DNA of 51,806 nucleotides. Origin: Polyangia bacterium. Lineage in GTDB: Bacteria; Myxococcota_A; Polyangia; Polyangiales; Sandaracinaceae. The stretch's first letter is position 1; each line of letters opens with the position of its first letter. The translations under genes were made by a program, and so were the position numbers. The stretch lies in contig JAUHXR010000020.1 in assembly GCA_030426845.1 (NCBI GenBank), positions 1-51,806 of the forward strand. Reading direction: 5' to 3'. The notes under the pieces were generated by a model. The model did no database searches and was not told where the DNA came from. It saw nothing but the letters and a program-made list of their open reading frames with translations. This document shows positions 1 through 51,806 of the stretch, piece after piece.

Positions 1-34
1 GGACAGCCGTCCGGCGCGGCCAGCCGCTCCTCGA

Positions 35-50
35 CGATGCCTGAGCATCG
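35..50. other. Small hairpin in leading non-coding stretch
   Basis: A 6-bp perfect stem with a 4-nt loop (CGATGC, CTGA, GCATCG) lies in the first 185 bases, where no convincing gene is seen. It could be the end of a terminator for a gene to the left of the window, but there is no T tract and the stem is short. The only reading frame here is a minus-strand frame of biased composition that overlaps the real gene at 186 and shows no recognisable motif. Confidence 0.2.
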
Positions 51-83
51 CCTCGTCACGTCTGACCACGCCGAACGGCCGTC

Positions 84-180
84 GCGCTCCGAGCTTTCTC
101 GACTCTCCAAACCGATTGGCGCTCTAGACGCGGCCGCGGCGCTCCGACCTTCTCGCCTCTCCAGACCGCACGGTGCTCCG
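84..180. repeat. Imperfect 42-bp direct repeat, two copies
   Basis: Two copies of an about 42-bp segment lie in tandem at about 84-125 and 139-180. Both start GCGCTCCGA, then carry TTCTCG, CTCTCCA and ACCG in the same order, with scattered substitutions and a one-base indel. The second copy ends immediately before the first possible start codon of the Omp85-type gene (GTG 186). They could be duplicated promoter or regulator-binding DNA, or a decayed duplication. Confidence 0.5.
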
Positions 181-185
181 ACCGC

Positions 186-2039
186 GTGCGCTCGCCCCGG
201 GCGCCAAGCTTGAGTACGTTCGGCTGCGTGGCCCGGGTGCTCACCCTGGCGAGGTCGCTCGCCCTCGCCTCGCTCCTCGTCGCCCCGGCGGCCCACGGGC
301 AGGACCTCGACGGCGGGGTCGCCCCGTCGCCCGACGCGGGGACCGCCCGCGACGGAGGGCCGCCCGACGCGAGCCACCCGCCCGACGGAGGCCCAGACAT
401 GGCCGACGCGTCGGCGGGCGCCGCGACCGATTCGACCGCGGGCGACGGCGACGCGAGTGGAGCCGAGACCGGCGAAGACGACGCGGGCGTTGGCTCCATG
501 GGTCGAGACGATGTCGGCCAGGACGATGCCGGCCAGGACGATGCCGGCCAGGACGATGTCGGCCAGGACGATGTTGGCCGGGATCATGCCGGCCAGGACG
601 AGACCGGCGAAGACTCGGACGAGGGCTCAGACGCCGCGCGTCGGGCGCCTCGACGGATCCAGTATGCGCTGGAGCGCGTCGAGGTGCGCGGCAACGACCG
701 CACCGACGACGGAGTCATCCTCGCCTACGTCCCGCTGCGCGCGGGGGCCACGCTCGACGTAGACGACCCGCGGGTCGAGGCGATCCGCTGGCGGCTGCTG
801 AGCACCGGGTGGTTCGACGAGGTGCGCCTCTCCCTCGAGCGCGGCTCGGAGCGCGGCCACGTGGTGCTCGTGGTGGCGGTGAGCGAGCGGAACACCTTCG
901 TGGTGGAGAGCATCGCCCTCGGCTTCTCCGAGGGCCTGTTCAACAGCGACGACCCGGACACCCAGCTCGAGCCCTACTTCGGGATCAGCGTCGCCGAGCA
1001 GAACCTCTTCGGCACCGGGGTGAGCCTCCAGGCGACCGGGCTGCTCTCCATCCCTCAGCAGGGCGTGCGCCTGCGCGCCGGCCAGGCGAGCGTGCTCGGC
1101 AGCGACTGGGGGCTCACCGGTGAGGCCTTCTTCAACAACGGCCGCGAGTTCTTCGGCGACGACGACGTGCTGCTCGCGCTCGACGACTGCCCGATGCGGG
1201 ATCCGCCCGACATGCGGTGCGAGGAGTCGCGCAACGCGGTCGTCGTCTACCGCCGCTTCGGCGGCTCGCTCGGCACGGGGACCGACCTCGGCGCGAGCTG
1301 GCGTTTCACCCTCGACTACCACTTCGAGGCGGTGCAGGTGGTCGACCGGCCGATCGCGGCGAGCCGCGCGCGGGGCACCGAGGTGCGCCCGATCGACTTC
1401 CACGTGCTCGACGGCTGGAGCTACGTCAGCGCGGTCCAGCTCGGCCTCGTGCTCGACGAGCGCGACAACCCGGGCCTCGCGACCGAGGGCCGCGTGGTGT
1501 TCATCGACGCCGATCTGAGCGCCCAGCTCTTCGGCTCGAGCTACGACTTCGTGCGCGTCCAGGCCGGGTGGCGCGAGTGGTTCCGCTTGCCGGAGGCGCG
1601 CCACAGCCTGCGGCTCGGCCTCTACGTCGGGGCGGCGGTCGGCGACACCCCGTTCTTCTACCGCTTCTACCTCGGCGACCTGAGCGACCTCATCCCGTCG
1701 CGGGTGCTCCAGCTCAACCTCGACCGCCGCGGGCCCCCGAACCTCCTCGGCACCGCGATCGCCGAGATGCGCGCGCAGGAGCTCGCGGGCCGGGTCGACG
1801 TCGAGTACTCGCTCTGGCTGTTCGAGAGCCGCGACGACGTCCGCGGCCTGGTGCTCTACGGCAACGTCGGCCTCTACACGCTCTTCGACCGCCAGGACCT
1901 CCAGATCGCGATCCCCGGCTACTCGGGGTTCGCCGCCCTCCCCGTCGACCTGACCTTCGACGTCGGCCTGCGGCTCGACACGGTGGTGGGGGTCTTCGGC
2001 TTCGGCTTCTCCACGCTCCTGGGGTTCATCTCGCTATGA
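186..2039 (+). CDS. Omp85/BamA-type outer membrane protein with acidic repeat linker
   Basis: Predicted outer membrane beta-barrel of the Omp85 superfamily (BamA/TamA-like). A signal peptide ends near ...APAAHG-QD at about residue 38. Residues 40-155 are an acidic low-complexity linker rich in DAG/DGG that includes a tandem GQDDA/V pentapeptide repeat. Residues about 157-240 look like one POTRA domain (RVEVRGN start, then LLSTGWFDEVRL), and 240-617 is an aromatic/glycine-alternating barrel ending FISL. Canonical BamA has five POTRAs, so a single one and an acidic linker point to a lineage-specific paralogue, perhaps for secretion or surface assembly. GTG 186 is the furthest upstream start. 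TTG 210 or GTG 237 would give a more usual signal peptide, and none has a clear ribosome binding site. The stop overlaps the ATG of the next gene. Confidence 0.85.
   Translation: MRSPRAPSLSTFGCVARVLTLARSLALASLLVAPAAHGQDLDGGVAPSPDAGTARDGGPPDASHPPDGGPDMADASAGAATDSTAGDGDASGAETGEDDAGVGSMGRDDVGQDDAGQDDAGQDDVGQDDVGRDHAGQDETGEDSDEGSDAARRAPRRIQYALERVEVRGNDRTDDGVILAYVPLRAGATLDVDDPRVEAIRWRLLSTGWFDEVRLSLERGSERGHVVLVVAVSERNTFVVESIALGFSEGLFNSDDPDTQLEPYFGISVAEQNLFGTGVSLQATGLLSIPQQGVRLRAGQASVLGSDWGLTGEAFFNNGREFFGDDDVLLALDDCPMRDPPDMRCEESRNAVVVYRRFGGSLGTGTDLGASWRFTLDYHFEAVQVVDRPIAASRARGTEVRPIDFHVLDGWSYVSAVQLGLVLDERDNPGLATEGRVVFIDADLSAQLFGSSYDFVRVQAGWREWFRLPEARHSLRLGLYVGAAVGDTPFFYRFYLGDLSDLIPSRVLQLNLDRRGPPNLLGTAIAEMRAQELAGRVDVEYSLWLFESRDDVRGLVLYGNVGLYTLFDRQDLQIAIPGYSGFAALPVDLTFDVGLRLDTVVGVFGFGFSTLLGFISL
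501..620 (+). repeat. 15-bp in-frame tandem repeat (GQDDA/V) inside Omp85 gene
   Basis: Eight consecutive 15-bp units, the inner ones close to GGCCAGGACGATGCC, encode the pentapeptide Gly-Gln-Asp-Asp-Ala/Val. Outer units have drifted (GRDHA, GQDET, GEDSD). The unit length is a multiple of three, so gain or loss of copies keeps the frame and only changes linker length. It lies in the periplasmic linker before the POTRA domain. Confidence 0.9.
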
Positions 2040-2677
2040 GCGCCGCGCGATCGGTGGCGCTCGCGCTCGCGCTCGCGCTCGCGGGGAGCGCGGTGGCGGC
2101 GGCGCAGGACGTGCCGGAGCGCCGCGTGGGGGTCGACTGGCGCGGCGGCGCGCCGCGGGTGCACTTTTCGGCCGTCGACCTGGTGGACGCGTCGGTCCGC
2201 CGCAAGCTCGCGAGCGGTCTGCCCCAGAGCCTGGTGATGCGCGTCTTCGCCTACCGCACGAGCGGCGCGCCGGTCGCGGTCACCGCGCGGCAGTGTCGGG
2301 TGACCTTCGACCTCTGGGAGGAGGTCTACCGCGTCGAGTACCGGGACGCCGACGCGGACGTCGACGAGTCCTACGACGACGTGCAACAGGTCTTGCAGCG
2401 TTGTCTCGTGTCGGAGCGCAGCGCGGTGGGGAGCCCGCGCGACTACGCCGGCCTCGCGTCGGAGAACGTCTACTTCGCCGTCCTGATCGAGCTCAACCCG
2501 CTCTCGCCCGACACGGTGCGTCGCCTGAGGCGCTGGCTCTCGCGGCCGGCGGGCGGCGGCCGGATCGGCGGCGAGGCGTTCTTCGGCTCCTTCGTCAGCC
2601 TGTTCGTGAACCGGCAGATCGGCTCGGCCGAGCGCTCGCTGCGCTTCCGCTCGCAGCTCGTTCGGGTGCGGCGGTGA
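2036..2677 (+). CDS. DUF4390-type exported protein
   Basis: 213-residue protein with an N-terminal signal peptide (hydrophobic ALALALALAG, cleavage after ...VAAAQD) and a globular remainder without further membrane segments. Spacing and composition fit the DUF4390 family, a proteobacterial group that is usually encoded directly before a NtrY-like sensor kinase. That is the arrangement here. The ATG overlaps the preceding stop (ATGA), and the stop overlaps the GTG of the kinase gene (GTGA), so the three are very probably co-translated. Function is unknown; a periplasmic partner of the kinase or of the Omp85 protein is inferred only from the context. Confidence 0.75.
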   Translation: MSAARSVALALALALAGSAVAAAQDVPERRVGVDWRGGAPRVHFSAVDLVDASVRRKLASGLPQSLVMRVFAYRTSGAPVAVTARQCRVTFDLWEEVYRVEYRDADADVDESYDDVQQVLQRCLVSERSAVGSPRDYAGLASENVYFAVLIELNPLSPDTVRRLRRWLSRPAGGGRIGGEAFFGSFVSLFVNRQIGSAERSLRFRSQLVRVRR

Positions 2678-4188
2678 GGATCAGCCGCTTCGAGGTCCGC
2701 ATCGTCACCGCGATCGTCGCGGTGGCCGCGGTGACCCTCGGCGGCGCCCTGTGGTTCGGGCAGGGCGCGGTGAGCGAGGCCTACCGCGTCGGGGTCAACG
2801 CCCAGGTGCTCGGGCAGCTCCGGGACTCGCTCGGGATCTACCGCCGGCACCTCGTGGCCCTGCGCGACGACGCGGAGCGGACGGCGGACCTGGTGGCCAA
2901 CGACCACCGCGCGAACCAGGCGCTGGACCGGGCCGACCCGGCGGCGCTCGAGGCGCGGCTCGGCGCGATGCTCGACCGGTACCCGAGCCTCGCCCGGGTG
3001 GTGGTGGTCGGCGGCGACGGCCGCGAGCTCGCGCGGGTCGAGCGGTCAGCGCGGCTGGACGAGGAGACGCGCCGGCTGCTCCGGCTCGAGCGGGACGCGG
3101 AGCGCGGGCACTTCGAGGTCACGGTCGCGGCGGACGCGGAGACCTTCCGCGACTTTCAGCGCGCGGGCGAGCTGGTGGAGGTCTACGCGCGGCTCGTCGA
3201 CGGCGCGACCTACGTCTCGAGCTTCTACCTGGGCGTCTACATCGCGTTCCTGCTGAGCGTGATCGTGGTCGCGCTCGCGGTCGGCATCATCGTCTCGCGG
3301 CGGGTCACGCGCCGGGTCACCGTGCTCGCCGACGCGACGGAGCGGGTCGGCCGCGGCGACCTGAGCGTCGAGGTGCCCTCGGACGGCAAGGACGAGATCG
3401 CCGAGCTCACGCGAGCCTTCAACGCGATGGTCCGGGACATCCGGGACAGCCGCGACCGGATCGAGTACCTGCAGCGGATCGGCGCGTGGCAGGAGTTCGC
3501 CCGGCGCCTCGCCCACGAGATCAAGAACCCGCTCACCCCGATACAGCTCGCCGTCCAGCAGGTGCACCGGACCTACGACGGCGACGACCCGCGCTACCGG
3601 CGGACGGTCGACGACGCGGCCGCGATCGTGGAGGAGGAGATCACGACCCTGCGCCGGCTGGTGGGTGAGTTCTCGGAGTTCGCGCGCCTCCCGGTGGCTG
3701 CGCTCGAGGAGGCGGAGCTCGGCGAGGTGGTCCGCGGCGCGCTGCGCGGGCTCGACCCGGCGGCCCTCCTCCCGGCCGAGGCGGCCGACGTCGCGCCCCC
3801 CGAGCTGAGGCTCGAGGTGGACGAACGGCCGATGCCGGTCAAGATCGACGCGCAGATGCTCCGCCGCGCGCTCGACAACCTGGTCCGCAACGCCGTGCAG
3901 GCGGTCGCCCTCAGCGGCCCCGAGGGAGGCGGTCGCGTGGTGGTGGCGGCCCGCGAGGATGGCGGCACCGCGCTCCTCGAGGTGCGCGACGATGGCCCGG
4001 GGATCGCGCCGGAGGAGCGCGCGCGGGTGTTCGACCCGTACTTCACCACGAAGGCCGACGGGACGGGGCTGGGCCTCGCGATCGTGAAGAAGGTCGTGCT
4101 CGAGCACGGCGGCTCCATCGACTGCGGGGCCGCGCCGGAGGGTGGCGCCGCGTTCCGGATCCGGCTGCCTCTCGGGGACGCGTCATGA
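2674..4188 (+). CDS. NtrY-like membrane sensor histidine kinase
   Basis: 504-residue sensor kinase. TM1 is at about residues 9-29, a periplasmic domain at 30-180, TM2 at about 185-207, and a HAMP linker at 208-260. The dimerisation/phosphoacceptor helix carries the H-box HEIKNPLTPIQ with the phosphorylated His at 281. The HATPase domain has an N-box (DNLVRNAVQAV), a G1 box (DDGPGIAP) and a G2 box (GTGLGLAIVKKV). The HEIKNPLTPIQ sequence is typical of NtrY-type kinases. No response regulator lies next to it, so its partner is elsewhere. The GTG start overlaps the upstream stop, and the stop overlaps the ATG of the thioredoxin-like gene. Signal and target are unknown. Confidence 0.92.
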   Translation: MRISRFEVRIVTAIVAVAAVTLGGALWFGQGAVSEAYRVGVNAQVLGQLRDSLGIYRRHLVALRDDAERTADLVANDHRANQALDRADPAALEARLGAMLDRYPSLARVVVVGGDGRELARVERSARLDEETRRLLRLERDAERGHFEVTVAADAETFRDFQRAGELVEVYARLVDGATYVSSFYLGVYIAFLLSVIVVALAVGIIVSRRVTRRVTVLADATERVGRGDLSVEVPSDGKDEIAELTRAFNAMVRDIRDSRDRIEYLQRIGAWQEFARRLAHEIKNPLTPIQLAVQQVHRTYDGDDPRYRRTVDDAAAIVEEEITTLRRLVGEFSEFARLPVAALEEAELGEVVRGALRGLDPAALLPAEAADVAPPELRLEVDERPMPVKIDAQMLRRALDNLVRNAVQAVALSGPEGGGRVVVAAREDGGTALLEVRDDGPGIAPEERARVFDPYFTTKADGTGLGLAIVKKVVLEHGGSIDCGAAPEGGAAFRIRLPLGDAS

Positions 4189-4730
4189 GCGCGCGCTCGG
4201 TCTGGATCGCGCTCGGGGTCGCCCTGCTGATCGCCGGGGCGGTGGGCCTCGCGATCTACGGAGGGGGCTCGAGCCGGCCGCCGAGCCCGCTCGAGGGCAT
4301 CGAGGCGCCGTCGTTCGTGATGCCCGTGGTGGCGGGCGAGGGCGCGGGGGAGCGGGTGGATCTGACGGCGCTGCGCGGTGAGGTCGTGGCGCTCGACTTC
4401 TGGGCGAGCTGGTGCGGGCCGTGTCGGCGCAGCATCCCGGTGCTCAACCGGCTTCACGAACGATATGGCTCCCGCATCCACCTCTACGGGGTGAGCATCG
4501 AGGCGCACCTGAGCGCGGCGCGCATCCAGGCCGCGCACCGCTCGTTCGGGGCCGGGTTCCCGAGCCTCCTCGACGAGGGCCTCCGCGCGCAGGGCGCCTA
4601 CAACGTCCAGTCGATCCCGACCCTCGTGCTGATCGATCGACGCGGGACGATCCGGCACCTCTCGACCGGTGTCCCAGACGAAGACGAGATCGCCGAGGTC
4701 CTCGACGAGCTGCTCGCCGAACCGCGCTGA
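4185..4730 (+). CDS. TlpA/ResA-like membrane-anchored thioredoxin
   Basis: 181-residue thiol-disulfide oxidoreductase. An N-terminal hydrophobic anchor (about residues 7-25) is followed by a Gly/Ser/Pro linker and a thioredoxin fold with active site WCGPC (Cys77, Cys80). It has the AhpC/TSA-like beta strands of TlpA proteins (VVALDFWASW) and the cis-Pro loop QSIPTLVLID. It probably reduces disulfides in the periplasm, for instance for cytochrome c maturation or for cysteine-containing envelope proteins. It is the last gene of the overlapping Omp85-DUF4390-kinase operon (ATGA overlap), so it may act on or be controlled with that envelope module. A TTGAC-rich regulatory stretch follows. Confidence 0.88.
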   Translation: MSARSVWIALGVALLIAGAVGLAIYGGGSSRPPSPLEGIEAPSFVMPVVAGEGAGERVDLTALRGEVVALDFWASWCGPCRRSIPVLNRLHERYGSRIHLYGVSIEAHLSAARIQAAHRSFGAGFPSLLDEGLRAQGAYNVQSIPTLVLIDRRGTIRHLSTGVPDEDEIAEVLDELLAEPR

Positions 4731-4734
4731 CGCG

Positions 4735-4808
4735 GCGTTGACCGTCCGTTGACCGTCTGTTGACGCTGTGCGTCAATCCGCCGCAGGTGTTGATTTCGCG
4801 GTCAACGC
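4735..4808. promoter_or_regulatory. Array of TTGAC boxes, probable operator
   Basis: Three direct copies of GTTGAC start at 4737, 4748 and 4759, an exact 11-bp period, with the first two identical over ten bases (GTTGACCGTC). Inverted or related boxes follow (CGTCAA at 4771, GTTGAT at 4789, GTCAAC at 4801). The outermost boxes, GCGTTGACC at 4735-4743 and GGTCAACGC at 4800-4808, form a perfect 9-bp inverted repeat. One-turn spacing suggests cooperative binding of a regulator upstream of the Fic-fold gene at 4860. The boxes also resemble -35 hexamers, so overlapping promoters are possible. Confidence 0.55.
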
Positions 4809-4859
4809 TCGGTACTGTTCGCGACCCCGCCGCCAGGCCGGGGTGCCGTGGGAGGTCGC

Positions 4860-5636
4860 GTGCAGGCGCAGAGGCTGGATCAGAGGCTACACATTCTCCA
4901 CGCCAAGCTCGAGGAGGCCGACGAGGAGGCCGTCCGGGGCTATCACGCGATGCTGGATCTGTCGTGGATCTACCACGACAGCGCGCTCGAGGGTGTCGTC
5001 TACAACATGGACGAGCTCCGGATGGCTATCCAGAGCGATACCCCCCCCGACAGCTCGCTGATCCCGGTCTTCGACGAGATCCGCCAGAACCGCACCGCGA
5101 TCGCGCAGATCCGGGAGCTCGCGGACAAGAAGCGGCTCAACCTCTCGCTCGAGCTCATCAAGAAGCTCTACTCGATCCTCGCTCCGGAGGAGATCGAGGG
5201 CAAGAGCCCGCCCAAGTACCGCAAGGACATGCCGCTGCACCGCATGTACTTCCACGACATCGCGCCGCCGGAGAAGATCTCCTACAAGATGCGCCAGCTC
5301 GTGCAGTGGATGAACAGCGCGGAGACCAAGCGCGCGACCCACACGCTGCGGCTCGCGGCCAAGGCGCACTACCAGCTCCTGCACATCTACCCGTTCCCCA
5401 AGCAGAGCGGGAAGGTCGCGCGGCTGCTGATGAACCTGATCCTGCTCCGGGGCGGCTACCCGCCGGCGATCATCCACGCCACCGAGCGGCAGCGGTACTA
5501 CGAGGCGCTCAAGACGAGCGACAACGCGACCGCGAAGATGGTCACCGAGGCGCTCGTCTCGAGCATGGACAGCGCGATCCGGTTCTTCGAGCAAGAAGAG
5601 ACCGCGCGCTCCGGCCGCCGCGCCCGCTCGGCCTGA
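4860..5636 (+). CDS. Fic-fold protein with degenerate catalytic motif
   Basis: 258-residue protein recognisable as Fic family. Near the N-terminus it keeps the inhibitory-helix motif S-x-x-E-G (SALEGVVYNMDEL, about residues 41-53). The core helix context AAKAHYQLLHI...VARLLMNLILLRGGYPP is that of Fic AMP-transferases. The active-site motif, normally HPFx(D/E)GNGRxxR, reads YPFPKQSGKVAR (residues 177-188): the catalytic His is Tyr, the metal-binding acidic residue is Lys, GN is QS, and the phosphate-binding Arg is Lys. AMPylation is therefore unlikely by known chemistry; it is either a pseudoenzyme or has another activity. GTG 4860 is chosen because GGAGGT ends four bases before it; GTG 4848 is possible. 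It stands alone downstream of the TTGAC array. Confidence 0.85.
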   Translation: MQAQRLDQRLHILHAKLEEADEEAVRGYHAMLDLSWIYHDSALEGVVYNMDELRMAIQSDTPPDSSLIPVFDEIRQNRTAIAQIRELADKKRLNLSLELIKKLYSILAPEEIEGKSPPKYRKDMPLHRMYFHDIAPPEKISYKMRQLVQWMNSAETKRATHTLRLAAKAHYQLLHIYPFPKQSGKVARLLMNLILLRGGYPPAIIHATERQRYYEALKTSDNATAKMVTEALVSSMDSAIRFFEQEETARSGRRARSA

Positions 5637-5655
5637 GTCCCGCCCGCGAGCCGCC

Positions 5656-6288
5656 TCAGCTCTCCTCGACGTCGCCGCCGGGGAGCAGGTCGATCATGTG
5701 CTTGCCCACGCGGTCGCCGACGAGGGCGAGGCGCGGGGCCTTGTCGAAGTCGACCACCAGGAGCACCCGGCCGCCCGCGTCGCTGAGCATCGCGTAGCGG
5801 GCGCGGGGGCTGGTGCGCGGCAGGTGCTCGCCCGCGGTGCGGACGGTGGCGTTGCCGCGCCGCTCGAGGGTGAGGCGGCGGCCGCCGATCGGCAGGGCCT
5901 CGGGCACCGGGCCACCCGGGACCTCCTCGGTCGGGCTGAGGGTGGCGAGGTCCGAGCCCGCCTCGTCGAGCTGGGCTACCCACTCCGCGCGGGTCGAGCC
6001 GGGGCTCGGGAACAGGCGCATCGCGAAGCCCTCCTCGTCGAGGTCGACCATCCCCGCGAGCCACAGCTCGGTGTCCGCGTAGAGGATCACGTCGCCGACC
6101 CGAAGGCCGCGCGGACCCGCCGGCGCGGGGGAACGCTTGCGCCGCTTGGGCCGCTTGCCTTCGGGCTTGCCGCCGTCGGCGGGCGCGGGCGGCGCGTCCG
6201 GGTCCTGGCTTCGACGCCGCAGCACCACGCGCGCGGCCGCGGCCCCGGCGAGGACCAGCCCCGTGCCGACCAGCAGCTCGAGGATCAC
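5656..6288 (-). CDS. Membrane-anchored protein, possibly DUF4178-like
   Basis: 210 residues. One N-terminal hydrophobic segment (about residues 3-22) is followed by a very basic stretch (GKRPKRRKR) and then a soluble domain beginning LRVGDVILYADTELWLAGMV. The pattern of a 'GD-x-hydrophobic' opening, a WLAGMVDLDEEG strand pair and later small beta-rich blocks recalls DUF4178 domains, but the match is only by eye. The gene starts inside the 3' end of thiE (ATGA overlap), so the two are one transcript. No function can be assigned; I see no enzyme motif. Confidence 0.6.
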   Translation of the reverse strand: MILELLVGTGLVLAGAAAARVVLRRRSQDPDAPPAPADGGKPEGKRPKRRKRSPAPAGPRGLRVGDVILYADTELWLAGMVDLDEEGFAMRLFPSPGSTRAEWVAQLDEAGSDLATLSPTEEVPGGPVPEALPIGGRRLTLERRGNATVRTAGEHLPRTSPRARYAMLSDAGGRVLLVVDFDKAPRLALVGDRVGKHMIDLLPGGDVEES

Positions 6289-6902
6289 GCGGCGCCCCCG
6301 AGCGCAGCGTGGAGGGCGGCCGCCGCGGCGCGCGGGTCGTCTGCGGCGGCGAGGGCGCCGATCACCGCGCCGTAGGCCGCGCCGGCGTCGCGAACCGCGC
6401 GGGCGCGAGCGAGGTCGAGGCCGCCGATCGCGATCACGGGGCGGGCGCTCTCGCGGCAGACCGTGGCCAGCGCGTCGAGGCCGACCACGGGGTCCGGGTC
6501 GGCCTTGCTCGAGGTCGCGAAGACCGGCCCGAACGCGAGCAGGTCACAGCCCTCGGCCGCGCGGGCCTGCTCGAGGGAGTGCGTGGACAGGCCGATCTCC
6601 ACCGCGTCGCCGACCACCTGGCGCGCGTCGGTCGGGCTCACGTCGTCCTGGCCGAGGTGGAGACCCTCGGCCGCGGCGAGGCGCGCGAGGTCTGGCCGGT
6701 CGTTGACCACGAAGGGCACGCCGGCCGACCGGCAGCGCTCGCCGAGCCGCCGCGCGAGCGCGAGCAGCGCCCGGTCGCTCCCCGCCTTGGCGCGGAGCTG
6801 CAGCCGGGCGCAGCCGCCCTCGAGCACGGCGACCGCGAAGCGCTCCGGGTCCCGATCCCCGAGCGCGCGCGGGTCGACGATCGCGTACAGCCCACCCCCC
6901 AT
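6285..6902 (-). CDS. thiE: Thiamine-phosphate synthase
   Basis: 205-residue TIM-barrel enzyme that joins HMP pyrophosphate and the thiazole phosphate to thiamine monophosphate in the cytoplasm. Family motifs are present in order: LYAIVDP at the start, LQLRAKAGSDR (pyrophosphate-binding), VPFVVNDRPDLA, GLHLGQDD, IGLSTHS, LLAFGPVFATSSK, and VIAIGGLD near the end. Length fits the family. It is not next to other thi genes, and I see no TPP riboswitch in the upstream 130 bases. There is no obvious Shine-Dalgarno. It shares a 4-base overlap with the membrane protein that follows. Confidence 0.93.
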   Translation of the reverse strand: MGGGLYAIVDPRALGDRDPERFAVAVLEGGCARLQLRAKAGSDRALLALARRLGERCRSAGVPFVVNDRPDLARLAAAEGLHLGQDDVSPTDARQVVGDAVEIGLSTHSLEQARAAEGCDLLAFGPVFATSSKADPDPVVGLDALATVCRESARPVIAIGGLDLARARAVRDAGAAYGAVIGALAAADDPRAAAAALHAALGGAA

Positions 6903-7038
6903 CGGAGGGGCGGGTTAGCCCGATTCCGCCGCGAGGTCACGCGGATCCGGGGCGGGGCCTCAACTACGGCGGGCGATCGGCCGTTCACGTGTGGTGAGTC
7001 GGGGCGCGCGGCCCCCGACCGCAGCGTCGGAGAGCAGC

Positions 7039-8163
7039 GTGTCACAGTCCAAGGCCCTGGTGGTCGGCCGGTTCACCTCCGAGCAGGCCGAAGCGATCCG
7101 GATGGCGCTCTCGCGAGCGGGTCTGGAGCGGAGGGTCGCGGTCGACCTCGCCTCGGCCCAGCGCGAGCTCACCCGGCACATCCCGGCGCTCGTCTTCATC
7201 GACGCCGCCATGATCGAGCTCGATCCGCTCGTCGGCTGGATCCGCGCGCAGGCGTCGCTCTTCGGAGTCCTCGCGGTCGCGGTCGTCCCGGCGGCGAGCG
7301 ACGGCGCGTTCCGCGAGGCGGTGGCGGCCGGCTGCGACGACGCCCTGGTCCTCGGCGACCTCGGCGGGATCACGCGCCGGGCGGCGCTCCTCGAGCGCTA
7401 CGACCCCCTCGCGCGCCCTGCCGCCGACCAGGGCGTCGCGATCGTCGGGCATCCCAACGACGACGACCGTCGGCGGATCGGCCGCACCCTCCGCCTCGCG
7501 GGCTTCGAGGTCCGCTTCGCCGCCCACGGCGACGAGGTGCCGCGGCTCTGTCAGGGACCGGCCCCCGAGCTCGTGGTGGTCGCCGAGTCGCTGCCGCCCT
7601 CCGGCGCGCTCCGCGCCGTGATCGACGTCCGGCAGGAGCTCGGCGGCGAGGCGGTGCCGAGCGTCATCGTGGGCACCGACAAGGAGCTCCGCGAGCTCGG
7701 CGGCGCCGACGCGTTCAAGCGCACCGCGACGCTCGGCGAGCACGCCGCGCCCGATCACCTCCTGTTCGTGACCAACGAGCTCATGCGCCCCGGCGTGCGC
7801 AACCTGCGCGCCTCGCGCCGCGTGCTGTGGGACGCGATGTGCGCGTTCCGGCCGGCCGGGCAGCTGCACCCGGTGCTCGGGCTCACCTACAACCTCTCCG
7901 CTCAGGGCCTCTACGTCCGCACCCTCGACCCGCCCGCGCGCGGGACCGACCTGTGGTTCGAGCTGCGGCCGCCGCACACCCGCGAGGCGGTGCACCTCCG
8001 CGGCGAGGTGATGTGGGTCAAGCCGATGGGCCGCGGCCCGGGCGGGACCTCGCCGCCCGGCTTCGGCGTGCGCATCGACGAGGCCGCCTGCCCGCCCGCC
8101 GACCTCGCCCGCTACCGCGAGGGCTACGGCACGCTGGTCGAGGCCCTCCGCATGGTGGCCTGA
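7039..8163 (+). CDS. Receiver-like protein with C-terminal PilZ domain
   Basis: 374 residues. Residues about 6-115 and 125-255 resemble two CheY-like receiver folds, with beta strands such as ALVVGRF and ALVFIDAAM. The first lacks the usual acidic pair and Lys, so phosphorylation is doubtful. The last about 110 residues form a PilZ domain with both c-di-GMP motifs, RxxxR (RASRR) and NxSxxG (NLSAQG), followed by VHLRGEVMWVKP and GFGVRID. This architecture is common in myxobacteria. GTG 7039 is chosen because GGAGAG lies just before it; GTG 6991 is an alternative. It probably reads c-di-GMP and acts by protein contact. Confidence 0.82.
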   Translation: MSQSKALVVGRFTSEQAEAIRMALSRAGLERRVAVDLASAQRELTRHIPALVFIDAAMIELDPLVGWIRAQASLFGVLAVAVVPAASDGAFREAVAAGCDDALVLGDLGGITRRAALLERYDPLARPAADQGVAIVGHPNDDDRRRIGRTLRLAGFEVRFAAHGDEVPRLCQGPAPELVVVAESLPPSGALRAVIDVRQELGGEAVPSVIVGTDKELRELGGADAFKRTATLGEHAAPDHLLFVTNELMRPGVRNLRASRRVLWDAMCAFRPAGQLHPVLGLTYNLSAQGLYVRTLDPPARGTDLWFELRPPHTREAVHLRGEVMWVKPMGRGPGGTSPPGFGVRIDEAACPPADLARYREGYGTLVEALRMVA

Positions 8164-8169
8164 CGCCGA

Positions 8170-8188
8170 GCGGGAGGTAGGCTCCCGC
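8170..8188 (+). promoter_or_regulatory. Hairpin covering the RBS region of the DUF2079 gene
   Basis: A perfect 7-bp stem (GCGGGAG / CTCCCGC) with loop GTAGG lies between two co-directional genes, ending four bases before the GTG at 8193. The left arm contains the only purine-rich Shine-Dalgarno-like run (GGGAGG). The stem would hide it, or it may be a weak terminator or attenuator; there is no T tract. Confidence 0.35.
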
Positions 8189-8192
8189 CGCG

Positions 8193-9980
8193 GTGACGGA
8201 GCAGTCCTCTCGGCGGCTGGTGGTCGCGCTGGTCGCGAGCGCGTGCGCCCTCTACGCGCTCCTCGGCTGGAGCCGCTTCGGCACGGTCCACAACGAGACC
8301 TTCGACCTCGCCTTCTACACCCGGCTCGCGTGGGGGCTCGTCCACGTCGACTACTGGGAGCCGATGGTCAACGCCCACATGTACGGGCTGCACCTGTCGC
8401 CGGTGCTCATCCCGCTCGGGCTCCTCGGCTGGCTGACCGACACGGCGTCGGTCCTGATCGGCGCCCAGGCGGTGGCGCTCGCGCTCGCCGCCTTCCCGCT
8501 CGCGCGGCTCGGCCGCGCGCGCTGGGGACCGGCCGGCGCGGTCGCGGCGGCGGTGGCGTGGCTCCTCTACCCGAACCTCACCCACGTCGCGGGCTACGAG
8601 GTCCACCCGGGCGCGATGGCCGCGCTGCCCCTCGCGTGGATGGCCTACGCGATCGACGGCGGGCGGCCGCGCGCGTTCGCGCTCTCCGCGCTCGGGGTGC
8701 TGCTCTGTCGCGAGGATCTCGCGTTGACGATCCTGCTCGCCTCGGGGCTGTTCGCGGCCTGGCACCGCGCGCACGCCCGGGTCGCGCTCGGGGTCGGCGC
8801 GGCGGCCGCGCTCTACGCCGCGTTCTTCTTCCTCTACCTGCACCCCCGCTACGCGCCGCCCGCCGGCTCGCTCCAGCTCCACTTCGGCCGCTTCGGGAGC
8901 AGCCTGCCCGAGGTCGCGATCCACCTGCTGACCCACCCGGGCGAGCTGGCCGCGCACCTCGCCGCGCCGCGCCGCCTCGCCTACCTGCCCAAGATCCTGG
9001 GGCCGCTGCTCCTCCTGCCGCTGCTCCGGCCGCGGTGGCTCATCCCGGCGCTGCCGCTCCTCGCGATCAACCTCGTGAGCGAGTGGCCGACCACCACCGA
9101 CCTCGACGTCCAGTACCTGACGCCGGCTCTCCCCTTCTTGCTGGCGGGCGCGCTCGACGGCGCGGCGCGCCTCCCCGCGGCCGCGCGGCGGCTCGCCCCG
9201 TGGGGCCTGATCGCCGGGGCCGCGGGCGGCTACGCGCTCGCGGGTGGCGGTCCGCTCGGGGCGGGCTTCGAGCCCGACGCCCACGCGCCGGACCACGACA
9301 CGGGCGCGGCCTACGCGGTCGTCGCGCGGGTCGGCCCGACCGCCTCGGTCCAGGCGCCCTACGCGCTGCTGCCGCACCTCGCGGAGCGGCGGACGCTGCA
9401 CCGCACGAGCACCGAGGAGGCGGGCGACGACTTCTACGTGCTCCCGATCGCGCACCGCCGACGCTTCGCCGGCGACGAGGACCTCATCCGCACGGTGGAG
9501 GAGCCGCCGGTGAGGGACTGGCTCGCGCGCGACGACCACGCGCTGGTGCTCGCGGCCGGCGACTACCTCCTGCTCGCGCGCGGGCAGCATCCACGGCAGG
9601 GGCTCGGGGCCCGCGCGATCGTGGGCCGCGCCGACCCCGCGCAGGGCGTCGCGCTGAGCGCGTGCCTCGCGGTCCTCGGTGCCTCCATCGAGCAAGACGT
9701 GTTGAGGCTCGATCTCGTCGCGCGAGGGCCCTGCCCGAGCGACCTCGCGATCCGGATCGGCGTCGAGCCGCGCCCTCGCCGGGTGGATCTGCTGTTCGGC
9801 GGGTGGCTCAGCCCGGTCCACCTCGCGCGCGGCGATCGCCTCGTCAGCGCGCACCGCCTGTCGGGCGAGGAGCGCGCGGCGATCGCGGCGCGGGGGCTGC
9901 GGGTCGGGCTGATCCGGCAGAGCGGCGCGCGGCCCGAGCACGCCGACCCGACCTCGGTGGCCGTGTCCCTCCAGGACTGA
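8193..9980 (+). CDS. DUF2079 polytopic membrane protein
   Basis: 595-residue integral membrane protein. About the first 345 residues contain many hydrophobic helices, and the last about 240 residues are mostly soluble. The N-terminal segment with FDLAFYTRLAWGL and later HVAGYEVHPG and FLYLHPRYAP is characteristic of DUF2079 proteins, a family distantly related to GT-C glycosyltransferases that keeps aspartate/glutamate residues in the first external loop. A role in transferring a lipid-linked sugar is plausible but unproven. GTG 8193 gives a short charged leader before TM1. It lies 29 bases after the PilZ gene with a hairpin between, so it may be read with it. Confidence 0.8.
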   Translation: MTEQSSRRLVVALVASACALYALLGWSRFGTVHNETFDLAFYTRLAWGLVHVDYWEPMVNAHMYGLHLSPVLIPLGLLGWLTDTASVLIGAQAVALALAAFPLARLGRARWGPAGAVAAAVAWLLYPNLTHVAGYEVHPGAMAALPLAWMAYAIDGGRPRAFALSALGVLLCREDLALTILLASGLFAAWHRAHARVALGVGAAAALYAAFFFLYLHPRYAPPAGSLQLHFGRFGSSLPEVAIHLLTHPGELAAHLAAPRRLAYLPKILGPLLLLPLLRPRWLIPALPLLAINLVSEWPTTTDLDVQYLTPALPFLLAGALDGAARLPAAARRLAPWGLIAGAAGGYALAGGGPLGAGFEPDAHAPDHDTGAAYAVVARVGPTASVQAPYALLPHLAERRTLHRTSTEEAGDDFYVLPIAHRRRFAGDEDLIRTVEEPPVRDWLARDDHALVLAAGDYLLLARGQHPRQGLGARAIVGRADPAQGVALSACLAVLGASIEQDVLRLDLVARGPCPSDLAIRIGVEPRPRRVDLLFGGWLSPVHLARGDRLVSAHRLSGEERAAIAARGLRVGLIRQSGARPEHADPTSVAVSLQD

Positions 9981-9990
9981 GCCGCGCGCG

Positions 9991-10857
<867 letters not shown>

Positions 10858-10859
10858 CG

Positions 10860-11918
10860 TCACTGCAGCTCGGCGAGGGGTTGGGGCTGGGTGACGCAGT
10901 GGAACGCGCCGCCGCCGGTGAGGATCGTCTTGGACGGACGGCCTACCACGCGCCGCCCCTCGAACAGCGCGGCGAGCGCCTCGACCGCCTCGTCGTCGTG
11001 CGGCCCGCCGTAGGTCGGCACCACCACGGTCGTGTTCGAGATGTAGAAGTTCGCGTAGCTCGCGGGCATCACGAGGCCCTCGTGGTCGTGCACCAGCCCA
11101 GGGCTCGGGATTCGCTCGACCTGCAGCCGGCGGCCCTCGACGTCACGCATCTTGGGGAGCGCGCGCGCGATCTCCTGGAGCACCTCGCGGTTCGGGTCGT
11201 CGTCGCCGCGCGGCTCCATGCACACCACCCGGCCCGGCTCGATGAAGCGGACGAGGGTGTCGATGTGGCCGTCCGTGTGGTCGTTCAGCAGGCCGTCGTC
11301 GAGCCACAGGATGGTCCGCGCGTCGAGCGCCTCGCGGAGCTGCCGCTCGAGGGTCGCCTGGGTGACCCCCGGGTTGCGGTTCGGGTTCAGGAGGCAGCTC
11401 CGGGTCGTGAGCACCGTGCCGCGCCCGTCCGCCTCGACCGCGCCGCCCTCGAGGACGAGCCCGAACGCGAACAGCTCGCAGCCCGCCTGCTCGGCGATGC
11501 GGCTGGCCACGAGGTCGTCGCCGTCGAGGATGTACTTGCCGCCCCAGCCGTTGAACGCGAAGGACGCGGCCGCGACCTCCCCGTCCGGGTCACGCAGGAA
11601 GATCGGGGCGATGTCGCGCAGCCAGATGTCGCCGAAGGGGATGCGGTGGAAGCGCGCGCCGAGGTGGCCGAGGGCCTCGCTCGCCTCGAGGTGCCGCACC
11701 CCGTCGGGCACGAGCACGTGGAGGGTCTCGCCGCGCGGGCGGCCGTCCTCGTCGAGGTCGGCGATCGCCTCGCAGAGGCCGATCATCTCGCGCTGGGCGC
11801 CGCCGAGGTGCTCGGCCCAGAGCTCGTCGTGGCTCGGCCAGGCGACCCAGACGCCCTCGTGGGGCTCCCACTCGGCGGGTTGGCGGTAGCCCTCGGAACG
11901 AGGGGTGCGGGTGGACAT
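10860..11918 (-). CDS. aguA: Agmatine deiminase
   Basis: 352-residue guanidino-group-modifying enzyme that converts agmatine to N-carbamoylputrescine and ammonia. Family hallmarks are WEPHEGVWVAWPS near the N-terminus, the WLRDIAPIF loop, NGWGGKY, LEGGAVEADGRG (acidic catalytic residue), NDHTDGHIDTL (catalytic His) and the C-terminal GGGAFHCVTQP with the nucleophilic Cys. All expected residues are intact. It is the first gene of the aguA-aguB pair, with overlapping or near-touching ends. An arginine decarboxylase is not in this window. Confidence 0.95.
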   Translation of the reverse strand: MSTRTPRSEGYRQPAEWEPHEGVWVAWPSHDELWAEHLGGAQREMIGLCEAIADLDEDGRPRGETLHVLVPDGVRHLEASEALGHLGARFHRIPFGDIWLRDIAPIFLRDPDGEVAAASFAFNGWGGKYILDGDDLVASRIAEQAGCELFAFGLVLEGGAVEADGRGTVLTTRSCLLNPNRNPGVTQATLERQLREALDARTILWLDDGLLNDHTDGHIDTLVRFIEPGRVVCMEPRGDDDPNREVLQEIARALPKMRDVEGRRLQVERIPSPGLVHDHEGLVMPASYANFYISNTTVVVPTYGGPHDDEAVEALAALFEGRRVVGRPSKTILTGGGAFHCVTQPQPLAELQ

Positions 11919-11960
11919 GAGCGGGGCGGAGCATAGCTCGCCCCGACCGGACGCGCCGCG

Positions 11961-13823
11961 TCAGATCAGCGGGTTGATCCGCTCGAGGTCGCTGCCGCCG
12001 GCGTAGCCGTAGCTGCCCACGCTGTAGTAGCCGTAGACGCTGATCCCGACCGGAAGATCGGCCTGCACGCTGTGCGAGCCGTCCTCCACCGGGCAGGTGA
12101 CCGCCTGGTAGGTCGTGCCGTCGATCTCGCCCGCCATCTCGTAGGTGCAGAGGCGCATGAACTCGTCGCCCTCGATGTCCATCCCGTCGAGGAGCACGTT
12201 GGTCCCGACGGGCATGCTGATGACCACGTAGTCGGCGCTGAACGTGGTCGGCGTCAGGAACGTGTACCGCTCGCGGTACTGCTCGAACGGCGGGAAGAGG
12301 ATCATCGACGGGTCGCCGCCGTTGCCCGCGCGCCAGTCGTCGACCCAGCCCTGGCTCACCAGGATCTGCTCGATGCTCACCGGCGCGTCGGAGCGCAGGA
12401 CGAAGCTCTGCTGCGCGTAGAACTCGCGCCACTCGCCGGGCTGGAGGGTGAAGCTCGCGTCGGCGCCGGGGAGGTTGGTGGTCACGTTGGCGGCCGCGCG
12501 GTCGGCGATGATCCGGTAGATGTCCGGCTCGACCCAGCTCGCGCCGCGGACCGGGCTGTGGGTGAGGACGAAGTCGCGGCCCCACGCGGTGGTCGGGTAG
12601 ACCTGCTCCTCGAGGTGCTCGGTGCAGCAGCGGCTGTCCGGGATGCCGCCGGGGGGCGGGGGCGCGTCGTTGCCGACCGGGGCGATCGCGGCCTCGCCGC
12701 CGCTGAAGACCGCGACCGGCGCGCTCGACTGCACCACCGTCCCGGTGAGGTCGCCGGGCGCGCCGTCCGTCTCGAGGTTCAGGACGTCGTAGGGCCCGAG
12801 CGTGTACTCGACCGTCTGGCCCGCCGGGGTCGCCTCGATTCCGAGACCGTAGTTGTCGGCCAGGAGGTTGTGGCTCGGGGTCACCCGCACGGTGGTGCGC
12901 TCCGCGGTGCCGATGATCGTCACGTACGAGTGGTCGGGCACCCCGTCGACGCCGAGGGGGTCGATCGGCTTGGAGGTCGGGTAGCCGAGGATCCGGTACT
13001 CGGTGTCGAGCCCCGACTGCGGCAGCAGGAGCGAGGCGTCGTTCGAGAACGACTGGATGATCGGGTTGAACTGGTAGGCGACGATGGGGAAGTTGCTCCG
13101 GATGCGGAAGGCGTTGGGGCTCAGGTAGCTGCCGCGGTTGTCGCGCACCATCTCGCCCATCGGGCCGTCGACCTCGCGCGAGGGGAGCGGGATCTCGAGG
13201 GTGGTGTTCGGCGGCACGTTCATCTGCAGGAGCTGGCGCTCGACCGGGACCGCCCCCGCGGGTGCGTCGTCGACGAAGACCCGCACCGTCGCGGTGACGT
13301 CGGACGGGTTCGCGATCGCGATCGCGAATTGCTCGCTGTAGGGGTCGGTGCCGCCTCCGATGCTGGTCGACTCGTTGTCGAGGTCCACGGCCCAGTACTC
13401 GCACCCGATGTTCGAGCGGTTGGCGAGCGCGTCGGCGCAGGCGTTGAGGCACTGGCCGAGCGCCCCGGTGGCCGAGCAGACCTCGTCGGCGGTGCAGGTC
13501 ATCTCGAGGTCGTAGCCGCTGCCCGCGGCGTTGCAGACGTAGAGGTCCGAGCCCTGGCACTGGTAGAAGCCCGGGCGGCAGGCCACGCAGCCGACCCCCT
13601 CGCCGCAGACGGTGCCCTCGGGGCACATCGAGACGTCCTGCCGGACGCCGCCCTGGCAGATCTGCACGGTCTCGAGCGGGCCGCAGTACATCTCACCTTC
13701 GACGCAGTCTTCGGGGACCTCGCCGTCGCCGAGCGGGCCGGCGTCGGAGTCGGAGCCGGTCGTGCAGCCAGCGAGGAGGAGGGCCAGTGCGGCCCCCGCG
13801 CGGAGGAGGGTGTTTCGGCGCAT
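11961..13823 (-). CDS. IgGFc-binding-like secreted lipoprotein
   Basis: 620-residue lipoprotein (lipobox LLAGC at about residues 16-20, followed by SDSDAG). Residues 40-130 are Cys-rich (MYCGP, ICQGG, CPEGTVCGEGVGC, CRPGFYQCQG), like small disulfide modules. The remaining 480 residues are beta-rich with NPSDVTATVRV, FPIVAYQFNP and VFSGGEAAIAPVG. This matches the IgGFc-binding N-terminal domain family that is expanded in myxobacteria. It probably sits on the outer membrane or cell surface and may bind glycans or proteins; the ligand is unknown. It stands as a single gene. Its upstream region contains a 12-base motif also found before the CHAT operon. Confidence 0.82.
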   Translation of the reverse strand: MRRNTLLRAGAALALLLAGCTTGSDSDAGPLGDGEVPEDCVEGEMYCGPLETVQICQGGVRQDVSMCPEGTVCGEGVGCVACRPGFYQCQGSDLYVCNAAGSGYDLEMTCTADEVCSATGALGQCLNACADALANRSNIGCEYWAVDLDNESTSIGGGTDPYSEQFAIAIANPSDVTATVRVFVDDAPAGAVPVERQLLQMNVPPNTTLEIPLPSREVDGPMGEMVRDNRGSYLSPNAFRIRSNFPIVAYQFNPIIQSFSNDASLLLPQSGLDTEYRILGYPTSKPIDPLGVDGVPDHSYVTIIGTAERTTVRVTPSHNLLADNYGLGIEATPAGQTVEYTLGPYDVLNLETDGAPGDLTGTVVQSSAPVAVFSGGEAAIAPVGNDAPPPPGGIPDSRCCTEHLEEQVYPTTAWGRDFVLTHSPVRGASWVEPDIYRIIADRAAANVTTNLPGADASFTLQPGEWREFYAQQSFVLRSDAPVSIEQILVSQGWVDDWRAGNGGDPSMILFPPFEQYRERYTFLTPTTFSADYVVISMPVGTNVLLDGMDIEGDEFMRLCTYEMAGEIDGTTYQAVTCPVEDGSHSVQADLPVGISVYGYYSVGSYGYAGGSDLERINPLI

Positions 13824-13866
13824 CGAGCCGCCACGCTAGAGAGAGCGGGCGGTCGTTTCGAGTGCG

Positions 13867-13878
13867 TTTTCGCAAACC
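13867..13878 (-). promoter_or_regulatory. GGTTTGCGAAAA motif upstream of IgGFc-like gene
   Basis: Read on the minus strand, GGTTTGCGAAAA lies 44 bases before the start codon at 13823. The identical 12 bases occur 35 bases before the CHAT gene at 43704, also on the minus strand. It is AT-rich in a very GC-rich sequence. It could be a -35-like element or operator; the second half of the CHAT promoter element (GTTCGAGTA) is not repeated here. Confidence 0.35.
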
Positions 13879-13906
13879 GCGCGGATTTAAGGCGAGTGAG
13901 AGGCGC

Positions 13907-15154
13907 TCAGTAGGCGAGCACCTCGTCCTCGCCGTACCGCTCGACGAGGCCGTCGACGTAGGCGACGAGGAAGTCGCGGCGCGCCTCGAGGTGTGCGAGC
14001 TGGCGCGGGTCGAGCGCGGGCGCGAGCGGGTCGTCCTCGAGCCGCGACTGCAGTCGGTCGACGTCGAGCGCGCGGACCGCGGCGACGGTGCGCCGGCGGA
14101 AGCGCTGCACCTCGGCGAGGCGCTGGTCCATGATCGGGACGCGCCGGCCGAGGACGAAGCCCGCCGCGTTGTCGAGGAACATCAGCTCGCCGCCCTCGCC
14201 GACCGTGCGGAGGTTGGTGTTGTTGCCGCCCCAGCGGTCGGTGTTCTGCGTGAGGTAGTCGAACACGATCACGTCGGACAGCTCGGCCGGCCGCTCAGGA
14301 CGGTCCGGGGTCGGCGGGTCCTCGATCGGCTGGCGCGCGCCCTCGGTCGCGGCCGCGAGGGCGGTCCGGTACGCGCCCGGTCGCTGGAAGGGCGACACCG
14401 CGGGGCGCGTCGCGTCGATCCGCAGCCACGCCTCCCAGCCGTCGGGAAGGGGCAGGGGCCGCAGGCGCTCGGGGACCCACCACACGAACGCCCCGCGGAG
14501 GGTTCCGTCCTCGCCGACCGCGAGCTCGTCCTCGCGCGCGTCGCCGCCGGCCGCGGCCTCGAGGTCGGCCCACGCCACCCGCCGCGCGACGCAGGGAGCG
14601 ACCCGCCCGAGGCCGAGCTCGCGGTCGAGGTGGAACGCGGCGATCTCGGAGCTCCAGCGCATCCCGTTGAACGCCTGCTCCGGCTTGAAGTAGCCCTCGG
14701 TGCCGTCCTCCAGGGTGATCCGGAACGAGAGGCTGCGGCCGCCGTGGCCGCGGGTCACCTCGGCGACCGGCGCGTTGGCGAGCGCGTTGCGGATCGGGCG
14801 GTCGCGGTGCCCGAAGAAGCGCCCCGTGCGGCCAAGCCGGTACGGCGGGCCGGCGTCGTGGCCCGCGTCCGGTCCCGCGTCGAAGCCCGCGTCGAGCGGC
14901 GGCGGCGGCGGCGCGGGGGGCGGCTCGGGGGCGGCCGGCGCGCTCGTCTTGAGCAGGGGCGCGCCCGACGTGAGCGGCGGGCGGGCCTCGCAGCCCATCG
15001 CGGCGCCGGCGACGAGGCCGAGCGCCCCGGTCAGGAGCAGCGCGCCGAGCAGCAGATCGGCGAGCCGCTCGACGACGCGCCGTGTCCCGCCAGCCGCGTC
15101 GGCGTGCCTCGCTTGCCGCGCATCCTCCCGTCCCGCTCGTCGATCTCGCGTCAT
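13907..15154 (-). CDS. Fam20C-like extracytoplasmic kinase candidate
   Basis: 415 residues. A basic N-terminus, a hydrophobic segment (about 33-52) and Cys55 (AAMGC, an imperfect lipobox) suggest export. A Pro-rich and DAG-rich linker (70-103) follows. The C-terminal 300 residues carry the atypical-kinase signature seen in Fam20C/HipA-type folds: Lys157 in GYFKPEQ, Glu170 in SSEIAAFHLDRELGLGRV, the catalytic-loop-like DYLTQNTDRWGGNNTN (Asp306), and the metal-binding LDNAAGF (Asp328). In Fam20 kinases these positions read K, E, DRH and DN-G-F. The predicted role is phosphorylation of secreted or envelope proteins or glycans. Activity is not proven, and Trp replaces the His of DRH. Divergent from the glycosidase at 15211. 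Confidence 0.7.
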   Translation of the reverse strand: MTRDRRAGREDARQARHADAAGGTRRVVERLADLLLGALLLTGALGLVAGAAMGCEARPPLTSGAPLLKTSAPAAPEPPPAPPPPPLDAGFDAGPDAGHDAGPPYRLGRTGRFFGHRDRPIRNALANAPVAEVTRGHGGRSLSFRITLEDGTEGYFKPEQAFNGMRWSSEIAAFHLDRELGLGRVAPCVARRVAWADLEAAAGGDAREDELAVGEDGTLRGAFVWWVPERLRPLPLPDGWEAWLRIDATRPAVSPFQRPGAYRTALAAATEGARQPIEDPPTPDRPERPAELSDVIVFDYLTQNTDRWGGNNTNLRTVGEGGELMFLDNAAGFVLGRRVPIMDQRLAEVQRFRRRTVAAVRALDVDRLQSRLEDDPLAPALDPRQLAHLEARRDFLVAYVDGLVERYGEDEVLAY

Positions 15155-15210
15155 ACGCGGCCTAGGTGCACGGCGCGGGCCACGGATCGGAGGTTGCTTG
15201 GCTCCTCTCC

Positions 15211-16404
15211 GTGCACCGCCTCCTCCCGCTCCTCATCGCCGTCCTCGCCGTCCTCGCCCCCCGGCCCGCGTTCGCCCAGGAGATCACGCGCCGCCTCGGC
15301 GAGCCGGTCGACTCCTGGTCCGAGCCCAACCCGGGCGTCCGCTACCTGCACCGCACCTACGACGCGCCCCCGGTCGCGGTGCACGCGCTGGTGGTGGACC
15401 TCTCCCGCGCCCGCATCGTCGCCACCCCCGAGCGCGACCGCTGGAGCTCCGTCTCCAGCTTCGCCGACGCGAACGAGGCGGCGGCCGCGATCAACGGCGG
15501 GTTCTGGGGGCTGTGGCAGCGCCCCTGCGGGATCACCGCGGGCGGCGGCGAGCGCTGGGAGTCGGGGGAGCCGGACCCGGAGTTCGGCCACTTCGGGGTG
15601 CGTCGCGACGGGCGCGCGGTGGTGAACGGGCCGGGCGAGGGCGAGGACGCCTCCGCGCTCGCGCGGCTCGGCGAGGCGGTGAGCGGCCGCCCGATCCTGC
15701 TCCGCCGCGGGGAGCTCGACACCGAGACCCTGGACGCGTTCGAGACCTCCAACCTCCGCCAGCCGCGCACCGCGGTCGGGGTCAGCCGCGACGGCCGCAC
15801 CGCCTACCTGGTGGTGGTCGACGGTCGCCAGGGCCACAGCGTCGGGTTCACGCTCTACCAGCTCGCCCGCACCCTCGAGGAGCTCGGCGCGTGGCGCGCG
15901 ATCAACCTGGACGGCGGCGGCTCGAGCGCGATGTACGTCCGCGAGGCGGGCGGCCTCGTGAGCTCGCCGGCGCGCGGTCGCTGGACGCGCCGGCTCGGGA
16001 TCGGCGACCCGTCGGAGCGCGAGCGGGTGCGCCGCCGGGGCGGTGAGCGCGAGGTCTACGTGCGCGGGGTCGAGCGCGAGGTGATGAACCAGCTCGCGGT
16101 GATCGCCGACCCGCCCGAGAGCCGCGTCGCGGTGCGCTCGGGCGACATCCTCCTCGACGGCCTGCCGCCCGCGCCGCGCCTCGCGACCTTCGGCCCGGCC
16201 GCGCCGATCCGCATCGGCCGCGTCCGCGAGTGGCTCGTCCCCGCCGCCTCGCTCCTCGCGCCGCTCTTTGGCCTCGGCGCGCTGTTCGCCCTGGGGCGCC
16301 GGCTCAGCTCTTGGAGAGCAGCCCGGCGAGCGCGGAGGTCGGCAGCTCGTACTCCGAGCCGCAGTAGTCGCACGTCATGTGGATCGGCGTCCCGTCGGCC
16401 ATGA
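15211..16404 (+). CDS. NAGPA-like phosphodiester glycosidase, membrane-anchored
   Basis: 397-residue exported enzyme of the phosphodiester glycosidase family (PF09992; the domain of the mannose-6-phosphate uncovering enzyme). A signal peptide (RLLPLLIAVLAVLA, cleavage after PAFA) precedes the domain, whose marks are AAAINGGFWG, QPRTAVGVSRDG and the signature NLDGGGSSAMY. A hydrophobic C-terminal helix (about 355-375) and a basic tail anchor it. It may remove capping sugars from phosphodiester-linked cell-surface glycans. GTG 15211 gives a normal signal peptide; GTG 15166 would add 15 residues. Its last 101 bases overlap hslO on the opposite strand. Confidence 0.85.
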   Translation: MHRLLPLLIAVLAVLAPRPAFAQEITRRLGEPVDSWSEPNPGVRYLHRTYDAPPVAVHALVVDLSRARIVATPERDRWSSVSSFADANEAAAAINGGFWGLWQRPCGITAGGGERWESGEPDPEFGHFGVRRDGRAVVNGPGEGEDASALARLGEAVSGRPILLRRGELDTETLDAFETSNLRQPRTAVGVSRDGRTAYLVVVDGRQGHSVGFTLYQLARTLEELGAWRAINLDGGGSSAMYVREAGGLVSSPARGRWTRRLGIGDPSERERVRRRGGEREVYVRGVEREVMNQLAVIADPPESRVAVRSGDILLDGLPPAPRLATFGPAAPIRIGRVREWLVPAASLLAPLFGLGALFALGRRLSSWRAARRARRSAARTPSRSSRTSCGSASRRP

Positions 16405-17167
16405 GCTCCTCGATGTCCGAGCGCGGGAGCGACGCGAGGCTCGCGAGCACCCGCACCTGGCTGCAGTGGCACGAGAAGCGGAGCTCCGAGCGCTGGGTCT
16501 CGGCGAAGCGCATGCCGTAGAGGATCTCGGCGAGCAGCTCGGCCGGGTCCCGCTGCACCACCTCGAGCACCTGGTCGAGGTCGGAGAAGTCGAGGTCGAG
16601 GCGCTCGGTCATCACCGCGAGGGGCGCGCGGCTCACCTCCGGGAGGAGCTGCACCAGGTAGCCGCCCGCGACCTCGAGCTCGCCATCGGCCGAGAAGCGC
16701 GAGCCCACCCGGACCATCGAGGTGATCTGCTCCGAGGCCTGGAAGTAGGTCATCAGGGCCGCGCTCACCGAGCCGTCGGGGACCTCGATGACACCCTGGT
16801 GCACCGCGCCGGTCGGCAGCGTGCGCATCATCTGCATGATCGCGCCCTGGCCGAGCGAGACCTCGGTCACCCCCTTGCCGCGCTGCAGGAGCGAGCGGGC
16901 CCCGCCGTCCGGGTGGCTGTCGCCCACGAGGGTGCCCTTGCCGCCGGCGCCGCGGACGATGCCCTGGACCCGGTAGGTCGGGGCCATCGTCAGCCGTACG
17001 AGGATCGTCCCCGTCACCACGTCGGCGAGGTGTCGCGCGTTCTGGCCCTCGGCGGACTGGGTCTCGATCGAGCGACGCGTCGTCTGGGTCGAGCGCAGGA
17101 CGATGACGCGGAACGCCCCGTCGTGGGTCACCCCGGTCACCGCGAAGTCCTGCGCCTGCTCGCCCAT
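16304..17167 (-). CDS. hslO: Hsp33 redox-regulated chaperone
   Basis: 287-residue cytoplasmic holdase activated by oxidation. The N-terminal substrate-binding domain is followed by the redox switch, with zinc-binding cysteines as CHC (FSCHCSQ) and CDYC (MTCDYCGSEY). The four cysteines are the expected CxC and CxxC pairs. Length is normal for Hsp33. It is a single gene, convergent with and overlapping the glycosidase gene, which could give antisense RNA at both 3' ends. Confidence 0.95.
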   Translation of the reverse strand: MGEQAQDFAVTGVTHDGAFRVIVLRSTQTTRRSIETQSAEGQNARHLADVVTGTILVRLTMAPTYRVQGIVRGAGGKGTLVGDSHPDGGARSLLQRGKGVTEVSLGQGAIMQMMRTLPTGAVHQGVIEVPDGSVSAALMTYFQASEQITSMVRVGSRFSADGELEVAGGYLVQLLPEVSRAPLAVMTERLDLDFSDLDQVLEVVQRDPAELLAEILYGMRFAETQRSELRFSCHCSQVRVLASLASLPRSDIEELMADGTPIHMTCDYCGSEYELPTSALAGLLSKS

Positions 17168-17247
17168 GAAGGGCTGGCTTACTCCGCCCCGGCGGGATCC
17201 GCCACGAGTTTGCCGCCGGAGGCGCGGGCGCGGCAGAATCGCCCGCG

Positions 17248-18156
17248 ATGACGGATCGCGTGCGTCTGGGCGACATGCTCATCGCGGCCGGGCTGGTGAG
17301 CCGCGCCCAGGTGCAGGAGGCGCTCGAGATCCAGAAGAAGACCGGCCAGCGCTTCGGCGAGACGCTGGTCGCGCTCGGGTACGTGGCCGAGGCCCAGATG
17401 ACCCAGATGCTGTCGAACCAGCTCTCGATCCCGTGGGTCAACCTGTATCACGTCGACTTCTCTCGTGAGCTCCTCGACCTGATCCCGGCCGACCTGGCCG
17501 AGCACTACGAGCTGATCCCGGTCTACGTTCGCTCGGTCCGTCGCCAGGGCGATACGCTGTACGTGGCGATGACCGACCCGCTCAGCCTCGACTCGCTCCA
17601 GCTCGTGGCCGACGAGTCGGGCCTGCCGGTCAAGCCCATGGTGGCCAACCCGAGCGACATTCGGAACGCCATCCGGGTCTACTACCTCGGCCTGCCGCCC
17701 CAGGTCGCGCCCGCGCCCACCTCTGGGCCGGCCGACCCTGTCGATGTCGATACGCCTGGGCTCGACGCGTCGGACCTCGAGAGCCTCCCGCCGTCCGAGC
17801 CGGCGCCGGCCGACCGCGAGTCGCGCCCGCCGGTCGAGCCGTCGATCCCGCCGACCCGACCCCCGGCCTCGTTCCTCACCCTCACGCTCCTCGACGGGAC
17901 GACCGTCCGGCTTCCGTCTCCGAGCGGCGCGGCGGCCCCCGACGAGCCGGCGGAGCGAGGCCTCACCACCCGCGACCTCATCGGCGCGCTGAACGCCCGC
18001 GCGGCCGGCGAGGACGTCGACGACATCCTGCCCCAGGGCGCGTGGGAGCCGCTCTTCGCGTCGCTGCTGTCGATCCTCCTCCGCAAGGGCCTCGTCGCGG
18101 ACTGGGAGTTCGTCGATGAGTGGAAGAAGCAGCGCGCGAAGTGGGAGCGCGAGTGA
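17248..18156 (+). CDS. Stand-alone MshEN (c-di-GMP binding) domain protein
   Basis: 302 residues. The N-terminus (residues 6-58) carries two consecutive 24-residue motifs of the type RLGxxxxxxG-x-x-...-Q: RLGDMLIAAGLV...Q (6-29) and RFGETLVALGYV...Q (35-58). This is the MshE/GspE N-terminal c-di-GMP-binding fold. The domain continues to about residue 150. A Pro/Glu-rich linker and a small C-terminal helical domain (LTTRDLIGALNARAAGED...) follow. There is no ATPase domain, so it is not a secretion ATPase; it probably senses c-di-GMP for another machine. The stop overlaps the GTG of the dehydrogenase gene. Confidence 0.82.
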   Translation: MTDRVRLGDMLIAAGLVSRAQVQEALEIQKKTGQRFGETLVALGYVAEAQMTQMLSNQLSIPWVNLYHVDFSRELLDLIPADLAEHYELIPVYVRSVRRQGDTLYVAMTDPLSLDSLQLVADESGLPVKPMVANPSDIRNAIRVYYLGLPPQVAPAPTSGPADPVDVDTPGLDASDLESLPPSEPAPADRESRPPVEPSIPPTRPPASFLTLTLLDGTTVRLPSPSGAAAPDEPAERGLTTRDLIGALNARAAGEDVDDILPQGAWEPLFASLLSILLRKGLVADWEFVDEWKKQRAKWERE

Positions 18157-19115
18157 GCTTCTTCGTGACAAGACGGCTCTCGATCGACCCGGCGGCCCGC
18201 GTGCCGAGCGACGTCGAGGTGCGGGTGTTCGGGGCCGACCGGGTCCCGCGGGCCGACGAGATCGTCGAGGGCGCGCGGGGCTGCCACACGCTCCTGACGC
18301 TGGTGAGCGACCCGGTCGATGGGGCCTTGCTCGACCGCCTCCCCCACGTGCGGCACGTGGCCCAGGTGGCGGTCGGCTACGACAACGTCGACGTCGAGGC
18401 GTGCCGAGAGCGCGGGGTCCTCGTGACCCACACCCCGGACGTGCTCACCGACGCGACGGCGGACCTCGCCTGGACGCTGATCCTCGCGGTGGCTCGGCGG
18501 GTCCGCGAGGGCGAGGCGATGGTGCGCGAGGGCCGCTTCGACGGCTGGTCGCCCACGATGCTCCTCGGGATGGAGCTGCGCGGGCGGACGCTCGGGATCT
18601 TCGGCTTCGGCCGCATCGGCCAGGCGGTCGCCGCGCGCGCCGCGGGCTTCGGCATGCGCGTGATCTACTGCTCGCGCTCGGAGGTCGAGGGCCCGGCGCG
18701 GCGCGTGAGCTTCGACGCGCTGCTCCGCGACAGCGACGTCATCAGCCTCCACGCCCCGCTCGACGAGCACACCCGCGGGCGCTTCGACGCCGCGGCGCTC
18801 GGGCGGATGAAGCCGGGCGCGATCCTCGTCAACACCGCGCGCGGCCCGCTCCTGGACGAGGGCGCGATCGCCGGCGCGCTCGACGACGGCCCGCTGTTCG
18901 GGGTCGGCCTCGACGTCTACGCCGAGGAGCCGCGGGTGCACCCGAGCCTGCTCGGCCGCGACGACGTCGTGCTCCTCCCCCACCTCGGCAGCGCGACCGA
19001 GGCGGCCCGGGCGCGCATGGCCGAGACGGCGCTCGACGACGCGGTGCGCGTTCTCCGCGGCGAGACGCCGGCCCACCCGATCCCCGAGCTCCGCGAGGCC
19101 TCGGTCCTCTCGTGA
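18153..19115 (+). CDS. D-isomer-specific 2-hydroxyacid dehydrogenase
   Basis: 320-residue NAD(P)-dependent dehydrogenase of the glyoxylate reductase/phosphoglycerate dehydrogenase family. Evidence: the substrate-domain loop VAQVAVGYDNVDV, the Rossmann motif GIFGFGRIGQAVA, the catalytic Arg in NTARGPLLDE, the Glu region DVYAEEP, and the catalytic His in LLPHLGSAT. The substrate is not clear from sequence; glyoxylate/hydroxypyruvate is likely. GTG 18153 overlaps the preceding stop and has GGGAG five bases before it. The stop overlaps the GTG of the PLD-like gene, so the three are an operon. Confidence 0.92.
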   Translation: MSFFVTRRLSIDPAARVPSDVEVRVFGADRVPRADEIVEGARGCHTLLTLVSDPVDGALLDRLPHVRHVAQVAVGYDNVDVEACRERGVLVTHTPDVLTDATADLAWTLILAVARRVREGEAMVREGRFDGWSPTMLLGMELRGRTLGIFGFGRIGQAVAARAAGFGMRVIYCSRSEVEGPARRVSFDALLRDSDVISLHAPLDEHTRGRFDAAALGRMKPGAILVNTARGPLLDEGAIAGALDDGPLFGVGLDVYAEEPRVHPSLLGRDDVVLLPHLGSATEAARARMAETALDDAVRVLRGETPAHPIPELREASVLS

Positions 19116-19675
19116 TCGACTTCGTCGACGACCCGCGCGCGGTCCGCCTGTCGCTCGTCGGCGGCCGGGGGCACTACGAGGCGGTGATCCGGGCCGCGCT
19201 CGAGGCGAAGGTGAGCGTCTGGATCGCGACCGCGAACCTCAAGGACCTCTTCGTCGAGGCCGGTCGGGTCGGGCGCCGCGCCCGCTACGAGAGCGTCCTC
19301 GACGCGCTCGCCCGGATGGTCGAGCGCGGGGTCGAGCTGCGCTTGCTCCACGCGGGCTTTCCGTCGCGTGCGTTCCGCGAGTCCTTCGACGCGCACCCCG
19401 CGCTGGTGGCGGGCGGGCTCGCGCTCCGGCAGTGCCCGCGGGTGCACCTCAAGGCGGTGATCGTCGACGGCCGCCACCTCTACCTCGGCTCGGCCAACTG
19501 GACCGGGGCGGGCCTCGGCGCCAAGAGCGGCGCGCGGCGCAACTTCGAGCTGGGCCTCTGGACCGACGACGAGGCGCTGCTCGACCGTGTCCAGGCGCTC
19601 TTCGACCACCTCTGGGCGGGCGGCGAGTGCGCGGGCTGCGGGCGGCGCGACGTCTGCGACGACCCGATCGCCTGA
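19112..19675 (+). CDS. Small phospholipase D-like protein
   Basis: 187 residues with one HKD-type motif, HLKAVIVDGRHLYLGSANWTG (His, Lys and Asp in place, then the GSxNWT strand). The N-terminal half (LSLVGGRGHYEAVIRAALEAKVSVWIATANLKD) matches the first half of a PLD fold. A single motif means the active enzyme would be a dimer, as in bacterial Nuc endonuclease. The C-terminus adds four cysteines (GECAGCGRRDVC) of unknown use, perhaps metal-binding. There is no signal peptide, so it is cytoplasmic, in contrast to the PLD lipoprotein at 50879. Possible nuclease or lipid phosphodiesterase. Confidence 0.85.
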   Translation: MIDFVDDPRAVRLSLVGGRGHYEAVIRAALEAKVSVWIATANLKDLFVEAGRVGRRARYESVLDALARMVERGVELRLLHAGFPSRAFRESFDAHPALVAGGLALRQCPRVHLKAVIVDGRHLYLGSANWTGAGLGAKSGARRNFELGLWTDDEALLDRVQALFDHLWAGGECAGCGRRDVCDDPIA

Positions 19676-19692
19676 GCTGCTGTTCCGGGTGA

Positions 19693-19748
19693 CTAGGACA
19701 CTGCGGCGCGCTGTGATTTCGATCGGTTAGCGCGTCGCAGCGTCCTAG
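19693..19748. terminator. Bidirectional hairpin terminator between convergent genes
   Basis: Two 20-base arms (19693-19712 and 19729-19748) pair as CTAGGAC-A-CTGCG-G-CGCGCT with one A-C mismatch and one G-U pair, around a 16-base loop. They lie between the PLD-like gene and the convergent lipoprotein gene and include the latter's stop codon. No T tract is present, so termination efficiency is uncertain. Confidence 0.6.
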
Positions 19749-20179
19749 AGGCCCGCGTCGGTGTTGGGCGGGACCGGGGCGCGGGTGGCCACGCAGAAGC
19801 GGCGCTGGCCGCGCTCCTCGTCGATCACCTCGGCGAGCGTGCCGAGCTGGGGATCGGTGAGATCCTCGGCCGCGAAGCACGCGAAGCCGTCGTCGACCCG
19901 GCAGTTGCCGTCGCCCTCGCAGCGCCGCATGCACGCGGTGAAGGTCAGTCGCGACGGGTCGGGCCGGAAGCGGACGCAGACCGCGTCGTCCGGGCAGGTG
20001 TCGGCCTCGCAGCCGAACACCGTGCAGGCCCCGCCGGGGCGGGTCGAGTCGCACTGGCGGTCGCCGTTGATCGAGCAGTCGAGGGCGCTCGTGCACGAGT
20101 CCCCGATGGCCGGCGCGCACCCCGAGGCCACCGCGACGAGGGCGGCGACGAGGATCGAGGCGAGGGTGGCGGGCCGCAT
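19745..20179 (-). CDS. Small Cys-rich lipoprotein
   Basis: 144 residues starting at ATG 20179: signal peptide ATLASILVAALVAVASGC with lipobox VASGC, then a Cys-rich domain (GDSCTSALDC, RQCDSTRPGGACTVFGC, DTCPDDAVC, CMRRCEGDGNC, ACF). The spacing suggests two or three small disulfide modules like those found in other myxobacterial surface lipoproteins. It ends in DAGL. No enzymatic motif is seen. The frame remains open upstream to 20332, but only the ATG at 20179 gives a signal peptide. Divergent from the transglycosylase. Confidence 0.72.
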   Translation of the reverse strand: MRPATLASILVAALVAVASGCAPAIGDSCTSALDCSINGDRQCDSTRPGGACTVFGCEADTCPDDAVCVRFRPDPSRLTFTACMRRCEGDGNCRVDDGFACFAAEDLTDPQLGTLAEVIDEERGQRRFCVATRAPVPPNTDAGL

Positions 20180-20306
20180 GGGCGCCGGAGCATAGCCAAA
20201 CCGAGAGCCCGCGCCATCGCGTTCCGGTTGTTCGCCTCGACCCCCCGTGGCGTGCGAGCGTCGCGGGGCGATGGAATCGCGCGCGGAGCGGCGGCGGTTG
20301 GGGGCC

Positions 20307-20348
20307 ATGCGGATGCGGATGCGGATGCGCACGCGGATGGGGATGCGG
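20307..20348 (+). repeat. Hexanucleotide repeat made of start codons
   Basis: Seven near-identical hexamers (ATGCGG, with variants ATGCGC, ACGCGG and ATGGGG) run in frame at the start of the transglycosylase gene and give Met-Arg-Met-Arg... Six of the seven hexamers could serve as start codons. Copy-number change keeps the frame and only alters the length of the basic n-region of the signal peptide. Confidence 0.8.
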
Positions 20349-22478
20349 GTCGGCTCGGCGATGCTCGTGCTCGCCCTGGCCGTCGGGCCGGGGCTGGCGC
20401 GCGCCCAGGACGCGGCCCGCCAGGCGATCGCCGAGCGGGCGCAGGCGCACGACGACGAGATCGCGCTGAGGCGCCTCCGCGCCCACCCGGAGCGCGGCGC
20501 GGCCGATCTGCGCTACCTCGAGGGCCGGCTCCTCGATCGTCTCGGGCGCTACCTCGAGGCGGCCCGTGCCTACCCGACCGGCGACGTGGCCGACGGGCTG
20601 CCTGGGCCGATCCGTGAGGACGCTCGCCGTCGGGCCGCGGTGGCGCTCGCGCGCGGGGGACGCTGCGCCGAGGCGGAGCCGATGCTCGCGTCGGACGCGG
20701 ACGATCCCCTCGTGGCGGCGCGGATCGCGGAGTGTGCCCTCGCGCGCGGCGACCACGCCCGCGCGGCCGAGCTGCTCGCGGCGGTCTCGCGGCGCCGGGC
20801 CGGGCCCGTCGACCTGTTCGCGGCGCGTCTCGAGCTCGCCGACGCCCTCGCGGCGACCGATCGGGCGGACGAGGCGGCGACCGTGCTGACCGCCCTGGTG
20901 GTCGAGCGACCCGAGCACCCGGAGGCGTCGCTCGCGTGGCGGCGGCTGGAGGAGATCACCGGACAGCCGCCCGCCCTCAGCTTCGATCAGCGCCTGCGCC
21001 GGGTGGAGCGGCTGGTCGAGGTGCGCCATTTCGCGGAGGCGCTCGAGGCCCTCGAGACGATCGAGCCGCCGCGCGAGCGCGCCGCGCGCCGTCACTACCT
21101 CCACGTGCGCGGCGTCGCGCTCTACCGCGAGCGCCACCACTACGCCGAGGCGGCCGAGGTCCTCGCCGAGAGCGCCGAGGCGGGCGGCGCCTACGCCCTC
21201 GAGGACGCGTTCCACGCCGCGCGCGCCCTCTCGCGCGCCGACCGCGACGACGAGGCGGTCCGCGCCTACCGCGCCTTCGCCCGCGCCCACCCCGACCACG
21301 CCCGCGCCCCCGAGGCCACCTACCTCGCGGCCTGGCTCGAGCTGCGTCACGGGCAGCGTGGCGGCGAGCGGGCGATGCGTCGCTTCCTCGCGAGCCGCCT
21401 CGCCCGCCGCGCCCCGGCGCTGGCGCGCGACGCCACGTGGCAGCTTGGCCTGCGGTCCTTCGAGGCCGAGCGCTACGCCGACGCCGAGCGGCAGTTTCAG
21501 GCCTACGCCGCGCTCGATCGAGACACGCTGGTGCGGGCGCGCGGGCTCTACTGGCTCGGCCGGGCGCGGGCCGCGCGGGGGCGCCGGGCCGGCGCGATCG
21601 AAGCCTACCGCGAGGCGCTCTACGTCGAGCCGCTCCACTGGTACGCGCTCCTGTCGCGCCAGCGCCTCGAGGAGCTCGGCGAAGACTCGCCGCCGCCCTA
21701 CCCGGAGCCCCCGGAGACCGACGCCGCCCCGCCGCCGGCCGCGACGCTGCCCGACGAGGTCCGTGTCTACGCGTCGCTCGGGCTCCGGGGGGACGCGCGG
21801 GACGCCCTGCGCCGCCACGAGCGCGCGCTGCGGCGCGAAGGAGGCGCCCGCGCGGTCGCAGAGGCCTACGCCTCGCTCGGCGATCCGAGCCGGCCGCTCC
21901 GGCTGCTCGGAGGCGCCGCGACCACCCGGCGGACCAGAACGCCCGGGCCGGCCGACCGCTGGCGCTGGGACGCGGCCTACCCGAGACCCTGGCCCGACGA
22001 GGCCGCGGCCGCCGCGCGCGCGGCCGACCTGACCCCCGCGCACCTCTACGCGGTCATGCGCCAGGAGAGCGGCTTCGACCCGGACGCGGTGAGCTACGCG
22101 GACGCGGTCGGGCTGATGCAGCTCCTTCCCAGCACCGCGGCCCGGGTCGCCTCCCAGCACGGCTGGGAAGTGTCACGAGAGATGCTGTTCGACCCGGCGA
22201 TGAACCTCCGGCTGGGCGCGGCCTACGTCGGCGGGCTCGTGGCGCGCTTCGGGGTCCCGCTGGCCTTCGCGGCCTTCAACGCGGGGGGGCACCGGGTCGA
22301 CGAGTGGCTCACCCAGCGTGGCGAGGCGCCCCTCGACCTGTTCGTCGAGCGCATCCCCTTCGAGCAGACGCGCAACTACATCCGCCGGGTGACCACCCAT
22401 CTCGCTCACTATCGATACCTCTCCGATCCGGACGGCGGCTGGCCCGTCACCTTGCCGGTCGAGGTGGCGCCGCGTTAA
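20307..22478 (+). CDS. Slt-type soluble lytic transglycosylase with TPR-like domain
   Basis: 723-residue exported muramidase. After a Met-Arg repeat and a signal peptide (LVLALAVGPGLARAQD), residues about 40-520 are alpha-helical superhelical repeats (many AEAARAYP, ADAERQFQAYAALD segments) as in Slt70. The C-terminal SLT domain carries the catalytic Glu in AVMRQESGFDPDAVS (about residue 587), then GLMQLLPSTAARVA, NLRLGAAYVGGLV and AFAAFNAGGHRV. It cleaves peptidoglycan with 1,6-anhydro product formation in the periplasm. Start choice among repeated ATGs is uncertain; the frame is open from 20247. The next gene begins nine bases later. Confidence 0.9.
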   Translation: MRMRMRMRTRMGMRVGSAMLVLALAVGPGLARAQDAARQAIAERAQAHDDEIALRRLRAHPERGAADLRYLEGRLLDRLGRYLEAARAYPTGDVADGLPGPIREDARRRAAVALARGGRCAEAEPMLASDADDPLVAARIAECALARGDHARAAELLAAVSRRRAGPVDLFAARLELADALAATDRADEAATVLTALVVERPEHPEASLAWRRLEEITGQPPALSFDQRLRRVERLVEVRHFAEALEALETIEPPRERAARRHYLHVRGVALYRERHHYAEAAEVLAESAEAGGAYALEDAFHAARALSRADRDDEAVRAYRAFARAHPDHARAPEATYLAAWLELRHGQRGGERAMRRFLASRLARRAPALARDATWQLGLRSFEAERYADAERQFQAYAALDRDTLVRARGLYWLGRARAARGRRAGAIEAYREALYVEPLHWYALLSRQRLEELGEDSPPPYPEPPETDAAPPPAATLPDEVRVYASLGLRGDARDALRRHERALRREGGARAVAEAYASLGDPSRPLRLLGGAATTRRTRTPGPADRWRWDAAYPRPWPDEAAAAARAADLTPAHLYAVMRQESGFDPDAVSYADAVGLMQLLPSTAARVASQHGWEVSREMLFDPAMNLRLGAAYVGGLVARFGVPLAFAAFNAGGHRVDEWLTQRGEAPLDLFVERIPFEQTRNYIRRVTTHLAHYRYLSDPDGGWPVTLPVEVAPR

Positions 22479-22487
22479 GCCGACCTC

Positions 22488-23504
22488 GTGCGCGAGGTGA
22501 CCCACCGCTACGAGGACCCGCTCGACCGCGTCTGGGTCGAGGTCGCCCGACGGGTCGGTCTGCGCGTCCGGCGCACCCCGCACGCGTTCGCGGCGACCGA
22601 CGGGGCGGGCGAGCTGGCGATCGGCGAGCCCTCGACCCTCGACGCCGACGACTGCCTCGCGCAGATGATCTTCCACGAGCTCTGCCACTCCCTGGTCGAG
22701 GGGCCCGAGTCGTTCGAGCGCGAGGACTGGGGCCTCGACAACGAGACCGACCGCGACCTGCCCCGCGAGCGCGCGTGCCTGCGCGCCCAGGCCTACCTCG
22801 GGTCGCGCTACGGCCTGCGGCGCTGCCTCGCGCCCACGACCGACCACCGCGCGTTCTACGACGCCCTCGGGCCCGACCCCCTGCGAGGCGACGCGGCCGA
22901 CGTGACCCTCGCGCGCCTCGCGGTGACGCGGGCGGAGCGCGATCCCTGGCACCCCCACCTCGAGGCCGGTCTCGAGGCCACCCGGGCGATCGTCGAGGCC
23001 GCCGCGCCGTTCGCCCCGCCCGCCTCGCTGTTCGCGCTCCTCGAGCCGGCCCGCCGTCCGCACCCCGCGGGGGGCTGGGTCCACCCCGCCGAGGTCGGCG
23101 GGTGCGGCGCCTGCGCGTGGGCGTTCGAGGGCGGGTCCGGTCGGCCGCGGCTGCGCTGCGCGGCGCGGAGCCGCGTGCGGGTGGAGCGGGCCTGGCCCGG
23201 CTGCGAGCGCTTCGCCGCGCGGGTGGCTTGCGAGGACTGCGGAGCCTGCTGCCGCGAGGCCTACGGCGCGGTGGAGCTCTCGGCGCGCGATCCCTTCGTG
23301 AAGGCGCACCCCACGCTCGTCACCCTCGAGGATGGCCGGCGCTCGCTGCGCCGGGTCGACGGGCGCTGCCCCGCGCTCGAGGGCGGCGACGGGCGCGACT
23401 ACCGCTGCCGGCACTACACGACGCGGCCGCGGAGCTGCCGCGAGTTCACCCGGGGCGGCGCGAACTGCTTCGAGGCGCGTCGGCGCGTCGGGCTCAGCCC
23501 GTGA
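22488..23504 (+). CDS. HExxH domain fused to YkgJ-type Cys-cluster domain
   Basis: 338 residues, cytoplasmic. Residues 1-190 contain a zincin motif HELCH (63-67) preceded by LAQMIF and followed by ERACLRAQAYLG, which could supply a third ligand. The C-terminal part is a YkgJ-type (CxxCxxCC) domain: Cys248, 251, 254, 255 in ACEDCGACC, then Cys294, 307, 317 and 327 (RCPAL, CRHYTTRPRSCREF, NC). Between them sits a third Cys set (CGAC, 206-209; Cys224; Cys239). YkgJ domains bind Fe-S or zinc and are of uncertain function. The fusion with a peptidase-like motif is unusual. GTG 22488 lies nine bases after the transglycosylase stop; its own stop overlaps the next GTG. Confidence 0.75.
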   Translation: MREVTHRYEDPLDRVWVEVARRVGLRVRRTPHAFAATDGAGELAIGEPSTLDADDCLAQMIFHELCHSLVEGPESFEREDWGLDNETDRDLPRERACLRAQAYLGSRYGLRRCLAPTTDHRAFYDALGPDPLRGDAADVTLARLAVTRAERDPWHPHLEAGLEATRAIVEAAAPFAPPASLFALLEPARRPHPAGGWVHPAEVGGCGACAWAFEGGSGRPRLRCAARSRVRVERAWPGCERFAARVACEDCGACCREAYGAVELSARDPFVKAHPTLVTLEDGRRSLRRVDGRCPALEGGDGRDYRCRHYTTRPRSCREFTRGGANCFEARRRVGLSP

Positions 23505-23764
23505 GGCGCGGCTCGGCCGGATCGGGCCCGGGGACGCGCCGGCTGGCCGGCAAGCTGGTGATGGCGGGCGGGGTCGTGCTCGCGGTGACGGTGGCCTTCG
23601 CGCTGGTGCTCATCGATCTGCGGGTCACCGCCCTCGCGCCGGCGGCCGAGCGTGAGGCGCTGCTGGCCGAGGGGATCCGCGCTTCGCTCGCCTGGGCGGC
23701 CGGGTCGGGCGGCGCGGTGTGCCTCCTCGGGCTCGCGCTCTGGCTGAGCGGGCGGGGGCGCTGA
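23501..23764 (+). CDS. Small two-helix membrane protein
   Basis: 87 residues starting at GTG 23501 (GTGA overlap with the HExxH-YkgJ gene). It has a basic N-terminus, TM1 (about 17-39, MAGGVVLAVTVAFALVLI), a short acidic external loop and TM2 (about 63-84), ending in SGRGR. No family is recognised. Translational coupling suggests a partner of the upstream fusion protein. Confidence 0.65.
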   Translation: MRRGSAGSGPGTRRLAGKLVMAGGVVLAVTVAFALVLIDLRVTALAPAAEREALLAEGIRASLAWAAGSGGAVCLLGLALWLSGRGR

Positions 23765-23801
23765 CGCGAAGCGATGGCCCTTCGGGCCGCGAACCGTCAC
23801 A

Positions 23802-24506
23802 ATGTGGTCCGTGGCGGACCCCGCCCTACATGCGCGCGGCGATGGCGCGCGCCGCTTTCCCCGCACGGCCGATCGGTACGTCGGGCGCTTCCTCCTCTTG
23901 GAGGACAACCCGCACCAGCAACGCGCCTTGCGGCGTCGACTGGAGGAGCGCCGGCCGGTCGATCTCGCGCCGTCGATCTCCGAGGCGCGCGTCCGCGTGG
24001 CCTCCGGGGTCCCCTACATCGGCTACGTGTTCGACGTGAACCTGCCCGACGGCGACGGGGTCGAGCTGCTCTCGCAGCTCCGCGAGCGCGCCCGCATCAC
24101 CGCCCCCGCGGTGATCATCACCGCCGGCGAGATCGACCGCGACATCGCGGCGCGCGCGGGCGCCCTCGGCCGCCTCCTGCCCAAGCCGGGCCTCGACCTC
24201 GACCCGGCGGGCTTCCTCGAGGGGCTCGAGGCCTTCGTCGACGACGCGCTCGGCTACGAGCGCGAGACGCTCGGTCCGCGCGCGACGCTGTTCGACCTCT
24301 CGGACGGAGAGCTGACGCAGACCCAGATGGACGTCGCCGAGCTGGGCGTGCTCGGCTACAGCCGCTCCGACATCGCGCGCGAGCTCGGCATCACCGTGCA
24401 CACCGTGCGCTCGCATATCCGCGACGTCCTCCTCAAGACGGGGCTGCGTGGTCAGCGCCTCTCGACGCTCGCCCGGCGCGTCAACGAGCGGCGCCGCAAC
24501 CGGTGA
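23802..24506 (+). CDS. Response regulator with LuxR-type DNA-binding domain
   Basis: 234 residues. The receiver domain (about 30-150) has the acidic patch LLLEDN, the phosphorylated Asp in YVFDVNLPDGDGV, the Thr position in VIITAGE and the Lys in LLPKPG. The C-terminal helix-turn-helix (LTQTQMDVAELGVLGYSRSDIARELGITVHTVRSHIRDVL) is of the LuxR/FixJ type. No kinase gene is adjacent. ATG 23802 gives a 28-residue leader before the receiver; a later start is possible. It probably regulates transcription on phosphorylation. Confidence 0.87.
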   Translation: MWSVADPALHARGDGARRFPRTADRYVGRFLLLEDNPHQQRALRRRLEERRPVDLAPSISEARVRVASGVPYIGYVFDVNLPDGDGVELLSQLRERARITAPAVIITAGEIDRDIAARAGALGRLLPKPGLDLDPAGFLEGLEAFVDDALGYERETLGPRATLFDLSDGELTQTQMDVAELGVLGYSRSDIARELGITVHTVRSHIRDVLLKTGLRGQRLSTLARRVNERRRNR

Positions 24507-24542
24507 TGGGCGTCGCACCGAACGCGGCGCGCAAAAGCGTCC

Positions 24543-24571
24543 TTGACACTGCCGTCGCGGCACGAGAGCTT
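24543..24571 (+). promoter_or_regulatory. Possible sigma70 promoter for the PP2C gene
   Basis: A perfect -35 hexamer TTGACA (24543-24548) stands in the 115-base gap before the phosphatase gene. The -10 region at the right distance (GAGCTT) is poor. Call rests mainly on the -35 and its position. Confidence 0.35.
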
Positions 24572-24587
24572 CGAGCCGATGCGCACC

Positions 24588-24627
24588 GGAGTCCGCCGGC
24601 CATGAGTGGAGCCTGCCGGCCATGAAC
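24588..24627 (+). promoter_or_regulatory. Tandem RBS-start duplication with 7-codon leader ORF
   Basis: Two adjacent 20-base units (24588-24607 and 24608-24627; 16 of 20 identical) each contain GGAG, ten bases, then ATG. The first ATG (24602) opens a 7-codon ORF (MSGACRP) whose TGA overlaps the second ATG (24622), the start of the phosphatase (ATGA). The leader peptide would be translated first and the phosphatase by re-initiation or from its own GGAG. Confidence 0.6.
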
Positions 24628-25386
24628 ATTGTCGCGGCGGGTCTGTCGGACGTCGGTCAGCAGCGGGAGCACAACGAGGACAGCTTCTGCATTCTGCCGG
24701 AGTACGACCTGTTCATCGTGGCGGACGGCATGGGCGGTCATCGCGCGGGCGACGTCGCCAGCAAGATGGCCACCCACACCATCGCCAGCTTCTTCCAGGC
24801 GACCTCCAAGGAGGACGCCACCTGGCCCTTCCACTTCGACCCGCACCTGTCGGTGGAGGAGAACCGCCTCATCACGGGCATCAAGGTCGCCAACAAGCGC
24901 ATCTTCGAGGCGTCCACGCGCTACCGCGAGGTCCACGGGATGGGCACCACGGTGGTGGGCGCGCTGTTCAGCCGGGAGCGCAAGCGGATGTACGTGGCCC
25001 ACGTGGGCGACAGCCGCGCCTACCGGGTGCGCGACGGTGAGATCACCCAGCTCACCCGCGACCACTCGCTGCTCAACGACTACCTGCTCGTCATGCCCGA
25101 CATGACCCAGGAGCAGCGCGACGAGCTGCCCAAGAACGTCATCACGCGCGCGCTGGGCATGCAGGACTCGGTCGTCGTCGACCTCGTGCCGGAGCAGCCG
25201 GCCCCCGGGGACGTCTACTGTCTCTGCTCGGACGGGCTCAGCGGGATGATGGACGACGCGACGATCCGCGAGCTGATCGTCGACAACGACGCCCTCGACG
25301 ACGCGGCCAAGGCGCTCATCACGCGCGCCAACGACAACGGCGGCGAGGACAACATCACGGTGGTTCTCCTCCGCATCACCGAGTGA
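24622..25386 (+). CDS. PP2C-family Ser/Thr protein phosphatase
   Basis: 254-residue metal-dependent phosphatase (PrpC/Stp-like) that removes phosphate from Ser/Thr residues. Metal and catalytic motifs are intact: AGLSDVGQQREHNEDSF, VADGMGGHRAGDVAS, MGTTVVGALF, VAHVGDSRAYRVRDGE, LCSDGLSGMMDD and GGEDNITVVLLRI. It is cytoplasmic, without membrane segments. The natural opponents are Hanks-type kinases such as the one at 31786. It begins with a duplicated RBS-start unit. Confidence 0.95.
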   Translation: MNIVAAGLSDVGQQREHNEDSFCILPEYDLFIVADGMGGHRAGDVASKMATHTIASFFQATSKEDATWPFHFDPHLSVEENRLITGIKVANKRIFEASTRYREVHGMGTTVVGALFSRERKRMYVAHVGDSRAYRVRDGEITQLTRDHSLLNDYLLVMPDMTQEQRDELPKNVITRALGMQDSVVVDLVPEQPAPGDVYCLCSDGLSGMMDDATIRELIVDNDALDDAAKALITRANDNGGEDNITVVLLRITE

Positions 25387-25501
25387 TCGTCGCGACCGGC
25401 CGCGTGCGCTTGCGGCCCCGCCGCGGGCGAACCAAGACAGCGGTTCAGGCCGGTCCCGCCCGGCCGTTTCTCAGACTCAACCCACCCGTGAGGCGCAGCA
25501 C

Positions 25502-25642
25502 ATGAAGGTCGATCCCCGCAACGAAGGCACCAGCACCGTCGACATGATCATGCTCTTCGGCATGGCCGGGGTCTTCTTCCTCCTCGGCGGCGCCATCTGG
25601 TACCTCGCCGAGATGACGACCGCGCTCGCGCACGGCGCCTGA
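25502..25642 (+). CDS. 46-residue single-pass membrane protein
   Basis: ATG 25502 with GAGG eight bases upstream opens a 46-codon ORF: a polar N-terminus (MKVDPRNEGTSTVD), one hydrophobic helix (MIMLFGMAGVFFLLGGAIWYL, residues about 15-35) and a short tail ATALAHGA-like. Codon use and start context look genuine. No family is recognised. It lies between the phosphatase and a second small membrane protein on the same strand. Confidence 0.6.
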   Translation: MKVDPRNEGTSTVDMIMLFGMAGVFFLLGGAIWYLAEMTTALAHGA

Positions 25643-25785
25643 GCGGCGCCTCCCTCGCACCACCTGCGTCCGGCCCCGAGGGTCGGCGACAGATTTGCGC
25701 GGCGGCTCTCACGCGCTCGCGCGGCGGCGTAGCAGCCGGCGGTGGCCTGCACCTTGCTCCTGTGGCGGAGCGAGGAGGTTCTGTA

Positions 25786-25983
25786 GTGGCCACTGCCGTC
25801 ATGCCCAAGTCCGCGGCCCGTCCCGCCGCCCCTGCGCGCGTCGCGAAGGCGGCGCCCCGCGCCCTGGTCGACAACAAGCGCGATGAGGACATGGCCAGCT
25901 TCGCGCCGGTCGTGTTCATGCCGGTCCTGCTGCTGGCCCTCGTCTTCGCGATCGCGTTCTGGCTGACCCCCGCGCTCCACTGA
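25786..25983 (+). CDS. 65-residue single-pass membrane protein
   Basis: GTG 25786 follows a near-perfect Shine-Dalgarno (GAGGAGG at 25772-25778, seven bases before). The first 40 residues are basic and Ala/Pro-rich (PKSAARPAAPARVAKAAPR), followed by NKRDEDMAS and a C-terminal transmembrane helix (APVVFMPVLLLALVFAIAFWL). The layout, a basic cytoplasmic tail and one C-terminal helix, suggests a tail-anchored accessory protein. GTG 25762 is an alternative start. Function unknown. Confidence 0.65.
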   Translation: MATAVMPKSAARPAAPARVAKAAPRALVDNKRDEDMASFAPVVFMPVLLLALVFAIAFWLTPALH

Positions 25984-25992
25984 TCCGTGCGC

Positions 25993-26098
25993 GCCGCTGA
26001 TCCGGGCGGTGCCGCTGGTCCGGCGCCGCTGGTCTGGTGCCGCTGGTCCGGTGCCGCTGATCCGGGCGGTGCCGCTGATCCGGGCGCCGCTGATCTCA
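25993..26098. repeat. Degenerate 14-18-bp tandem repeat (GCCGCTGRTC)
   Basis: Seven head-to-tail units, each beginning GCCGCTGATC or GCCGCTGGTC, of 14 to 18 bases, fill the gap between two convergent genes. Units 1 and 5 are identical over 18 bases. The unit length varies, so it is not coding. It may be a minisatellite formed by slippage. Confidence 0.8.
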
Positions 26099-26106
26099 GC
26101 GCGCGA

Positions 26107-27477
26107 TCACCACGTTCCGCTCATCGGCGACGTCTCGCTCCGTGAGAGCTGGCCGTCGCGCAGGCGGTAGCGCGAGAGGAAGTCCCACTCCCGTCCGGTC
26201 GGGTGGAAGTCCGCCCGCGCGCCGAGCGCGGTGTGGTGGCCGCCCTCGGTGGTGATCTGGACGAGCTGCGCCACCGTCCCGCCGACTTCGATCTGCCGCC
26301 GGGTGGCGAACGCCCCGAGCGGCTCGAGGCGCTCCGTCGAGGGCGCCCCGCTCGACGCCTCCAGGTGCGCGCGTAGGAGGTCGAGGGTGTCGTCGACCGC
26401 GAGCAGCCACCCGCCGCTCGGGCTGTTGTTGCGGCGCACCTCCCCGGGCACGCCCCAGGGGACGTACCCATCGCCGTCCACGTCGGGCGTCGGGGTGGGG
26501 AACCCGCGGCCGACGATGTAGTGGACCGGTAGCGGTCGCGGCGCCGACGCCCGGCACGCCGTTCGCCCCTCGAGCCCGCGCGCGGAGCCCTCGGCCATCG
26601 CCGAGACGACGACCGAGAAGGCCGCGATCCGCTCCAGCGTCGGGTAGCGCGGATCGCCGACCGAGCAGATCACCCGCAGCGTCATGTTGCCGCCGTTGCT
26701 GACCCCGCTGAGGTACACGCGCTCCGCGTCCAGCGGCACCTCCGGGGTGTCGAGGAGGGTGCGCAGCACGTGGTCGAGGAAGCCCAGGTCGTCCCGGTTC
26801 TGTGCGGTCGTGCCGAACCCCGGGGACGGGATCCTCCCGTCCTCCCAGTGCCGCTGACCGTCCTGGTCGACGCCCTCGGGGTAGACCACGATGGCCCGCT
26901 CGGCGGACCGCGCGCTCACCGCCTCGGGGTCGCAGGGCTCCCCGCTCGCGTCGACGAAGCCGGCCGGGTCGGCGAACGGGTCGAGCTGGCAGTCTCCCGC
27001 GTTGCGGGTCCAATCCAGCGGGGAGCCGGCCGCGAGGCGCGCGGTCTCGTGGAGCGTCAGCTGGCGCTCGAAGCTGCCGTAGCCGCCGTGGAGCTGGATC
27101 CAGACCGGGGCCGGTCCGGTGAGGTCGGGCGGGATGACCGCGTAGAAGGTGCGCGGGTGCGTGGCGCCCTCGAAGGTCTCCTCGGACTCGAAGCGCAGCA
27201 CCCGCCCCGCCGGCCAGAGGGCGGCACAGCGTGACGGTCGCAGGGTGCAGCTCGGCTCGGTCATCCCGACGAGACGAAAGTTGTCGAGCGGGCCAGGGCC
27301 GGCGTCCGCCTCCGGCGGGCCGGCGTCCACGGATCCCGCGTCGGTGTCGAGGCCCGCGTCGGAGCCCGGCGCCCCGGCGTCGCGCGAACCGGCGTCGCTC
27401 GCCGGAGGGGAGCCGCAGGCGGCGGCGAGGGTGGAGAACGCGAGCAGGAGGGAGGGGCCCGGGAGTCGTCGGCGCAT
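26107..27477 (-). CDS. Secreted alpha/beta-hydrolase lipoprotein
   Basis: 456-residue lipoprotein (lipobox LAAAC, Cys21) with a DAG-repeat linker (28-62). The rest is an alpha/beta hydrolase related to LpqC/PHB-depolymerase-type esterases: oxyanion loop WIQLHGGYGS (127-135), nucleophile in YLSGVSNGGNM (Ser260), and a C-terminal His in TTEGGHHTALG. Substrate is unknown; an extracellular ester or polyester is likely. It is divergent from a second secreted esterase at 27659, with a dyad operator between them. Confidence 0.8.
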   Translation of the reverse strand: MRRRLPGPSLLLAFSTLAAACGSPPASDAGSRDAGAPGSDAGLDTDAGSVDAGPPEADAGPGPLDNFRLVGMTEPSCTLRPSRCAALWPAGRVLRFESEETFEGATHPRTFYAVIPPDLTGPAPVWIQLHGGYGSFERQLTLHETARLAAGSPLDWTRNAGDCQLDPFADPAGFVDASGEPCDPEAVSARSAERAIVVYPEGVDQDGQRHWEDGRIPSPGFGTTAQNRDDLGFLDHVLRTLLDTPEVPLDAERVYLSGVSNGGNMTLRVICSVGDPRYPTLERIAAFSVVVSAMAEGSARGLEGRTACRASAPRPLPVHYIVGRGFPTPTPDVDGDGYVPWGVPGEVRRNNSPSGGWLLAVDDTLDLLRAHLEASSGAPSTERLEPLGAFATRRQIEVGGTVAQLVQITTEGGHHTALGARADFHPTGREWDFLSRYRLRDGQLSRSETSPMSGTW

Positions 27478-27547
27478 GGGCTCCCCTCACTGCAATCACC
27501 TCGCCAGGGCGACGGTCGGCGGGCCGGTGGCGAGCGGTCGTCAGGCG

Positions 27548-27567
27548 GTGTGGACGACGATCCACAC
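27548..27567. promoter_or_regulatory. GTGTGGA-N6-TCCACAC dyad, candidate operator
   Basis: Perfect 7-bp inverted repeat with a 6-base spacer (CGACGA) in the 181-base region between two divergent esterase genes. Size and symmetry fit a dimeric regulator site. Confidence 0.5.
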
Positions 27568-27658
27568 AGTGCCGCGAGCCGTCTTCGGGGCGCCGTCCGC
27601 GACCTGACCTCGGGCCGGTCCACGCGGGCTGGATCGCTTCTTGAGCATGGGACCGCTC

Positions 27659-29341
27659 ATGCACCACACGACTCTGCGCTGCTCGATCCTGGTCCTCCTC
27701 TGCTTCGGCTGCGACGGGACCGCGTCGTCCGACGACGCCGGCCCGCCCGCGCTGGGGGTGGACGCGGGAGCTCCCTCTGGCGACGCCGGCGAGCCCGCCG
27801 TGGGCGACGACGCGGGCCCCCCGCCCGGGAGCGACGCGGGGCCCCGGGTGGACGCGGGCGTGCTCACCGGAGACCCCGAGGTCTCGGCGGCGGCGGGCAC
27901 CTTCCGCGGCCGGCGCGACGTCGACGTCGACGTGTTCCTCGGCATCCCCTACGCGGAGTCGACGGCGGGCGCGCGCCGCTTCACCCGGCCGGTCGCGCGC
28001 GCGCCGATCCCGTTCCTCGACGCGACCGAGCAGGGACCGGGCTGCCCGCGTCGCGACCGACGCGGGGCGATCACGGGCGTCGAGGACTGCCTCGAGCTCA
28101 ACGTGTGGCGGCCGGTCGACGCGCTCAGCGCGCCGCGCGACGTGATGGTGTTCATCCACGGTGGCGCGTTCATCACCGGGACGGCCAACGACCCGATCTA
28201 CCAGGCCGAGGATCTCGCGCGCGAGGGCGTGGTCGTGGTCACGATCGAGTACCGGATCGGCGCGCTCGGCTGGCTCGTCGCCGACGAGCTCTTCGCCGAG
28301 GACCCCGAAGGGCTCGCGGGCAACTACGGCCTGCGCGACGTGATGCTCGCGCTCCGCTGGGTCCAGGAGAACATCGCCGCCTTCGGGGGGAACCCCGGCA
28401 ACGTCACGGTCTTCGGAGAGTCGGCCGGCGCGATGGTGATCTGCGGTCTCCTCGCGACCCCGAGCTCCGATGGCCTCTACCACCGGGCGATCATGGAGAG
28501 CGCGGCCGGCTGCCAGCCGCCCGAGCGGGCGGAGTCGCTCACCACCGGGTCCGCGATCGTCGCCGCCGCCGGGTGCGCGGGCGCCCCCTCGCCGATCGCG
28601 TGCATGCGAGGGCTGGCTCCCACGGCGCTGCTCGACGCGGCGGAGGCCTACACCGGAGGCCTCATGGACCACCCGCGCATGCGGCCGTTCGCGGACGGAA
28701 CGTTCCTGCGCTCACGCAGCGTCGCGTCGCCGGCCGGCGTTCATGTTCCTCTCCTCGTGGGAACCAACCTCAACGAGGGCGACGGGTTCGTGTCGCGCAG
28801 CGGCGGCGACATCCAGACCGCGGCGGACTTCCAGGCCTACCTGGCCGACCAGTACGGCGCGCAGGCCTCGGCGGTCGCCGCGCTCTACCCGCCGCTGTCG
28901 TCGCGCTCGTCGACCGCGGAGGTGCAGGCGGTGCTCGGATCGCTGTGGACGGACATGGGCTTTCGGTGCGCGGCGATCAACCTCGCCCAGACCCACACCA
29001 CCCTCGGCCCGCGGACCTACCTCTTCGAGTTCCGGCGCCAGCTCGCGCTCTTCCCGGGCACGCCGCCGCTGGCGGCCCACGGCTACGAGCTGTTCTACGT
29101 GTTCAACCACTTCCCCGGGCTCTACCGCCCGGACATGGACGACAACGCGCTCAGCGCGGACATGCAGTCCATCTGGGTCGACTTCGCGCAGACCGCGGAC
29201 ATCGACGCGACCGTGCCGGCGTTCAACCCCGGCGCGCCGCGTCGCCTCGTCCTCGACGCGCCGGTCTCCTCCGACGACCCCTCGACCGACGTGGCCCGCT
29301 GCGACGCCCTCGCCGCGCTCGGTCTGAGGTTCGGGACCTGA
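27659..29341 (+). CDS. Type-B carboxylesterase lipoprotein
   Basis: 560 residues from ATG 27659: signal peptide LRCSILVLLCFGC with lipobox Cys18, a DAG-rich linker (25-67), then a full type-B carboxylesterase. Motifs: EDCLELNVWRP, oxyanion FIHGGAFITG, nucleophile VFGESAGAM (Ser255), acid in VGTNLNEGD, and His in HGYELFYVFNHFP. All triad residues are present, so it should hydrolyse carboxylic esters outside the cell. TTG 27641 and ATG 27647 are alternative starts. It is divergent from another secreted hydrolase. Confidence 0.92.
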   Translation: MHHTTLRCSILVLLCFGCDGTASSDDAGPPALGVDAGAPSGDAGEPAVGDDAGPPPGSDAGPRVDAGVLTGDPEVSAAAGTFRGRRDVDVDVFLGIPYAESTAGARRFTRPVARAPIPFLDATEQGPGCPRRDRRGAITGVEDCLELNVWRPVDALSAPRDVMVFIHGGAFITGTANDPIYQAEDLAREGVVVVTIEYRIGALGWLVADELFAEDPEGLAGNYGLRDVMLALRWVQENIAAFGGNPGNVTVFGESAGAMVICGLLATPSSDGLYHRAIMESAAGCQPPERAESLTTGSAIVAAAGCAGAPSPIACMRGLAPTALLDAAEAYTGGLMDHPRMRPFADGTFLRSRSVASPAGVHVPLLVGTNLNEGDGFVSRSGGDIQTAADFQAYLADQYGAQASAVAALYPPLSSRSSTAEVQAVLGSLWTDMGFRCAAINLAQTHTTLGPRTYLFEFRRQLALFPGTPPLAAHGYELFYVFNHFPGLYRPDMDDNALSADMQSIWVDFAQTADIDATVPAFNPGAPRRLVLDAPVSSDDPSTDVARCDALAALGLRFGT

Positions 29342-29353
29342 GGCGGGTGTAGA

Positions 29354-30946
29354 ATGACCCGCATGAGGCTCGCGAGCTGTTGGGTGGGCGTCGTGCTGCT
29401 CGGCTGCGCTCCCTCGCTGGACTGGTCGGTCGACTCGACCTGCGAGGGGGCGTCGGTCGCGGTGGCGATCGAGAGCGGGGACTGCGGCAGCGCGTCGGGC
29501 GTGCCCGGCGTCGCGTTCACCGATGTGCAGGACCCCATGGCGCGGGCGATGGCGAGCTTCGGTGAACAGGACACGGGGCGTCAGTGCTTCGAGACGTTCG
29601 CCTACCACATGGGACGGCGCGACGACCTGAACGGCCACCAGTGCAGGGTGGCGGCCGCCGACATCCGCACGCTGCTCCTGCCGGATGACCGGGGACAGCA
29701 CCAGTCCGCGCTCGAGTGCGCGACCGAGCCTCCCGGCCAGGGGGCCGGCCCGCCCCTCCATGACGCGCTCCTTCGCAACGTCGTGGGCTGCTGCCCCGAG
29801 TGCGACGTTGCTCGATGCGTGTGCTCGGGCGGATGCGATTTCATGGCGCCCGCCGATCCCCCGACCGAAGAGTCCGACCTCCGCGCCGACCACTGCGCGG
29901 CCGCCTGTCAGCCACCCGTCCGCGTTCGAAGTCTGGTCGCTACCGACACGTTCGTCTGCGGAGCGGCGCTCGACGGTCGCGGGATCTGGTGCTGGGGGCG
30001 CGGCGGACCGCCCACCATCGCGGCCGCGCTGGAGGGCAGCGGCGGCGCGGCGGTCCACGTCCCGATCGAGTCATTGTCCGCCGGCTCGATGCTGACCTCG
30101 GAGGTCCTGCTCAAGCTCGACGCCGAGGGCGAGCGCCTCTGCTTCGGCAGTGACCTCGGGCCGGAGTGCGTCGACGAGGGGGTGGTGGCGACCGGGGTGT
30201 CGGGCATCGGCACGCCGTCTCACATCGCGGTGACCGGTGACAGGTTGTGTTTCGGGGAGACTCAGGTGTACTGCGTCAACGCGTTCGCGCCTGGCTCCCC
30301 GATCGAGATCGGGCTCCGGACGCGCGGGACCTCCCGGATCGTCGGCTCGCAGGGGAGCGTCTGCGCCATCGTGGGTGGCGAGGTCCTGTGCGGCGGCTCG
30401 GATTGCGACTCGCCGTCGATGGGTCGGGCCAGACTCTGTCCGATGCGGCAGCTCACGCTGCCCGAGCCACCCGAAGCCCGCGAGCAGAATCCGGTGCCCC
30501 AGGTCGCGATCCGTCTCGCCGCCGGCTGGGGTCGCGCTTGTGTGGTCCTCGGGAGCCGAGATCTCGCGTGCTGGGATCTCACCGACCCCACCGCGCAGCC
30601 CGCGCGGGTTACCTGGGATCGGCCCGGGCCGCTGAACGCCCTCGACGTGTCGGTGGGGGAGTCGCACCTCTGCTTTCGTTCCGCGGATTCGAAGCGGGTC
30701 GAGTGCGGCGCGCTCGTCCGCGAAGGCGCCGGCTACCGTCTAGAGAACCCGCAGCTCGTGGAGAGTCGACCGGTTCGAGAGATCTTGGCCGGTCCTGACG
30801 GTCTCAGCTGCGTCGTGCGCCAGGAGGACGACCAGGTCGTCTGCCAGTACCCGCCGGGGCTGAGCGTGGGCGAAGACCCGACCCTGCTCGGCCTGCGCAA
30901 CACCCGAGACCTGCCGACCGATCCCTTCCGCCCGGTGTGCCCGTGA
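29354..30946 (+). CDS. Cys-rich lipoprotein with RCC1-like repeats
   Basis: 530-residue lipoprotein (lipobox VLLGC near residue 18). The first about 190 residues are Cys-rich (CEGAS, GCCPECDVARCVCSGGC) with unknown fold. The C-terminal 340 residues show a recurring pattern of about 50 residues in which a Cys and Trp/Phe-Gly follow each other (FVCGAALDGRGIWCWGRGG, RLCFGSDLGPECV, RLCFGETQVYCV, SVCAIVGGEVLCGG, RACVVLGSRDLACW, HLCFRSADSKRVECG). This resembles degenerate RCC1-type beta-propeller blades, as in many myxobacterial surface proteins. ATG 29354 or 29363 starts it. The stop overlaps the next GTG. Ligand unknown. Confidence 0.65.
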   Translation: MTRMRLASCWVGVVLLGCAPSLDWSVDSTCEGASVAVAIESGDCGSASGVPGVAFTDVQDPMARAMASFGEQDTGRQCFETFAYHMGRRDDLNGHQCRVAAADIRTLLLPDDRGQHQSALECATEPPGQGAGPPLHDALLRNVVGCCPECDVARCVCSGGCDFMAPADPPTEESDLRADHCAAACQPPVRVRSLVATDTFVCGAALDGRGIWCWGRGGPPTIAAALEGSGGAAVHVPIESLSAGSMLTSEVLLKLDAEGERLCFGSDLGPECVDEGVVATGVSGIGTPSHIAVTGDRLCFGETQVYCVNAFAPGSPIEIGLRTRGTSRIVGSQGSVCAIVGGEVLCGGSDCDSPSMGRARLCPMRQLTLPEPPEAREQNPVPQVAIRLAAGWGRACVVLGSRDLACWDLTDPTAQPARVTWDRPGPLNALDVSVGESHLCFRSADSKRVECGALVREGAGYRLENPQLVESRPVREILAGPDGLSCVVRQEDDQVVCQYPPGLSVGEDPTLLGLRNTRDLPTDPFRPVCP

Positions 30947-31782
30947 CGCGCGCCATCGCCATGGGTGTCACGCTCGCGCTCTGCCTCGCCACCGGCGTCG
31001 CGAGCGCGCAGGAGGACGCCGGATCCCTCGAGGCTCCGGCCGAGCCCCGTGGCGAGCCGCCGCCGCGGGCGCGCATCCGACATGCGATTGAACAAGGCGA
31101 CTTGACGACCGCCAACACGCTCCTCGACGCCGCGATGCGGGCCGAGACGATGACCCGCGACGAGCTCGCCGAGCTGATCGCGCTGCGGGCGCTCCTCGCC
31201 TACGCCGACGATCGGCTCGGGGTCCTCGAGGAGTCGCTCGCGGGGATCGCGACGCTGACCCCGCCGGGGTGGCTGCTCGACGGCTTCCCGCCGCCGGTGC
31301 GCGCGCGCCTCGCCGAGGTCCGCGCCGCGTCGTCCCCCGTGCGGCTCGAGCTCGAGCTGGCGAGCGAGGTGGTGGACGGCGAGCGCCGCGCTCGGGTCGT
31401 CACCTCGGTCGCGGACGACCCGGGGCGGCTGGTGCGCGACGTCGAGGTCCGCCTCGCGGTGGGTGACGGACCGCTCGCCAGCGTCGAGCCAGGCGCGACG
31501 CTCTCGCTCGGCGATCCGCACCGCGACGTGGTCGTCCGCTACGCCCTCGAGGGCCGCGGCCTCGGCGGGGCCTCGATCGCGACCCGCGGGGACGACGGCG
31601 CGCCGGAGCGGCTCTCGCTCGCCGGGCTCCCGGTCGACGACACGTTCCTCCACGTCGCGCTCGTCACGATCGGCGCGGTCCTGGTGGCGGGTGCGGTCGC
31701 GTTCGGGCTGGCCTACGCGTTCACCGACGAGTTCACGCAGGGGCGCCCTACCGACGTCAACCTCGATTGCTGCGGGATGTAG
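30943..31782 (+). CDS. Exported protein with C-terminal TM helix
   Basis: 279 residues. A signal peptide (AMGVTLALCLATGVASAQ), a helical region about 30-110 (ARIRHAIEQGDLTTANTLLDAAM, tetratricopeptide-like), a beta-rich middle and one TM helix near the C-terminus (TIGAVLVAGAVAFGLAYAF, about 240-260). This layout, with the helix followed by a short tail, is common beside myxobacterial Ser/Thr kinases with PEGA-like domains. GTG 30943 overlaps the previous stop; GTG 30937 is possible. It ends three bases before the convergent kinase gene. Function unknown. Confidence 0.6.
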   Translation: MTRAIAMGVTLALCLATGVASAQEDAGSLEAPAEPRGEPPPRARIRHAIEQGDLTTANTLLDAAMRAETMTRDELAELIALRALLAYADDRLGVLEESLAGIATLTPPGWLLDGFPPPVRARLAEVRAASSPVRLELELASEVVDGERRARVVTSVADDPGRLVRDVEVRLAVGDGPLASVEPGATLSLGDPHRDVVVRYALEGRGLGGASIATRGDDGAPERLSLAGLPVDDTFLHVALVTIGAVLVAGAVAFGLAYAFTDEFTQGRPTDVNLDCCGM

Positions 31783-31785
31783 AGC

Positions 31786-33411
31786 TCAGCGGCGAGGCAC
31801 GTTGGCCTGGCCGTTCGCGGGCACCGTGACCTCGGCCTCGCCCAGGACCACCGCGGGGCCCGCGAGCGGCTCGCCGGCCGTCACGTAGTAGACGCGGTGC
31901 GCGCCCGCGGGCAGGCGCACGCGACGCGGACCGAACACGGCGTCCGCCCGACTCGCGCATCGACGGTCCACGCACACCGCGACCCCGCTCGGGACGAAGA
32001 GATGACCATGGCCCTGCTGCGGCGGCTCTGGTGCTGGCGTCGGCCTCCCCCCGTCACGCCGCGGGACAGGACGGGGTCGCGGGGCGTCGCGCGCCCCCGC
32101 GTCGACGCGCGGCAGGCTCGGGTCGGTCGGCCCCGCTTCGACGACTCCTCCATCGAGGTCGCTGGCGTCGAGGTCGCCGGCGTCGAGGTCGCCGGCGTCG
32201 AGGTCACCGGCGTCGAGGTCACCCGCGTCGAGGTCACCGGCGTCCGCCGCGCGCGCGACCACGGGGGTCTCGACGTCGTCGTCGGCCATCGAGGCGACCC
32301 CGAGCACCGCGCCGACGCCGGCGAGCGCCGATACGGCCGCGGCGATCCACAGCCCGACCCCGCGCGGCCGCAGCGTCGGCGTCGCCACCGCGGCCTCGGG
32401 CGGCGCGTCGGCGCGGTCCTCCGTCGGGGTGGCCGAGCTCGGCGTGGTCGGCGGCGGAGGGCTCGACACGCGCGAGGGCGCGAGGTCGCCGAGCGTCTCC
32501 TCGAGGTAGGCGACGATCTCACGTCGCGACATCAGCCCGCCGAAGGGAGTCAGCGCCTGCTGCAGTCGATCAGCGAGCGCCTTCGCGTCGGGCAACCGCT
32601 GGTCCACGTCGCGCCGCAGAGCGTCGAGCACCGCCTCGGTCGGGTAGCCCGCGAGCTCGGGCCTCACCGCGTCGACGCGCTGAACCGGGAGGCGCTCGAC
32701 CGCGATGATCGTCTCGGGCTGGGTGTCGCGGCGGAAGAGCGGCCGCAACGTGAGCAGCTCGTAGAGCACCACCCCGAGCGACCACACGTCCGAGCGACGC
32801 TCCGCGCGCCCGTGGAGCTGCTCGGGAGGCATGTACGAGAACTTCCCCTTGACCTCCCCGGTGCTCGAGACATGGAGCCGGTCGCGCGCCTTGGCGATCC
32901 CGAAGTCGAGGACCTTCACCTGCCCGTCGTGGGTGAGGAAGAGGTTCGAGGGCGAGATGTCGCGGTGGACGATCTCGAGCGCCGAGCCGTCGTCGCCGCG
33001 CGCCTCGTGGGCCGCGTGAAGGCCCTCGGCCGCCTCGGCGATCACCGTGCACACGAAGCGAAACCACTGCGGGTCCGACGGGGAGCGCCGCGCGAGCCGC
33101 ACCAGGATGCGCTGCAGCGTCACGCCCGAGAGCAGCTCCATCGCGATGAACGCCTCGCCCTCGCTCTCGCCGTAGTCGAGGACCTTGCAGACGTTCGGGT
33201 GGTCGATGCGCGCGACGATCCGCGCCTCGTCGAGGAACATCGCGCGGAAGCTCTGGTCCTTGGCGAGGTGCGGGTGGATCCGCTTCAGCGCGACGCGCCG
33301 CTCGACCGGGCCGGTCACCCGCGCGAGGAACACCGTCGCCATCCCGCCCGAGGCGAGCTCGCGGAGGAGCTCGTAGCGCGCGCCCTCGGAGCGGATGACG
33401 GTGCCTGTCAT
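31786..33411 (-). CDS. Hanks-type Ser/Thr protein kinase with VNTR linker
   Basis: 541-residue transmembrane kinase. Kinase domain 13-300: glycine loop ELASGGMATVFLA, Lys43 (VALKRIHPH), catalytic loop IVHRDISPSNLF (Asp151), DFG at 169-171, and the activation segment ending MPPEQLHGR. A Pro/Thr linker, one TM helix (about 349-370), and an extracytoplasmic part with a DAGDL tandem repeat (about 385-420) follow. The C-terminal block HLFVPSGVAVCVDRRC...RVRLPAGAHRVYYV is PEGA-like. It phosphorylates Ser/Thr targets in response to envelope signals. The FHA-domain activator gene at 33496 is divergent and could be a substrate or effector. Confidence 0.93.
   Translation of the reverse strand: MTGTVIRSEGARYELLRELASGGMATVFLARVTGPVERRVALKRIHPHLAKDQSFRAMFLDEARIVARIDHPNVCKVLDYGESEGEAFIAMELLSGVTLQRILVRLARRSPSDPQWFRFVCTVIAEAAEGLHAAHEARGDDGSALEIVHRDISPSNLFLTHDGQVKVLDFGIAKARDRLHVSSTGEVKGKFSYMPPEQLHGRAERRSDVWSLGVVLYELLTLRPLFRRDTQPETIIAVERLPVQRVDAVRPELAGYPTEAVLDALRRDVDQRLPDAKALADRLQQALTPFGGLMSRREIVAYLEETLGDLAPSRVSSPPPPTTPSSATPTEDRADAPPEAAVATPTLRPRGVGLWIAAAVSALAGVGAVLGVASMADDDVETPVVARAADAGDLDAGDLDAGDLDAGDLDAGDLDASDLDGGVVEAGPTDPSLPRVDAGARDAPRPRPVPRRDGGRPTPAPEPPQQGHGHLFVPSGVAVCVDRRCASRADAVFGPRRVRLPAGAHRVYYVTAGEPLAGPAVVLGEAEVTVPANGQANVPRR
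32154..32250 (-). repeat. 15-bp tandem repeat (DAGDL) inside kinase gene
   Basis: Six 15-base units plus flanking partial ones (plus-strand unit close to GAGGTCGCCGGCGTC) encode the pentapeptide Asp-Ala-Gly-Asp-Leu in the extracytoplasmic linker of the kinase. The unit keeps the frame, so the number can vary between strains. Confidence 0.88.
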
Positions 33412-33495
33412 TCGACGACGACGAGCCTACCAACTTCGACGCACCAAGTTCGACGCGCAGGCTCTCGGTCGCGGGCGCGGTGCTATCTTCGAGCC

Positions 33496-34803
33496 GTGGA
33501 TCCCGGCGCAGCCTTCGAGAACGAGGAGCCCACCACCCGCGTCCCCCACGGCCCGGTCCAGCGCACGCCGGTCGAGCTCGCGTGGGTCGGGCCCGCGGGC
33601 GAGGAGCGGCGGCGGGTGGCGGAGGACGTCACGATCGGCAGCTCGCCCGACGCGCAGGTCTCCGTCTCCCACCCCACCGTGTCGCGGCTCCACGCGCGGC
33701 TCGAGCACCGGCCGGACGGGCCGTGGGTGATCGACCTCGGCAGCACGAACGGGACCCTCGTCGACGGTCTCGCGGTGAGCGGCGCGCGGCTCAAGGACGG
33801 GGTCATCCTCACCCTCGGCGACGTCGCGATCCGAGTCCGGTGCCGGCCGCCGGAGGACGTCGCGATCTGGCCGCACGAGAGCTACGGGCCGCTCGTCGGG
33901 CGGAGCCCCGCGATGCGCGAGATCTTCGCGCTCCTCGATCAGTACGCGCGGTCGACCGCGACGGTCCTCGTCACCGGCGAGACCGGCACCGGCAAGGACG
34001 TCGTCGCCCGCGCGCTCCACGCCGCCTCGCCGCGCGCGTCCGGGCCGTTCGTGGTCGTCGACTGCGGCGCGGTGCCCGAGGCGCTGATCGAGAGCGAGCT
34101 GTTCGGCCACGCCAAGGGCGCGTTCAGCGGCGCGACCCAGCGCCACGACGGATCGTTCGGCGCGGCCCACGGGGGCACGCTGTTCCTCGACGAGATCGGC
34201 GAGCTGCCCATCGCCGCCCAGCCGAAGCTGCTGCGCGCGCTCGAGTCACGCGCGGTGCGGCGGGTCGGCGAGGCGGAGCACCGGCCGATCGACGTCCGCG
34301 TGGTCGCGGCGACCCACCGTGACCTCGCGCAGATGGTGTCGGTGGGCGCGTTTCGAGAGGACCTCTACTTCCGGCTCGCGGTGCTGCCGCTCGCCATCCC
34401 GCCGCTCCGCGAGCGCCGGGAGGACCTCGCGCCGCTGCTCGCGCACTTCCGCGGGGGCGGGCCCTACGAGGCGGCGGTGATGGAGGCGATCGAGGCCCGC
34501 CCGTGGCTCGGCAACGCGCGCGAGCTGCGCAACTTCGTCGAGCGCGCCGAGGCGATCGGGCCGACCGCGGCCCTCGCGTCGATGCCGGGTCCCCAGGCCT
34601 CGCGGCGGGCGGGATCGGTCGATCTCGACGAGCCGTTCAAGGACGCCCGCGAGCGCGTCCTGTCCCACCTCGAGCGCAGCTACCTCGAGGGCTGGCTGGC
34701 GCGCAAGCGCTGGAACGTGAGCGCGGTGGCCGAGGCGATGCAGCTCGATCGGAGCTACGTGCACCGGCTGATGAAGAAGCACGGCATCGACCGCGAGGAG
34801 TAG
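33496..34803 (+). CDS. FHA-domain sigma54 enhancer-binding protein
   Basis: 435 residues. An N-terminal FHA domain (about 30-110; IGSSPDAQVSVSHPTVSRLHARL, DLGSTNGTLVDG) replaces the usual receiver and binds phosphothreonine. The AAA+ domain has Walker A GETGTGKD (161-168), the sigma54-contact loop as GAFSGA (208-213, Ser instead of Thr), Walker B LFLDEIGE, and the R-finger region. The C-terminal helix-turn-helix is Fis-type (VSAVAEAMQLDRSYVHRLMKKHGI). It activates sigma54 promoters when its FHA domain recognises a phosphoprotein. GTG 33496 is the start. The divergent kinase gene suggests a kinase-FHA signalling pair. Confidence 0.92.
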   Translation: MDPGAAFENEEPTTRVPHGPVQRTPVELAWVGPAGEERRRVAEDVTIGSSPDAQVSVSHPTVSRLHARLEHRPDGPWVIDLGSTNGTLVDGLAVSGARLKDGVILTLGDVAIRVRCRPPEDVAIWPHESYGPLVGRSPAMREIFALLDQYARSTATVLVTGETGTGKDVVARALHAASPRASGPFVVVDCGAVPEALIESELFGHAKGAFSGATQRHDGSFGAAHGGTLFLDEIGELPIAAQPKLLRALESRAVRRVGEAEHRPIDVRVVAATHRDLAQMVSVGAFREDLYFRLAVLPLAIPPLRERREDLAPLLAHFRGGGPYEAAVMEAIEARPWLGNARELRNFVERAEAIGPTAALASMPGPQASRRAGSVDLDEPFKDARERVLSHLERSYLEGWLARKRWNVSAVAEAMQLDRSYVHRLMKKHGIDREE

Positions 34804-34811
34804 CCCCGCGA

Positions 34812-36563
34812 TCAGCCGCCCGCCGGCACGCCGCCCTTGCGAGGATCGCTCCCCGCGAGGACGCGCGCGAGGGTGCCGTCCTCGTTCCACACGAGGCGGA
34901 TCGTCTGCACGACCGCGCTGTGGTCGACCTCCTCGAGCTCGTGGCCGCGCGCGCGAAGCGCCGCGAGGGTCGCCTCGTCCATCCCCTCCTCGTAGCGCAG
35001 CGTTCGGGGGATCCCCTGGTGATGCAGACGTCGCCGCGCCAGCGCCTCGCCCGGGCTGTCGCCGAACAGGAGCTGGAAGAGCAACACCTGCTGCGTCGCG
35101 GTGATGATGCGGCTGCCGCCCGCCGCGCCGCCGCAGAGGATGGGGCGGCCCCCCTCGAACACGATCGTCGGCGACATGCTGGAGACGGGACGTCGACCCG
35201 GGCCCGGCAGGTTCGGCGCGCCGCCCACCAGACCGAACGCGTTCGCCTCGCCGACCTCGCGCGCGAAGTCGTCCATCTGGTCGTTCATCGCGATCCCCGC
35301 CGCGCTGAACCGCGCTCCGAACGGCAGGTTGACGGTGGTGGTGACCGAGGCGACGTTGCCCTCCTGGTCGACCACGCAGAAGTGCGACGTGCCGTGGTCG
35401 CCGCCGGGCGTGGCCGGGCGCGCCTCGCGATCGGGCAGCGGCAGCTCGTAGCGCTCGGCCGGTCGGGCGAGCATCGGGTGGAACGCCGCCGCCCGCGCGG
35501 CCGCGCGCTCGTCGGTGAGCAGGGCCGCGGTGGGCACGTCGACGTGGTCCGGATCGCCGAGGTAGAGCTGCCGGTCCTGGTAGGGGCCCTTCCAGCTCTC
35601 GGCGAGGGCGTGGCGGAAGTACGGGTTGTCCTGGGTCCGGTAGGACGGGGGCAGCCAGCGCTCGAGGAGCGACAACGACGCGTGCATCGTGACGCCGCCG
35701 GCGCTCGGCGGGGGGGCGATCGCCCAGCGGAAGCCGAAGTGCTCGGCGACCAGCGGCTCGCGCACCGCGACGCGGTAGGCCGCGAGGTCCTCGAGGGTCA
35801 TCACGCCGCCCTGCTCGCGGACGCGTCGGACGATCTCGCGGGCGATCGCGCCGCGGTAGAAGCCGTCGGCCCCCCGCCGCGCGAGGGTCTGGAGCGTGCG
35901 CGCGTGGGCGGGGTTGGTCACGCGCGTGCCCGCCGGGATCACCTCGCTGCCGGCGGGGAACCAGCGGCCGAACACCGGGTCGGCGCGGAGCGGCGCGGCG
36001 AGCCAGCGGCTGAAGCGCTCGATCGTCGACGACGTCTCGAAGCCTTCGCGGGCGTAGCGGAGCGCGGGCGCGACGATCTGCGCGCGGCTGACGTCGCCCG
36101 AGCCGAGCTCGTCGATCAGCTTGAAGACGCCCGCCGGCTCGCCCGGCACCCCGACAGCGAGGCCCCCCGCGCGCGAGCGGTTGGCGGCGGTCTCGTCGTC
36201 GTCTCCCTCGCGCCGCTCGAACATCTCGTCCGTCGCGGCCGCCGGCGCCTGCTCGCGGAAGTCGTAGTAGTGGAGCGTCTGGTCGGAGGCCCGGTAGTAG
36301 AGCGCGAAGCCGCCGCCGCCGAGGCCGCTCGACGCCGGGCTGGCGACGCCGAGGGCGAGCATGGTGGCGGCGGCCGCGTCGGCCGCGTTGCCGCCGGCCG
36401 CGAGCACCTCCGCGCCGGCCCGCGAGGCGAGCGGGTGATCGGCCGCGACCGCGTAGTGCGCGAAGGCGAGCTCGCCGTTCTCCGGCGGCGCGGCCTGGCC
36501 GAGGAGGCAGGCCGCGAGCGAGGCGAAGGCGAGCAGGGCGAAGAGGCGGGAGCGTCGACGCAT
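34812..36563 (-). CDS. ggt: Gamma-glutamyltransferase, lipoprotein form
   Basis: 583 residues. A signal peptide with lipobox SLAAC (Cys19) precedes the Ntn-hydrolase. Motifs of the family: HYAVAADHPLASRAG, LAAGGNAADAAAA, SGLGGGGFALYY, the autoprocessing site GGDHGTSHFCVVD with the catalytic Thr392, and the small-subunit GAAGGSRIITAT. It hydrolyses or transfers the gamma-glutamyl group of glutathione and related peptides, outside the cytoplasm. ATG 36563 is preferred over 36581 because it starts a normal signal peptide. It is convergent with the FHA gene and divergent from the methyltransferase. gshB at 49040 supplies the glutathione step. Confidence 0.93.
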   Translation of the reverse strand: MRRRSRLFALLAFASLAACLLGQAAPPENGELAFAHYAVAADHPLASRAGAEVLAAGGNAADAAAATMLALGVASPASSGLGGGGFALYYRASDQTLHYYDFREQAPAAATDEMFERREGDDDETAANRSRAGGLAVGVPGEPAGVFKLIDELGSGDVSRAQIVAPALRYAREGFETSSTIERFSRWLAAPLRADPVFGRWFPAGSEVIPAGTRVTNPAHARTLQTLARRGADGFYRGAIAREIVRRVREQGGVMTLEDLAAYRVAVREPLVAEHFGFRWAIAPPPSAGGVTMHASLSLLERWLPPSYRTQDNPYFRHALAESWKGPYQDRQLYLGDPDHVDVPTAALLTDERAAARAAAFHPMLARPAERYELPLPDREARPATPGGDHGTSHFCVVDQEGNVASVTTTVNLPFGARFSAAGIAMNDQMDDFAREVGEANAFGLVGGAPNLPGPGRRPVSSMSPTIVFEGGRPILCGGAAGGSRIITATQQVLLFQLLFGDSPGEALARRRLHHQGIPRTLRYEEGMDEATLAALRARGHELEEVDHSAVVQTIRLVWNEDGTLARVLAGSDPRKGGVPAGG

Positions 36564-36592
36564 GGGCGGACCATGCCACACTCGCTGGCGCG

Positions 36593-37336
36593 ATGGACCC
36601 GCGCGAGCGCTTCAGCCGGACGGTGGAGGATTACCGCCGCTACCGCCCGGACTACCCCGACGCCCTGATCGCGTGGGTGATCGCGGAGGCCGCGCTCGAG
36701 CCGGGCGCGACGGTGGTGGACGTCGGCTGCGGGACCGGCATCAGCGCCCGCCAGCTCGCGGCGCGCGGGCTGACCGTGATCGGCGTCGACCCGAACGACG
36801 CCATGCTCGAGGCCGCGCGCGCCGAGGGTGGGCCGCCGGGGCTCCGCTACGTCCGCGGCGACGGCGAGACCCTCGAGGGGATCGACCGCGCCGACGCGAT
36901 CGTGGGCGGGCAGGCGTTCCACTGGCTCGACCTCGACCGCGCGCTCCCGCGCTTCGCCGCGCTGCTCCCGCCCGCCGGCCGGGTGATCGCGTTCTGGAAC
37001 CTCCGCGACGACGCCGACCCGGCGATGGCCGCCTACGACGCGCTCCTGCGGACCTGGTCGCCGGAGTACGAGGACGTGGGCGCCGAGCCGCGGGCGCGCG
37101 CGATCGCGGCCGATCCCCGCATCCAGGATCTGCGCGAGGCGAGCTTCCCCCACGCCCAGCGCTTCGACCGCGCCGGCTTCCACGGCCGCGTCTGGTCGAG
37201 CTCCTACGTGCGCAACGTCATCGAGGACCGCGCCGCCTTCGACGCGGCCCTCGACCAGCTCTTCGACGCGCACGCCGAGGACGGCGCGCTCGCGTTCCGC
37301 TATCGATCGCTCGCGCTGAGCTTCCGGCCCGCGTAG
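36593..37336 (+). CDS. Class I SAM-dependent methyltransferase
   Basis: 247 residues. Glycine motif VVDVGCGTGISARQL, the acidic motif II in VIGVDPNDAML, and motif IV region ADAIVGGQAFHWLD identify a class I methyltransferase of the type 11/25 group. The substrate is not evident. The N-terminal VEDYRRYRPDYP is shared with many small-molecule methyltransferases. It starts 30 bases from the divergent ggt gene and ends next to the convergent sigma factor gene. Confidence 0.85.
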   Translation: MDPRERFSRTVEDYRRYRPDYPDALIAWVIAEAALEPGATVVDVGCGTGISARQLAARGLTVIGVDPNDAMLEAARAEGGPPGLRYVRGDGETLEGIDRADAIVGGQAFHWLDLDRALPRFAALLPPAGRVIAFWNLRDDADPAMAAYDALLRTWSPEYEDVGAEPRARAIAADPRIQDLREASFPHAQRFDRAGFHGRVWSSSYVRNVIEDRAAFDAALDQLFDAHAEDGALAFRYRSLALSFRPA

Positions 37337-37348
37337 GCCGCCGTCCGT

Positions 37349-37948
37349 TCACGCGGGCTTCGACGCGTCCTGGGACTCGAGGAAGTCGCGCGCGACGCGC
37401 CGGATCTTGTGCTGCCAGTTGTAGATCACCTGCAGGTCGACTTGCAGGATCTCGGCGACGCGGGCCGGGGGCATGCCGTCGGTGAACGCATAGCGGAACA
37501 CGAGCTGCCCCCGGGGCGAGAGCGACGCCATCAGGTGGCGGCCCAGCTTGAGCGCCAGCTCCGAGGCGGCGACCTCGGCCTCGGGGGTGGGCCCCGACTC
37601 GGGGGGCTCGGCGCCCGCCTCCAGGTCGACGTGTGTGGCCATGCTTCCTCGTTTCTGGGCCGCCCGGAGGCGCAGCCGATTTCCGATCTCCCGGGCCGCG
37701 ATCATCCCGACGTAGCCCTCGAGCGAGGCGCCCCGGGTGGGGTCGTAGTCCCGCAGCGCCCGGCCGTTGCCGCGCAAGAGCGCGTACCAGACGTCCTGCA
37801 CCAGATCGCTCAGCTCGACCCCGCGCGTGGCGCCGCGGGCGAGCGCGACGCGGGCCCGCGCCTCGAGCACCGGCGAGAGCCGGCGAACGAGGCGCTGCAC
37901 CGCCGCCTCGTCCCCCGTGAGGGCCTGACGGATGAGAAGCTGGTCCAC
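37349..37948 (-). CDS. ECF-type RNA polymerase sigma factor
   Basis: 199 residues. Region 2 (about 40-95; ELSDLVQDVWYALLRGNGRALRDYDP...LEGYVGMIAAREIGNR) and region 4 (about 145-190; LSPRGQLVFRYAFTDGMPPARVAEILQVDLQVIYNWQHKIRR) are in place, with no region 3, which defines an ECF sigma factor. It is the last gene of the CHAT-membrane protein-subtilase operon, 34 bases after the subtilase. GTG 37948 is the start. The membrane protein at 40268 is the likely anti-sigma partner, and the CHAT and subtilase lipoproteins could feed signals to it. Probably directs transcription of its own operon (see 43717). Confidence 0.9.
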   Translation of the reverse strand: MDQLLIRQALTGDEAAVQRLVRRLSPVLEARARVALARGATRGVELSDLVQDVWYALLRGNGRALRDYDPTRGASLEGYVGMIAAREIGNRLRLRAAQKRGSMATHVDLEAGAEPPESGPTPEAEVAASELALKLGRHLMASLSPRGQLVFRYAFTDGMPPARVAEILQVDLQVIYNWQHKIRRVARDFLESQDASKPA

Positions 37949-37982
37949 GGGAAGAGTCCGCGTGTGAGAGAGGAGTGGGGGA

Positions 37983-40253
37983 CTACTCGATCCGCAGCGC
38001 CGACACGGTCGTCTCGGGGATGTTGTTCCCGTCGGCCACCGTCACCAGGAGCGAGGCCTTCGCCTCCGACCAGTCGAAGCCCTCCGGGATGTCGAGGAGC
38101 GAGAGCTGCAGGATCTGCGAGGAGCCGGGGTAGAAGTACTGCTCGTACGCCTGCAGGTTGAAGGCGAGGGTCTGCTCCATCGGGCCGACCACGACGAGAA
38201 TGGGCTGGGAGAAGCTCGTCCCCGGCTCGTAGTCCGGCTTCAGGTCGACGAAGAGCACGCCCGTGGTGCCGTAGACCGTGAGGCCGCAGTCGGGGCAGGG
38301 GGGATCGTGAGGCTGCGGACCCAGCCCGCCGTTGAGCGACTGGAAGGGCGCGGGGTCCGGGGCGCACCCGGCGGGCGGGCACGTGGCGTCGACGAAGCCG
38401 CCCGCGACCACGACGGTGGGGCCGCACGCGTCGCTCGGCGCAGGGAAGGCGGCCGGCCAGGCGACGGAGGTGTGCTCTGCGCAGCTCAGGACCGGCGCGC
38501 CTTCGTCGTCCACGATCTCGAGCCCGCAGGCTTCGAGCTCGCCCGCGAACGAGCGGAGCAGGTCCGGGCCGATCGCGACGTCGCTGGGCTCCTGCGCGCG
38601 GTCGAGCAGCGACCCGCAGCTCGACTCGGAGAGCGCCTGGTCGAGCCGCCCGACGTGGAGGCGGCGGACCACCGCTCCGTCGGCCGTGTGGCGGGGTGAG
38701 GTCGGGTTCATCCGCTCGCAGGTGGTCTCGCCCGTGAGGTAGAGGACGCGGGCGAGCGTGTCGGCCGCGAACGGCTCCTCGCGGGCCGACTGCGCGCGCG
38801 CGGCCGCGCCGCTCACGAGCGCGGCGCTCACCGACGTGCCCGTGAACACGTGCGGCAGCTCGACGGTGGCCGGCGCCGTGGTGGGCCCGCAGGCGGGCGG
38901 GCTCGCGGTCGACGTCACGGACGGGTGGGCGGCGTAGACGTGCTCCCCCGGCGCGACGAGCGGCGGCTCCATGCCGGGGATCGAGACGGCGCTCGGGCGG
39001 TCCCGGTCGTCCACCGCGCCGACGCCGATGCCGAGGCGGAAGGTCGAGTGCACCCCGTCGGCGCAGGAGTCCGTCTGCTGGTACCAAGCCGGCGCGAACC
39101 ACGGCTGGGCCGGCCACGGGTCGGCTCCGCAGTCGTGGTAGACGGCGCTGGACGGAGGGAACAGGCCGGGCGACGGAGGCCGCGGCTGGTTGCCGGCCGC
39201 GGACGAGACGAAGACCTCGCGCGACTCGAGCTGATCGGCGACGTAGAGCATGTAGCGGACGGGCTCGCCGAACGGATCCTCGTGCGTCTGACACGAGGCC
39301 TCGCCCGCGAGCTCCGCGGGCCGCCCGAGCTCGGCGGGCCAGCCCAGGCTCAGGTTCACCACGAGGGGTCGCGTGCTGTCCGCGTCGGCGAAGAGGGCGT
39401 GGTCGAGCCCCCGCGCCACCGAGCCTCCCAGGCCCGCGCCGCCCTCGCCGAGCACCCGGATCGAGTGGAGCGCCGCCTCGGGCGCGAGCTGACGGATGAG
39501 CACCGCCATCCCGGTCCCGTGGGGGTGCAGCGCGCCGCCGCCCGCGAAGTCGGCGCTGCTCGTCACGCCGATCTGCGCCGCGACGGCCCCGTCGACGCCG
39601 GTGTCGAGGACCGCGACGTCCACGCGCGGATCGCTCGGCGGCGACGTCGCCAGGCTCGCGGGGAGCCCGACGCGGTCGAGGTGCCAGCTCAGCATGTCGG
39701 GCGTGGCGACGTCCTCGACCCCCATCGCGGTCGCGTCGCACTCGCGGCCGACGTAGATGTCATCGGCCGAGACGGGCACGGCGAGCGCGGCGGCGGCGTC
39801 CAGCAGCTCGGTGCGCAGCGTCGCGACCACGTCGCATTGCGCCTCGGGACGCACCGGGACCACCCCGCCGTCCGGGGTGATGAAGCGGTACCGGTAGAAG
39901 CGGAGGTGGCCGTCCTCCCGGACCCCGGCGGACTCGCGCTCCGGCAGCAGCGGGGCCGCGTCGACCTCCACCTCGGTGTAGGGGCACGGCCCGACCGCGT
40001 CGCAGAACCAGCCGGGGTTCGCCATCGCGGCCGCGGTCATCGCCTCTTGCGTCACGCTGGCCACGCGGTGGTCGCGCCACGGCACGTTCCGCGCGAGCGG
40101 CACGTCGACGTAGAAGACATCCGACCGACACGGGCGCGCGATGACCTCGGCGCTGCCGATCGCCGCTTCGGTCCGGCCGAGCTCGGCCGCCGGGGCGGCG
40201 CCCACGCAGCCCGTCATCGAGGCGGCGGCCAGCAGAGCAATGTAACGATCCAT
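37983..40253 (-). CDS. Subtilisin-like serine protease lipoprotein
   Basis: 756 residues from ATG 40253. A signal peptide ends in MTGC (Cys16), so it is a probable lipoprotein. Residues 20-210 form a long pro/accessory region. The S8 catalytic triad is intact: Asp217 (VAVLDTGVDG), His245 (HPHGTGMAV), the oxyanion Asn355 (SAAGNQP), and Ser474 (FTGTSVSAALVSG). The C-terminal 270 residues form an additional beta-rich domain. It hydrolyses proteins in the periplasm or at the outer surface. A purine-rich AAAGGA lies upstream of the start. It sits between a membrane protein and the ECF sigma gene, and could cleave the anti-sigma-like protein. Confidence 0.92.
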   Translation of the reverse strand: MDRYIALLAAASMTGCVGAAPAAELGRTEAAIGSAEVIARPCRSDVFYVDVPLARNVPWRDHRVASVTQEAMTAAAMANPGWFCDAVGPCPYTEVEVDAAPLLPERESAGVREDGHLRFYRYRFITPDGGVVPVRPEAQCDVVATLRTELLDAAAALAVPVSADDIYVGRECDATAMGVEDVATPDMLSWHLDRVGLPASLATSPPSDPRVDVAVLDTGVDGAVAAQIGVTSSADFAGGGALHPHGTGMAVLIRQLAPEAALHSIRVLGEGGAGLGGSVARGLDHALFADADSTRPLVVNLSLGWPAELGRPAELAGEASCQTHEDPFGEPVRYMLYVADQLESREVFVSSAAGNQPRPPSPGLFPPSSAVYHDCGADPWPAQPWFAPAWYQQTDSCADGVHSTFRLGIGVGAVDDRDRPSAVSIPGMEPPLVAPGEHVYAAHPSVTSTASPPACGPTTAPATVELPHVFTGTSVSAALVSGAAARAQSAREEPFAADTLARVLYLTGETTCERMNPTSPRHTADGAVVRRLHVGRLDQALSESSCGSLLDRAQEPSDVAIGPDLLRSFAGELEACGLEIVDDEGAPVLSCAEHTSVAWPAAFPAPSDACGPTVVVAGGFVDATCPPAGCAPDPAPFQSLNGGLGPQPHDPPCPDCGLTVYGTTGVLFVDLKPDYEPGTSFSQPILVVVGPMEQTLAFNLQAYEQYFYPGSSQILQLSLLDIPEGFDWSEAKASLLVTVADGNNIPETTVSALRIE

Positions 40254-40267
40254 GTGCAGGTCCTTTG

Positions 40268-40981
40268 TCAGTTGTCGTCGGGGTTCTGGAAGCGGACGCG
40301 TCGCTCGAACCGAGCGAGCGCTTCGACGCCCTCGAGCTCGTCGATCGAGCCGACCGCGGAGCGTTCGCCGGGTGGCGTCACGAGCACGTGGAGCGTCCAG
40401 TCGCCGGGCTCGTCGAAGAGCGCGCCGGCGCGGATCTCCACCCGAGCGCCGCCGCGCGGTCCGCTCACGATCTCGGGGGAGGTCGCCTCGACGAGGCGCC
40501 CTCCTCGGGCGGCGAACACGCGGATCGTGCTGGGCGCCGCGGGCCCATCGGGTCGCGCGACGAGCCGCAGGCGACTGTCGGGGACGAACACCTCGGAGGC
40601 CGGGCCCTCGCCGCGCTCGGTCGCCACCCCGCCGGTCGGCCCCTCCAGCGTGTAGTGACCATCGAGCGCGGGCGCTCCGCCCGCCGGCCACACCATCACC
40701 GCGAGGAGGGCGGCGGCGGCGAGCGACCCCGCGCCCATCGTGACGCGGGCGAGCTGGCGACGCCGACGGCTCCCTCGGAACGCGGCCTCTCCCTGGGCCA
40801 GGGTCGCTTCGCTCACCGGCCGTCGCAGCTCGGCGAGCAGGTCGCGCGCCTCCCGGTTTCGCGCAAGCATCGCCTCGGTCGCCTCGTCGAGCGCGAGCAG
40901 CTTGCCGTCGTCGATCGGCTCCGCGGTCGGCTCGTCGTCGGGGATCGCGCGGAGCAGCGCGTCGAGCTCGTCGTCCGTCAT
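40268..40981 (-). CDS. Single-pass membrane protein, candidate anti-sigma factor
   Basis: 237 residues. The N-terminal 75 residues are acidic and helical (MTDDELDALLRAIPDDE..., LLALDEATEAMLARNREARDLLAELRRPVSEATLAQGEAAFRG), then RRRR and one TM helix (about 80-99, MGAGSLAAAALLAVMVWPA). A 140-residue beta-rich extracytoplasmic domain follows. There is no zinc-finger HxxxCxxC motif, so if it is an anti-sigma factor it is not of the ZAS type. Position between CHAT and subtilase, upstream of an ECF sigma, and topology make this role the best guess. ATG 40981 overlaps the CHAT stop (ATGA); the subtilase starts 14 bases after its stop. Confidence 0.6.
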   Translation of the reverse strand: MTDDELDALLRAIPDDEPTAEPIDDGKLLALDEATEAMLARNREARDLLAELRRPVSEATLAQGEAAFRGSRRRRQLARVTMGAGSLAAAALLAVMVWPAGGAPALDGHYTLEGPTGGVATERGEGPASEVFVPDSRLRLVARPDGPAAPSTIRVFAARGGRLVEATSPEIVSGPRGGARVEIRAGALFDEPGDWTLHVLVTPPGERSAVGSIDELEGVEALARFERRVRFQNPDDN

Positions 40982-43704
40982 CGCGCCGGCTCCGGTCGAC
41001 GCCAGCCCAGCACCCGGAAGCGTCGCCAGCCGCTCGCCCCTGCGGCCTCCGCGGACAGCGCCGCGTCCCGGTAGGCCCGCACCGGCTCGCGCGCGCCGCC
41101 GTGCGCGTAGAACGACTCGATGAAGCGCTGCGCGGCGGCGTCGTCGACGTCGCCGTCGGTCGCGAGCACGCCGCTGGCGCCGAGCGCCACGAAGGCCTCG
41201 GCGAGGCTGATGGGCGCGGTCGCGGTCTCGGCGGTCCGGCAGCCGCTGAGCACCACCACGCCGACGCGCGGGGCGGCCACGAGCAGGTCTTCGAGCGAGA
41301 GCACCTGCCCGCCGGTGAGGTCGAGGTGCGCGTCCCACGCGCCCTCGCCGCGCAGTCGGCCATGACCGGCGAAGTGAAAGAGCGACGAGCCGTCGACGAG
41401 GTCCAGCACCGCGCGCCGCGTCGCCGCGTCCCCGACTACCACGCGCGCCTCGGTGAGCTCGGCCACGCGCGCTCCCTCGGCGCGGGCGTGCGGGAGGTCG
41501 CCGTCGGGGTCCGCGACCACCACGCGCGGGCCCGGGGCGGGCGCGCGCCGCGGCACGCCGGCGTGCGTCAGGTAGGCGATCCCGAACCGCTCCAGCCACG
41601 GCGCGCCGCTCGGATCCTGCGCGCGATGCAGCGCCCGCGCCCCTTCGGCCGCCGCGACGACGTAGAGCGACGTCACCCCCGCCAGGTCGTCGGCGAACGG
41701 CGCGAGCGCGGCGCGCGCGAGCCATCGATGGATCCGCGTCTCGGGCCGGATCACGAAGCCGAGCACGCGATCGCCGACCTGGCTCAGCGAGAGCAGCGCC
41801 TCGTCCGGCTCGAGCGCCTCGGCGACCGCGTCCGGCGACGCGACCTCGATCGAGATCGGCGCGACCCGCTCGAGGTAGCCCTCGATGTCGTTGAAGCGGC
41901 TCGCGAGCGCTCGCCGCTCGACGACCCGCTGCGCGTCGAAGGCCGGCAGCTCGGAGGTAGGCACGAGATCGCGCTCGCTCCGTGAGACCTCGTACCGCGC
42001 GCGCGCGTCGAGGTAGTCGCTCACCAGCGCGTCGAGGCGCTCGCGTCGCGAGGCCGGGAGCGCCTCGAGCCGGAGGCGCGTCTCGAGCTCTCGCTGCGGC
42101 ATCGTGTGGAGGCGCTGGACGACCAGGAACGCGTCCCCCTCGCGGCCGGCCTCCAGGGCCCACCGGGCCGCGGACTCGTAGAGCCGGCGACGGTCCCGCC
42201 GGAACAGGGCGCGCGAGCCCTCCAGGTCGACGTGGGTGGCCAGCGACTCCACCTCGTCGATCGCGGCCAGCGCGTCGTCGGTGGCCCGGTCGAAGCGCCC
42301 GCGCTGCGCGCGCACCTGGGCGCGGCCGAAGCGCGCCCGCCACGCGTACTCGGACCCCACCCCGCCGCCCTCCTGCTCCGCGAGGCGCAGGGCCGAGTCG
42401 AACCGCATCTCAGCCGCGGTGAGCGCCCCCGACGCGAGCGCGATCTGGCCGGCGACGACCTCGGTGAACGGACCGGCGAACGACTCGCGGGCCGGGTCGA
42501 GGCGCTCCAGCTCGCGGAGCAGCGTGAGGGCCCGCTCGTGCCGGCCGTCGAGGTACTCGACCCACACGAGGTTCGCGACGTGGTTGGCCTCGTGCCTCGT
42601 CGAGCCCTGCTGCTGGGCGAGGCGGCGGGCCTCCTCGAACGCCGCGCGCGGCCGCGCGCGATCGACCTCGATGGCCCCCGCCTCCATGGCCTGCAGGAGC
42701 ACCCAGCCCCGATCGTTGACGAAGTGCATCCAGAGCGGCGTGCCCTCCAGCCGCGGCGCGACGCGGTCCAGCGCCTCCACCGCCTCCGCGTGCTGGCCGG
42801 TGCGCGCGAGCAGGGGCGCGCGGGCCTGCGTCGCCAGCGCGGCCTCGACGTCCAGGCCGGAAGCCCAGGCGATCTGCTCCGCCTCGTCCAGCGCGGCCTC
42901 GGCGCGCCGGAGGCTCCCGCGCTCGAGCAGGACGTAGGCCCGGGTCCGCAGCGCCCGCGCGATGCCCTGCGCGTTCCTCGTCTCGCGGTCGAGCGCCTCG
43001 GCGCGATCGAGGCGACGGAGCGCGTCGTCGAAGCGCCGGGCGTACAAGGCCTGGTGCGCCGCGGCGCGGAGGCCCCTCGACGCCTCGGTCGGGACACCCG
43101 CGCTCGTCGCGGCCTCGGCCACGCGGTCCCACGCCGCGATCGCCGCGCTGACGTCCCCCTGGCTTTGCGCGACGCGCGCCAGCTCGACCCGCGCGGCGAC
43201 GCGCGCCCGCGGCGAGAGGCGCTCCAGCGCTCCCTCGAGGAGGGCCTGCCGTCGCTCATCGGACGCGCTCTCGAGGCGCGCGCGGAGCTCCTCGGGGAGG
43301 GGGGCCGGGTCCGCCAGGCGGAACGACGCGCGGACTCGCCCCTCGGCGTCGCGGACCTCGAGCCGATCGCCCGCCGGCGCAGACTCGAGCTCCACGCGCA
43401 TCAGGCGGTAGCGGCCTCGCTCCTCCTCACGCGCGACCGTCAGGTCGAGGCCGGCGTCCCCCCGCGCGATCTGCAGGGACAGTGGCTCGGCCGACCGCGG
43501 GACGCGCACGACGAGCTCGGCGCCGAGCACCACCGCGAGGCCGTCCCCGCCGTCGACGACCCGCTGCTCGTAGCCGAACAGCTCGGCGTCGATCGGGGGC
43601 GCGGCGCGACGGTCAGCCGGCCGATCGCAGCCCGCGACGCCGACGATCAGGCAACAGACAGCGCGGGCAGCGCGCGTGCGCGCAGCGGTGAGAGGAGCGG
43701 CCAC
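40978..43704 (-). CDS. TPR-CHAT caspase-like protease lipoprotein
   Basis: 908 residues from GTG 43704. Signal peptide ARAVCCLIVGVAGC with lipobox VAGC, so an envelope lipoprotein rather than the usual cytoplasmic CHAT protein. A short beta-rich part is followed by about ten TPR-like helical repeats (about residues 150-540). A C-terminal CHAT domain (about 600-900) has the catalytic His781 in LFHFAGHGRLRGE and Cys822 in VVLSGCRTAE, followed by SLAEAFVALGASGVLAT. The His-Cys dyad is intact, so peptidase activity is expected. TPR-CHAT proteins are activated by partner binding. First gene of the operon with anti-sigma-like, subtilase and ECF sigma genes. Confidence 0.88.
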   Translation of the reverse strand: MAAPLTAARTRAARAVCCLIVGVAGCDRPADRRAAPPIDAELFGYEQRVVDGGDGLAVVLGAELVVRVPRSAEPLSLQIARGDAGLDLTVAREEERGRYRLMRVELESAPAGDRLEVRDAEGRVRASFRLADPAPLPEELRARLESASDERRQALLEGALERLSPRARVAARVELARVAQSQGDVSAAIAAWDRVAEAATSAGVPTEASRGLRAAAHQALYARRFDDALRRLDRAEALDRETRNAQGIARALRTRAYVLLERGSLRRAEAALDEAEQIAWASGLDVEAALATQARAPLLARTGQHAEAVEALDRVAPRLEGTPLWMHFVNDRGWVLLQAMEAGAIEVDRARPRAAFEEARRLAQQQGSTRHEANHVANLVWVEYLDGRHERALTLLRELERLDPARESFAGPFTEVVAGQIALASGALTAAEMRFDSALRLAEQEGGGVGSEYAWRARFGRAQVRAQRGRFDRATDDALAAIDEVESLATHVDLEGSRALFRRDRRRLYESAARWALEAGREGDAFLVVQRLHTMPQRELETRLRLEALPASRRERLDALVSDYLDARARYEVSRSERDLVPTSELPAFDAQRVVERRALASRFNDIEGYLERVAPISIEVASPDAVAEALEPDEALLSLSQVGDRVLGFVIRPETRIHRWLARAALAPFADDLAGVTSLYVVAAAEGARALHRAQDPSGAPWLERFGIAYLTHAGVPRRAPAPGPRVVVADPDGDLPHARAEGARVAELTEARVVVGDAATRRAVLDLVDGSSLFHFAGHGRLRGEGAWDAHLDLTGGQVLSLEDLLVAAPRVGVVVLSGCRTAETATAPISLAEAFVALGASGVLATDGDVDDAAAQRFIESFYAHGGAREPVRAYRDAALSAEAAGASGWRRFRVLGWRRPEPAR

Positions 43705-43716
43705 GGTACGAGTTAT

Positions 43717-43750
43717 TACTCGAACCGCTCGGGGCGCCTTTTCGCAAACC
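43717..43750 (-). promoter_or_regulatory. Candidate ECF promoter of CHAT operon
   Basis: On the minus strand GGTTTGCGAAAAG is followed after 12 bases by GTTCGAGTA (43725-43717), about 13 bases before the GTG of the CHAT gene. AAAAG-N12-GTTCGAGTA recurs in the opposite direction at 43801-43826. Two conserved blocks whose centres are about one and a half to two helix turns apart fit the -35 and -10 of an ECF sigma factor. Confidence 0.6.
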
Positions 43751-43800
43751 CGAAAAAAAGTCGGACGGGAACGCGCGGTTGGCCTGGCGCGCGCTCGTGA

Positions 43801-43826
43801 AAAGTCGCGGCCCATCGTTCGAGTAC
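43801..43826 (+). promoter_or_regulatory. Candidate ECF promoter of the matrixin operon
   Basis: AAAAG (43801-43805), 12 bases, then GTTCGAGTA (43818-43826), the same bipartite element and spacing as on the other strand. It lies 80 bases before the ATG of the lipoprotein gene, leaving a leader with an AGGAG ribosome binding site. Confidence 0.6.
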
Positions 43827-43906
43827 CTCCCCTCGTGAGGCGGCGAAGCACGCCGCGACAGATCCGCGCACCGCAGCTGCGGGGCGCGACATCGGGAGGA
43901 GAGCAG

Positions 43907-44500
43907 ATGAAGAGTCACAAGCCCCTGAGTCACCCGCGCCGATGGGTGGCCCTGATCTCGGTCATGCTGTCGATCGGCTGCTCGGCGGGGGGCGTGCCCG
44001 CGGGCAGCACCACGAGCGCGGTGGAGGAGGCGGAGACGATCGAGCGCACCTCGATCACTCCGACGACCCCGGCGGAGCTCGCCATCAGCCGCGTCGAGGG
44101 GTTCGACCTCGAGCTGTACGCCCAGCGCGCCGACTTCGTCCTGCTCGGCCACGTCTCCGAGGCGCGCGCGCAGCGCGTCGTCTACCCGACGGGCGACGTG
44201 CGCGTCGAGACGCAGTTCACGATCCGCACCGAGGAGGCGTTCGCGGGTGAGCCGGAGGAGGAGCTGATCCTCACCGTCCGGGGCGGCGAGGTCGACGGCG
44301 TCCGCTCCAGCGTCTCGCACGCGGCCGAGCTGGCGATCGAGGACGACGTACTGCTCTTCGTCACGCGCGGCCCGACCCAGGATCGCGTGCTGGGCGGCGC
44401 GCAGGGCGCGCTCCTCGTCCGCGAGGGCATGATCGTGGCGACCGGTGAAGAGGTCGCGACCTTCGCGGAAGCGGTCATCAACGCGCGGGAGGGGGCGTGA
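43907..44500 (+). CDS. Lipoprotein paired with matrixin protease
   Basis: 197 residues. Signal peptide with lipobox SIGC (Cys25), then a beta-rich domain with FVLLGHVSEARAQRVVYPTGDVRVETQFTI, ELILTVRGGEVDGVRSSVSHAAEL, DVLLFVTRG and VLGGAQGALLVREG. Proteins of this pattern (ending in a G-x-A-Q-G strand) are commonly encoded directly before a matrixin-type protease in deltaproteobacteria, as here. It might be an inhibitor, chaperone or anchor of the protease; this is inference. The ATG has AGGAGAG just before it. The stop overlaps the matrixin ATG (TGATG). Confidence 0.7.
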   Translation: MKSHKPLSHPRRWVALISVMLSIGCSAGGVPAGSTTSAVEEAETIERTSITPTTPAELAISRVEGFDLELYAQRADFVLLGHVSEARAQRVVYPTGDVRVETQFTIRTEEAFAGEPEEELILTVRGGEVDGVRSSVSHAAELAIEDDVLLFVTRGPTQDRVLGGAQGALLVREGMIVATGEEVATFAEAVINAREGA

Positions 44501-47400
44501 TGAGTCGCTCCACGCGCATCGCGGCGCTCGTGATCGCCGCGCTCGTCGGGCTCCCGCTGGCCGGGGCGTCCGCGTTCACCCTCGACCGGCGCTGGCACAC
44601 CGGCGTGGTCGAGTACCACATCAACAACCAGGGCTTCCGCGGCTCCACGCTCCCGACCTCCGTTCAGAGCGCGGCCATCGAGGGCGGCGCGGACGAGTGG
44701 CAGTTCGAGGGCTGCTCGCCGTTCCAGTTCAACCGGCTGGGCGCCACGACGACCCGGATCGACAACGACGGTCGCAACGTCGTCCTCGTGCCCGAGATCT
44801 CCTCGCTGCCCGCCAACGCGCTCGCGCAGACGACGCAGCGGTTCCGTTCCGACGACCCGGAGCGGCTCATCGAGTTCGACATGGAGTTCAACCAGCACTT
44901 CGTGGTCGGCGTGCCCGGCAACGGGACGGTGATGAGCGGCGGCGGCATCGCCTTCGGCAACATGACGGGCTCGGGCTCCGAGGTGGTGCTCTCGGCGCTC
45001 GACAACGTCCATCCTGGCCTCGACTACTGGCGGGTCACCTTCGGTACGAGCTGCCAGAACGGCTGCTCGTTCGTGACGCCGGCGAACATCCCCGCGGGCG
45101 GCACCCACCTGGCCTCGAGCGCGGTGGCGCTCGGTGAGCTCGACACCGGGGCGTTCGGTCAGGAGACCGTGCTCAGCGCGATCGATCGCTTCGACGGCGG
45201 GACCGACTACTGGCGCGTCCGCGCGCTCCGGTCCTGCGGCACCGACCCGTCGACGTGCGTCCGCTCGCCGATCCTTCAGGTGCACCCGCCCGGGGTGAAC
45301 CGGATGACCGGCGGCGGCGTTGCGGTGGCCAACGTGTTCGGCAACTCCAAGCCAGAGATCTTCCTCCTCGGCGTGGAGGAGGTCGACGGCGGGCTCGACA
45401 ACTGGATCCTGGCGGTCCTTACCGACTGCGACGCGTCGCTGAGCTGCGCGGCTCAGAACTTCCACACCATTCCGACGCAAGGGACGGTTGTCACGGGCGG
45501 CGGGATCGCCGTCGGCGAGCTCGATGGCACTCCGGGCCTGGAGATCCTCATCGCCGGAATCGACAACTTCGACGAGGGCCACGACTACTGGCGTGCCAAC
45601 GTGGTCGAGTGCACGAATGGCGCGGTCTGCACCGCGGGCACCACCATCATCCAGGTCGGCTCCGGCGGGACGACCCTCACCGGGGGCGGCGTCGCGATCG
45701 GCAACGTCGACGGCGACTCGGACAACGAGGTGATGCTGGGCGCGATCGACGTCTGGGAGGGCCTGGACTACTGGCGCGTGGCCCGGCTCGACGACGACTG
45801 CTTCGACACCGCCCCCGGCTGCAGCACGGAGATCACCCAGGTCCCCGGCGGCGGCTCGGTGATGAGCGGCGGCGGGGTGATGCTCGCCGATCTCGACGCC
45901 TCGGGGACCCCCGAGCTCGTCCTGAGCGGCATCGACAACTACGAGGACGGGCTCGACTACTGGCGGGTCGCCTTCGGCCGCGACTGCGACGGGGGGGTCT
46001 GTCCGATCGGGCGCGCCTTCTCGACGAGCGGCGCCCCGGGCACGACGGACATCCAGTCCGTCGCCGCGCACGAGTTCGGACACGCCGCCGGTCTCAATCA
46101 CACGGCCGCGGTGCCCTCCGCGGTCATGACGTGCAGCATCGGGACGGGCATGCAGCGGCGTGATCTCACCTGCGACGACGTGCACGGGCTCCAGCAGCTC
46201 TACTCGACGTCGTCGGTCTGCCCCAACTTCGGCAAGGTGCAGACCCTGAGCACCGGCCTGGCCGACGCGGAGGGCGGACACGCGGTGGCGGTTGATCTCG
46301 GCGGATCCACGCACGGCGTGATGACCATCGCGGTCGAGCGCGGCGTGCCGAACCCTCGCTGGGCCATCGGCGTCGGGAGCGGCTGCAGCACGGTCACCGG
46401 GGAGTGCAGCTGGGCCCCCGCTCAGCGGATCCAGTCGGAGGCGGAGGCGCTGTCGAGCCCGAGCATCGCGGTCGGCCGCTTCGACGGTGACGCGGACGAC
46501 GACGTCATCATCTCCGCGATCTCGACCGAGGCGGACGGAACCCAGGGCGTCCGCTACCGGATCGGCACGGAGTGCAAGTCCACGGGCTGCGAGTGGGGTG
46601 ACGAGCACTTCAGGCCGCTGACGGGCGCGTCGCACCCGCTCACCGGCGGCGGCGTCGCCGTCGGTCGGGTCGTCGACGACGGCTCGGAGCGGCCGCAGGT
46701 GGTGATCGCGGCCATCGAGCGGCGCCCCGGCGCGCCGGACCAGTGGGTCTACGAGATCGGGATCGCGTGCGGCGCTGACGACTGCGTCTTCTCGGGCTTC
46801 CCGCAGAACGTCTCGTCCGGGGTCGATGACCTCGTCGGCGGCGGCGTGGACATCGGCTCGCTCGACACCAGCGGCACCGAGGAGGTGGTGCTGGCGGGGA
46901 TCCGGACCGATCCGCTCGACTCCGACGACTGGGTGGTGGCGATCCTCCGGGACTGCAGCACCAACAGCTGCGTCTCCCCGTCGGCGCCGTTCACGGTCTC
47001 CGCGGCGGAGAACGGGCCGGCGATGATGTGCGGGGCCTCGCGTGGTCAGCTCCTCTCCGACGCGGCGGGCACGATGCGTGGCGGCGGCGTCTACGTCGGC
47101 GACCTGAGCGGCGGTCCGGAGGACGAGATCCTCATCAGCGGCATCGACGCTGGCGACGACCATCACTTCTATCGCCACGTGCTGCTGTCGAACTGCGACG
47201 TCGGCGTGCAGACCTGCCCCGCGCCTACCGCGGCGCGGGTCACCTCGAGCGGCGCGGCCGGGCTCAGCGGGGGCGGCATCACCGCGCGGCGGGTCGACGG
47301 CGACCTGGACTACGACGCGGTCCTCGTCGGCCTCGACACGGCGGGCCCGAGCGGCGCGTACTGGCGCGTGCGTAACCGGGTCGACCCCTGCGGGCTCTGA
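44500..47400 (+). CDS. Matrixin-type metalloprotease split by tandem repeats
   Basis: 966 residues. A signal peptide (AALVIAALVGLPLAGASA) is followed by the first half of a matrixin catalytic domain (RRWHTGVVEYHINNQGF ... LIEFDMEFN, residues 27-133). Then come six repeats of about 62 residues (134-510), each with GGGxAxG..., an acidic D..G.xEhxLxxID core, and LDYWRV. The domain then resumes with DIQSVAAHEFGHAAGLNHT (zinc ligands His524, His528, His534) and the Met-turn SAVMTC. Six more repeats (about 570-960) follow. The repeats resemble VCBS/FG-GAP propeller blades. ATG 44500 overlaps the stop of the preceding lipoprotein gene; GTG 44497 is also possible. It should be a secreted zinc endopeptidase if the split domain folds. 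Confidence 0.85.
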   Translation: MSRSTRIAALVIAALVGLPLAGASAFTLDRRWHTGVVEYHINNQGFRGSTLPTSVQSAAIEGGADEWQFEGCSPFQFNRLGATTTRIDNDGRNVVLVPEISSLPANALAQTTQRFRSDDPERLIEFDMEFNQHFVVGVPGNGTVMSGGGIAFGNMTGSGSEVVLSALDNVHPGLDYWRVTFGTSCQNGCSFVTPANIPAGGTHLASSAVALGELDTGAFGQETVLSAIDRFDGGTDYWRVRALRSCGTDPSTCVRSPILQVHPPGVNRMTGGGVAVANVFGNSKPEIFLLGVEEVDGGLDNWILAVLTDCDASLSCAAQNFHTIPTQGTVVTGGGIAVGELDGTPGLEILIAGIDNFDEGHDYWRANVVECTNGAVCTAGTTIIQVGSGGTTLTGGGVAIGNVDGDSDNEVMLGAIDVWEGLDYWRVARLDDDCFDTAPGCSTEITQVPGGGSVMSGGGVMLADLDASGTPELVLSGIDNYEDGLDYWRVAFGRDCDGGVCPIGRAFSTSGAPGTTDIQSVAAHEFGHAAGLNHTAAVPSAVMTCSIGTGMQRRDLTCDDVHGLQQLYSTSSVCPNFGKVQTLSTGLADAEGGHAVAVDLGGSTHGVMTIAVERGVPNPRWAIGVGSGCSTVTGECSWAPAQRIQSEAEALSSPSIAVGRFDGDADDDVIISAISTEADGTQGVRYRIGTECKSTGCEWGDEHFRPLTGASHPLTGGGVAVGRVVDDGSERPQVVIAAIERRPGAPDQWVYEIGIACGADDCVFSGFPQNVSSGVDDLVGGGVDIGSLDTSGTEEVVLAGIRTDPLDSDDWVVAILRDCSTNSCVSPSAPFTVSAAENGPAMMCGASRGQLLSDAAGTMRGGGVYVGDLSGGPEDEILISGIDAGDDHHFYRHVLLSNCDVGVQTCPAPTAARVTSSGAAGLSGGGITARRVDGDLDYDAVLVGLDTAGPSGAYWRVRNRVDPCGL

Positions 47401-47423
47401 CCTCTCGACGCTGAGATCGAGAC

Positions 47424-47457
47424 GACTCCGGGGGCCTCGATCGAGGTCCCCGGAGTC
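47424..47457 (+). terminator. Strong palindromic terminator after matrixin gene
   Basis: A 34-base palindrome: arm GACTCCGGGG-G-CCTCGA pairs with TCGAGG-T-CCCCGGAGTC, all Watson-Crick except one G-U, with only the innermost TCGA able to form the loop. It ends 57 bases past the stop and is followed by CTTCGTTT. Probable rho-independent terminator, possibly bidirectional because the ferritin-like gene converges on it. Confidence 0.8.
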
Positions 47458-47490
47458 CTTCGTTTGGCGGCTCGCGATCGAGCGCTCGGG

Positions 47491-48909
47491 TCAGCTCCAG
47501 AGGTCGTGCGCGAGCCGGTCGACCATCGCGACGGCGGCGTCGGCCGTGGGGAGCCCGGCGACCTCGACGAGGGCCGGGTCGTGGGTCCGGGCCGCCTCGT
47601 CGCGCAGCGCCACGATCGCCTCGCGGCGGGCCTCCTCGACGCGGGCGCGATCGGCCTCGCTCAGGCGCGGCTCGAGCCAGCCCGCGAGGGCCCACGACAG
47701 CTCGGCGTGGCGCAGCTCGTCGTCGGCGACCTCACGCATCGCGGCTCGGATCTCCGGGTCGCGCGCGGCGTCGGCCTGGTAGGCCCCGAGGAGGGCGCCG
47801 AAGGTCTCGCGCACGCAGCCCTCGACCGCGTTCTCGAGCGCGATGTCGAGCGCGCTCCGGCCCTCGATCGGGTCGAAGGTGCTCGTGCCCGGCTCCGCGC
47901 CGTAGCGCCGCGCGATCGCCCCCATCGACGCGGTGTGGCGGACCTCGTCCTCGCGCGCGGCCCGGGCCGCGTCGATCAGCGCGGGCGGCGCGCCGAGGCC
48001 GGTGAGCTCGTCGATCATCACGTCGAAGGCGTCCACCGCGCTCGCCTCGAGGACCGCGATCTGAGCGAAGAACGCGCCGACCGGGTCGCTCGCGCGGCCC
48101 GGGGCGTCGGCCCGCAGGCCAGCCGGTCGGCGGCCCACGCAGCCGAAGTCCTCCTCCTCGCGGATGACCTCGGAGGACTCCTCGGTGACCGCGCCGCTCG
48201 ACTCGACCCGCACCGTGTGGCGGGTGGTCACCCACGGCGTGCCGCAGCCGCCGGACTGGCGGTAGCCGACGACGCGCCAGCCCCCGGGGATCTGGGTGAC
48301 GCTCGTCGGGTCGGTCTCCGAGCACCAGATGTCGTAGCCGGCCCGCCACGCGACGAGCGCCGCCTCGTGGGCGGTGTCGATCGGGCCGAGGAGCCCGAGC
48401 AGCTCCGCCTCCTCCTCGAGCGCGTCGACCGCGTCGCCGGTCTGGGTGAGGAGCGCGCGTTGGTAGGTCGTCTGCTCGAGCTCGGTGATCGCGGCCACAC
48501 ACGCGGGCGTGTCGGTCGCGTCGGCGCAGCGCTCGCCTCGCTCGACAGTGATCTGCGGGATCCCGCCGGGGACGCTCTCGATCTGACCGATCCAGCTCGG
48601 GTCGCGGGTCAGGGTCAGGCCGTCGAGGGCCTGCCACCGACCGTCCGTCGAGCAGAGCCCGGGGGGCGGCGGCGGCGGCGGCGGGCCCGCGTCGAAGCCG
48701 GCCGCGTCGATCTCGCCCGCGTCGGGGATCGAGCCCGCGTCCACCGAGGTGTGCGACGTGTTGCAGCCCGCGACCACGGCGGCCGCGACGGAGGCCTGGG
48801 CGAGCCGGCGCAGGTACGGGCCGAGGCGGAACCCGAGCGTCGAAGTGATCAAGGCGTCGAGCTCGGCGCGGGCGGGGGTGGGGCGGTCGAAGGGGCGTCG
48901 GATCGTCAT
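47491..48909 (-). CDS. Ferritin-like diiron domain lipoprotein
   Basis: 472 residues from ATG 48909. Signal peptide with lipobox VVAGC (Cys49), DAG/Pro linker, then a middle region of unknown fold with cysteines. The C-terminal about 220 residues form a four-helix ferritin-like bundle with two E-x-x-H type half-motifs: EASAVDAFDVMIDEL with EDEVRHTASM, and ENAVEGCVRETF with DELRHAELSW. These are the diiron ligands expected for ferritin-like oxidases. Export of a ferritin-like domain is unusual; it may use iron or oxygen at the cell surface. No neighbour tells its substrate. Divergent from gshB. Confidence 0.78.
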   Translation of the reverse strand: MTIRRPFDRPTPARAELDALITSTLGFRLGPYLRRLAQASVAAAVVAGCNTSHTSVDAGSIPDAGEIDAAGFDAGPPPPPPPPGLCSTDGRWQALDGLTLTRDPSWIGQIESVPGGIPQITVERGERCADATDTPACVAAITELEQTTYQRALLTQTGDAVDALEEEAELLGLLGPIDTAHEAALVAWRAGYDIWCSETDPTSVTQIPGGWRVVGYRQSGGCGTPWVTTRHTVRVESSGAVTEESSEVIREEEDFGCVGRRPAGLRADAPGRASDPVGAFFAQIAVLEASAVDAFDVMIDELTGLGAPPALIDAARAAREDEVRHTASMGAIARRYGAEPGTSTFDPIEGRSALDIALENAVEGCVRETFGALLGAYQADAARDPEIRAAMREVADDELRHAELSWALAGWLEPRLSEADRARVEEARREAIVALRDEAARTHDPALVEVAGLPTADAAVAMVDRLAHDLWS

Positions 48910-49039
48910 GCCACGGACCAGAGCGAAGGGTGTGCCAGCGCCAACGAGCGGCACGCCGTGCTCGAGCGCTTGGCCAAACTGTGCCGTCGGACCCGGGTGC
49001 GACTTGCCCGGTCCGGCCGGCTGCTCCACATGGGCGGGG

Positions 49040-49978
49040 ATGCGCATCCTCTTCGTCATGGACCCCGTGTCGACCGTCCTCGTGGACGAGGACACCTCCT
49101 TCGCCCTGATGCTCGAGGCCCAGAACCGAGGGCACGCGGTCGAGCACTGCCTGCTCCGCGACCTCTTCGTCGACGGCGACCACGTCGGGGCCCGCGCCCG
49201 CGCCGCGACCTGTCAGCGCGACCCGGCCGAGCCGATCACCCTCGGCGAGCCGCGCGACCTCGATCTGCGGGCCGACGTGGACTGCGTCTTCATGCGCAAG
49301 GACCCGCCGTTCGACGTGCCGTACCTCTGGGCCTGCCAGGTCCTCGAGCACGCGCGCGGCGACACCCTGCTCATCAACGACCCGCGCGGGCTCCGCGACG
49401 CCAACGAGAAGATCTACGCGACCTACTTTCCCGAGCTGATGCCGGCCACGCTGATCAGCAGCGACAAGGAGCGCATCAAGGCGTTCGTCGCGCGCCACGG
49501 CGGGCGCGGCGTGATCAAGCCGCTCGGGATGATGGGCGGCCACGGGGTCTTCCTGATGAAGGAGGGCGACCCGAACCTGAACGCGACCATCGAGACGACC
49601 ACCGTCGGCGGCACCACCCTCGCGATGGCCCAGGAGTTCCTCCCGTCGATCAAGGACGGCGACAAGCGCATCCTGCTGCTCGACGGCGAGTACCTCGGCT
49701 CGATCAACCGGGTCGCCCAGGGCGGCGACCTGCGCAGCAACATCCACGTCGGCGGCCGGGTCGAGGGCGCGGACCTGAGCGAGGACGACCGCCGGATCGT
49801 CGAGGCGCTCGCCCCGCGGCTCAAGGCGGACGGGCTCGTCTTCGTCGGCCTCGACGTGATCGGCGGCCGGCTCACCGAGGTGAACGTCACGAGCCCGACC
49901 GGGATCCAGCAGGCCTCGCGGATCAGCGGGCAGAACCTCGAGGCGAAGGTCCTCGAGTGGATCGAGCGCGCGGTGTGA
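49040..49978 (+). CDS. gshB: Glutathione synthetase
   Basis: 312-residue ATP-grasp enzyme that ligates gamma-glutamylcysteine and glycine. Markers: the N-terminal MRILFVMDPV, the FMRKDPPFDVPYLWA loop, NDPRGLRDANEK, GVIKPLGMMGGHGVF (ATP-grasp lid), GEYLGSINRVAQGGDLRSNIHVGG, and GLDVIGGRLTEVNVTSPTG near the end. All are typical of bacterial GshB. gshA is not in the window. It overlaps the next gene by GTGA, so they are read together. A secreted gamma-glutamyltransferase is encoded at 34812. Confidence 0.95.
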   Translation: MRILFVMDPVSTVLVDEDTSFALMLEAQNRGHAVEHCLLRDLFVDGDHVGARARAATCQRDPAEPITLGEPRDLDLRADVDCVFMRKDPPFDVPYLWACQVLEHARGDTLLINDPRGLRDANEKIYATYFPELMPATLISSDKERIKAFVARHGGRGVIKPLGMMGGHGVFLMKEGDPNLNATIETTTVGGTTLAMAQEFLPSIKDGDKRILLLDGEYLGSINRVAQGGDLRSNIHVGGRVEGADLSEDDRRIVEALAPRLKADGLVFVGLDVIGGRLTEVNVTSPTGIQQASRISGQNLEAKVLEWIERAV

Positions 49979-50763
49979 TCCACCTCGACGGCGCGCGCGT
50001 CCTCGTCCTCGGCTGGGCGGGGTCGACCGCCCGCCAGCTCCGGCCCCTCGCGCGCTACTACACGGAGCGCGGCGGGGTCCCGGTGACCGCGCGGGCGCAG
50101 GTGTTCGAGGCGATGCGCCGGCCGGACGGCTGGGCCCGCGAGGGCGAGTCGGCGGTGTCGGCGCTCCGCGAGGCGGGCGACGGGCCGATCTACGTCCACC
50201 TCTTCAGCAACGCCGGCTTCTGGATGTACGCGGCCGCGCTCGAGCGGCTGCGGGACGACGAGCGGGACCGGATCCGCGCGGTGGCGCTCGACTCGGCCCC
50301 CGGCTTCCCGCCCCGGGTGCGGCCGCGCTTCTACGCGGAGAAGGCCGCGATGGCGATGATGCCGATGGTGCTGCGCTCCCTCGGGCGCGCGCCCGAGGTC
50401 ACCCACCCGCTCCTCACCCCGCCGCTCGAGCTGTTCATGCGCGGCTGGTACCACGTGAGCCCAGAGGCCCGCGACGCGGCCGAGCGCAGCCTCCGCACCG
50501 TGCGCGAGGTCGGCGACTGGCCGCTCCTGTTCCTCTACTCCACCGCCGACGTCCTCGTCCGCGCCCGCCACGTCGAGGCGTTCCGCGCGACCCTCGGGCA
50601 GCGCCCGACCCGCTCGGTGCGATGGACCGACAGCGGCCACATCAAGCACATGCTGACGCACCGCGAGGCCTACTTCGACGCGCTCGAGGCGTTCTTCGCC
50701 GACCCGCCGCCGCCGCGGCCTCGCCTCGCCAACCCGAGCCCCAACCCGAGCCCGGCCGGATAG
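49975..50763 (+). CDS. DUF829/TMEM53-like alpha/beta hydrolase
   Basis: 262 residues from GTG 49975 (overlapping the gshB stop). VLVLGWAGSTARQLRPLARYYTERG at the start, the nucleophile-like loop VHLFSNAGFWMY, and the C-terminal LLFLYSTADVLVRARHVEAF...TDSGHIKHMLTHREAYFDAL match the DUF829 (TMEM53-like) family of alpha/beta hydrolases. The usual GxSxG is replaced by F-S-N-A-G, as in the family. Substrate unknown. The last 20 residues are Pro-rich and end in a short NPSP repeat. Confidence 0.8.
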   Translation: MIHLDGARVLVLGWAGSTARQLRPLARYYTERGGVPVTARAQVFEAMRRPDGWAREGESAVSALREAGDGPIYVHLFSNAGFWMYAAALERLRDDERDRIRAVALDSAPGFPPRVRPRFYAEKAAMAMMPMVLRSLGRAPEVTHPLLTPPLELFMRGWYHVSPEARDAAERSLRTVREVGDWPLLFLYSTADVLVRARHVEAFRATLGQRPTRSVRWTDSGHIKHMLTHREAYFDALEAFFADPPPPRPRLANPSPNPSPAG

Positions 50764-50849
50764 TCGACTGGCCGGCGGCTCCCTCCGCCGCCAGCTCGAG
50801 CGGCCAGCCGAGGCGCCAGCCTGGCGTCGATCCCGCGTCGCGGTCGGCT

Positions 50850-50865
50850 TGGCCCCACCCTTGCT
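50850..50865 (+). promoter_or_regulatory. Possible sigma54 promoter before PLD lipoprotein
   Basis: TGGC (50850-50853), seven bases, TTGCT (50861-50865): the GG and GC are ten bases apart as required for sigma54. Transcription would start near 50876, only about three bases before the ATG, so the transcript would be almost leaderless. The window encodes one sigma54 activator (33496). Confidence 0.35.
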
Positions 50866-50878
50866 CTGACGGCGGCCC

Positions 50879-51806
50879 ATGAGCGCCCGCGTCGTCCGCC
50901 TCCTCGCGATCCTCCTCTGCCTCGCCAGCCCCCTGGCCGGTTGCGCCGTCGACTCGCCCGACGGCATCGACGACGTGGGCCTCGTCCCGGGCGGCAAGGC
51001 CGACGGCTCGGACTACTCGCCCTGCGAGCTCGACGCGGTGGTCGCCTACCTCAACGGCGGCCCGAGCGAGGCCGAGCTCTACGAGAGCGGCCTGCACCGC
51101 CGCGCGTCGAAGAACCTCGCCGAGGCATTCGCGGGGCCGGACGGCGCGCGGGGCACCGACGACGACGGCTTCGCGGACATCGCCGCGGTCGACGCGGTGA
51201 GCTGGGTCGGCCCGGTGGCGATGCGCCAGCTCGTCGAGATGGTCCAGGACCGCTGCCTCGCGCCGGCGGCCCCCTCGGCCGAGGTGATCATGTCGCCTCA
51301 GCCCTACGAGCAGAGCCACGTCGCGACCGTCGAGGCGCTCATCCGCGAGGTGCCGGACAACGGCAGGATCGACATCGCGATGTACAGCTACTCCGACGCC
51401 AACGTCGGCGACGCGCTCGAGGACGCGGTGCGCCGCGGCGTCCGGGTGCGCTTCCTCTTCGAGAGCGCCAACGCGGACCGCTCGAGCCCCGAGGGCTCCA
51501 AGAGCGCGCGCCTCGAGGAGATGGGCGTTGAGGTCCGGTACGTGAACAAGATCATGCACCACAAGTTCGCGATCCTGAACGGGCCGCGCGACGACCTCGC
51601 CCTCGCCGAGACCGGCGTCCTCGTGACGGGCAGCGGCAACTGGTCCAACGGCGCGGCCACCCGCTTCGACGAGAACACCCTGGTGTTCCGCGGCAACTCC
51701 GAGCTCAACCTCCGCTACCAGCGCGAGTTCAACTACCTCTGGGACAACGGCCGCGAGTTCGTGTGGAACGAGGACCTCGCGCCGATCGGCCACCTCGACA
51801 TCACCG
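50879..51806 (+). CDS. PLD-like lipoprotein, truncated by window end
   Basis: Open from ATG 50879 to the end of the window (309 codons, no stop). Lipobox SPLAGC (Cys22). Residues about 55-120 resemble a helix-hairpin-helix segment (AVDAVSWVGPVAMRQLVEM). The C-terminal part is a PLD fold with MHHKFAILN (His and Lys present, Asn where Asp is usual) and VTGSGNWSNGA. The single visible HKD motif resembles the mitochondrial cardiolipin hydrolase/Nuc group, which work as dimers. It is secreted, unlike the cytoplasmic PLD at 19112. The 3' end lies beyond the window. Confidence 0.82.
   Translation, partial: MSARVVRLLAILLCLASPLAGCAVDSPDGIDDVGLVPGGKADGSDYSPCELDAVVAYLNGGPSEAELYESGLHRRASKNLAEAFAGPDGARGTDDDGFADIAAVDAVSWVGPVAMRQLVEMVQDRCLAPAAPSAEVIMSPQPYEQSHVATVEALIREVPDNGRIDIAMYSYSDANVGDALEDAVRRGVRVRFLFESANADRSSPEGSKSARLEEMGVEVRYVNKIMHHKFAILNGPRDDLALAETGVLVTGSGNWSNGAATRFDENTLVFRGNSELNLRYQREFNYLWDNGREFVWNEDLAPIGHLDIT

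Follow-up and report, generated by a model that had tools for sequence, protein, structure and literature searches.

The Fic-fold gene and its surroundings

The window, a stretch of 51,806 nucleotides from a contig of a Polyangia bacterium (JAUHXR010000020.1), carries on its forward strand an open reading frame of 258 codons that is intact from its GTG start, as the original prediction had it. The encoded protein matches the Pfam Fic family (PF02661) with an E-value of 1.2e-13 and a score of 52.1 bits, against a curated cut-off of 24, and is by this measure a member of the Fic/DOC family; a search with the same protein found no NCBIfam model above its cut-off. Its best relatives of solved structure are FICD chains (E 5.3e-21). 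The features of the gene are listed below.

4790..4818, + strand: possible promoter of the gene itself, TTGATT-17 nt-TACTGT, located by eye in an alignment; position kept in two relatives
4860..5636, + strand: Fic-fold gene, probably encoding a pseudoenzyme, 258 aa, GTG start; from the open frame, Pfam and the predicted fold
4977..4994, + strand: DSALEG (residues 40-45), what is left of the class II inhibitory helix motif; from the alignment of relatives
5217..5273, + strand: YRKDMPLHRMYFHDIAPPE (residues 120-138), flap (target-dock) region; from the alignment of relatives
5388..5423, + strand: YPFPKQSGKVAR (residues 177-188), in place of HPFx(D/E)GNGRxxR; from the alignment with FICD and relatives
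5487..5501, + strand: RQRYY (residues 210-214), presumed retained wall of the nucleotide pocket; from the FICD alignment

Although another GTG is present in frame at 4848, the start was assigned to the GTG at 4860 because a Shine-Dalgarno-like stretch, GGGAGG at 4850-4855, fits the latter. The start so defined reads GTGCAGGCGC and is kept in an alignment with two relatives. Conservation in position of the TTGATT-17-TACTGT element in two relatives suggests that the Fic-fold gene has its own promoter; a consensus promoter scanner did not report this element at 4790-4818, and reported no other. Upstream of the possible promoter are three GTTGAC repeats (4735-4764), which belong to inverted repeats with positions 4799-4813 and might constitute an operator, albeit one that is not clearly conserved in the two relatives.

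The upstream genes of the window encode an Omp85/POTRA protein, a short unassigned protein, a histidine kinase with a HAMP domain and a thioredoxin-like protein. Two genes converge on the Fic-fold gene from the downstream side: one has a weak likeness to DUF4178, with a score below the Pfam cut-off, and the other encodes thiamine-phosphate synthase. No neighbour is common to the whole family across the loci compared. A constant operon was considered and rejected, with the Omp85, histidine kinase and thioredoxin-like genes being common only near the window's family. At 5656-6902 of the window and at three other loci (L122, L128 and L130), the Fic gene has near it thiE, a DUF2079 gene and a short convergent gene that is DUF4178-like or a look-alike; these surroundings are common to the window's family (f1) and to f5, and other neighbours differ. 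Elsewhere on the reverse strand (9991-11918) a carbon-nitrogen hydrolase gene adjoins a gene for a PAD_porph-type deiminase, which together resemble an agmatine-to-putrescine pair.

Predicted fold and altered active site

An AlphaFold2 model of the window protein, built from seven sequences, has a mean pLDDT of 80.8 and a pTM of 0.81, with pLDDT below 50 at residues 121-129 and 131-138 within the flap. Its best neighbour in the PDB is FICD with ADP (4u0u; Z 25.4, rmsd 2.3 over 230 residues), and further neighbours are C. elegans Fic-1 (Z 24.7), BT_2513 (Z 24.0), AvrB (Z 10.6) and BepC (Z 10.2). The predicted fold is the all-helical class II (FICD-like) Fic fold with an N-terminal helix, and the fit to FICD over 230 residues agrees with the earlier expectation that the helices flanking the active site are conserved. 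A viral structure library yielded one hit at E≤0.001, to a phage Fic, and provided no lead.

The active-site segment YPFPKQSGKVAR aligns with HPFIDGNGRTSR of human FICD. The core of this segment reads YPFPKQSGK and does not match the AMPylase motif HPFx(D/E)GN(G/K)R; five canonical positions are altered (H to Y, D/E to K, G to Q, N to S and the first R to K), and the motif retains Pro, Phe and its second Gly and second Arg. The original prediction was thus right about the alteration itself, although it had counted four essential positions where the FICD alignment gives five.

Motifs were read in 131 fetched loci (L001-L131) and the window, 132 sequences in all, and removal of seven identical duplicates left 125 distinct sequences. 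HPFx[DE]GN[GK]R is present in none of them. The catalytic column is occupied by Tyr in 69, Phe in 46, Trp in seven, Leu in two and His in one, so that 122 of the 125 have an aromatic Tyr, Phe or Trp. At the metal-binding Asp/Glu column, 74/125 have Lys or Arg and 21/125 have Asp or Glu; the latter are often retained by members outside the window's class, as in FPFDE. The Asn column (the N369 position of FICD) holds Ser, Thr, Pro or Ala, with Ser or Thr in 111/125. Gly184 is kept in 122/125, and the second motif Arg, Arg188, is invariant (125/125).

The one relative with His at the catalytic column, L018 (1501-2238), reads HPFARHSGKLAR, and is nonetheless without GNGR. The genome from which it comes also encodes a Fic with HPFPNGNGR (L184).

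Part of the inhibitory helix motif is recognisable. Among the 124 relatives that cover these columns, Glu44 is Glu in 120 and Asp in four, and Gly45 is present in every one. The Asp40 column, which corresponds to the Ser/Thr of S/TxxxE(G/N) and holds Ser or Thr in most of the aligned canonical Fics, has Asp in 118 and Glu in six, and never Ser or Thr. The inhibitory motif, which had been described as intact, is therefore only partly so: the Glu-Gly of an autoinhibited class II Fic and its partner Arg are there, but the Ser/Thr four residues before the Glu has become acidic throughout. The Glu44/Arg188 pair is the equivalent of E234/R374 in FICD; there Arg374 is contested between ATP and the inhibitory Glu234, which forms a salt bridge with it, according to one study (PMC12974487).

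The flap, YRKDMPLHRMYFHDIAPPE, is unlike the V.I.G..H.PP type of compact canonical Fics and is well conserved near the window. Within it Arg121 is invariant (125/125) and Tyr130 nearly so (123/125). In RQRYY, which we take to be a wall of the nucleotide pocket from its position in the FICD alignment, Arg210 and Tyr213 are each present in 125/125 and residue 214 is always Tyr or Phe. All statements on the pocket of the window protein combine this alignment with what is known of the FICD active site.

Distribution, descent and selection

A first scan with short peptide patterns found six relatives, 55-80% identical, each of which carries the variant motif. The genome counts that follow rest on match scores. 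Of 144 genomes in the window's order, 136 have a match (E≤1e-3), and so do 273 of the 289 in its class (E≤1e-30), usually with one copy per genome. At the same threshold the class counts are 174/178 for genomes with completeness of 90% or more and contamination of no more than 5%, and 142/145 by genus. In a sample of the phylum, 143 of 377 genomes have a match (E≤1e-20), 44 of them outside the window's class in six family-level groups (f28, f36, f38, f47, f49 and f56). The search beyond Myxococcota consisted of one scan with short peptide patterns and a plasmid collection.

No second Fic domain was found above the reporting limit in the window's genome; other genomes of the phylum carry varying numbers of Fic domains. 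The canonical pattern itself missed two of 30 Fic loci (L155 and L162, the latter reading HPYLDGNGR). Of six weak second matches from the search of the order (L175-L180), four fit the canonical pattern, L176 reads HPYIDGNGR, and L180, which has no pattern, was dropped.

A tree calculated without the motif and Asp40 columns splits 41 of the 125 relatives from 14 canonical Fics, four of which are compact ones on plasmids of other phyla, by a single branch with 100/100 support. A wider first tree (58 relatives and 41 canonical Fics, 8 of 49 canonical rows having been left out as short or poorly covered) likewise implies one change, with an SH-aLRT of 70 and with several long branches joined. Tree groups mostly match the family codes, as expected under vertical descent. 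Among 135 close pairs dN/dS (Nei-Gojobori) has a median of 0.08 and reaches 0.26 at most, in a set from which one duplicate (L007) was removed and in which some duplicate genomes (for example L001 and L008) count twice. The close pairs are under strong purifying selection.

Taken with the lone Fic domain in the window's genome, the clade split and the low dN/dS indicate that the motif changed early, perhaps in a single event, and was kept under selection; the variant lineage is older than the window's class. The proposal that the variant is a conserved clade holds up on all three counts, with none of the 125 canonical, a 100/100 branch and low dN/dS. Its counterpart, that close relatives might keep HPFxDGNGR and so expose the window copy as degenerate, was examined as well, and no such relative was found among the 125. 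Decay of an ordinary Fic would account for the loss of five catalytic positions, but hardly for an intact frame or for conservation over the class and six further family groups; we rejected it on the motif counts, the 100/100 clade and the dN/dS of 0.08, and give it next to no credence.

Comparison with known Fic proteins and possible roles

The window protein resembles human FICD/HYPE and C. elegans Fic-1, class II enzymes that both AMPylate and deAMPylate, in its fold, its N-terminal Glu-Gly and pairing Arg, and its R..YY segment. It differs from them in having no TPR domain and in lacking the catalytic His, the acid, the Gly-Asn and the first Arg, and it has a different flap and Asp/Glu for the inhibitory Ser/Thr. 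In size and architecture it is like the compact class II Fics of the BT_2513 type (PDB 3cuc; Z 24.0) and the ∼250-aa Fics on Bacillota and Methylobacter plasmids. Four of the plasmid Fics, with 22-24% identity to it over 237-244 aligned residues, were read, and unlike the window protein they keep HPFxDGNGR; such plasmid genes would be accessory rather than core.

Among the nearest described variants are Bartonella Beps with altered motifs (PMC8401265 and PMC7842960). Where other Fics have the metal-binding acid, BepC and the window protein both have a basic residue; in BepC it is a Lys that stands in for Mg2+, and the BepC FIC domain is reported to act without catalysis (PMC7842960). However, BepC keeps the His and GNGR (HxFxKGNGRxxR) and is secreted and host-targeted, whereas the window protein is single-domain, chromosomal and core. 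The Fics with non-canonical motifs compared here (Bartonella Beps, Campylobacter fetus Fic2 and AvrB) are accessory or host-targeted. By contrast, a His-less Fic-fold protein is here near-universal and usually single-copy across a whole bacterial class. A search of the open-access literature, with subscription journals and preprints mostly outside its scope, returned no paper recognisable as describing this family of Fic-fold variants.

From its sequence, the protein is probably a class-wide core Fic pseudoenzyme. In the family as far as it was read, the catalytic His and the GNGR anion loop are lost and Glu44/Arg188, Arg121, Arg210 and Tyr213 retained, and loss of catalytic residues throughout an orthologous family under selection is one mark of a pseudoenzyme. 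The explanation that we favour, and think rather probable, is that this is an ancient, vertically inherited and mostly single-copy family of class II Fic pseudoenzymes of Myxococcota, near-universal in the window's class, which serves as a housekeeping regulator by binding a ligand or a partner. AMPylation and deAMPylation by the known Fic mechanism would not be expected, because the catalytic His has no functional substitute in Phe, Tyr or Trp. The pocket would still offer a positively charged, Arg-rich surface, and by analogy with BepC the Lys or Arg found at the metal position in 74/125 may bind phosphates in place of Mg2+; this parallel with a FIC domain that acts without catalysis is among the reasons why we favour a binding regulator. 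It might then use the old nucleotide pocket to hold a phosphorylated ligand, the re-evolved and conserved flap to engage a protein partner, or both. Since Asp or Glu is often kept outside the window's class, Mg2+-free binding cannot be general. Further points that count against this explanation are the catalytic-column His of L018 and the want of a family-wide neighbour.

That selection has maintained a function replacing AMPylation, as first proposed, is thus supported by the motif counts, the clade and the dN/dS; the options then named (pseudoenzyme, nucleotide sensor or different chemistry) are not separable by sequence, and a binding pseudoenzyme is the one favoured. The protein could still be an enzyme, a Fido-fold transferase of a sugar or other phosphorylated group that would use the conserved Args and the [ST]-G-[KR] loop. 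The invariance of Arg121, Arg188, Arg210 and Tyr213 would suit such a role, and the Ser or Thr at the N369 position together with Gly184 could bind a diphosphate. There is also a precedent in AvrB, a rhamnosyltransferase effector whose active-site motif departs from that of Fic and which uses UDP-rhamnose, and it is because this Fido-fold glycosyltransferase works without the usual motif that other chemistry is conceivable (PMC10866546); the likeness to the window protein that we see is of fold only. But the model is far nearer to FICD (Z 25.4) than it is to AvrB (Z 10.6), Phe occupies position 177 in 46/125, the motif has acquired no new invariant general base, and genes of glycosyl or nucleotide pathways do not recur as constant neighbours, so we regard a transferase as unlikely. 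Many bacterial Fics belong to toxin-antitoxin pairs, and the protein might be one half of such a pair, either as a toxin or as an antitoxin to another Fic. A degenerate C. fetus protein, Fic2, is still toxic in a His-dependent manner, which also weighs against simple inactivity, and Fic1 has been proposed as its antitoxin (PMC5651007). At the window locus neither an adjacent antitoxin nor a second Fic was found: the genome has no other detected Fic domain, and the neighbours are the Omp85/POTRA, histidine kinase, thioredoxin-like and weakly DUF4178-like genes. None of these four types is a known antitoxin. A near-universal and usually single-copy gene is also unlike mobile toxin-antitoxin genes, and membership of such a pair is very improbable.

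The most widespread neighbour offers a lead to a partner, not proof of one. Of 87 long loci, 24 have next to the Fic gene, and in the same orientation, a gene that we take, from sequence motifs, to encode GTP cyclohydrolase II (RibA); these 24 belong to four families (f16 9/10, f28 8/9, f36 2/2 and f56 5/5), between which the other adjoining genes differ. A partnership with RibA, or a flavin-nucleotide sensor that tunes riboflavin synthesis, would fit this adjacency, and also L104, where the pair is kept although the gene order is reversed. Elsewhere, however, the adjacency is found at none of 61 loci, those of the window's family included, and the RibA match of the window's genome sits on a different contig. 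All 112 genomes sampled from the phylum moreover have RibA, whether or not they carry the Fic pseudoenzyme, so co-occurrence is uninformative. Rfam searches of 20 of the 24 RibA-adjacent loci found no FMN riboswitch, and none was found in the window; and one genome of f16 (L063, genome G340) has the Fic pseudoenzyme and no strong match to a standalone RibA, possibly owing to an assembly gap. We hold a working connection with RibA to be improbable, but keep it as the most specific of the leads open to testing. In its fullest form, which is just as much of a long shot, an ancient AMPylase would have turned early in Myxococcota into a Fido-fold housekeeping sensor or protein partner whose old ATP pocket takes up a flavin or guanine nucleotide, in some members without Mg2+, and which controls RibA and so flavin supply, the pair still standing together in four families.

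A binding pseudoenzyme of the kind that we favour would be a testable case of a Fic domain with a role beyond AMPylation, its pocket perhaps kept as a nucleotide sensor, and it poses the puzzle of a Glu/Arg autoinhibition pair that persists with no activity remaining for it to inhibit. The gene also stands out as a conserved myxobacterial core gene without an assigned role, which annotation blind to the motif would name a Fic enzyme. Examples of the RibA-adjacent arrangement, besides L104, are L061, L087 and L092. The spacing between the two genes ranges from an overlap or ∼20 nt in f16 to more than 300 nt in some loci of f28 and f56, and a single transcript is therefore likely only in some loci.

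Follow-up and report, generated by a model that had tools for sequence, protein, structure and literature searches.

Conserved linkage of a predicted exported TPR-CHAT protein, a candidate membrane anti-sigma factor and an ECF sigma factor in Myxococcota and Acidobacteriota

The Myxococcus sigma factor DdvS, which controls an antiphage island, is partnered by the transmembrane anti-sigma factor DdvA (PMC12288465). In the Craspase of type III-E CRISPR systems, Csx29 cuts Csx30, an inhibitor of an ECF sigma factor (PMC10028731). CHAT and subtilase genes also lie near the ECF54 sigma factors of Actinobacteria, and on the basis of these neighbours control without an anti-sigma factor was proposed (PMC8999054). 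Here we describe a family of loci in which the protease and an anti-sigma candidate are encoded by separate genes with intact catalytic residues, and which connects two cases described in isolation, the anti-sigma factor DdvA and the sigma-inhibitor protease of Craspase. Because the genes are separate and the residues intact, it becomes testable whether CHAT cleavage releases the ECF sigma factor and what the TPR region senses, and the cassette thereby offers a testable route by which the cell surface could switch genes on by proteolysis.

The window is a stretch of 51,806 nucleotides from a Polyangia bacterium (GCA_030426845.1, JAUHXR010000020.1). Its minus strand carries one operon, at 37349–43704, with genes for a TPR-CHAT lipoprotein, a single-pass membrane (TM) protein, a subtilisin-like (S8) lipoprotein and an ECF sigma factor. 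Divergent from it, a plus-strand operon holds the genes of a small lipoprotein and a matrixin. All six open reading frames of the preliminary description were found, at the right coordinates, and the catalytic residues it named were correct (His781 and Cys822 in CHAT; Asp217, His245 and Ser474 in S8; HExxHxxGxxH in the matrixin, where the sequence reads HEFGHAAGLNH). The CHAT gene product (40978–43704, minus strand) matched both CHAT (E 1.3e-21) and TPR in Pfam and has the lipobox VAGC. A GTG start at 43704 gives a normal lipoprotein signal (VGVAGC) and is consistent with the His781/Cys822 numbering; an ATG at 43815, which would extend the gene to 40978–43815, has a superior ribosome-binding site, at the cost of a long promoter-like leader. 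The S8 lipoprotein (37983–40253, minus strand, ATG at 40253, lipobox MTGC) matched Peptidase_S8 (Pfam, E 9e-12), and its catalytic triad and oxyanion Asn355 are invariant across five relatives. The final gene of the operon (37349–37948, minus strand) encodes a 199-residue sigma factor that matched Sigma70_r2 (Pfam, E 5.5e-7) and, above cut-off, the NCBIfam model TIGR02937 for sigma70-ECF factors.

Pfam and NCBIfam searches gave no match for the TM protein (40268–40981, minus strand). Its AlphaFold2 model, built from 40 homologues (pLDDT 81), has cytosolic helices at residues 3–68, a TM helix at 76–97 and a periplasmic Ig-like β-sandwich at 105–236, and 49 of 51 homologues carry positive charges N-terminal of the TM helix, which by the positive-inside rule places the N terminus inside and the C terminus outside. 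Model and charge topology together give the layout of a membrane anti-sigma factor, namely a helical cytosolic domain, one TM helix and an external C terminus. Structure matches to the model were Ig-like domains only, with the cytosolic domain barely covered, and in a profile search no solved structure matched the cytosolic domain significantly. Zinc ligands are missing from the window protein and from most homologues. In three homologues (L086, L107 and L117) the cytosolic part contains HxxxCxxC, a mark of zinc anti-sigma domains, and one of these zinc-motif homologues matched zf-HC2 with an E value of 9.6e-4, narrowly below the Pfam cut-off. Many zinc-less members retain in the same part a GEL-S/D-EE-like stretch, which we take to be a remnant of the zinc anti-sigma domain. 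The TM gene usually follows the sigma gene directly, the two being adjacent in most of 49 loci described below; in the window the sigma gene lies 2.3 kb downstream of the TM gene, after S8. Given its architecture, its usual place after sigma, the zinc motif of some homologues and the presumed zinc-domain remnant, we regard the TM protein as a candidate anti-sigma factor. The three zinc-motif relatives may be evolutionary intermediates.

To follow the cassette across genomes, we assembled 49 loci in which CHAT is flanked by at least 4 kb on either side, mostly from Myxococcota and including two Acidobacteriota metagenome-assembled genomes (MAGs), and annotated them with our own profiles for sigma, TM, S8 and CHAT. 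A sigma gene was found in 45 of the 49 loci, a TM gene in 44 (and in one more fused to CHAT) and an S8 gene in 33. Similar partners were found at the 27 loci that lay outside profile building (sigma 24; TM 23, plus one fused to CHAT and sub-threshold; S8 23). The CHAT profiles matched 18 of 116 genomes sampled from the order and 26 of 237 from the phylum, the two samples sharing some genomes. Scanning named genomes brought in Polyangium, Sorangium cellulosum So0157-2, Pyxidicoccus, Byssovorax and the two Acidobacteriota MAGs; named carriers include the Sorangium strain, Polyangium fumosum and Pyxidicoccus caerfyrddinensis. The most frequent order, sigma-TM-CHAT-S8 in one direction, occurs at 17 of the 49 loci, and the order of the window, CHAT-TM-S8-sigma, occurs at one, the window itself. 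With about 20 different arrangements among the 49 loci, linkage persists despite reshuffling. The preliminary description was to be refuted if no relative conserved the gene order; it passes this check in amended form, since what is conserved across the 49 loci is membership, and not a fixed order.

The host genome (9.4 Mb in 538 contigs) contains three CHAT genes and three sigma/TM/CHAT/S8 quartets, and the two paralogous quartets are both ordered sigma-TM-CHAT-S8. Only five sequences in this genome match the window sigma factor at E ≤ 1e-3, and three of them adjoin the three CHAT genes. Together, the two extra quartets and the placement of three of five sigma matches beside CHAT indicate that linkage exceeds chance. 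Tree distances of the components are correlated (r 0.64–0.75; 0 of 500 permutations), and when paralogues were swapped within genomes only, 0 to 3 of 1,000 shuffles reached the observed correlation. Our results thus support CHAT, the TM protein, sigma and often S8 as one conserved unit. S8 is its least constant part, missing from about a third of loci and elsewhere sometimes in the other orientation or kilobases away. At four CHAT loci that have no S8 (L020, L021, L022 and L024), other small lipoproteins adjoin CHAT, perhaps as a replacement. One further CHAT match, L088 (genome G207, contig 59, 4074–6812), contains a single in-frame TAG, reflecting either an assembly error or a decaying copy.

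The preliminary description had placed the proteases outside the cytoplasm because of their export signals, and this was borne out for most CHAT and S8 members: a liberal scan found such signals, often with a lipobox, in 54 of 62 CHAT and 37 of 42 S8 proteins. The fusions give a second line of evidence. In four genomes (G088, G098, G107 and the Acidobacteriota MAG with L130) an anti-sigma-like part, a TM helix and an Ig-like domain are fused in-frame to TPR-CHAT, and fused TM-CHAT open reading frames lie at L056 (11632–8297), L061 (8139–11294), L062 (7659–10817) and L130 (7125–10730). As the fused chain has one TM helix, its CHAT domain lies outside the cytoplasm, independently of signal prediction. 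These locations bear on the proposal made for ECF54, which, carried over to this family, would have sigma under proteolytic control without an anti-sigma factor and the TM protein doing something else. The neighbouring CHAT and subtilase genes that motivated that proposal are present here too. However, exported CHAT and S8 proteins and a periplasmic fused CHAT could not reach a cytoplasmic sigma factor, and the TM protein adjoins sigma and has homologues with a zinc anti-sigma motif, so that we consider this explanation very improbable.

The fusions and the near-constant adjacency point to a direct partnership between CHAT and the TM protein. Such linkage and fusion fall short of proving that CHAT cuts its partner, and the TM protein might instead be an anti-sigma factor that is left uncut, with CHAT and S8 as sigma-controlled outputs, proteases secreted or placed at the surface for predation or envelope turnover. 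ECF sigma operons often contain their own targets, and both the export signals found at most loci and the optional, variably placed S8 would suit such outputs. Against this, four genomes have CHAT and the TM protein joined in one chain, 44 of the 49 loci have the two close together, and DdvA has its TPR-CHAT module within the anti-sigma factor itself. We therefore think it unlikely that both proteases are mere outputs, and prefer to see in CHAT an enzyme that acts on the TM protein.

The model of the window CHAT protein (pLDDT 84, pTM 0.81) comprises a signal helix, a β-domain at residues 41–131, a TPR superhelix at about 138–614 and a CHAT domain at 635–899. Single-protein sequence searches against the PDB gave no match. 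Foldseek comparison of the model with solved structures ranked DdvA first (E 5.6e-16), followed by Csx29 and then separase. A second aligner gave Z 23.4 for Csx29 (8eey_B; 541 residues, rmsd 10.2) and Z 19.9 for DdvA (581 residues, rmsd 6.2), with DdvA having the highest identity of these matches, 18%. A 2024 structural paper on DdvA is reported to have described a zinc-containing three-helix cytosolic domain and a periplasmic TPR-CHAT region with an incomplete active site. The same paper reportedly proposed autoproteolysis in trans as a first step and intramembrane proteolysis as a second.

The incomplete active site reported for DdvA would favour a different role for TPR-CHAT, that of a co-receptor that is not a protease but binds a ligand and gates the anti-sigma factor through binding, leaving the cutting to S8. 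The TPR and β-domain account for two thirds of the CHAT protein, and the S8 residues Asp, His, Asn and Ser are kept in all 12 sequences read. Yet all 25 complete CHAT domains retain His and Cys, which predicts catalysis, and an S8 enzyme is missing from about a third of loci; a purely binding role for CHAT is accordingly improbable in our view.

Comparison with DdvA/DdvS shows a common plan of an ECF sigma factor, an anti-sigma factor with one TM helix (a candidate in the window) and a periplasmic TPR-CHAT region in which His and Cys are present. DdvA combines the anti-sigma domain, the TM helix and TPR-CHAT in one chain, whereas the window divides them between two genes. The window-type anti-sigma candidate carries an Ig-like domain and in most cases lacks the zinc motif, whereas the DdvA-like proteins of L152, L153 and L155 have HxxxCxxC. 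An S8 lipoprotein is often added in the split cassette; none was seen at six DdvA-like loci of Pyxidicoccus (L150–L155), and this genus has both kinds: its split cassette (L125) includes S8, and several of its DdvA-like proteins have no S8 nearby. By topology alone, the CHAT tree places DdvA and its Pyxidicoccus relatives in a clade of their own outside the split family, whereas the fused TM-CHAT proteins, although DdvA-like in plan, are nested within it at two places. Finally, the DdvA/DdvS type controls CBASS and CRISPR genes, whereas the window cassette is adjoined by no specific defence gene: PADLOC returned only generic methyltransferase, CHAT and subtilase matches in the neighbourhood. 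As the cassette differs from DdvA/DdvS in chain, zinc domain and clade, we file it as a separate split lineage. It is a widespread split version of the DdvA/DdvS switch with an added S8, apparently not previously described. The CHAT complement of Pyxidicoccus caerfyrddinensis (L150–L157) is large, with nineteen CHAT-like matches in one genome, and at least three of its DdvA-type ZAS-TM-TPR-CHAT proteins adjoin a short sigma-like open reading frame.

The computed evidence comprises linked and fused genes, conserved residues, topology, folds and the correlation of trees; from it we infer sigma binding, the CHAT cut and its trigger, the S8 role and the regulon as parts of a trans-envelope proteolytic switch, in which exported TPR-CHAT cuts the membrane anti-sigma factor and frees the ECF sigma factor; we judge this mechanism fairly probable. 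In this model, the 40268–40981 protein would hold sigma at the inner membrane through its helical, zinc-less cytosolic domain and display its Ig-like domain to the periplasm, where the TPR superhelix of the CHAT lipoprotein would sense a signal or bind that domain. The His-Cys CHAT peptidase, perhaps with S8, would then be the first to cut the anti-sigma factor, outside the membrane, and RseP-type intramembrane proteolysis would free sigma. S8, being optional, would be an accessory that amplifies or matures the first cut, or else an output of the regulon. The arrangement resembles RseA/DegS/RseP in its helical cytosolic domain, single TM helix and periplasmic domain open to a first cut, which is made there by a PDZ serine protease and would be made here by a caspase-like CHAT enzyme. 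More tentatively, at least two phyla may share a general trans-envelope sigma switch in which CHAT, acting outside the cytoplasm, makes the first cut and subtilisin serves as a second protease; anti-sigma factor and CHAT would then have been fused at least three times, twice in the split family and once in the lineage of DdvA, and this switch would have DdvA and Craspase as specialised relatives.

Craspase and the cassette both encode together a TPR-CHAT protease with His and Cys, a sigma inhibitor (a candidate here) and an ECF sigma factor. Craspase, however, is cytoplasmic and RNA-guided with Cas7-11, whereas the cassette has an exported CHAT and a membrane inhibitor candidate, and no Cas-like gene, Cas7-11 included, was found among the window neighbours scanned at 34.8–50.0 kb. 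Profile A6, which bears on homology of the inhibitor candidate with Csx30, had no significant match among solved structures. With the ECF54 context the cassette shares the presence of CHAT and subtilase genes close to an ECF sigma gene; ECF54 is described as lacking an anti-sigma factor, whereas the cassette of Myxococcota and Acidobacteriota has a membrane anti-sigma candidate at 44 of 49 loci. This suggests that the 'no anti-sigma' view of ECF groups with CHAT neighbours merits re-examination. The preliminary description knew of no system of this composition, which is in part incorrect, as DdvA/DdvS, Csx29-Csx30-sigma and the ECF54 context are described relatives or analogues.

The locus had also been presented as one of three proteases. 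The matrixin (44497–47400, plus strand; Peptidase_M10 in Pfam, E 4.9e-11) is predicted to be exported, and its homologues elsewhere lie away from the cassette, with none found beside CHAT. Weak homologues of the small lipoprotein (43907–44500, plus strand) occur here and there within the order, none of them located close to a CHAT cassette. We judged both genes to be outside the system; since the cassette and their operon are not conserved together, 'three-protease' should read two. The divergent operon may share a promoter region with the cassette in this one strain. The intergenic region between them (43705–43906), which presumably holds the promoters, has an A/T-rich stretch and, at 43705–43740, the inverted repeat CGAGTTATTACTCG. 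A motif search upstream of the operons in the window and its relatives found no shared motif convincing above shuffled sequence, leaving autoregulation unsupported; the sole enriched short word, GTGGTA, was rejected because it fell in coding overlap, in close relatives or at scattered positions. Within the matrixin, the protease domain sits among several GGGxxxG...DYWRV repeats that resemble integrin-type propeller repeats, and a near-perfect 17-bp hairpin just after the gene (47424–47457) is a likely terminator.

Follow-up and report, generated by a model that had tools for sequence, protein, structure and literature searches.

The window, a stretch of 51,806 nt that constitutes one contig (C532) of a 9.4-Mb Polyangia bacterium genome in 538 contigs, carries two operons encoding proteases that diverge from a 202-bp intergenic region (43705..43906). 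The locus raises the question of whether the two operons share a promoter and, if so, which sigma factor reads it.

A bipartite element between divergent operons

Each strand of the divergent region carries a single copy of the sequence GAAAAG-N12-GTTCGAGTA. The minus-strand copy (43717..43743) lies ahead of the operon that begins with a CHAT protease gene, and the plus-strand copy (43799..43825) lies ahead of the lipoprotein/matrixin operon. The two copies point outward, each to its own operon, and are identical across AAAAG-N12-GTTCGAGTA, as the preliminary description had it. The identity reaches one further base (GAAAAG), and with flanking partial matches 20 of 29 positions agree. The positions given in that description were right to within one base, the plus copy ending at 43825 and not at 43826. 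The distances to the start codons, given there as 13 and 80 bases, were found to be 12 and 81: twelve bases separate the last base of the minus copy (43717) from the CHAT GTG, which starts at 43704, and 81 nt separate the end of the plus-strand box from the ATG of the first plus-strand gene (43907), which is preceded by a GGGAGGAG site. There is no ribosome-binding site between the box and the GTG, and the CHAT gene is apparently near-leaderless. A tRNA T-arm (GTTCGA) or other RNA feature was also considered, and none was found at the element.

The spacing characteristic of promoters for extracytoplasmic function (ECF) sigma factors, about 16-17 nt from box to box, is present at both sites in the form GAAAA-N16-CGAGTA, directed to each operon. 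The textbook ECF boxes have AAC at -35 and CGT at -10 (PMC8103513). The -35 box lacks AAC, both window sites reading GAAAAG, and CGT is absent at the expected distance, where CGAGTA is found (CGAGTG at a third site described below). Two of the three copies do contain CGTT, but N11 places it too close. Neither a GAAC-N(13-19)-CGT promoter nor a sigma-70 consensus was detected in 43705-43906. The ECF-type -35/-10 spacing proposed earlier stands. The element is ECF-like in shape, with an A-tract, a 16-nt spacer and CGAGTA, but has no AAC and CGT boxes.

Genes of the two operons and related modules

The minus-strand operon begins with a TPR-CHAT protein of 908 aa (40978..43704; Pfam CHAT, 1.2e-21) with a lipobox-type signal sequence recognized by eye. 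The catalytic His (HFAGHG) and Cys (LSGC) are present, and these columns are conserved in 32/32 family members that have a residue there. The second gene (40268..40981, minus strand) encodes a protein of 237 aa that alignment and an AlphaFold model mark as a candidate anti-sigma factor. Its N-terminus is cytoplasmic and a single transmembrane helix (72-97) leads to an extracytoplasmic beta-sandwich; in the model, cytoplasmic helices and one transmembrane helix are followed by a confident beta-sandwich outside. The candidate has no Pfam family and a fold search returned weak, uninformative Ig-like sandwich matches only. Its topology and gene neighbourhood would suit a membrane anti-sigma factor, but no anti-sigma family or fold is recognized. 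A subtilase follows (37983..40253, minus strand; Pfam Peptidase_S8, 9.3e-12; signal sequence by eye). The final gene (37349..37948, minus strand) encodes an ECF-type sigma factor of 199 aa that matches TIGR02937 (2.2e-14; 53.4 bits vs. a cut-off of 42.9) and Sigma70_r2 above its cut-off, region 4 falling below. It is short and has sigma-2 and sigma-4 alone, as expected of group IV (ECF) sigma factors, and it is the only DNA-binding regulator recognized in the two operons.

The plus-strand operon starts with an open reading frame for a putative lipoprotein of 197 aa (43907..44500), which has no reliable family and a weak paralogue elsewhere in the genome. It is followed by a secreted matrixin-type metalloprotease of 967 aa (44497..47400, plus strand; Pfam Peptidase_M10, 4.9e-11) in which internal repeats flank the catalytic domain on both sides; a search of 183 genomes belonging to the order found no homologue of it at 1e-30. 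Adjoining this operon on the opposite strand (47491-49095) is a gene for a putative exported ferritin-like protein with a weak rubrerythrin match.

Related loci were collected as 49 regions picked by sigma similarity, mostly from Polyangiales relatives of the same order; carriers of the sigma subfamily include Sorangium cellulosum, Polyangium and Labilithrix. A TPR-CHAT gene lies nearby in about 36 of the 49 regions, and in most regions inspected the sigma gene is directly followed by a gene for a membrane protein whose conserved features run from a DDEL motif close to the N-terminus through a transmembrane helix and LPxY to an extracytoplasmic domain. Pfam confirmed subtilases at two related regions (L041 and L047), and gene order varies among relatives, divergent layouts included. 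Modules of a sigma factor, a single-pass membrane protein and a TPR-CHAT protein were seen at L041, L043, L045, L047, L075, L076, L077, L079, L081-L083, L086, L088, L093, L100 and others. The genome of the window holds two further sigma/membrane protein/CHAT modules (G000:C357, locus L047, and G000:C373, locus L075). Searches with the CHAT protein and the matrixin did not find a close orthologue of the window module. The sigma factor, the membrane anti-sigma candidate, the TPR-CHAT protease and, usually, a subtilase form a recurrent module in Polyangiales relatives.

Genome-wide occurrence and alternative explanations

The element proved not to be frequent in the genome. Within the 9.4 Mb, no further site is identical to the 15 specified bases or differs from them at a single position; seven sites have two mismatches, among them one at C464:47357 with both mismatches at the outer ends. 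At up to three mismatches, 72 sites were counted vs. 78 for a reversed-pattern control, which indicates that there is no cloud of degenerate sites. With exact half-sites, AAAAG-N(9-15)-GTTCGAGT occurs three times in the genome, every time as N12, and its reversed pattern does not occur; under a third-order Markov model the expected number of N12 sites is 0.007, a figure to be read in the knowledge that the third site was first met as a two-mismatch match and the core was trimmed to AAAAG/GTTCGAGT afterwards. Three core sites, all N12, against this expectation point to a small dedicated regulon. Among 176 other genomes of the order the AAAAG-N(9-15)-GTTCGAGT search gave roughly a hundred sites, four of them N12, and the N12 form was not found in the nine other family members.

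The third core copy, AAAAG-N12-GTTCGAGT (G000:C464:47357-47394; 5358-5395 of locus L125), stands 11 nt ahead of an ATG, a distance that agrees with the 12-13 nt at the CHAT gene. The gene that follows encodes 928 aa; its product, which bears a signal sequence, a PHB-depolymerase-type Esterase domain and a C-terminal Extensin-like_C domain, is probably an exported esterase. Two family members have orthologues of this gene (72-73% identity); the element is absent there, and neither genome has a match to the sigma factor of the window. This fits a regulon link specific to the present genome, and it fits coincidence too. The third site, which was invisible to the preliminary description, supports and extends the idea of a regulon.

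The possibility was considered that the two matches, or all three, are chance similarities without function. Plain letter counting makes them only modestly unusual: the region, dinucleotide-shuffled 1500 times, gave an inverted bipartite match of this length in 6 cases, and in GC-rich 202-bp windows, which are coding DNA, the same match length was reached in about 2%. For the 14-base core of the preliminary description, 0.11 one-mismatch sites are expected in the genome. However, an AT-rich box against a background of 74% GC makes weighting by base rarity important, and with this weighting none of 2000 shuffles matched the observed score (best 28.9 bits vs. 35.1 observed) and the element ranked first of 1033 window tiles. 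Nothing comparable, the same dyad on both strands, was seen in seven other divergent regions. Moreover, all sites have the correct orientation and identical spacing and lie ahead of genes for exported proteins. The earlier statement that the match is unlikely by chance is borne out by the composition-aware test, and an origin by coincidence is very improbable.

If the element is functional, it could instead be bound by an activator or repressor at both promoters and not be a promoter itself. Operators common to divergent genes are frequent, and the minus copy coincides in part with a near-palindrome, CGAGT-AATA-ACTCG. This symmetry is missing from the plus copy, however, and the element is directional and bipartite and holds a constant 11-13 nt ahead of two near-leaderless starts; a transcription factor gene was not recognized among the scanned proteins of the two operons. 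A binding site of this kind is accordingly regarded as improbable. A shared promoter might also be read by another sigma factor, either a different ECF factor or a housekeeping variant, giving co-regulation without autoregulation. The boxes alone do not identify a sigma factor, the genome encodes many candidates, with at least two more of the same subfamily (those of C357 and C373), and housekeeping-like promoters seem frequent at the sigma-CHAT operons of relatives: TAnnnT stands 6-9 nt ahead of leaderless starts in 10 of the 49 relatives, where 3.6 are expected. Given these -10 boxes and the lack of the element in related operons, autoregulation is not established for the sigma family. On the other hand, far more sites would be expected for a sigma factor in housekeeping or other wide use than the three that exist, two of which lie around this sigma operon, and the divergent region offers no sigma-70 consensus. 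Reading by a different sigma factor is consequently considered rather unlikely, if less so than a regulator-binding site.

Proposed recognition of the element and release of the sigma factor

It is well supported that GAAAAG-N12-GTTCGAGTA is a promoter element common to both operons. From its geometry, exclusivity and gene neighbourhood, the element is best explained as ECF-type, with the sigma factor of the CHAT operon as its reader; positive autoregulation is usual in ECF sigma factors (about 55%; PMC8103513). The preliminary description had proposed autoregulation of the sigma operon together with co-regulation of the metalloprotease. The shared promoter is well supported, but reading by the operon's own sigma factor remains plausible and unproven because related sigma operons lack the motif. 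The element is absent from the related sigma-CHAT operons and from the paralogous modules at C357 and C373, and a de novo search upstream of sigma/CHAT genes at 48 related loci yielded no shared dyad above the reverse-strand control. The window sigma factor diverges from its family in regions 2.4 and 4.2 (NRLRLRAAQKRG vs. SILRSRRRSPW and LQVIYNWQHKIRR vs. PDAVYAWRSRIGK, respectively). Divergence in both DNA-contact regions would explain a private motif.

The sites with their spacing, orientation, position and rarity, the gene content and the conserved catalytic residues are observations, from which we infer promoter function, recognition by this sigma factor, its inhibition by the membrane protein and its proteolytic release. 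In the proposed scheme GAAAA would serve as the -35-like box and CGAGTA as the -10-like box across the 16-nt spacer, the reader being the sigma factor encoded last in the CHAT operon. The minus-strand copy would drive the sigma factor's own operon, comprising TPR-CHAT, anti-sigma candidate, subtilase and sigma genes, the plus-strand copy would drive the divergent lipoprotein/matrixin operon, and the C464 copy would drive the exported esterase gene. The layout of the module suggests protease-controlled release of the sigma factor. At rest the sigma factor would be kept bound to the membrane protein; upon a signal at the envelope, the exported CHAT protease, the subtilase or both would bring about its release, and the sigma factor, once free, would increase expression of its own operon along with that of the secreted hydrolases. 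Taken as a whole, a promoter read by the ECF-type sigma factor of the CHAT operon, a regulon of three sites and proteolytic release make up a reasonably probable account.

The arrangement resembles the autoregulated ECF promoters of E. coli RpoE and B. subtilis SigW (PMC8103513) in its two boxes about 16 nt apart, the A-tract in the upstream box, the site ahead of the sigma-encoding operon and a regulon limited to a few envelope or exported proteins. It differs in that the boxes are GAAAAG and CGAGTA, not GGAAC or TGAAAC with CGT, and that recognition is predicted here; furthermore, the sigma gene is last and the TPR-CHAT protease gene first in the operon. As in the RseA/DegS and RsiW types of regulated proteolysis, the ECF sigma factor is encoded alongside a protein that crosses the membrane once, from a cytoplasmic N-terminus to an extracytoplasmic domain, and proteases are present on the outer side. 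Here, however, these are CHAT and S8 proteases, not DegS or PrsW with a site-2 protease, and the membrane protein has no known anti-sigma fold.

In the Csx29/Csx30/CASP-sigma system of type III-E CRISPR (Craspase), the inhibitor of a sigma factor is the substrate of a TPR-CHAT protease, and promoters in the same locus and elsewhere contain the sigma motifs (PMC10028731). The window likewise encodes a TPR-CHAT protease, with catalytic His and Cys, together with an ECF-type sigma factor and an inhibitor candidate. In contrast to Craspase, the CHAT protein has an export signal, the candidate inhibitor is membrane-spanning, the CRISPR effector is replaced by a subtilase, and cleavage of the inhibitor is hypothetical. 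No Cas domain (gRAMP/Cas7-11 effector) was detected among seven proteins of and adjoining the module. Since no CRISPR effector was seen in the module and the CHAT protein is apparently exported, the parallel suggests a possible mechanism and not membership. Tentatively, the module may be an envelope counterpart of the CRISPR CHAT-sigma circuits, in which an exported, caspase-like TPR-CHAT protease, with or without the subtilase, would cleave a membrane anti-sigma factor and free an ECF sigma factor for secreted proteases and hydrolases; this is possible, but it is held with less confidence than the promoter assignment.

The paired element is real and better supported than could be known from the window, and the interpretation first placed on it is the most likely one, though unproven. 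Of greater interest than the promoter pair is the module behind it. The analysis provides a candidate regulon of three promoters for an uncharacterized sigma factor and links it to a module of TPR-CHAT protease, subtilase and candidate membrane inhibitor found repeatedly among Polyangiales relatives. Should the CHAT protease act on the inhibitor, sigma factors would be under caspase-like control outside CRISPR systems as well.

Follow-up and report, generated by a model that had tools for sequence, protein, structure and literature searches.

A matrixin metalloprotease with a predicted six-bladed FG-GAP-like beta-propeller inserted in its catalytic domain, from a Polyangia bacterium

The locus described here raises the question whether the catalytic domain of a matrixin can be carried by two separate stretches of one chain, and what the repeats lying between these stretches are and do. 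The window (the whole stretch of DNA that was analysed, 51,806 nucleotides; contig JAUHXR010000020.1 of assembly GCA_030426845.1, Sandaracinaceae) contains an intact open frame at 44497-47400 (+), with an ATG at 44500 and a product of 966 aa, a zinc metalloprotease of the matrixin (M10) type that is probably secreted. Read by eye, the protein runs in the order signal peptide, matrixin-like N part up to LIEFDMEFNQH, six repeats, FSTSGAPGTTDIQSVAAHEFGHAAGLNH with the Met-turn, and six further repeats. No second copy of the gene was found in its own genome. The features referred to below are as follows.

43907-44500 (+): partner gene, 197 aa, with a signal/lipoprotein-like N terminus (translation)
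44500-47400 (+): whole protease gene, 966 aa plus stop (open frame)
44500-44577 (+): probable signal peptide, residues 1-26, MSRSTRIAALVIAALVGLPLAGASAF (sequence read by eye, without a predictor)
44590-44898 (+): N half of the matrixin catalytic domain, residues 31-133 (matrixin profile, shuffle control)
44899-46011 (+): inserted segment (residues 134-504) made up of a closing strand and repeats R1-R6; predicted propeller A (repeats, AlphaFold2, matches to six-bladed propellers)
44932-45108 (+): repeat R1, residues 145-203 (repeat profile)
45109-45303 (+): repeat R2, residues 204-268 (repeat profile)
45304-45489 (+): repeat R3, residues 269-330 (repeat profile)
45490-45675 (+): repeat R4, residues 331-392 (repeat profile)
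45676-45861 (+): repeat R5, residues 393-454 (repeat profile)
45862-46011 (+): repeat R6, residues 455-504 (repeat profile)
46012-46212 (+): C half of the matrixin catalytic domain, residues 505-571 (matrixin profile; PF00413)
46069-46101 (+): zinc motif HEFGHAAGLNH, residues 524-534 (sequence)
46123-46131 (+): Met-turn VMT, residues 542-544 (sequence)
46213-47397 (+): second array (residues 572-966), in which a spare fourth strand precedes repeats R7-R12; probable propeller B (homology to array A; repeats; closing strand and cysteines)

A catalytic domain in two stretches of chain

A matrixin profile was made from 52 relatives in genomes of the same order, the window protein being left out. 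When the window protein was searched with this profile, two pieces were matched: model positions 15-126 on residues 31-133 (11.3 bits) and model positions 128-195 on residues 505-571 (54.0 bits). The two pieces are colinear and a single model position is missing between them, so that the intervening 371 residues form an insertion in an otherwise complete catalytic domain, placed between model positions 126 and 128 and 20 residues before His524. As the N part is the weaker half, it was tested in isolation against 20,000 shuffles of itself, and scored 18.5 bits against 14.4 bits for the top shuffle; uninserted relatives from metagenomic contigs align to it through the same elements, e.g. SPFQFNRLGATTTRIDN-DGRNVVLV against APFVYNYAGRATDSVVAFDGRNLLFF. 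MAFFT, applied to the full protein together with uninserted matrixins, misplaced the N half inside the repeats, and the two-piece profile match was used instead for this reason. At the level of sequence, residues 31-133 and 505-571 together make up the catalytic domain.

The C half carries the zinc motif HExxHxxGxxH as HEFGHAAGLNH, and the Met-turn is present as SAVMTCS (Met543). Pfam family PF00413 is matched by the C half only (residues 513-568; 43.2 bits against a cut-off of 24; E 5e-11), and the cut-off of NCBIfam NF041905 (MXAN_2677/MXAN_2678 metalloprotease) is missed (35.2 bits against 250).

The first-pass annotation had taken residues 27-133 to be matrixin-like, which agrees with the placing of residues 31-133 directly ahead of the C half in the profile, and had put about 380 residues between the strand LIEFDMEFN (residues 123-131) and HEFGHAAGLNH, where 392 are counted. 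The split itself stands; its extents are corrected to an insert of residues 134-504 (371 residues) and halves of residues 31-133 and 505-571. That such an insert is unusual, and not found in most matrixins, is borne out by its occurrence at this place in 0 of the 177 other proteins matched. Altogether 178 proteins match the matrixin profile (some loci were fetched twice), the window protein being the sole split one; in 74 of them the N and C parts form one continuous domain of no more than 211 residues. Ordinary myxobacterial-type matrixins (e.g. the NCBIfam MXAN_2677/2678 family) share the catalytic domain and the upstream partner gene with the window protein, but have a continuous domain, with 20-35 residues where the window protein has its insert; among some 60 other matrixins from the order, this strand and the zinc helix are about 20-35 residues apart. 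Matrixin genes are abundant in the order, with 13 matches in the genome of the window (G000) and up to 19 in a relative.

The inserted propeller and its proposed role

The repeats of the insert (array A) were searched for with a profile trained on the copies of array B and those of another genome, array A being excluded. Exactly six repeats were found, each scoring 33-48 bits where 2,000 shuffles reached about 10 bits at most, and with a spacing of 59-65 residues, matching the six repeats of about 62 residues first read in the insert. AlphaFold2 was run on residues 22-585, with part of array B of the window protein and a few matrixins as alignment rows; the matrixin rows were misplaced in the first alignment (A11), and the second (A13) was selected from numerous combinations of rows because both halves aligned in it as expected. 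Compared with A11, A13 improved the propeller and not the core. Array A is predicted as six blades of up to four strands each (pTM 0.62 and 0.63; pLDDT mostly 60-90), and the second model has a strand at residues 136-139, ahead of repeat 1, in the position of a closing strand.

Top Foldseek matches of the model are mainly six-bladed sialidases and neuraminidases, with one phytase among them. VIA-align gives Z scores of 29.5-29.7 to six-bladed sialidases across both models; for the second model against human Neu2, Z is 29.5 and rmsd 3.1 over 324 residues, covering residues 129-499 or so of the window protein. The sialidases and neuraminidases matched in this comparison are six-bladed propellers; its matches are all propellers, and it is uninformative on the protease core. 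A sialidase function for propeller A was considered and rejected, the likeness being one of fold only, at 5-10% identity. In the models, the insert is a complete six-bladed FG-GAP-like beta-propeller. Like FG-GAP or integrin-type repeats, the repeats of the window protein are about 60 residues long and have a propeller fold (predicted, for array A); unlike these, they carry a cysteine pair each, and propeller A has six blades where integrins have seven (PMC4275582).

With moderate confidence, and largely by analogy, we read the protein as an active secreted matrixin in which the inserted propeller A would serve as a substrate-binding exosite, with array B as a further binding module. Propeller A sits in the loop that joins the strand preceding the active site to the zinc helix; its ends should lie near each other, so that the loop could hold it without disturbing the core, and the two halves would pack into one catalytic core. 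Activity is to be expected, since neither the zinc motif nor the Met-turn is damaged. Propeller A, beside the active-site helix, would bind a large extracellular substrate and offer it to the cleft, and array B would be placed like the hemopexin propeller of MMPs. Points that weigh against this reading are the pLDDT of mostly 25-45 over the core in both AlphaFold2 runs, the modest score of the N half (11 bits in place, 18.5 in isolation) and the occurrence of the split in a single genome.

The analogy is with the gelatinases, which have three fibronectin II repeats inside the catalytic domain that bind collagen and gelatin (PMC4964549; PMC7290391); the insert of MMP-9 is placed around residues Thr190-Gly192 of MMP-3 (PMC8238946). 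In MMP-2 and MMP-9, as in the window protein, the insert lies in the loop before the zinc helix, and since the fibronectin II modules bind substrate from this loop, propeller A would most likely be an exosite as well. Judged by the zinc-ligand numbering of MMP-3, the gelatinase insert lies some ten residues nearer the helix than that of the window protein, within the same loop. The inserts themselves differ, three fibronectin II modules in the gelatinases as against a predicted FG-GAP-like six-bladed propeller in the window protein, in which no Pfam match to fibronectin II was found. Vertebrate gelatinases, moreover, have a prodomain with a cysteine switch, which the window protein lacks (PRCGxPD is absent, and the only cysteine ahead of the insert is Cys72, in EGCSPF), and the C-terminal array of six FG-GAP-like repeats is unlike MMP-2 and MMP-9. 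By this analogy, the window protein looks like an independent route to a built-in substrate grip in such a protease.

A gate over the cleft, admitting only small or unfolded peptides to the zinc, is an unlikely but arguable alternative role for propeller A. Its anatomy is that of prolyl oligopeptidase and oligopeptidase B, in which, as in the window protein, a beta-propeller lies between two parts of the peptidase domain, and in prolyl oligopeptidases it excludes substrates larger than 3 kDa (PMC8533160). The family differs from the window protein in being serine peptidases with an unrelated catalytic domain of alpha/beta-hydrolase fold, and in a propeller that is seven-bladed and of other sequence than propeller A. 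Against a gate, the cleft of matrixins lies open at the surface and their usual substrates are large extracellular proteins; what the gelatinases carry in this loop is, moreover, a module for binding (PMC4964549). A gating matrixin would be a metalloprotease counterpart of prolyl oligopeptidase that evolved independently of it and of the gelatinases, which we regard as improbable to the same degree.

It is less probable still that the protease half is inactive, either because the split core folds poorly or because it is a mere scaffold, so that the protein would be a double-propeller binder. The core was not built as a metzincin in either AlphaFold2 run, with pLDDT mostly 25-45 and only a handful of matrixin rows supplied, and the architecture occurs in one genome only, both of which would fit an inactive core. 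The zinc motif, the Met-turn and the surrounding residues are intact, however, the matrixin profile matches the C half with 54 bits, and GC3 is as high in both halves as in the rest of the gene; these points argue against an inactive protease half.

The second array

With a profile trained without array B, six repeats were found in it, spaced 62-81 residues apart, in line with the earlier count of six more repeats after the Met-turn; the first is degenerate (7 bits, under the best shuffle of 12.5 bits), and the last is partial (20 bits, ending after its third strand). Between arrays A and B, identity is 33% across some 340 residues (E 5e-29). Each array opens with a fourth-strand segment of its own, QHFVVGVPGNGTV before R1 in array A and VCPNFGKVQTLSTG before R7 in array B, and array B breaks off behind its third strand, at Cys964, for which the repeat spacing gives Cys574, ahead of R7, as the partner. 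This pattern of ends is that of a ring closed by strand exchange, perhaps locked in this case by a disulfide. The propeller fold is predicted by the models for A, and from the repeats and their ends array B is probably a second propeller.

Two propellers and one twelve-blade array had both been entertained for the twelve repeats, and two propellers are likelier because array A closes alone and the repeats of array B are preceded by a separate spare fourth strand. A single twelve-bladed ring or continuous array, with the C half of the protease as a loop in it, would suit the homology between the repeats of the two arrays, but is very improbable in view of the closure of array A as six blades in both predictions, the spare strand before each array, and the end of array B at Cys964, paired by position with Cys574. 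Recent copying of the C-terminal array into the loop was also considered and rejected: array A shares 33% identity with array B but as much as 37% with the array found in a genome from another family, and the duplication is therefore not recent.

Distribution of the repeats and genomic setting

The repeats are about 60 residues long, with the core GGGVAVGxLDGDxxxE and a cysteine pair in every copy, which generic FG-GAP-like relatives do not have. The Pfam FG-GAP models match neither array of the window protein at E up to 5, whereas the homologous array of genome G015 (another family of the same order) scores 30.1 bits with FG-GAP_3 (cut-off 26.9), and that of G088, a more distant homologue, likewise lies above this cut-off; the arrays of the window are thus FG-GAP-like and not members of the curated FG-GAP family. 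Judged by these comparisons, the repeats are a divergent FG-GAP-like family.

A search with array A in 317 genomes of the class gave, besides the genome of the window, only G015, G088, G523 and G478; the arrays of the last three are generic FG-GAP-like. The G015 protein (L034:2865-5594, contig C101; 910 aa) has the zincin motif WHEILHTHHYSH, a later CMMN, six copies of the same cysteine-bearing repeat and then a weak PPC match near its end, with no Pfam peptidase match; its repeats follow the HExxH zincin catalytic part and are not inserted in it. A 67-70 residue FG-GAP-like repeat of the HIDNPxGENHGYYRVGW type, without the cysteine pair, was observed in G088, G161 and G523. This repeat of the class looks, from its sequence, like the wider family behind the repeats of the window protein.

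In the genome of the window, the repeats have no second copy at a significant score. A search with the whole protein in 377 genomes of the phylum returned ordinary matrixins only, the best match (G190) being 44% identical over the C half and its domain reading as uninterrupted. No relatives of the protein or the repeats were found in the genome contigs, phage and plasmid collections searched, nor in viral contigs with the repeats as queries, and no second genome with the same split architecture was found among the 317 genomes of the class and 377 of the phylum. In a literature search that covered few subscription papers, no paper pairing VCBS with a matrixin was found.

A misjoin of a matrixin gene and a repeat gene, by assembly or gene model, might be suspected in a draft genome of 538 contigs with an architecture seen once, but is most improbable, since the frame is single, both borders keep the reading frame and the register of the matrixin profile, GC3 is uniform over all four segments (0.93-0.97), no two repeats exceed 75% identity in DNA, and the protease halves complement each other, where a misjoin would not yield a complete domain on both sides.

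The partner gene and the protease gene overlap in TGATG, which holds the stop codon of the former and the start codon of the latter. Homologues of its 105-residue domain, gathered by iterated search among upstream frames, are located upstream of 25 further matrixin genes in the order, and the domain is fused to matrixins in several proteins of other genomes and metagenomic contigs, mostly N-terminally and once C-terminally; it matches no Pfam or NCBIfam family. The partner, perhaps encoded instead of a prodomain, may be a matrixin inhibitor, a folding helper or a prodomain acting in trans. As to the other neighbours, the divergent gene at 40978-43815 (-) encodes a TPR protein with a CHAT (caspase-like) domain (E 1e-21), and the convergent downstream gene at 47491-49095 (-) a secreted-looking protein with a weak rubrerythrin/ferritin-like match under the Pfam cut-off.

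Within the material searched, the architecture is new; the principle of an inserted binding module is already known, MMP-2 and MMP-9 with their fibronectin II modules in the same loop being the precedent. The loop before the zinc helix of matrixins takes a complete folded domain in bacteria too, and one unrelated to the kind found in gelatinases. If the propeller binds substrate, a grip beside the active site would have arisen twice in one protease family. The split matrixin also makes the loop tolerance of the metzincin core directly testable.
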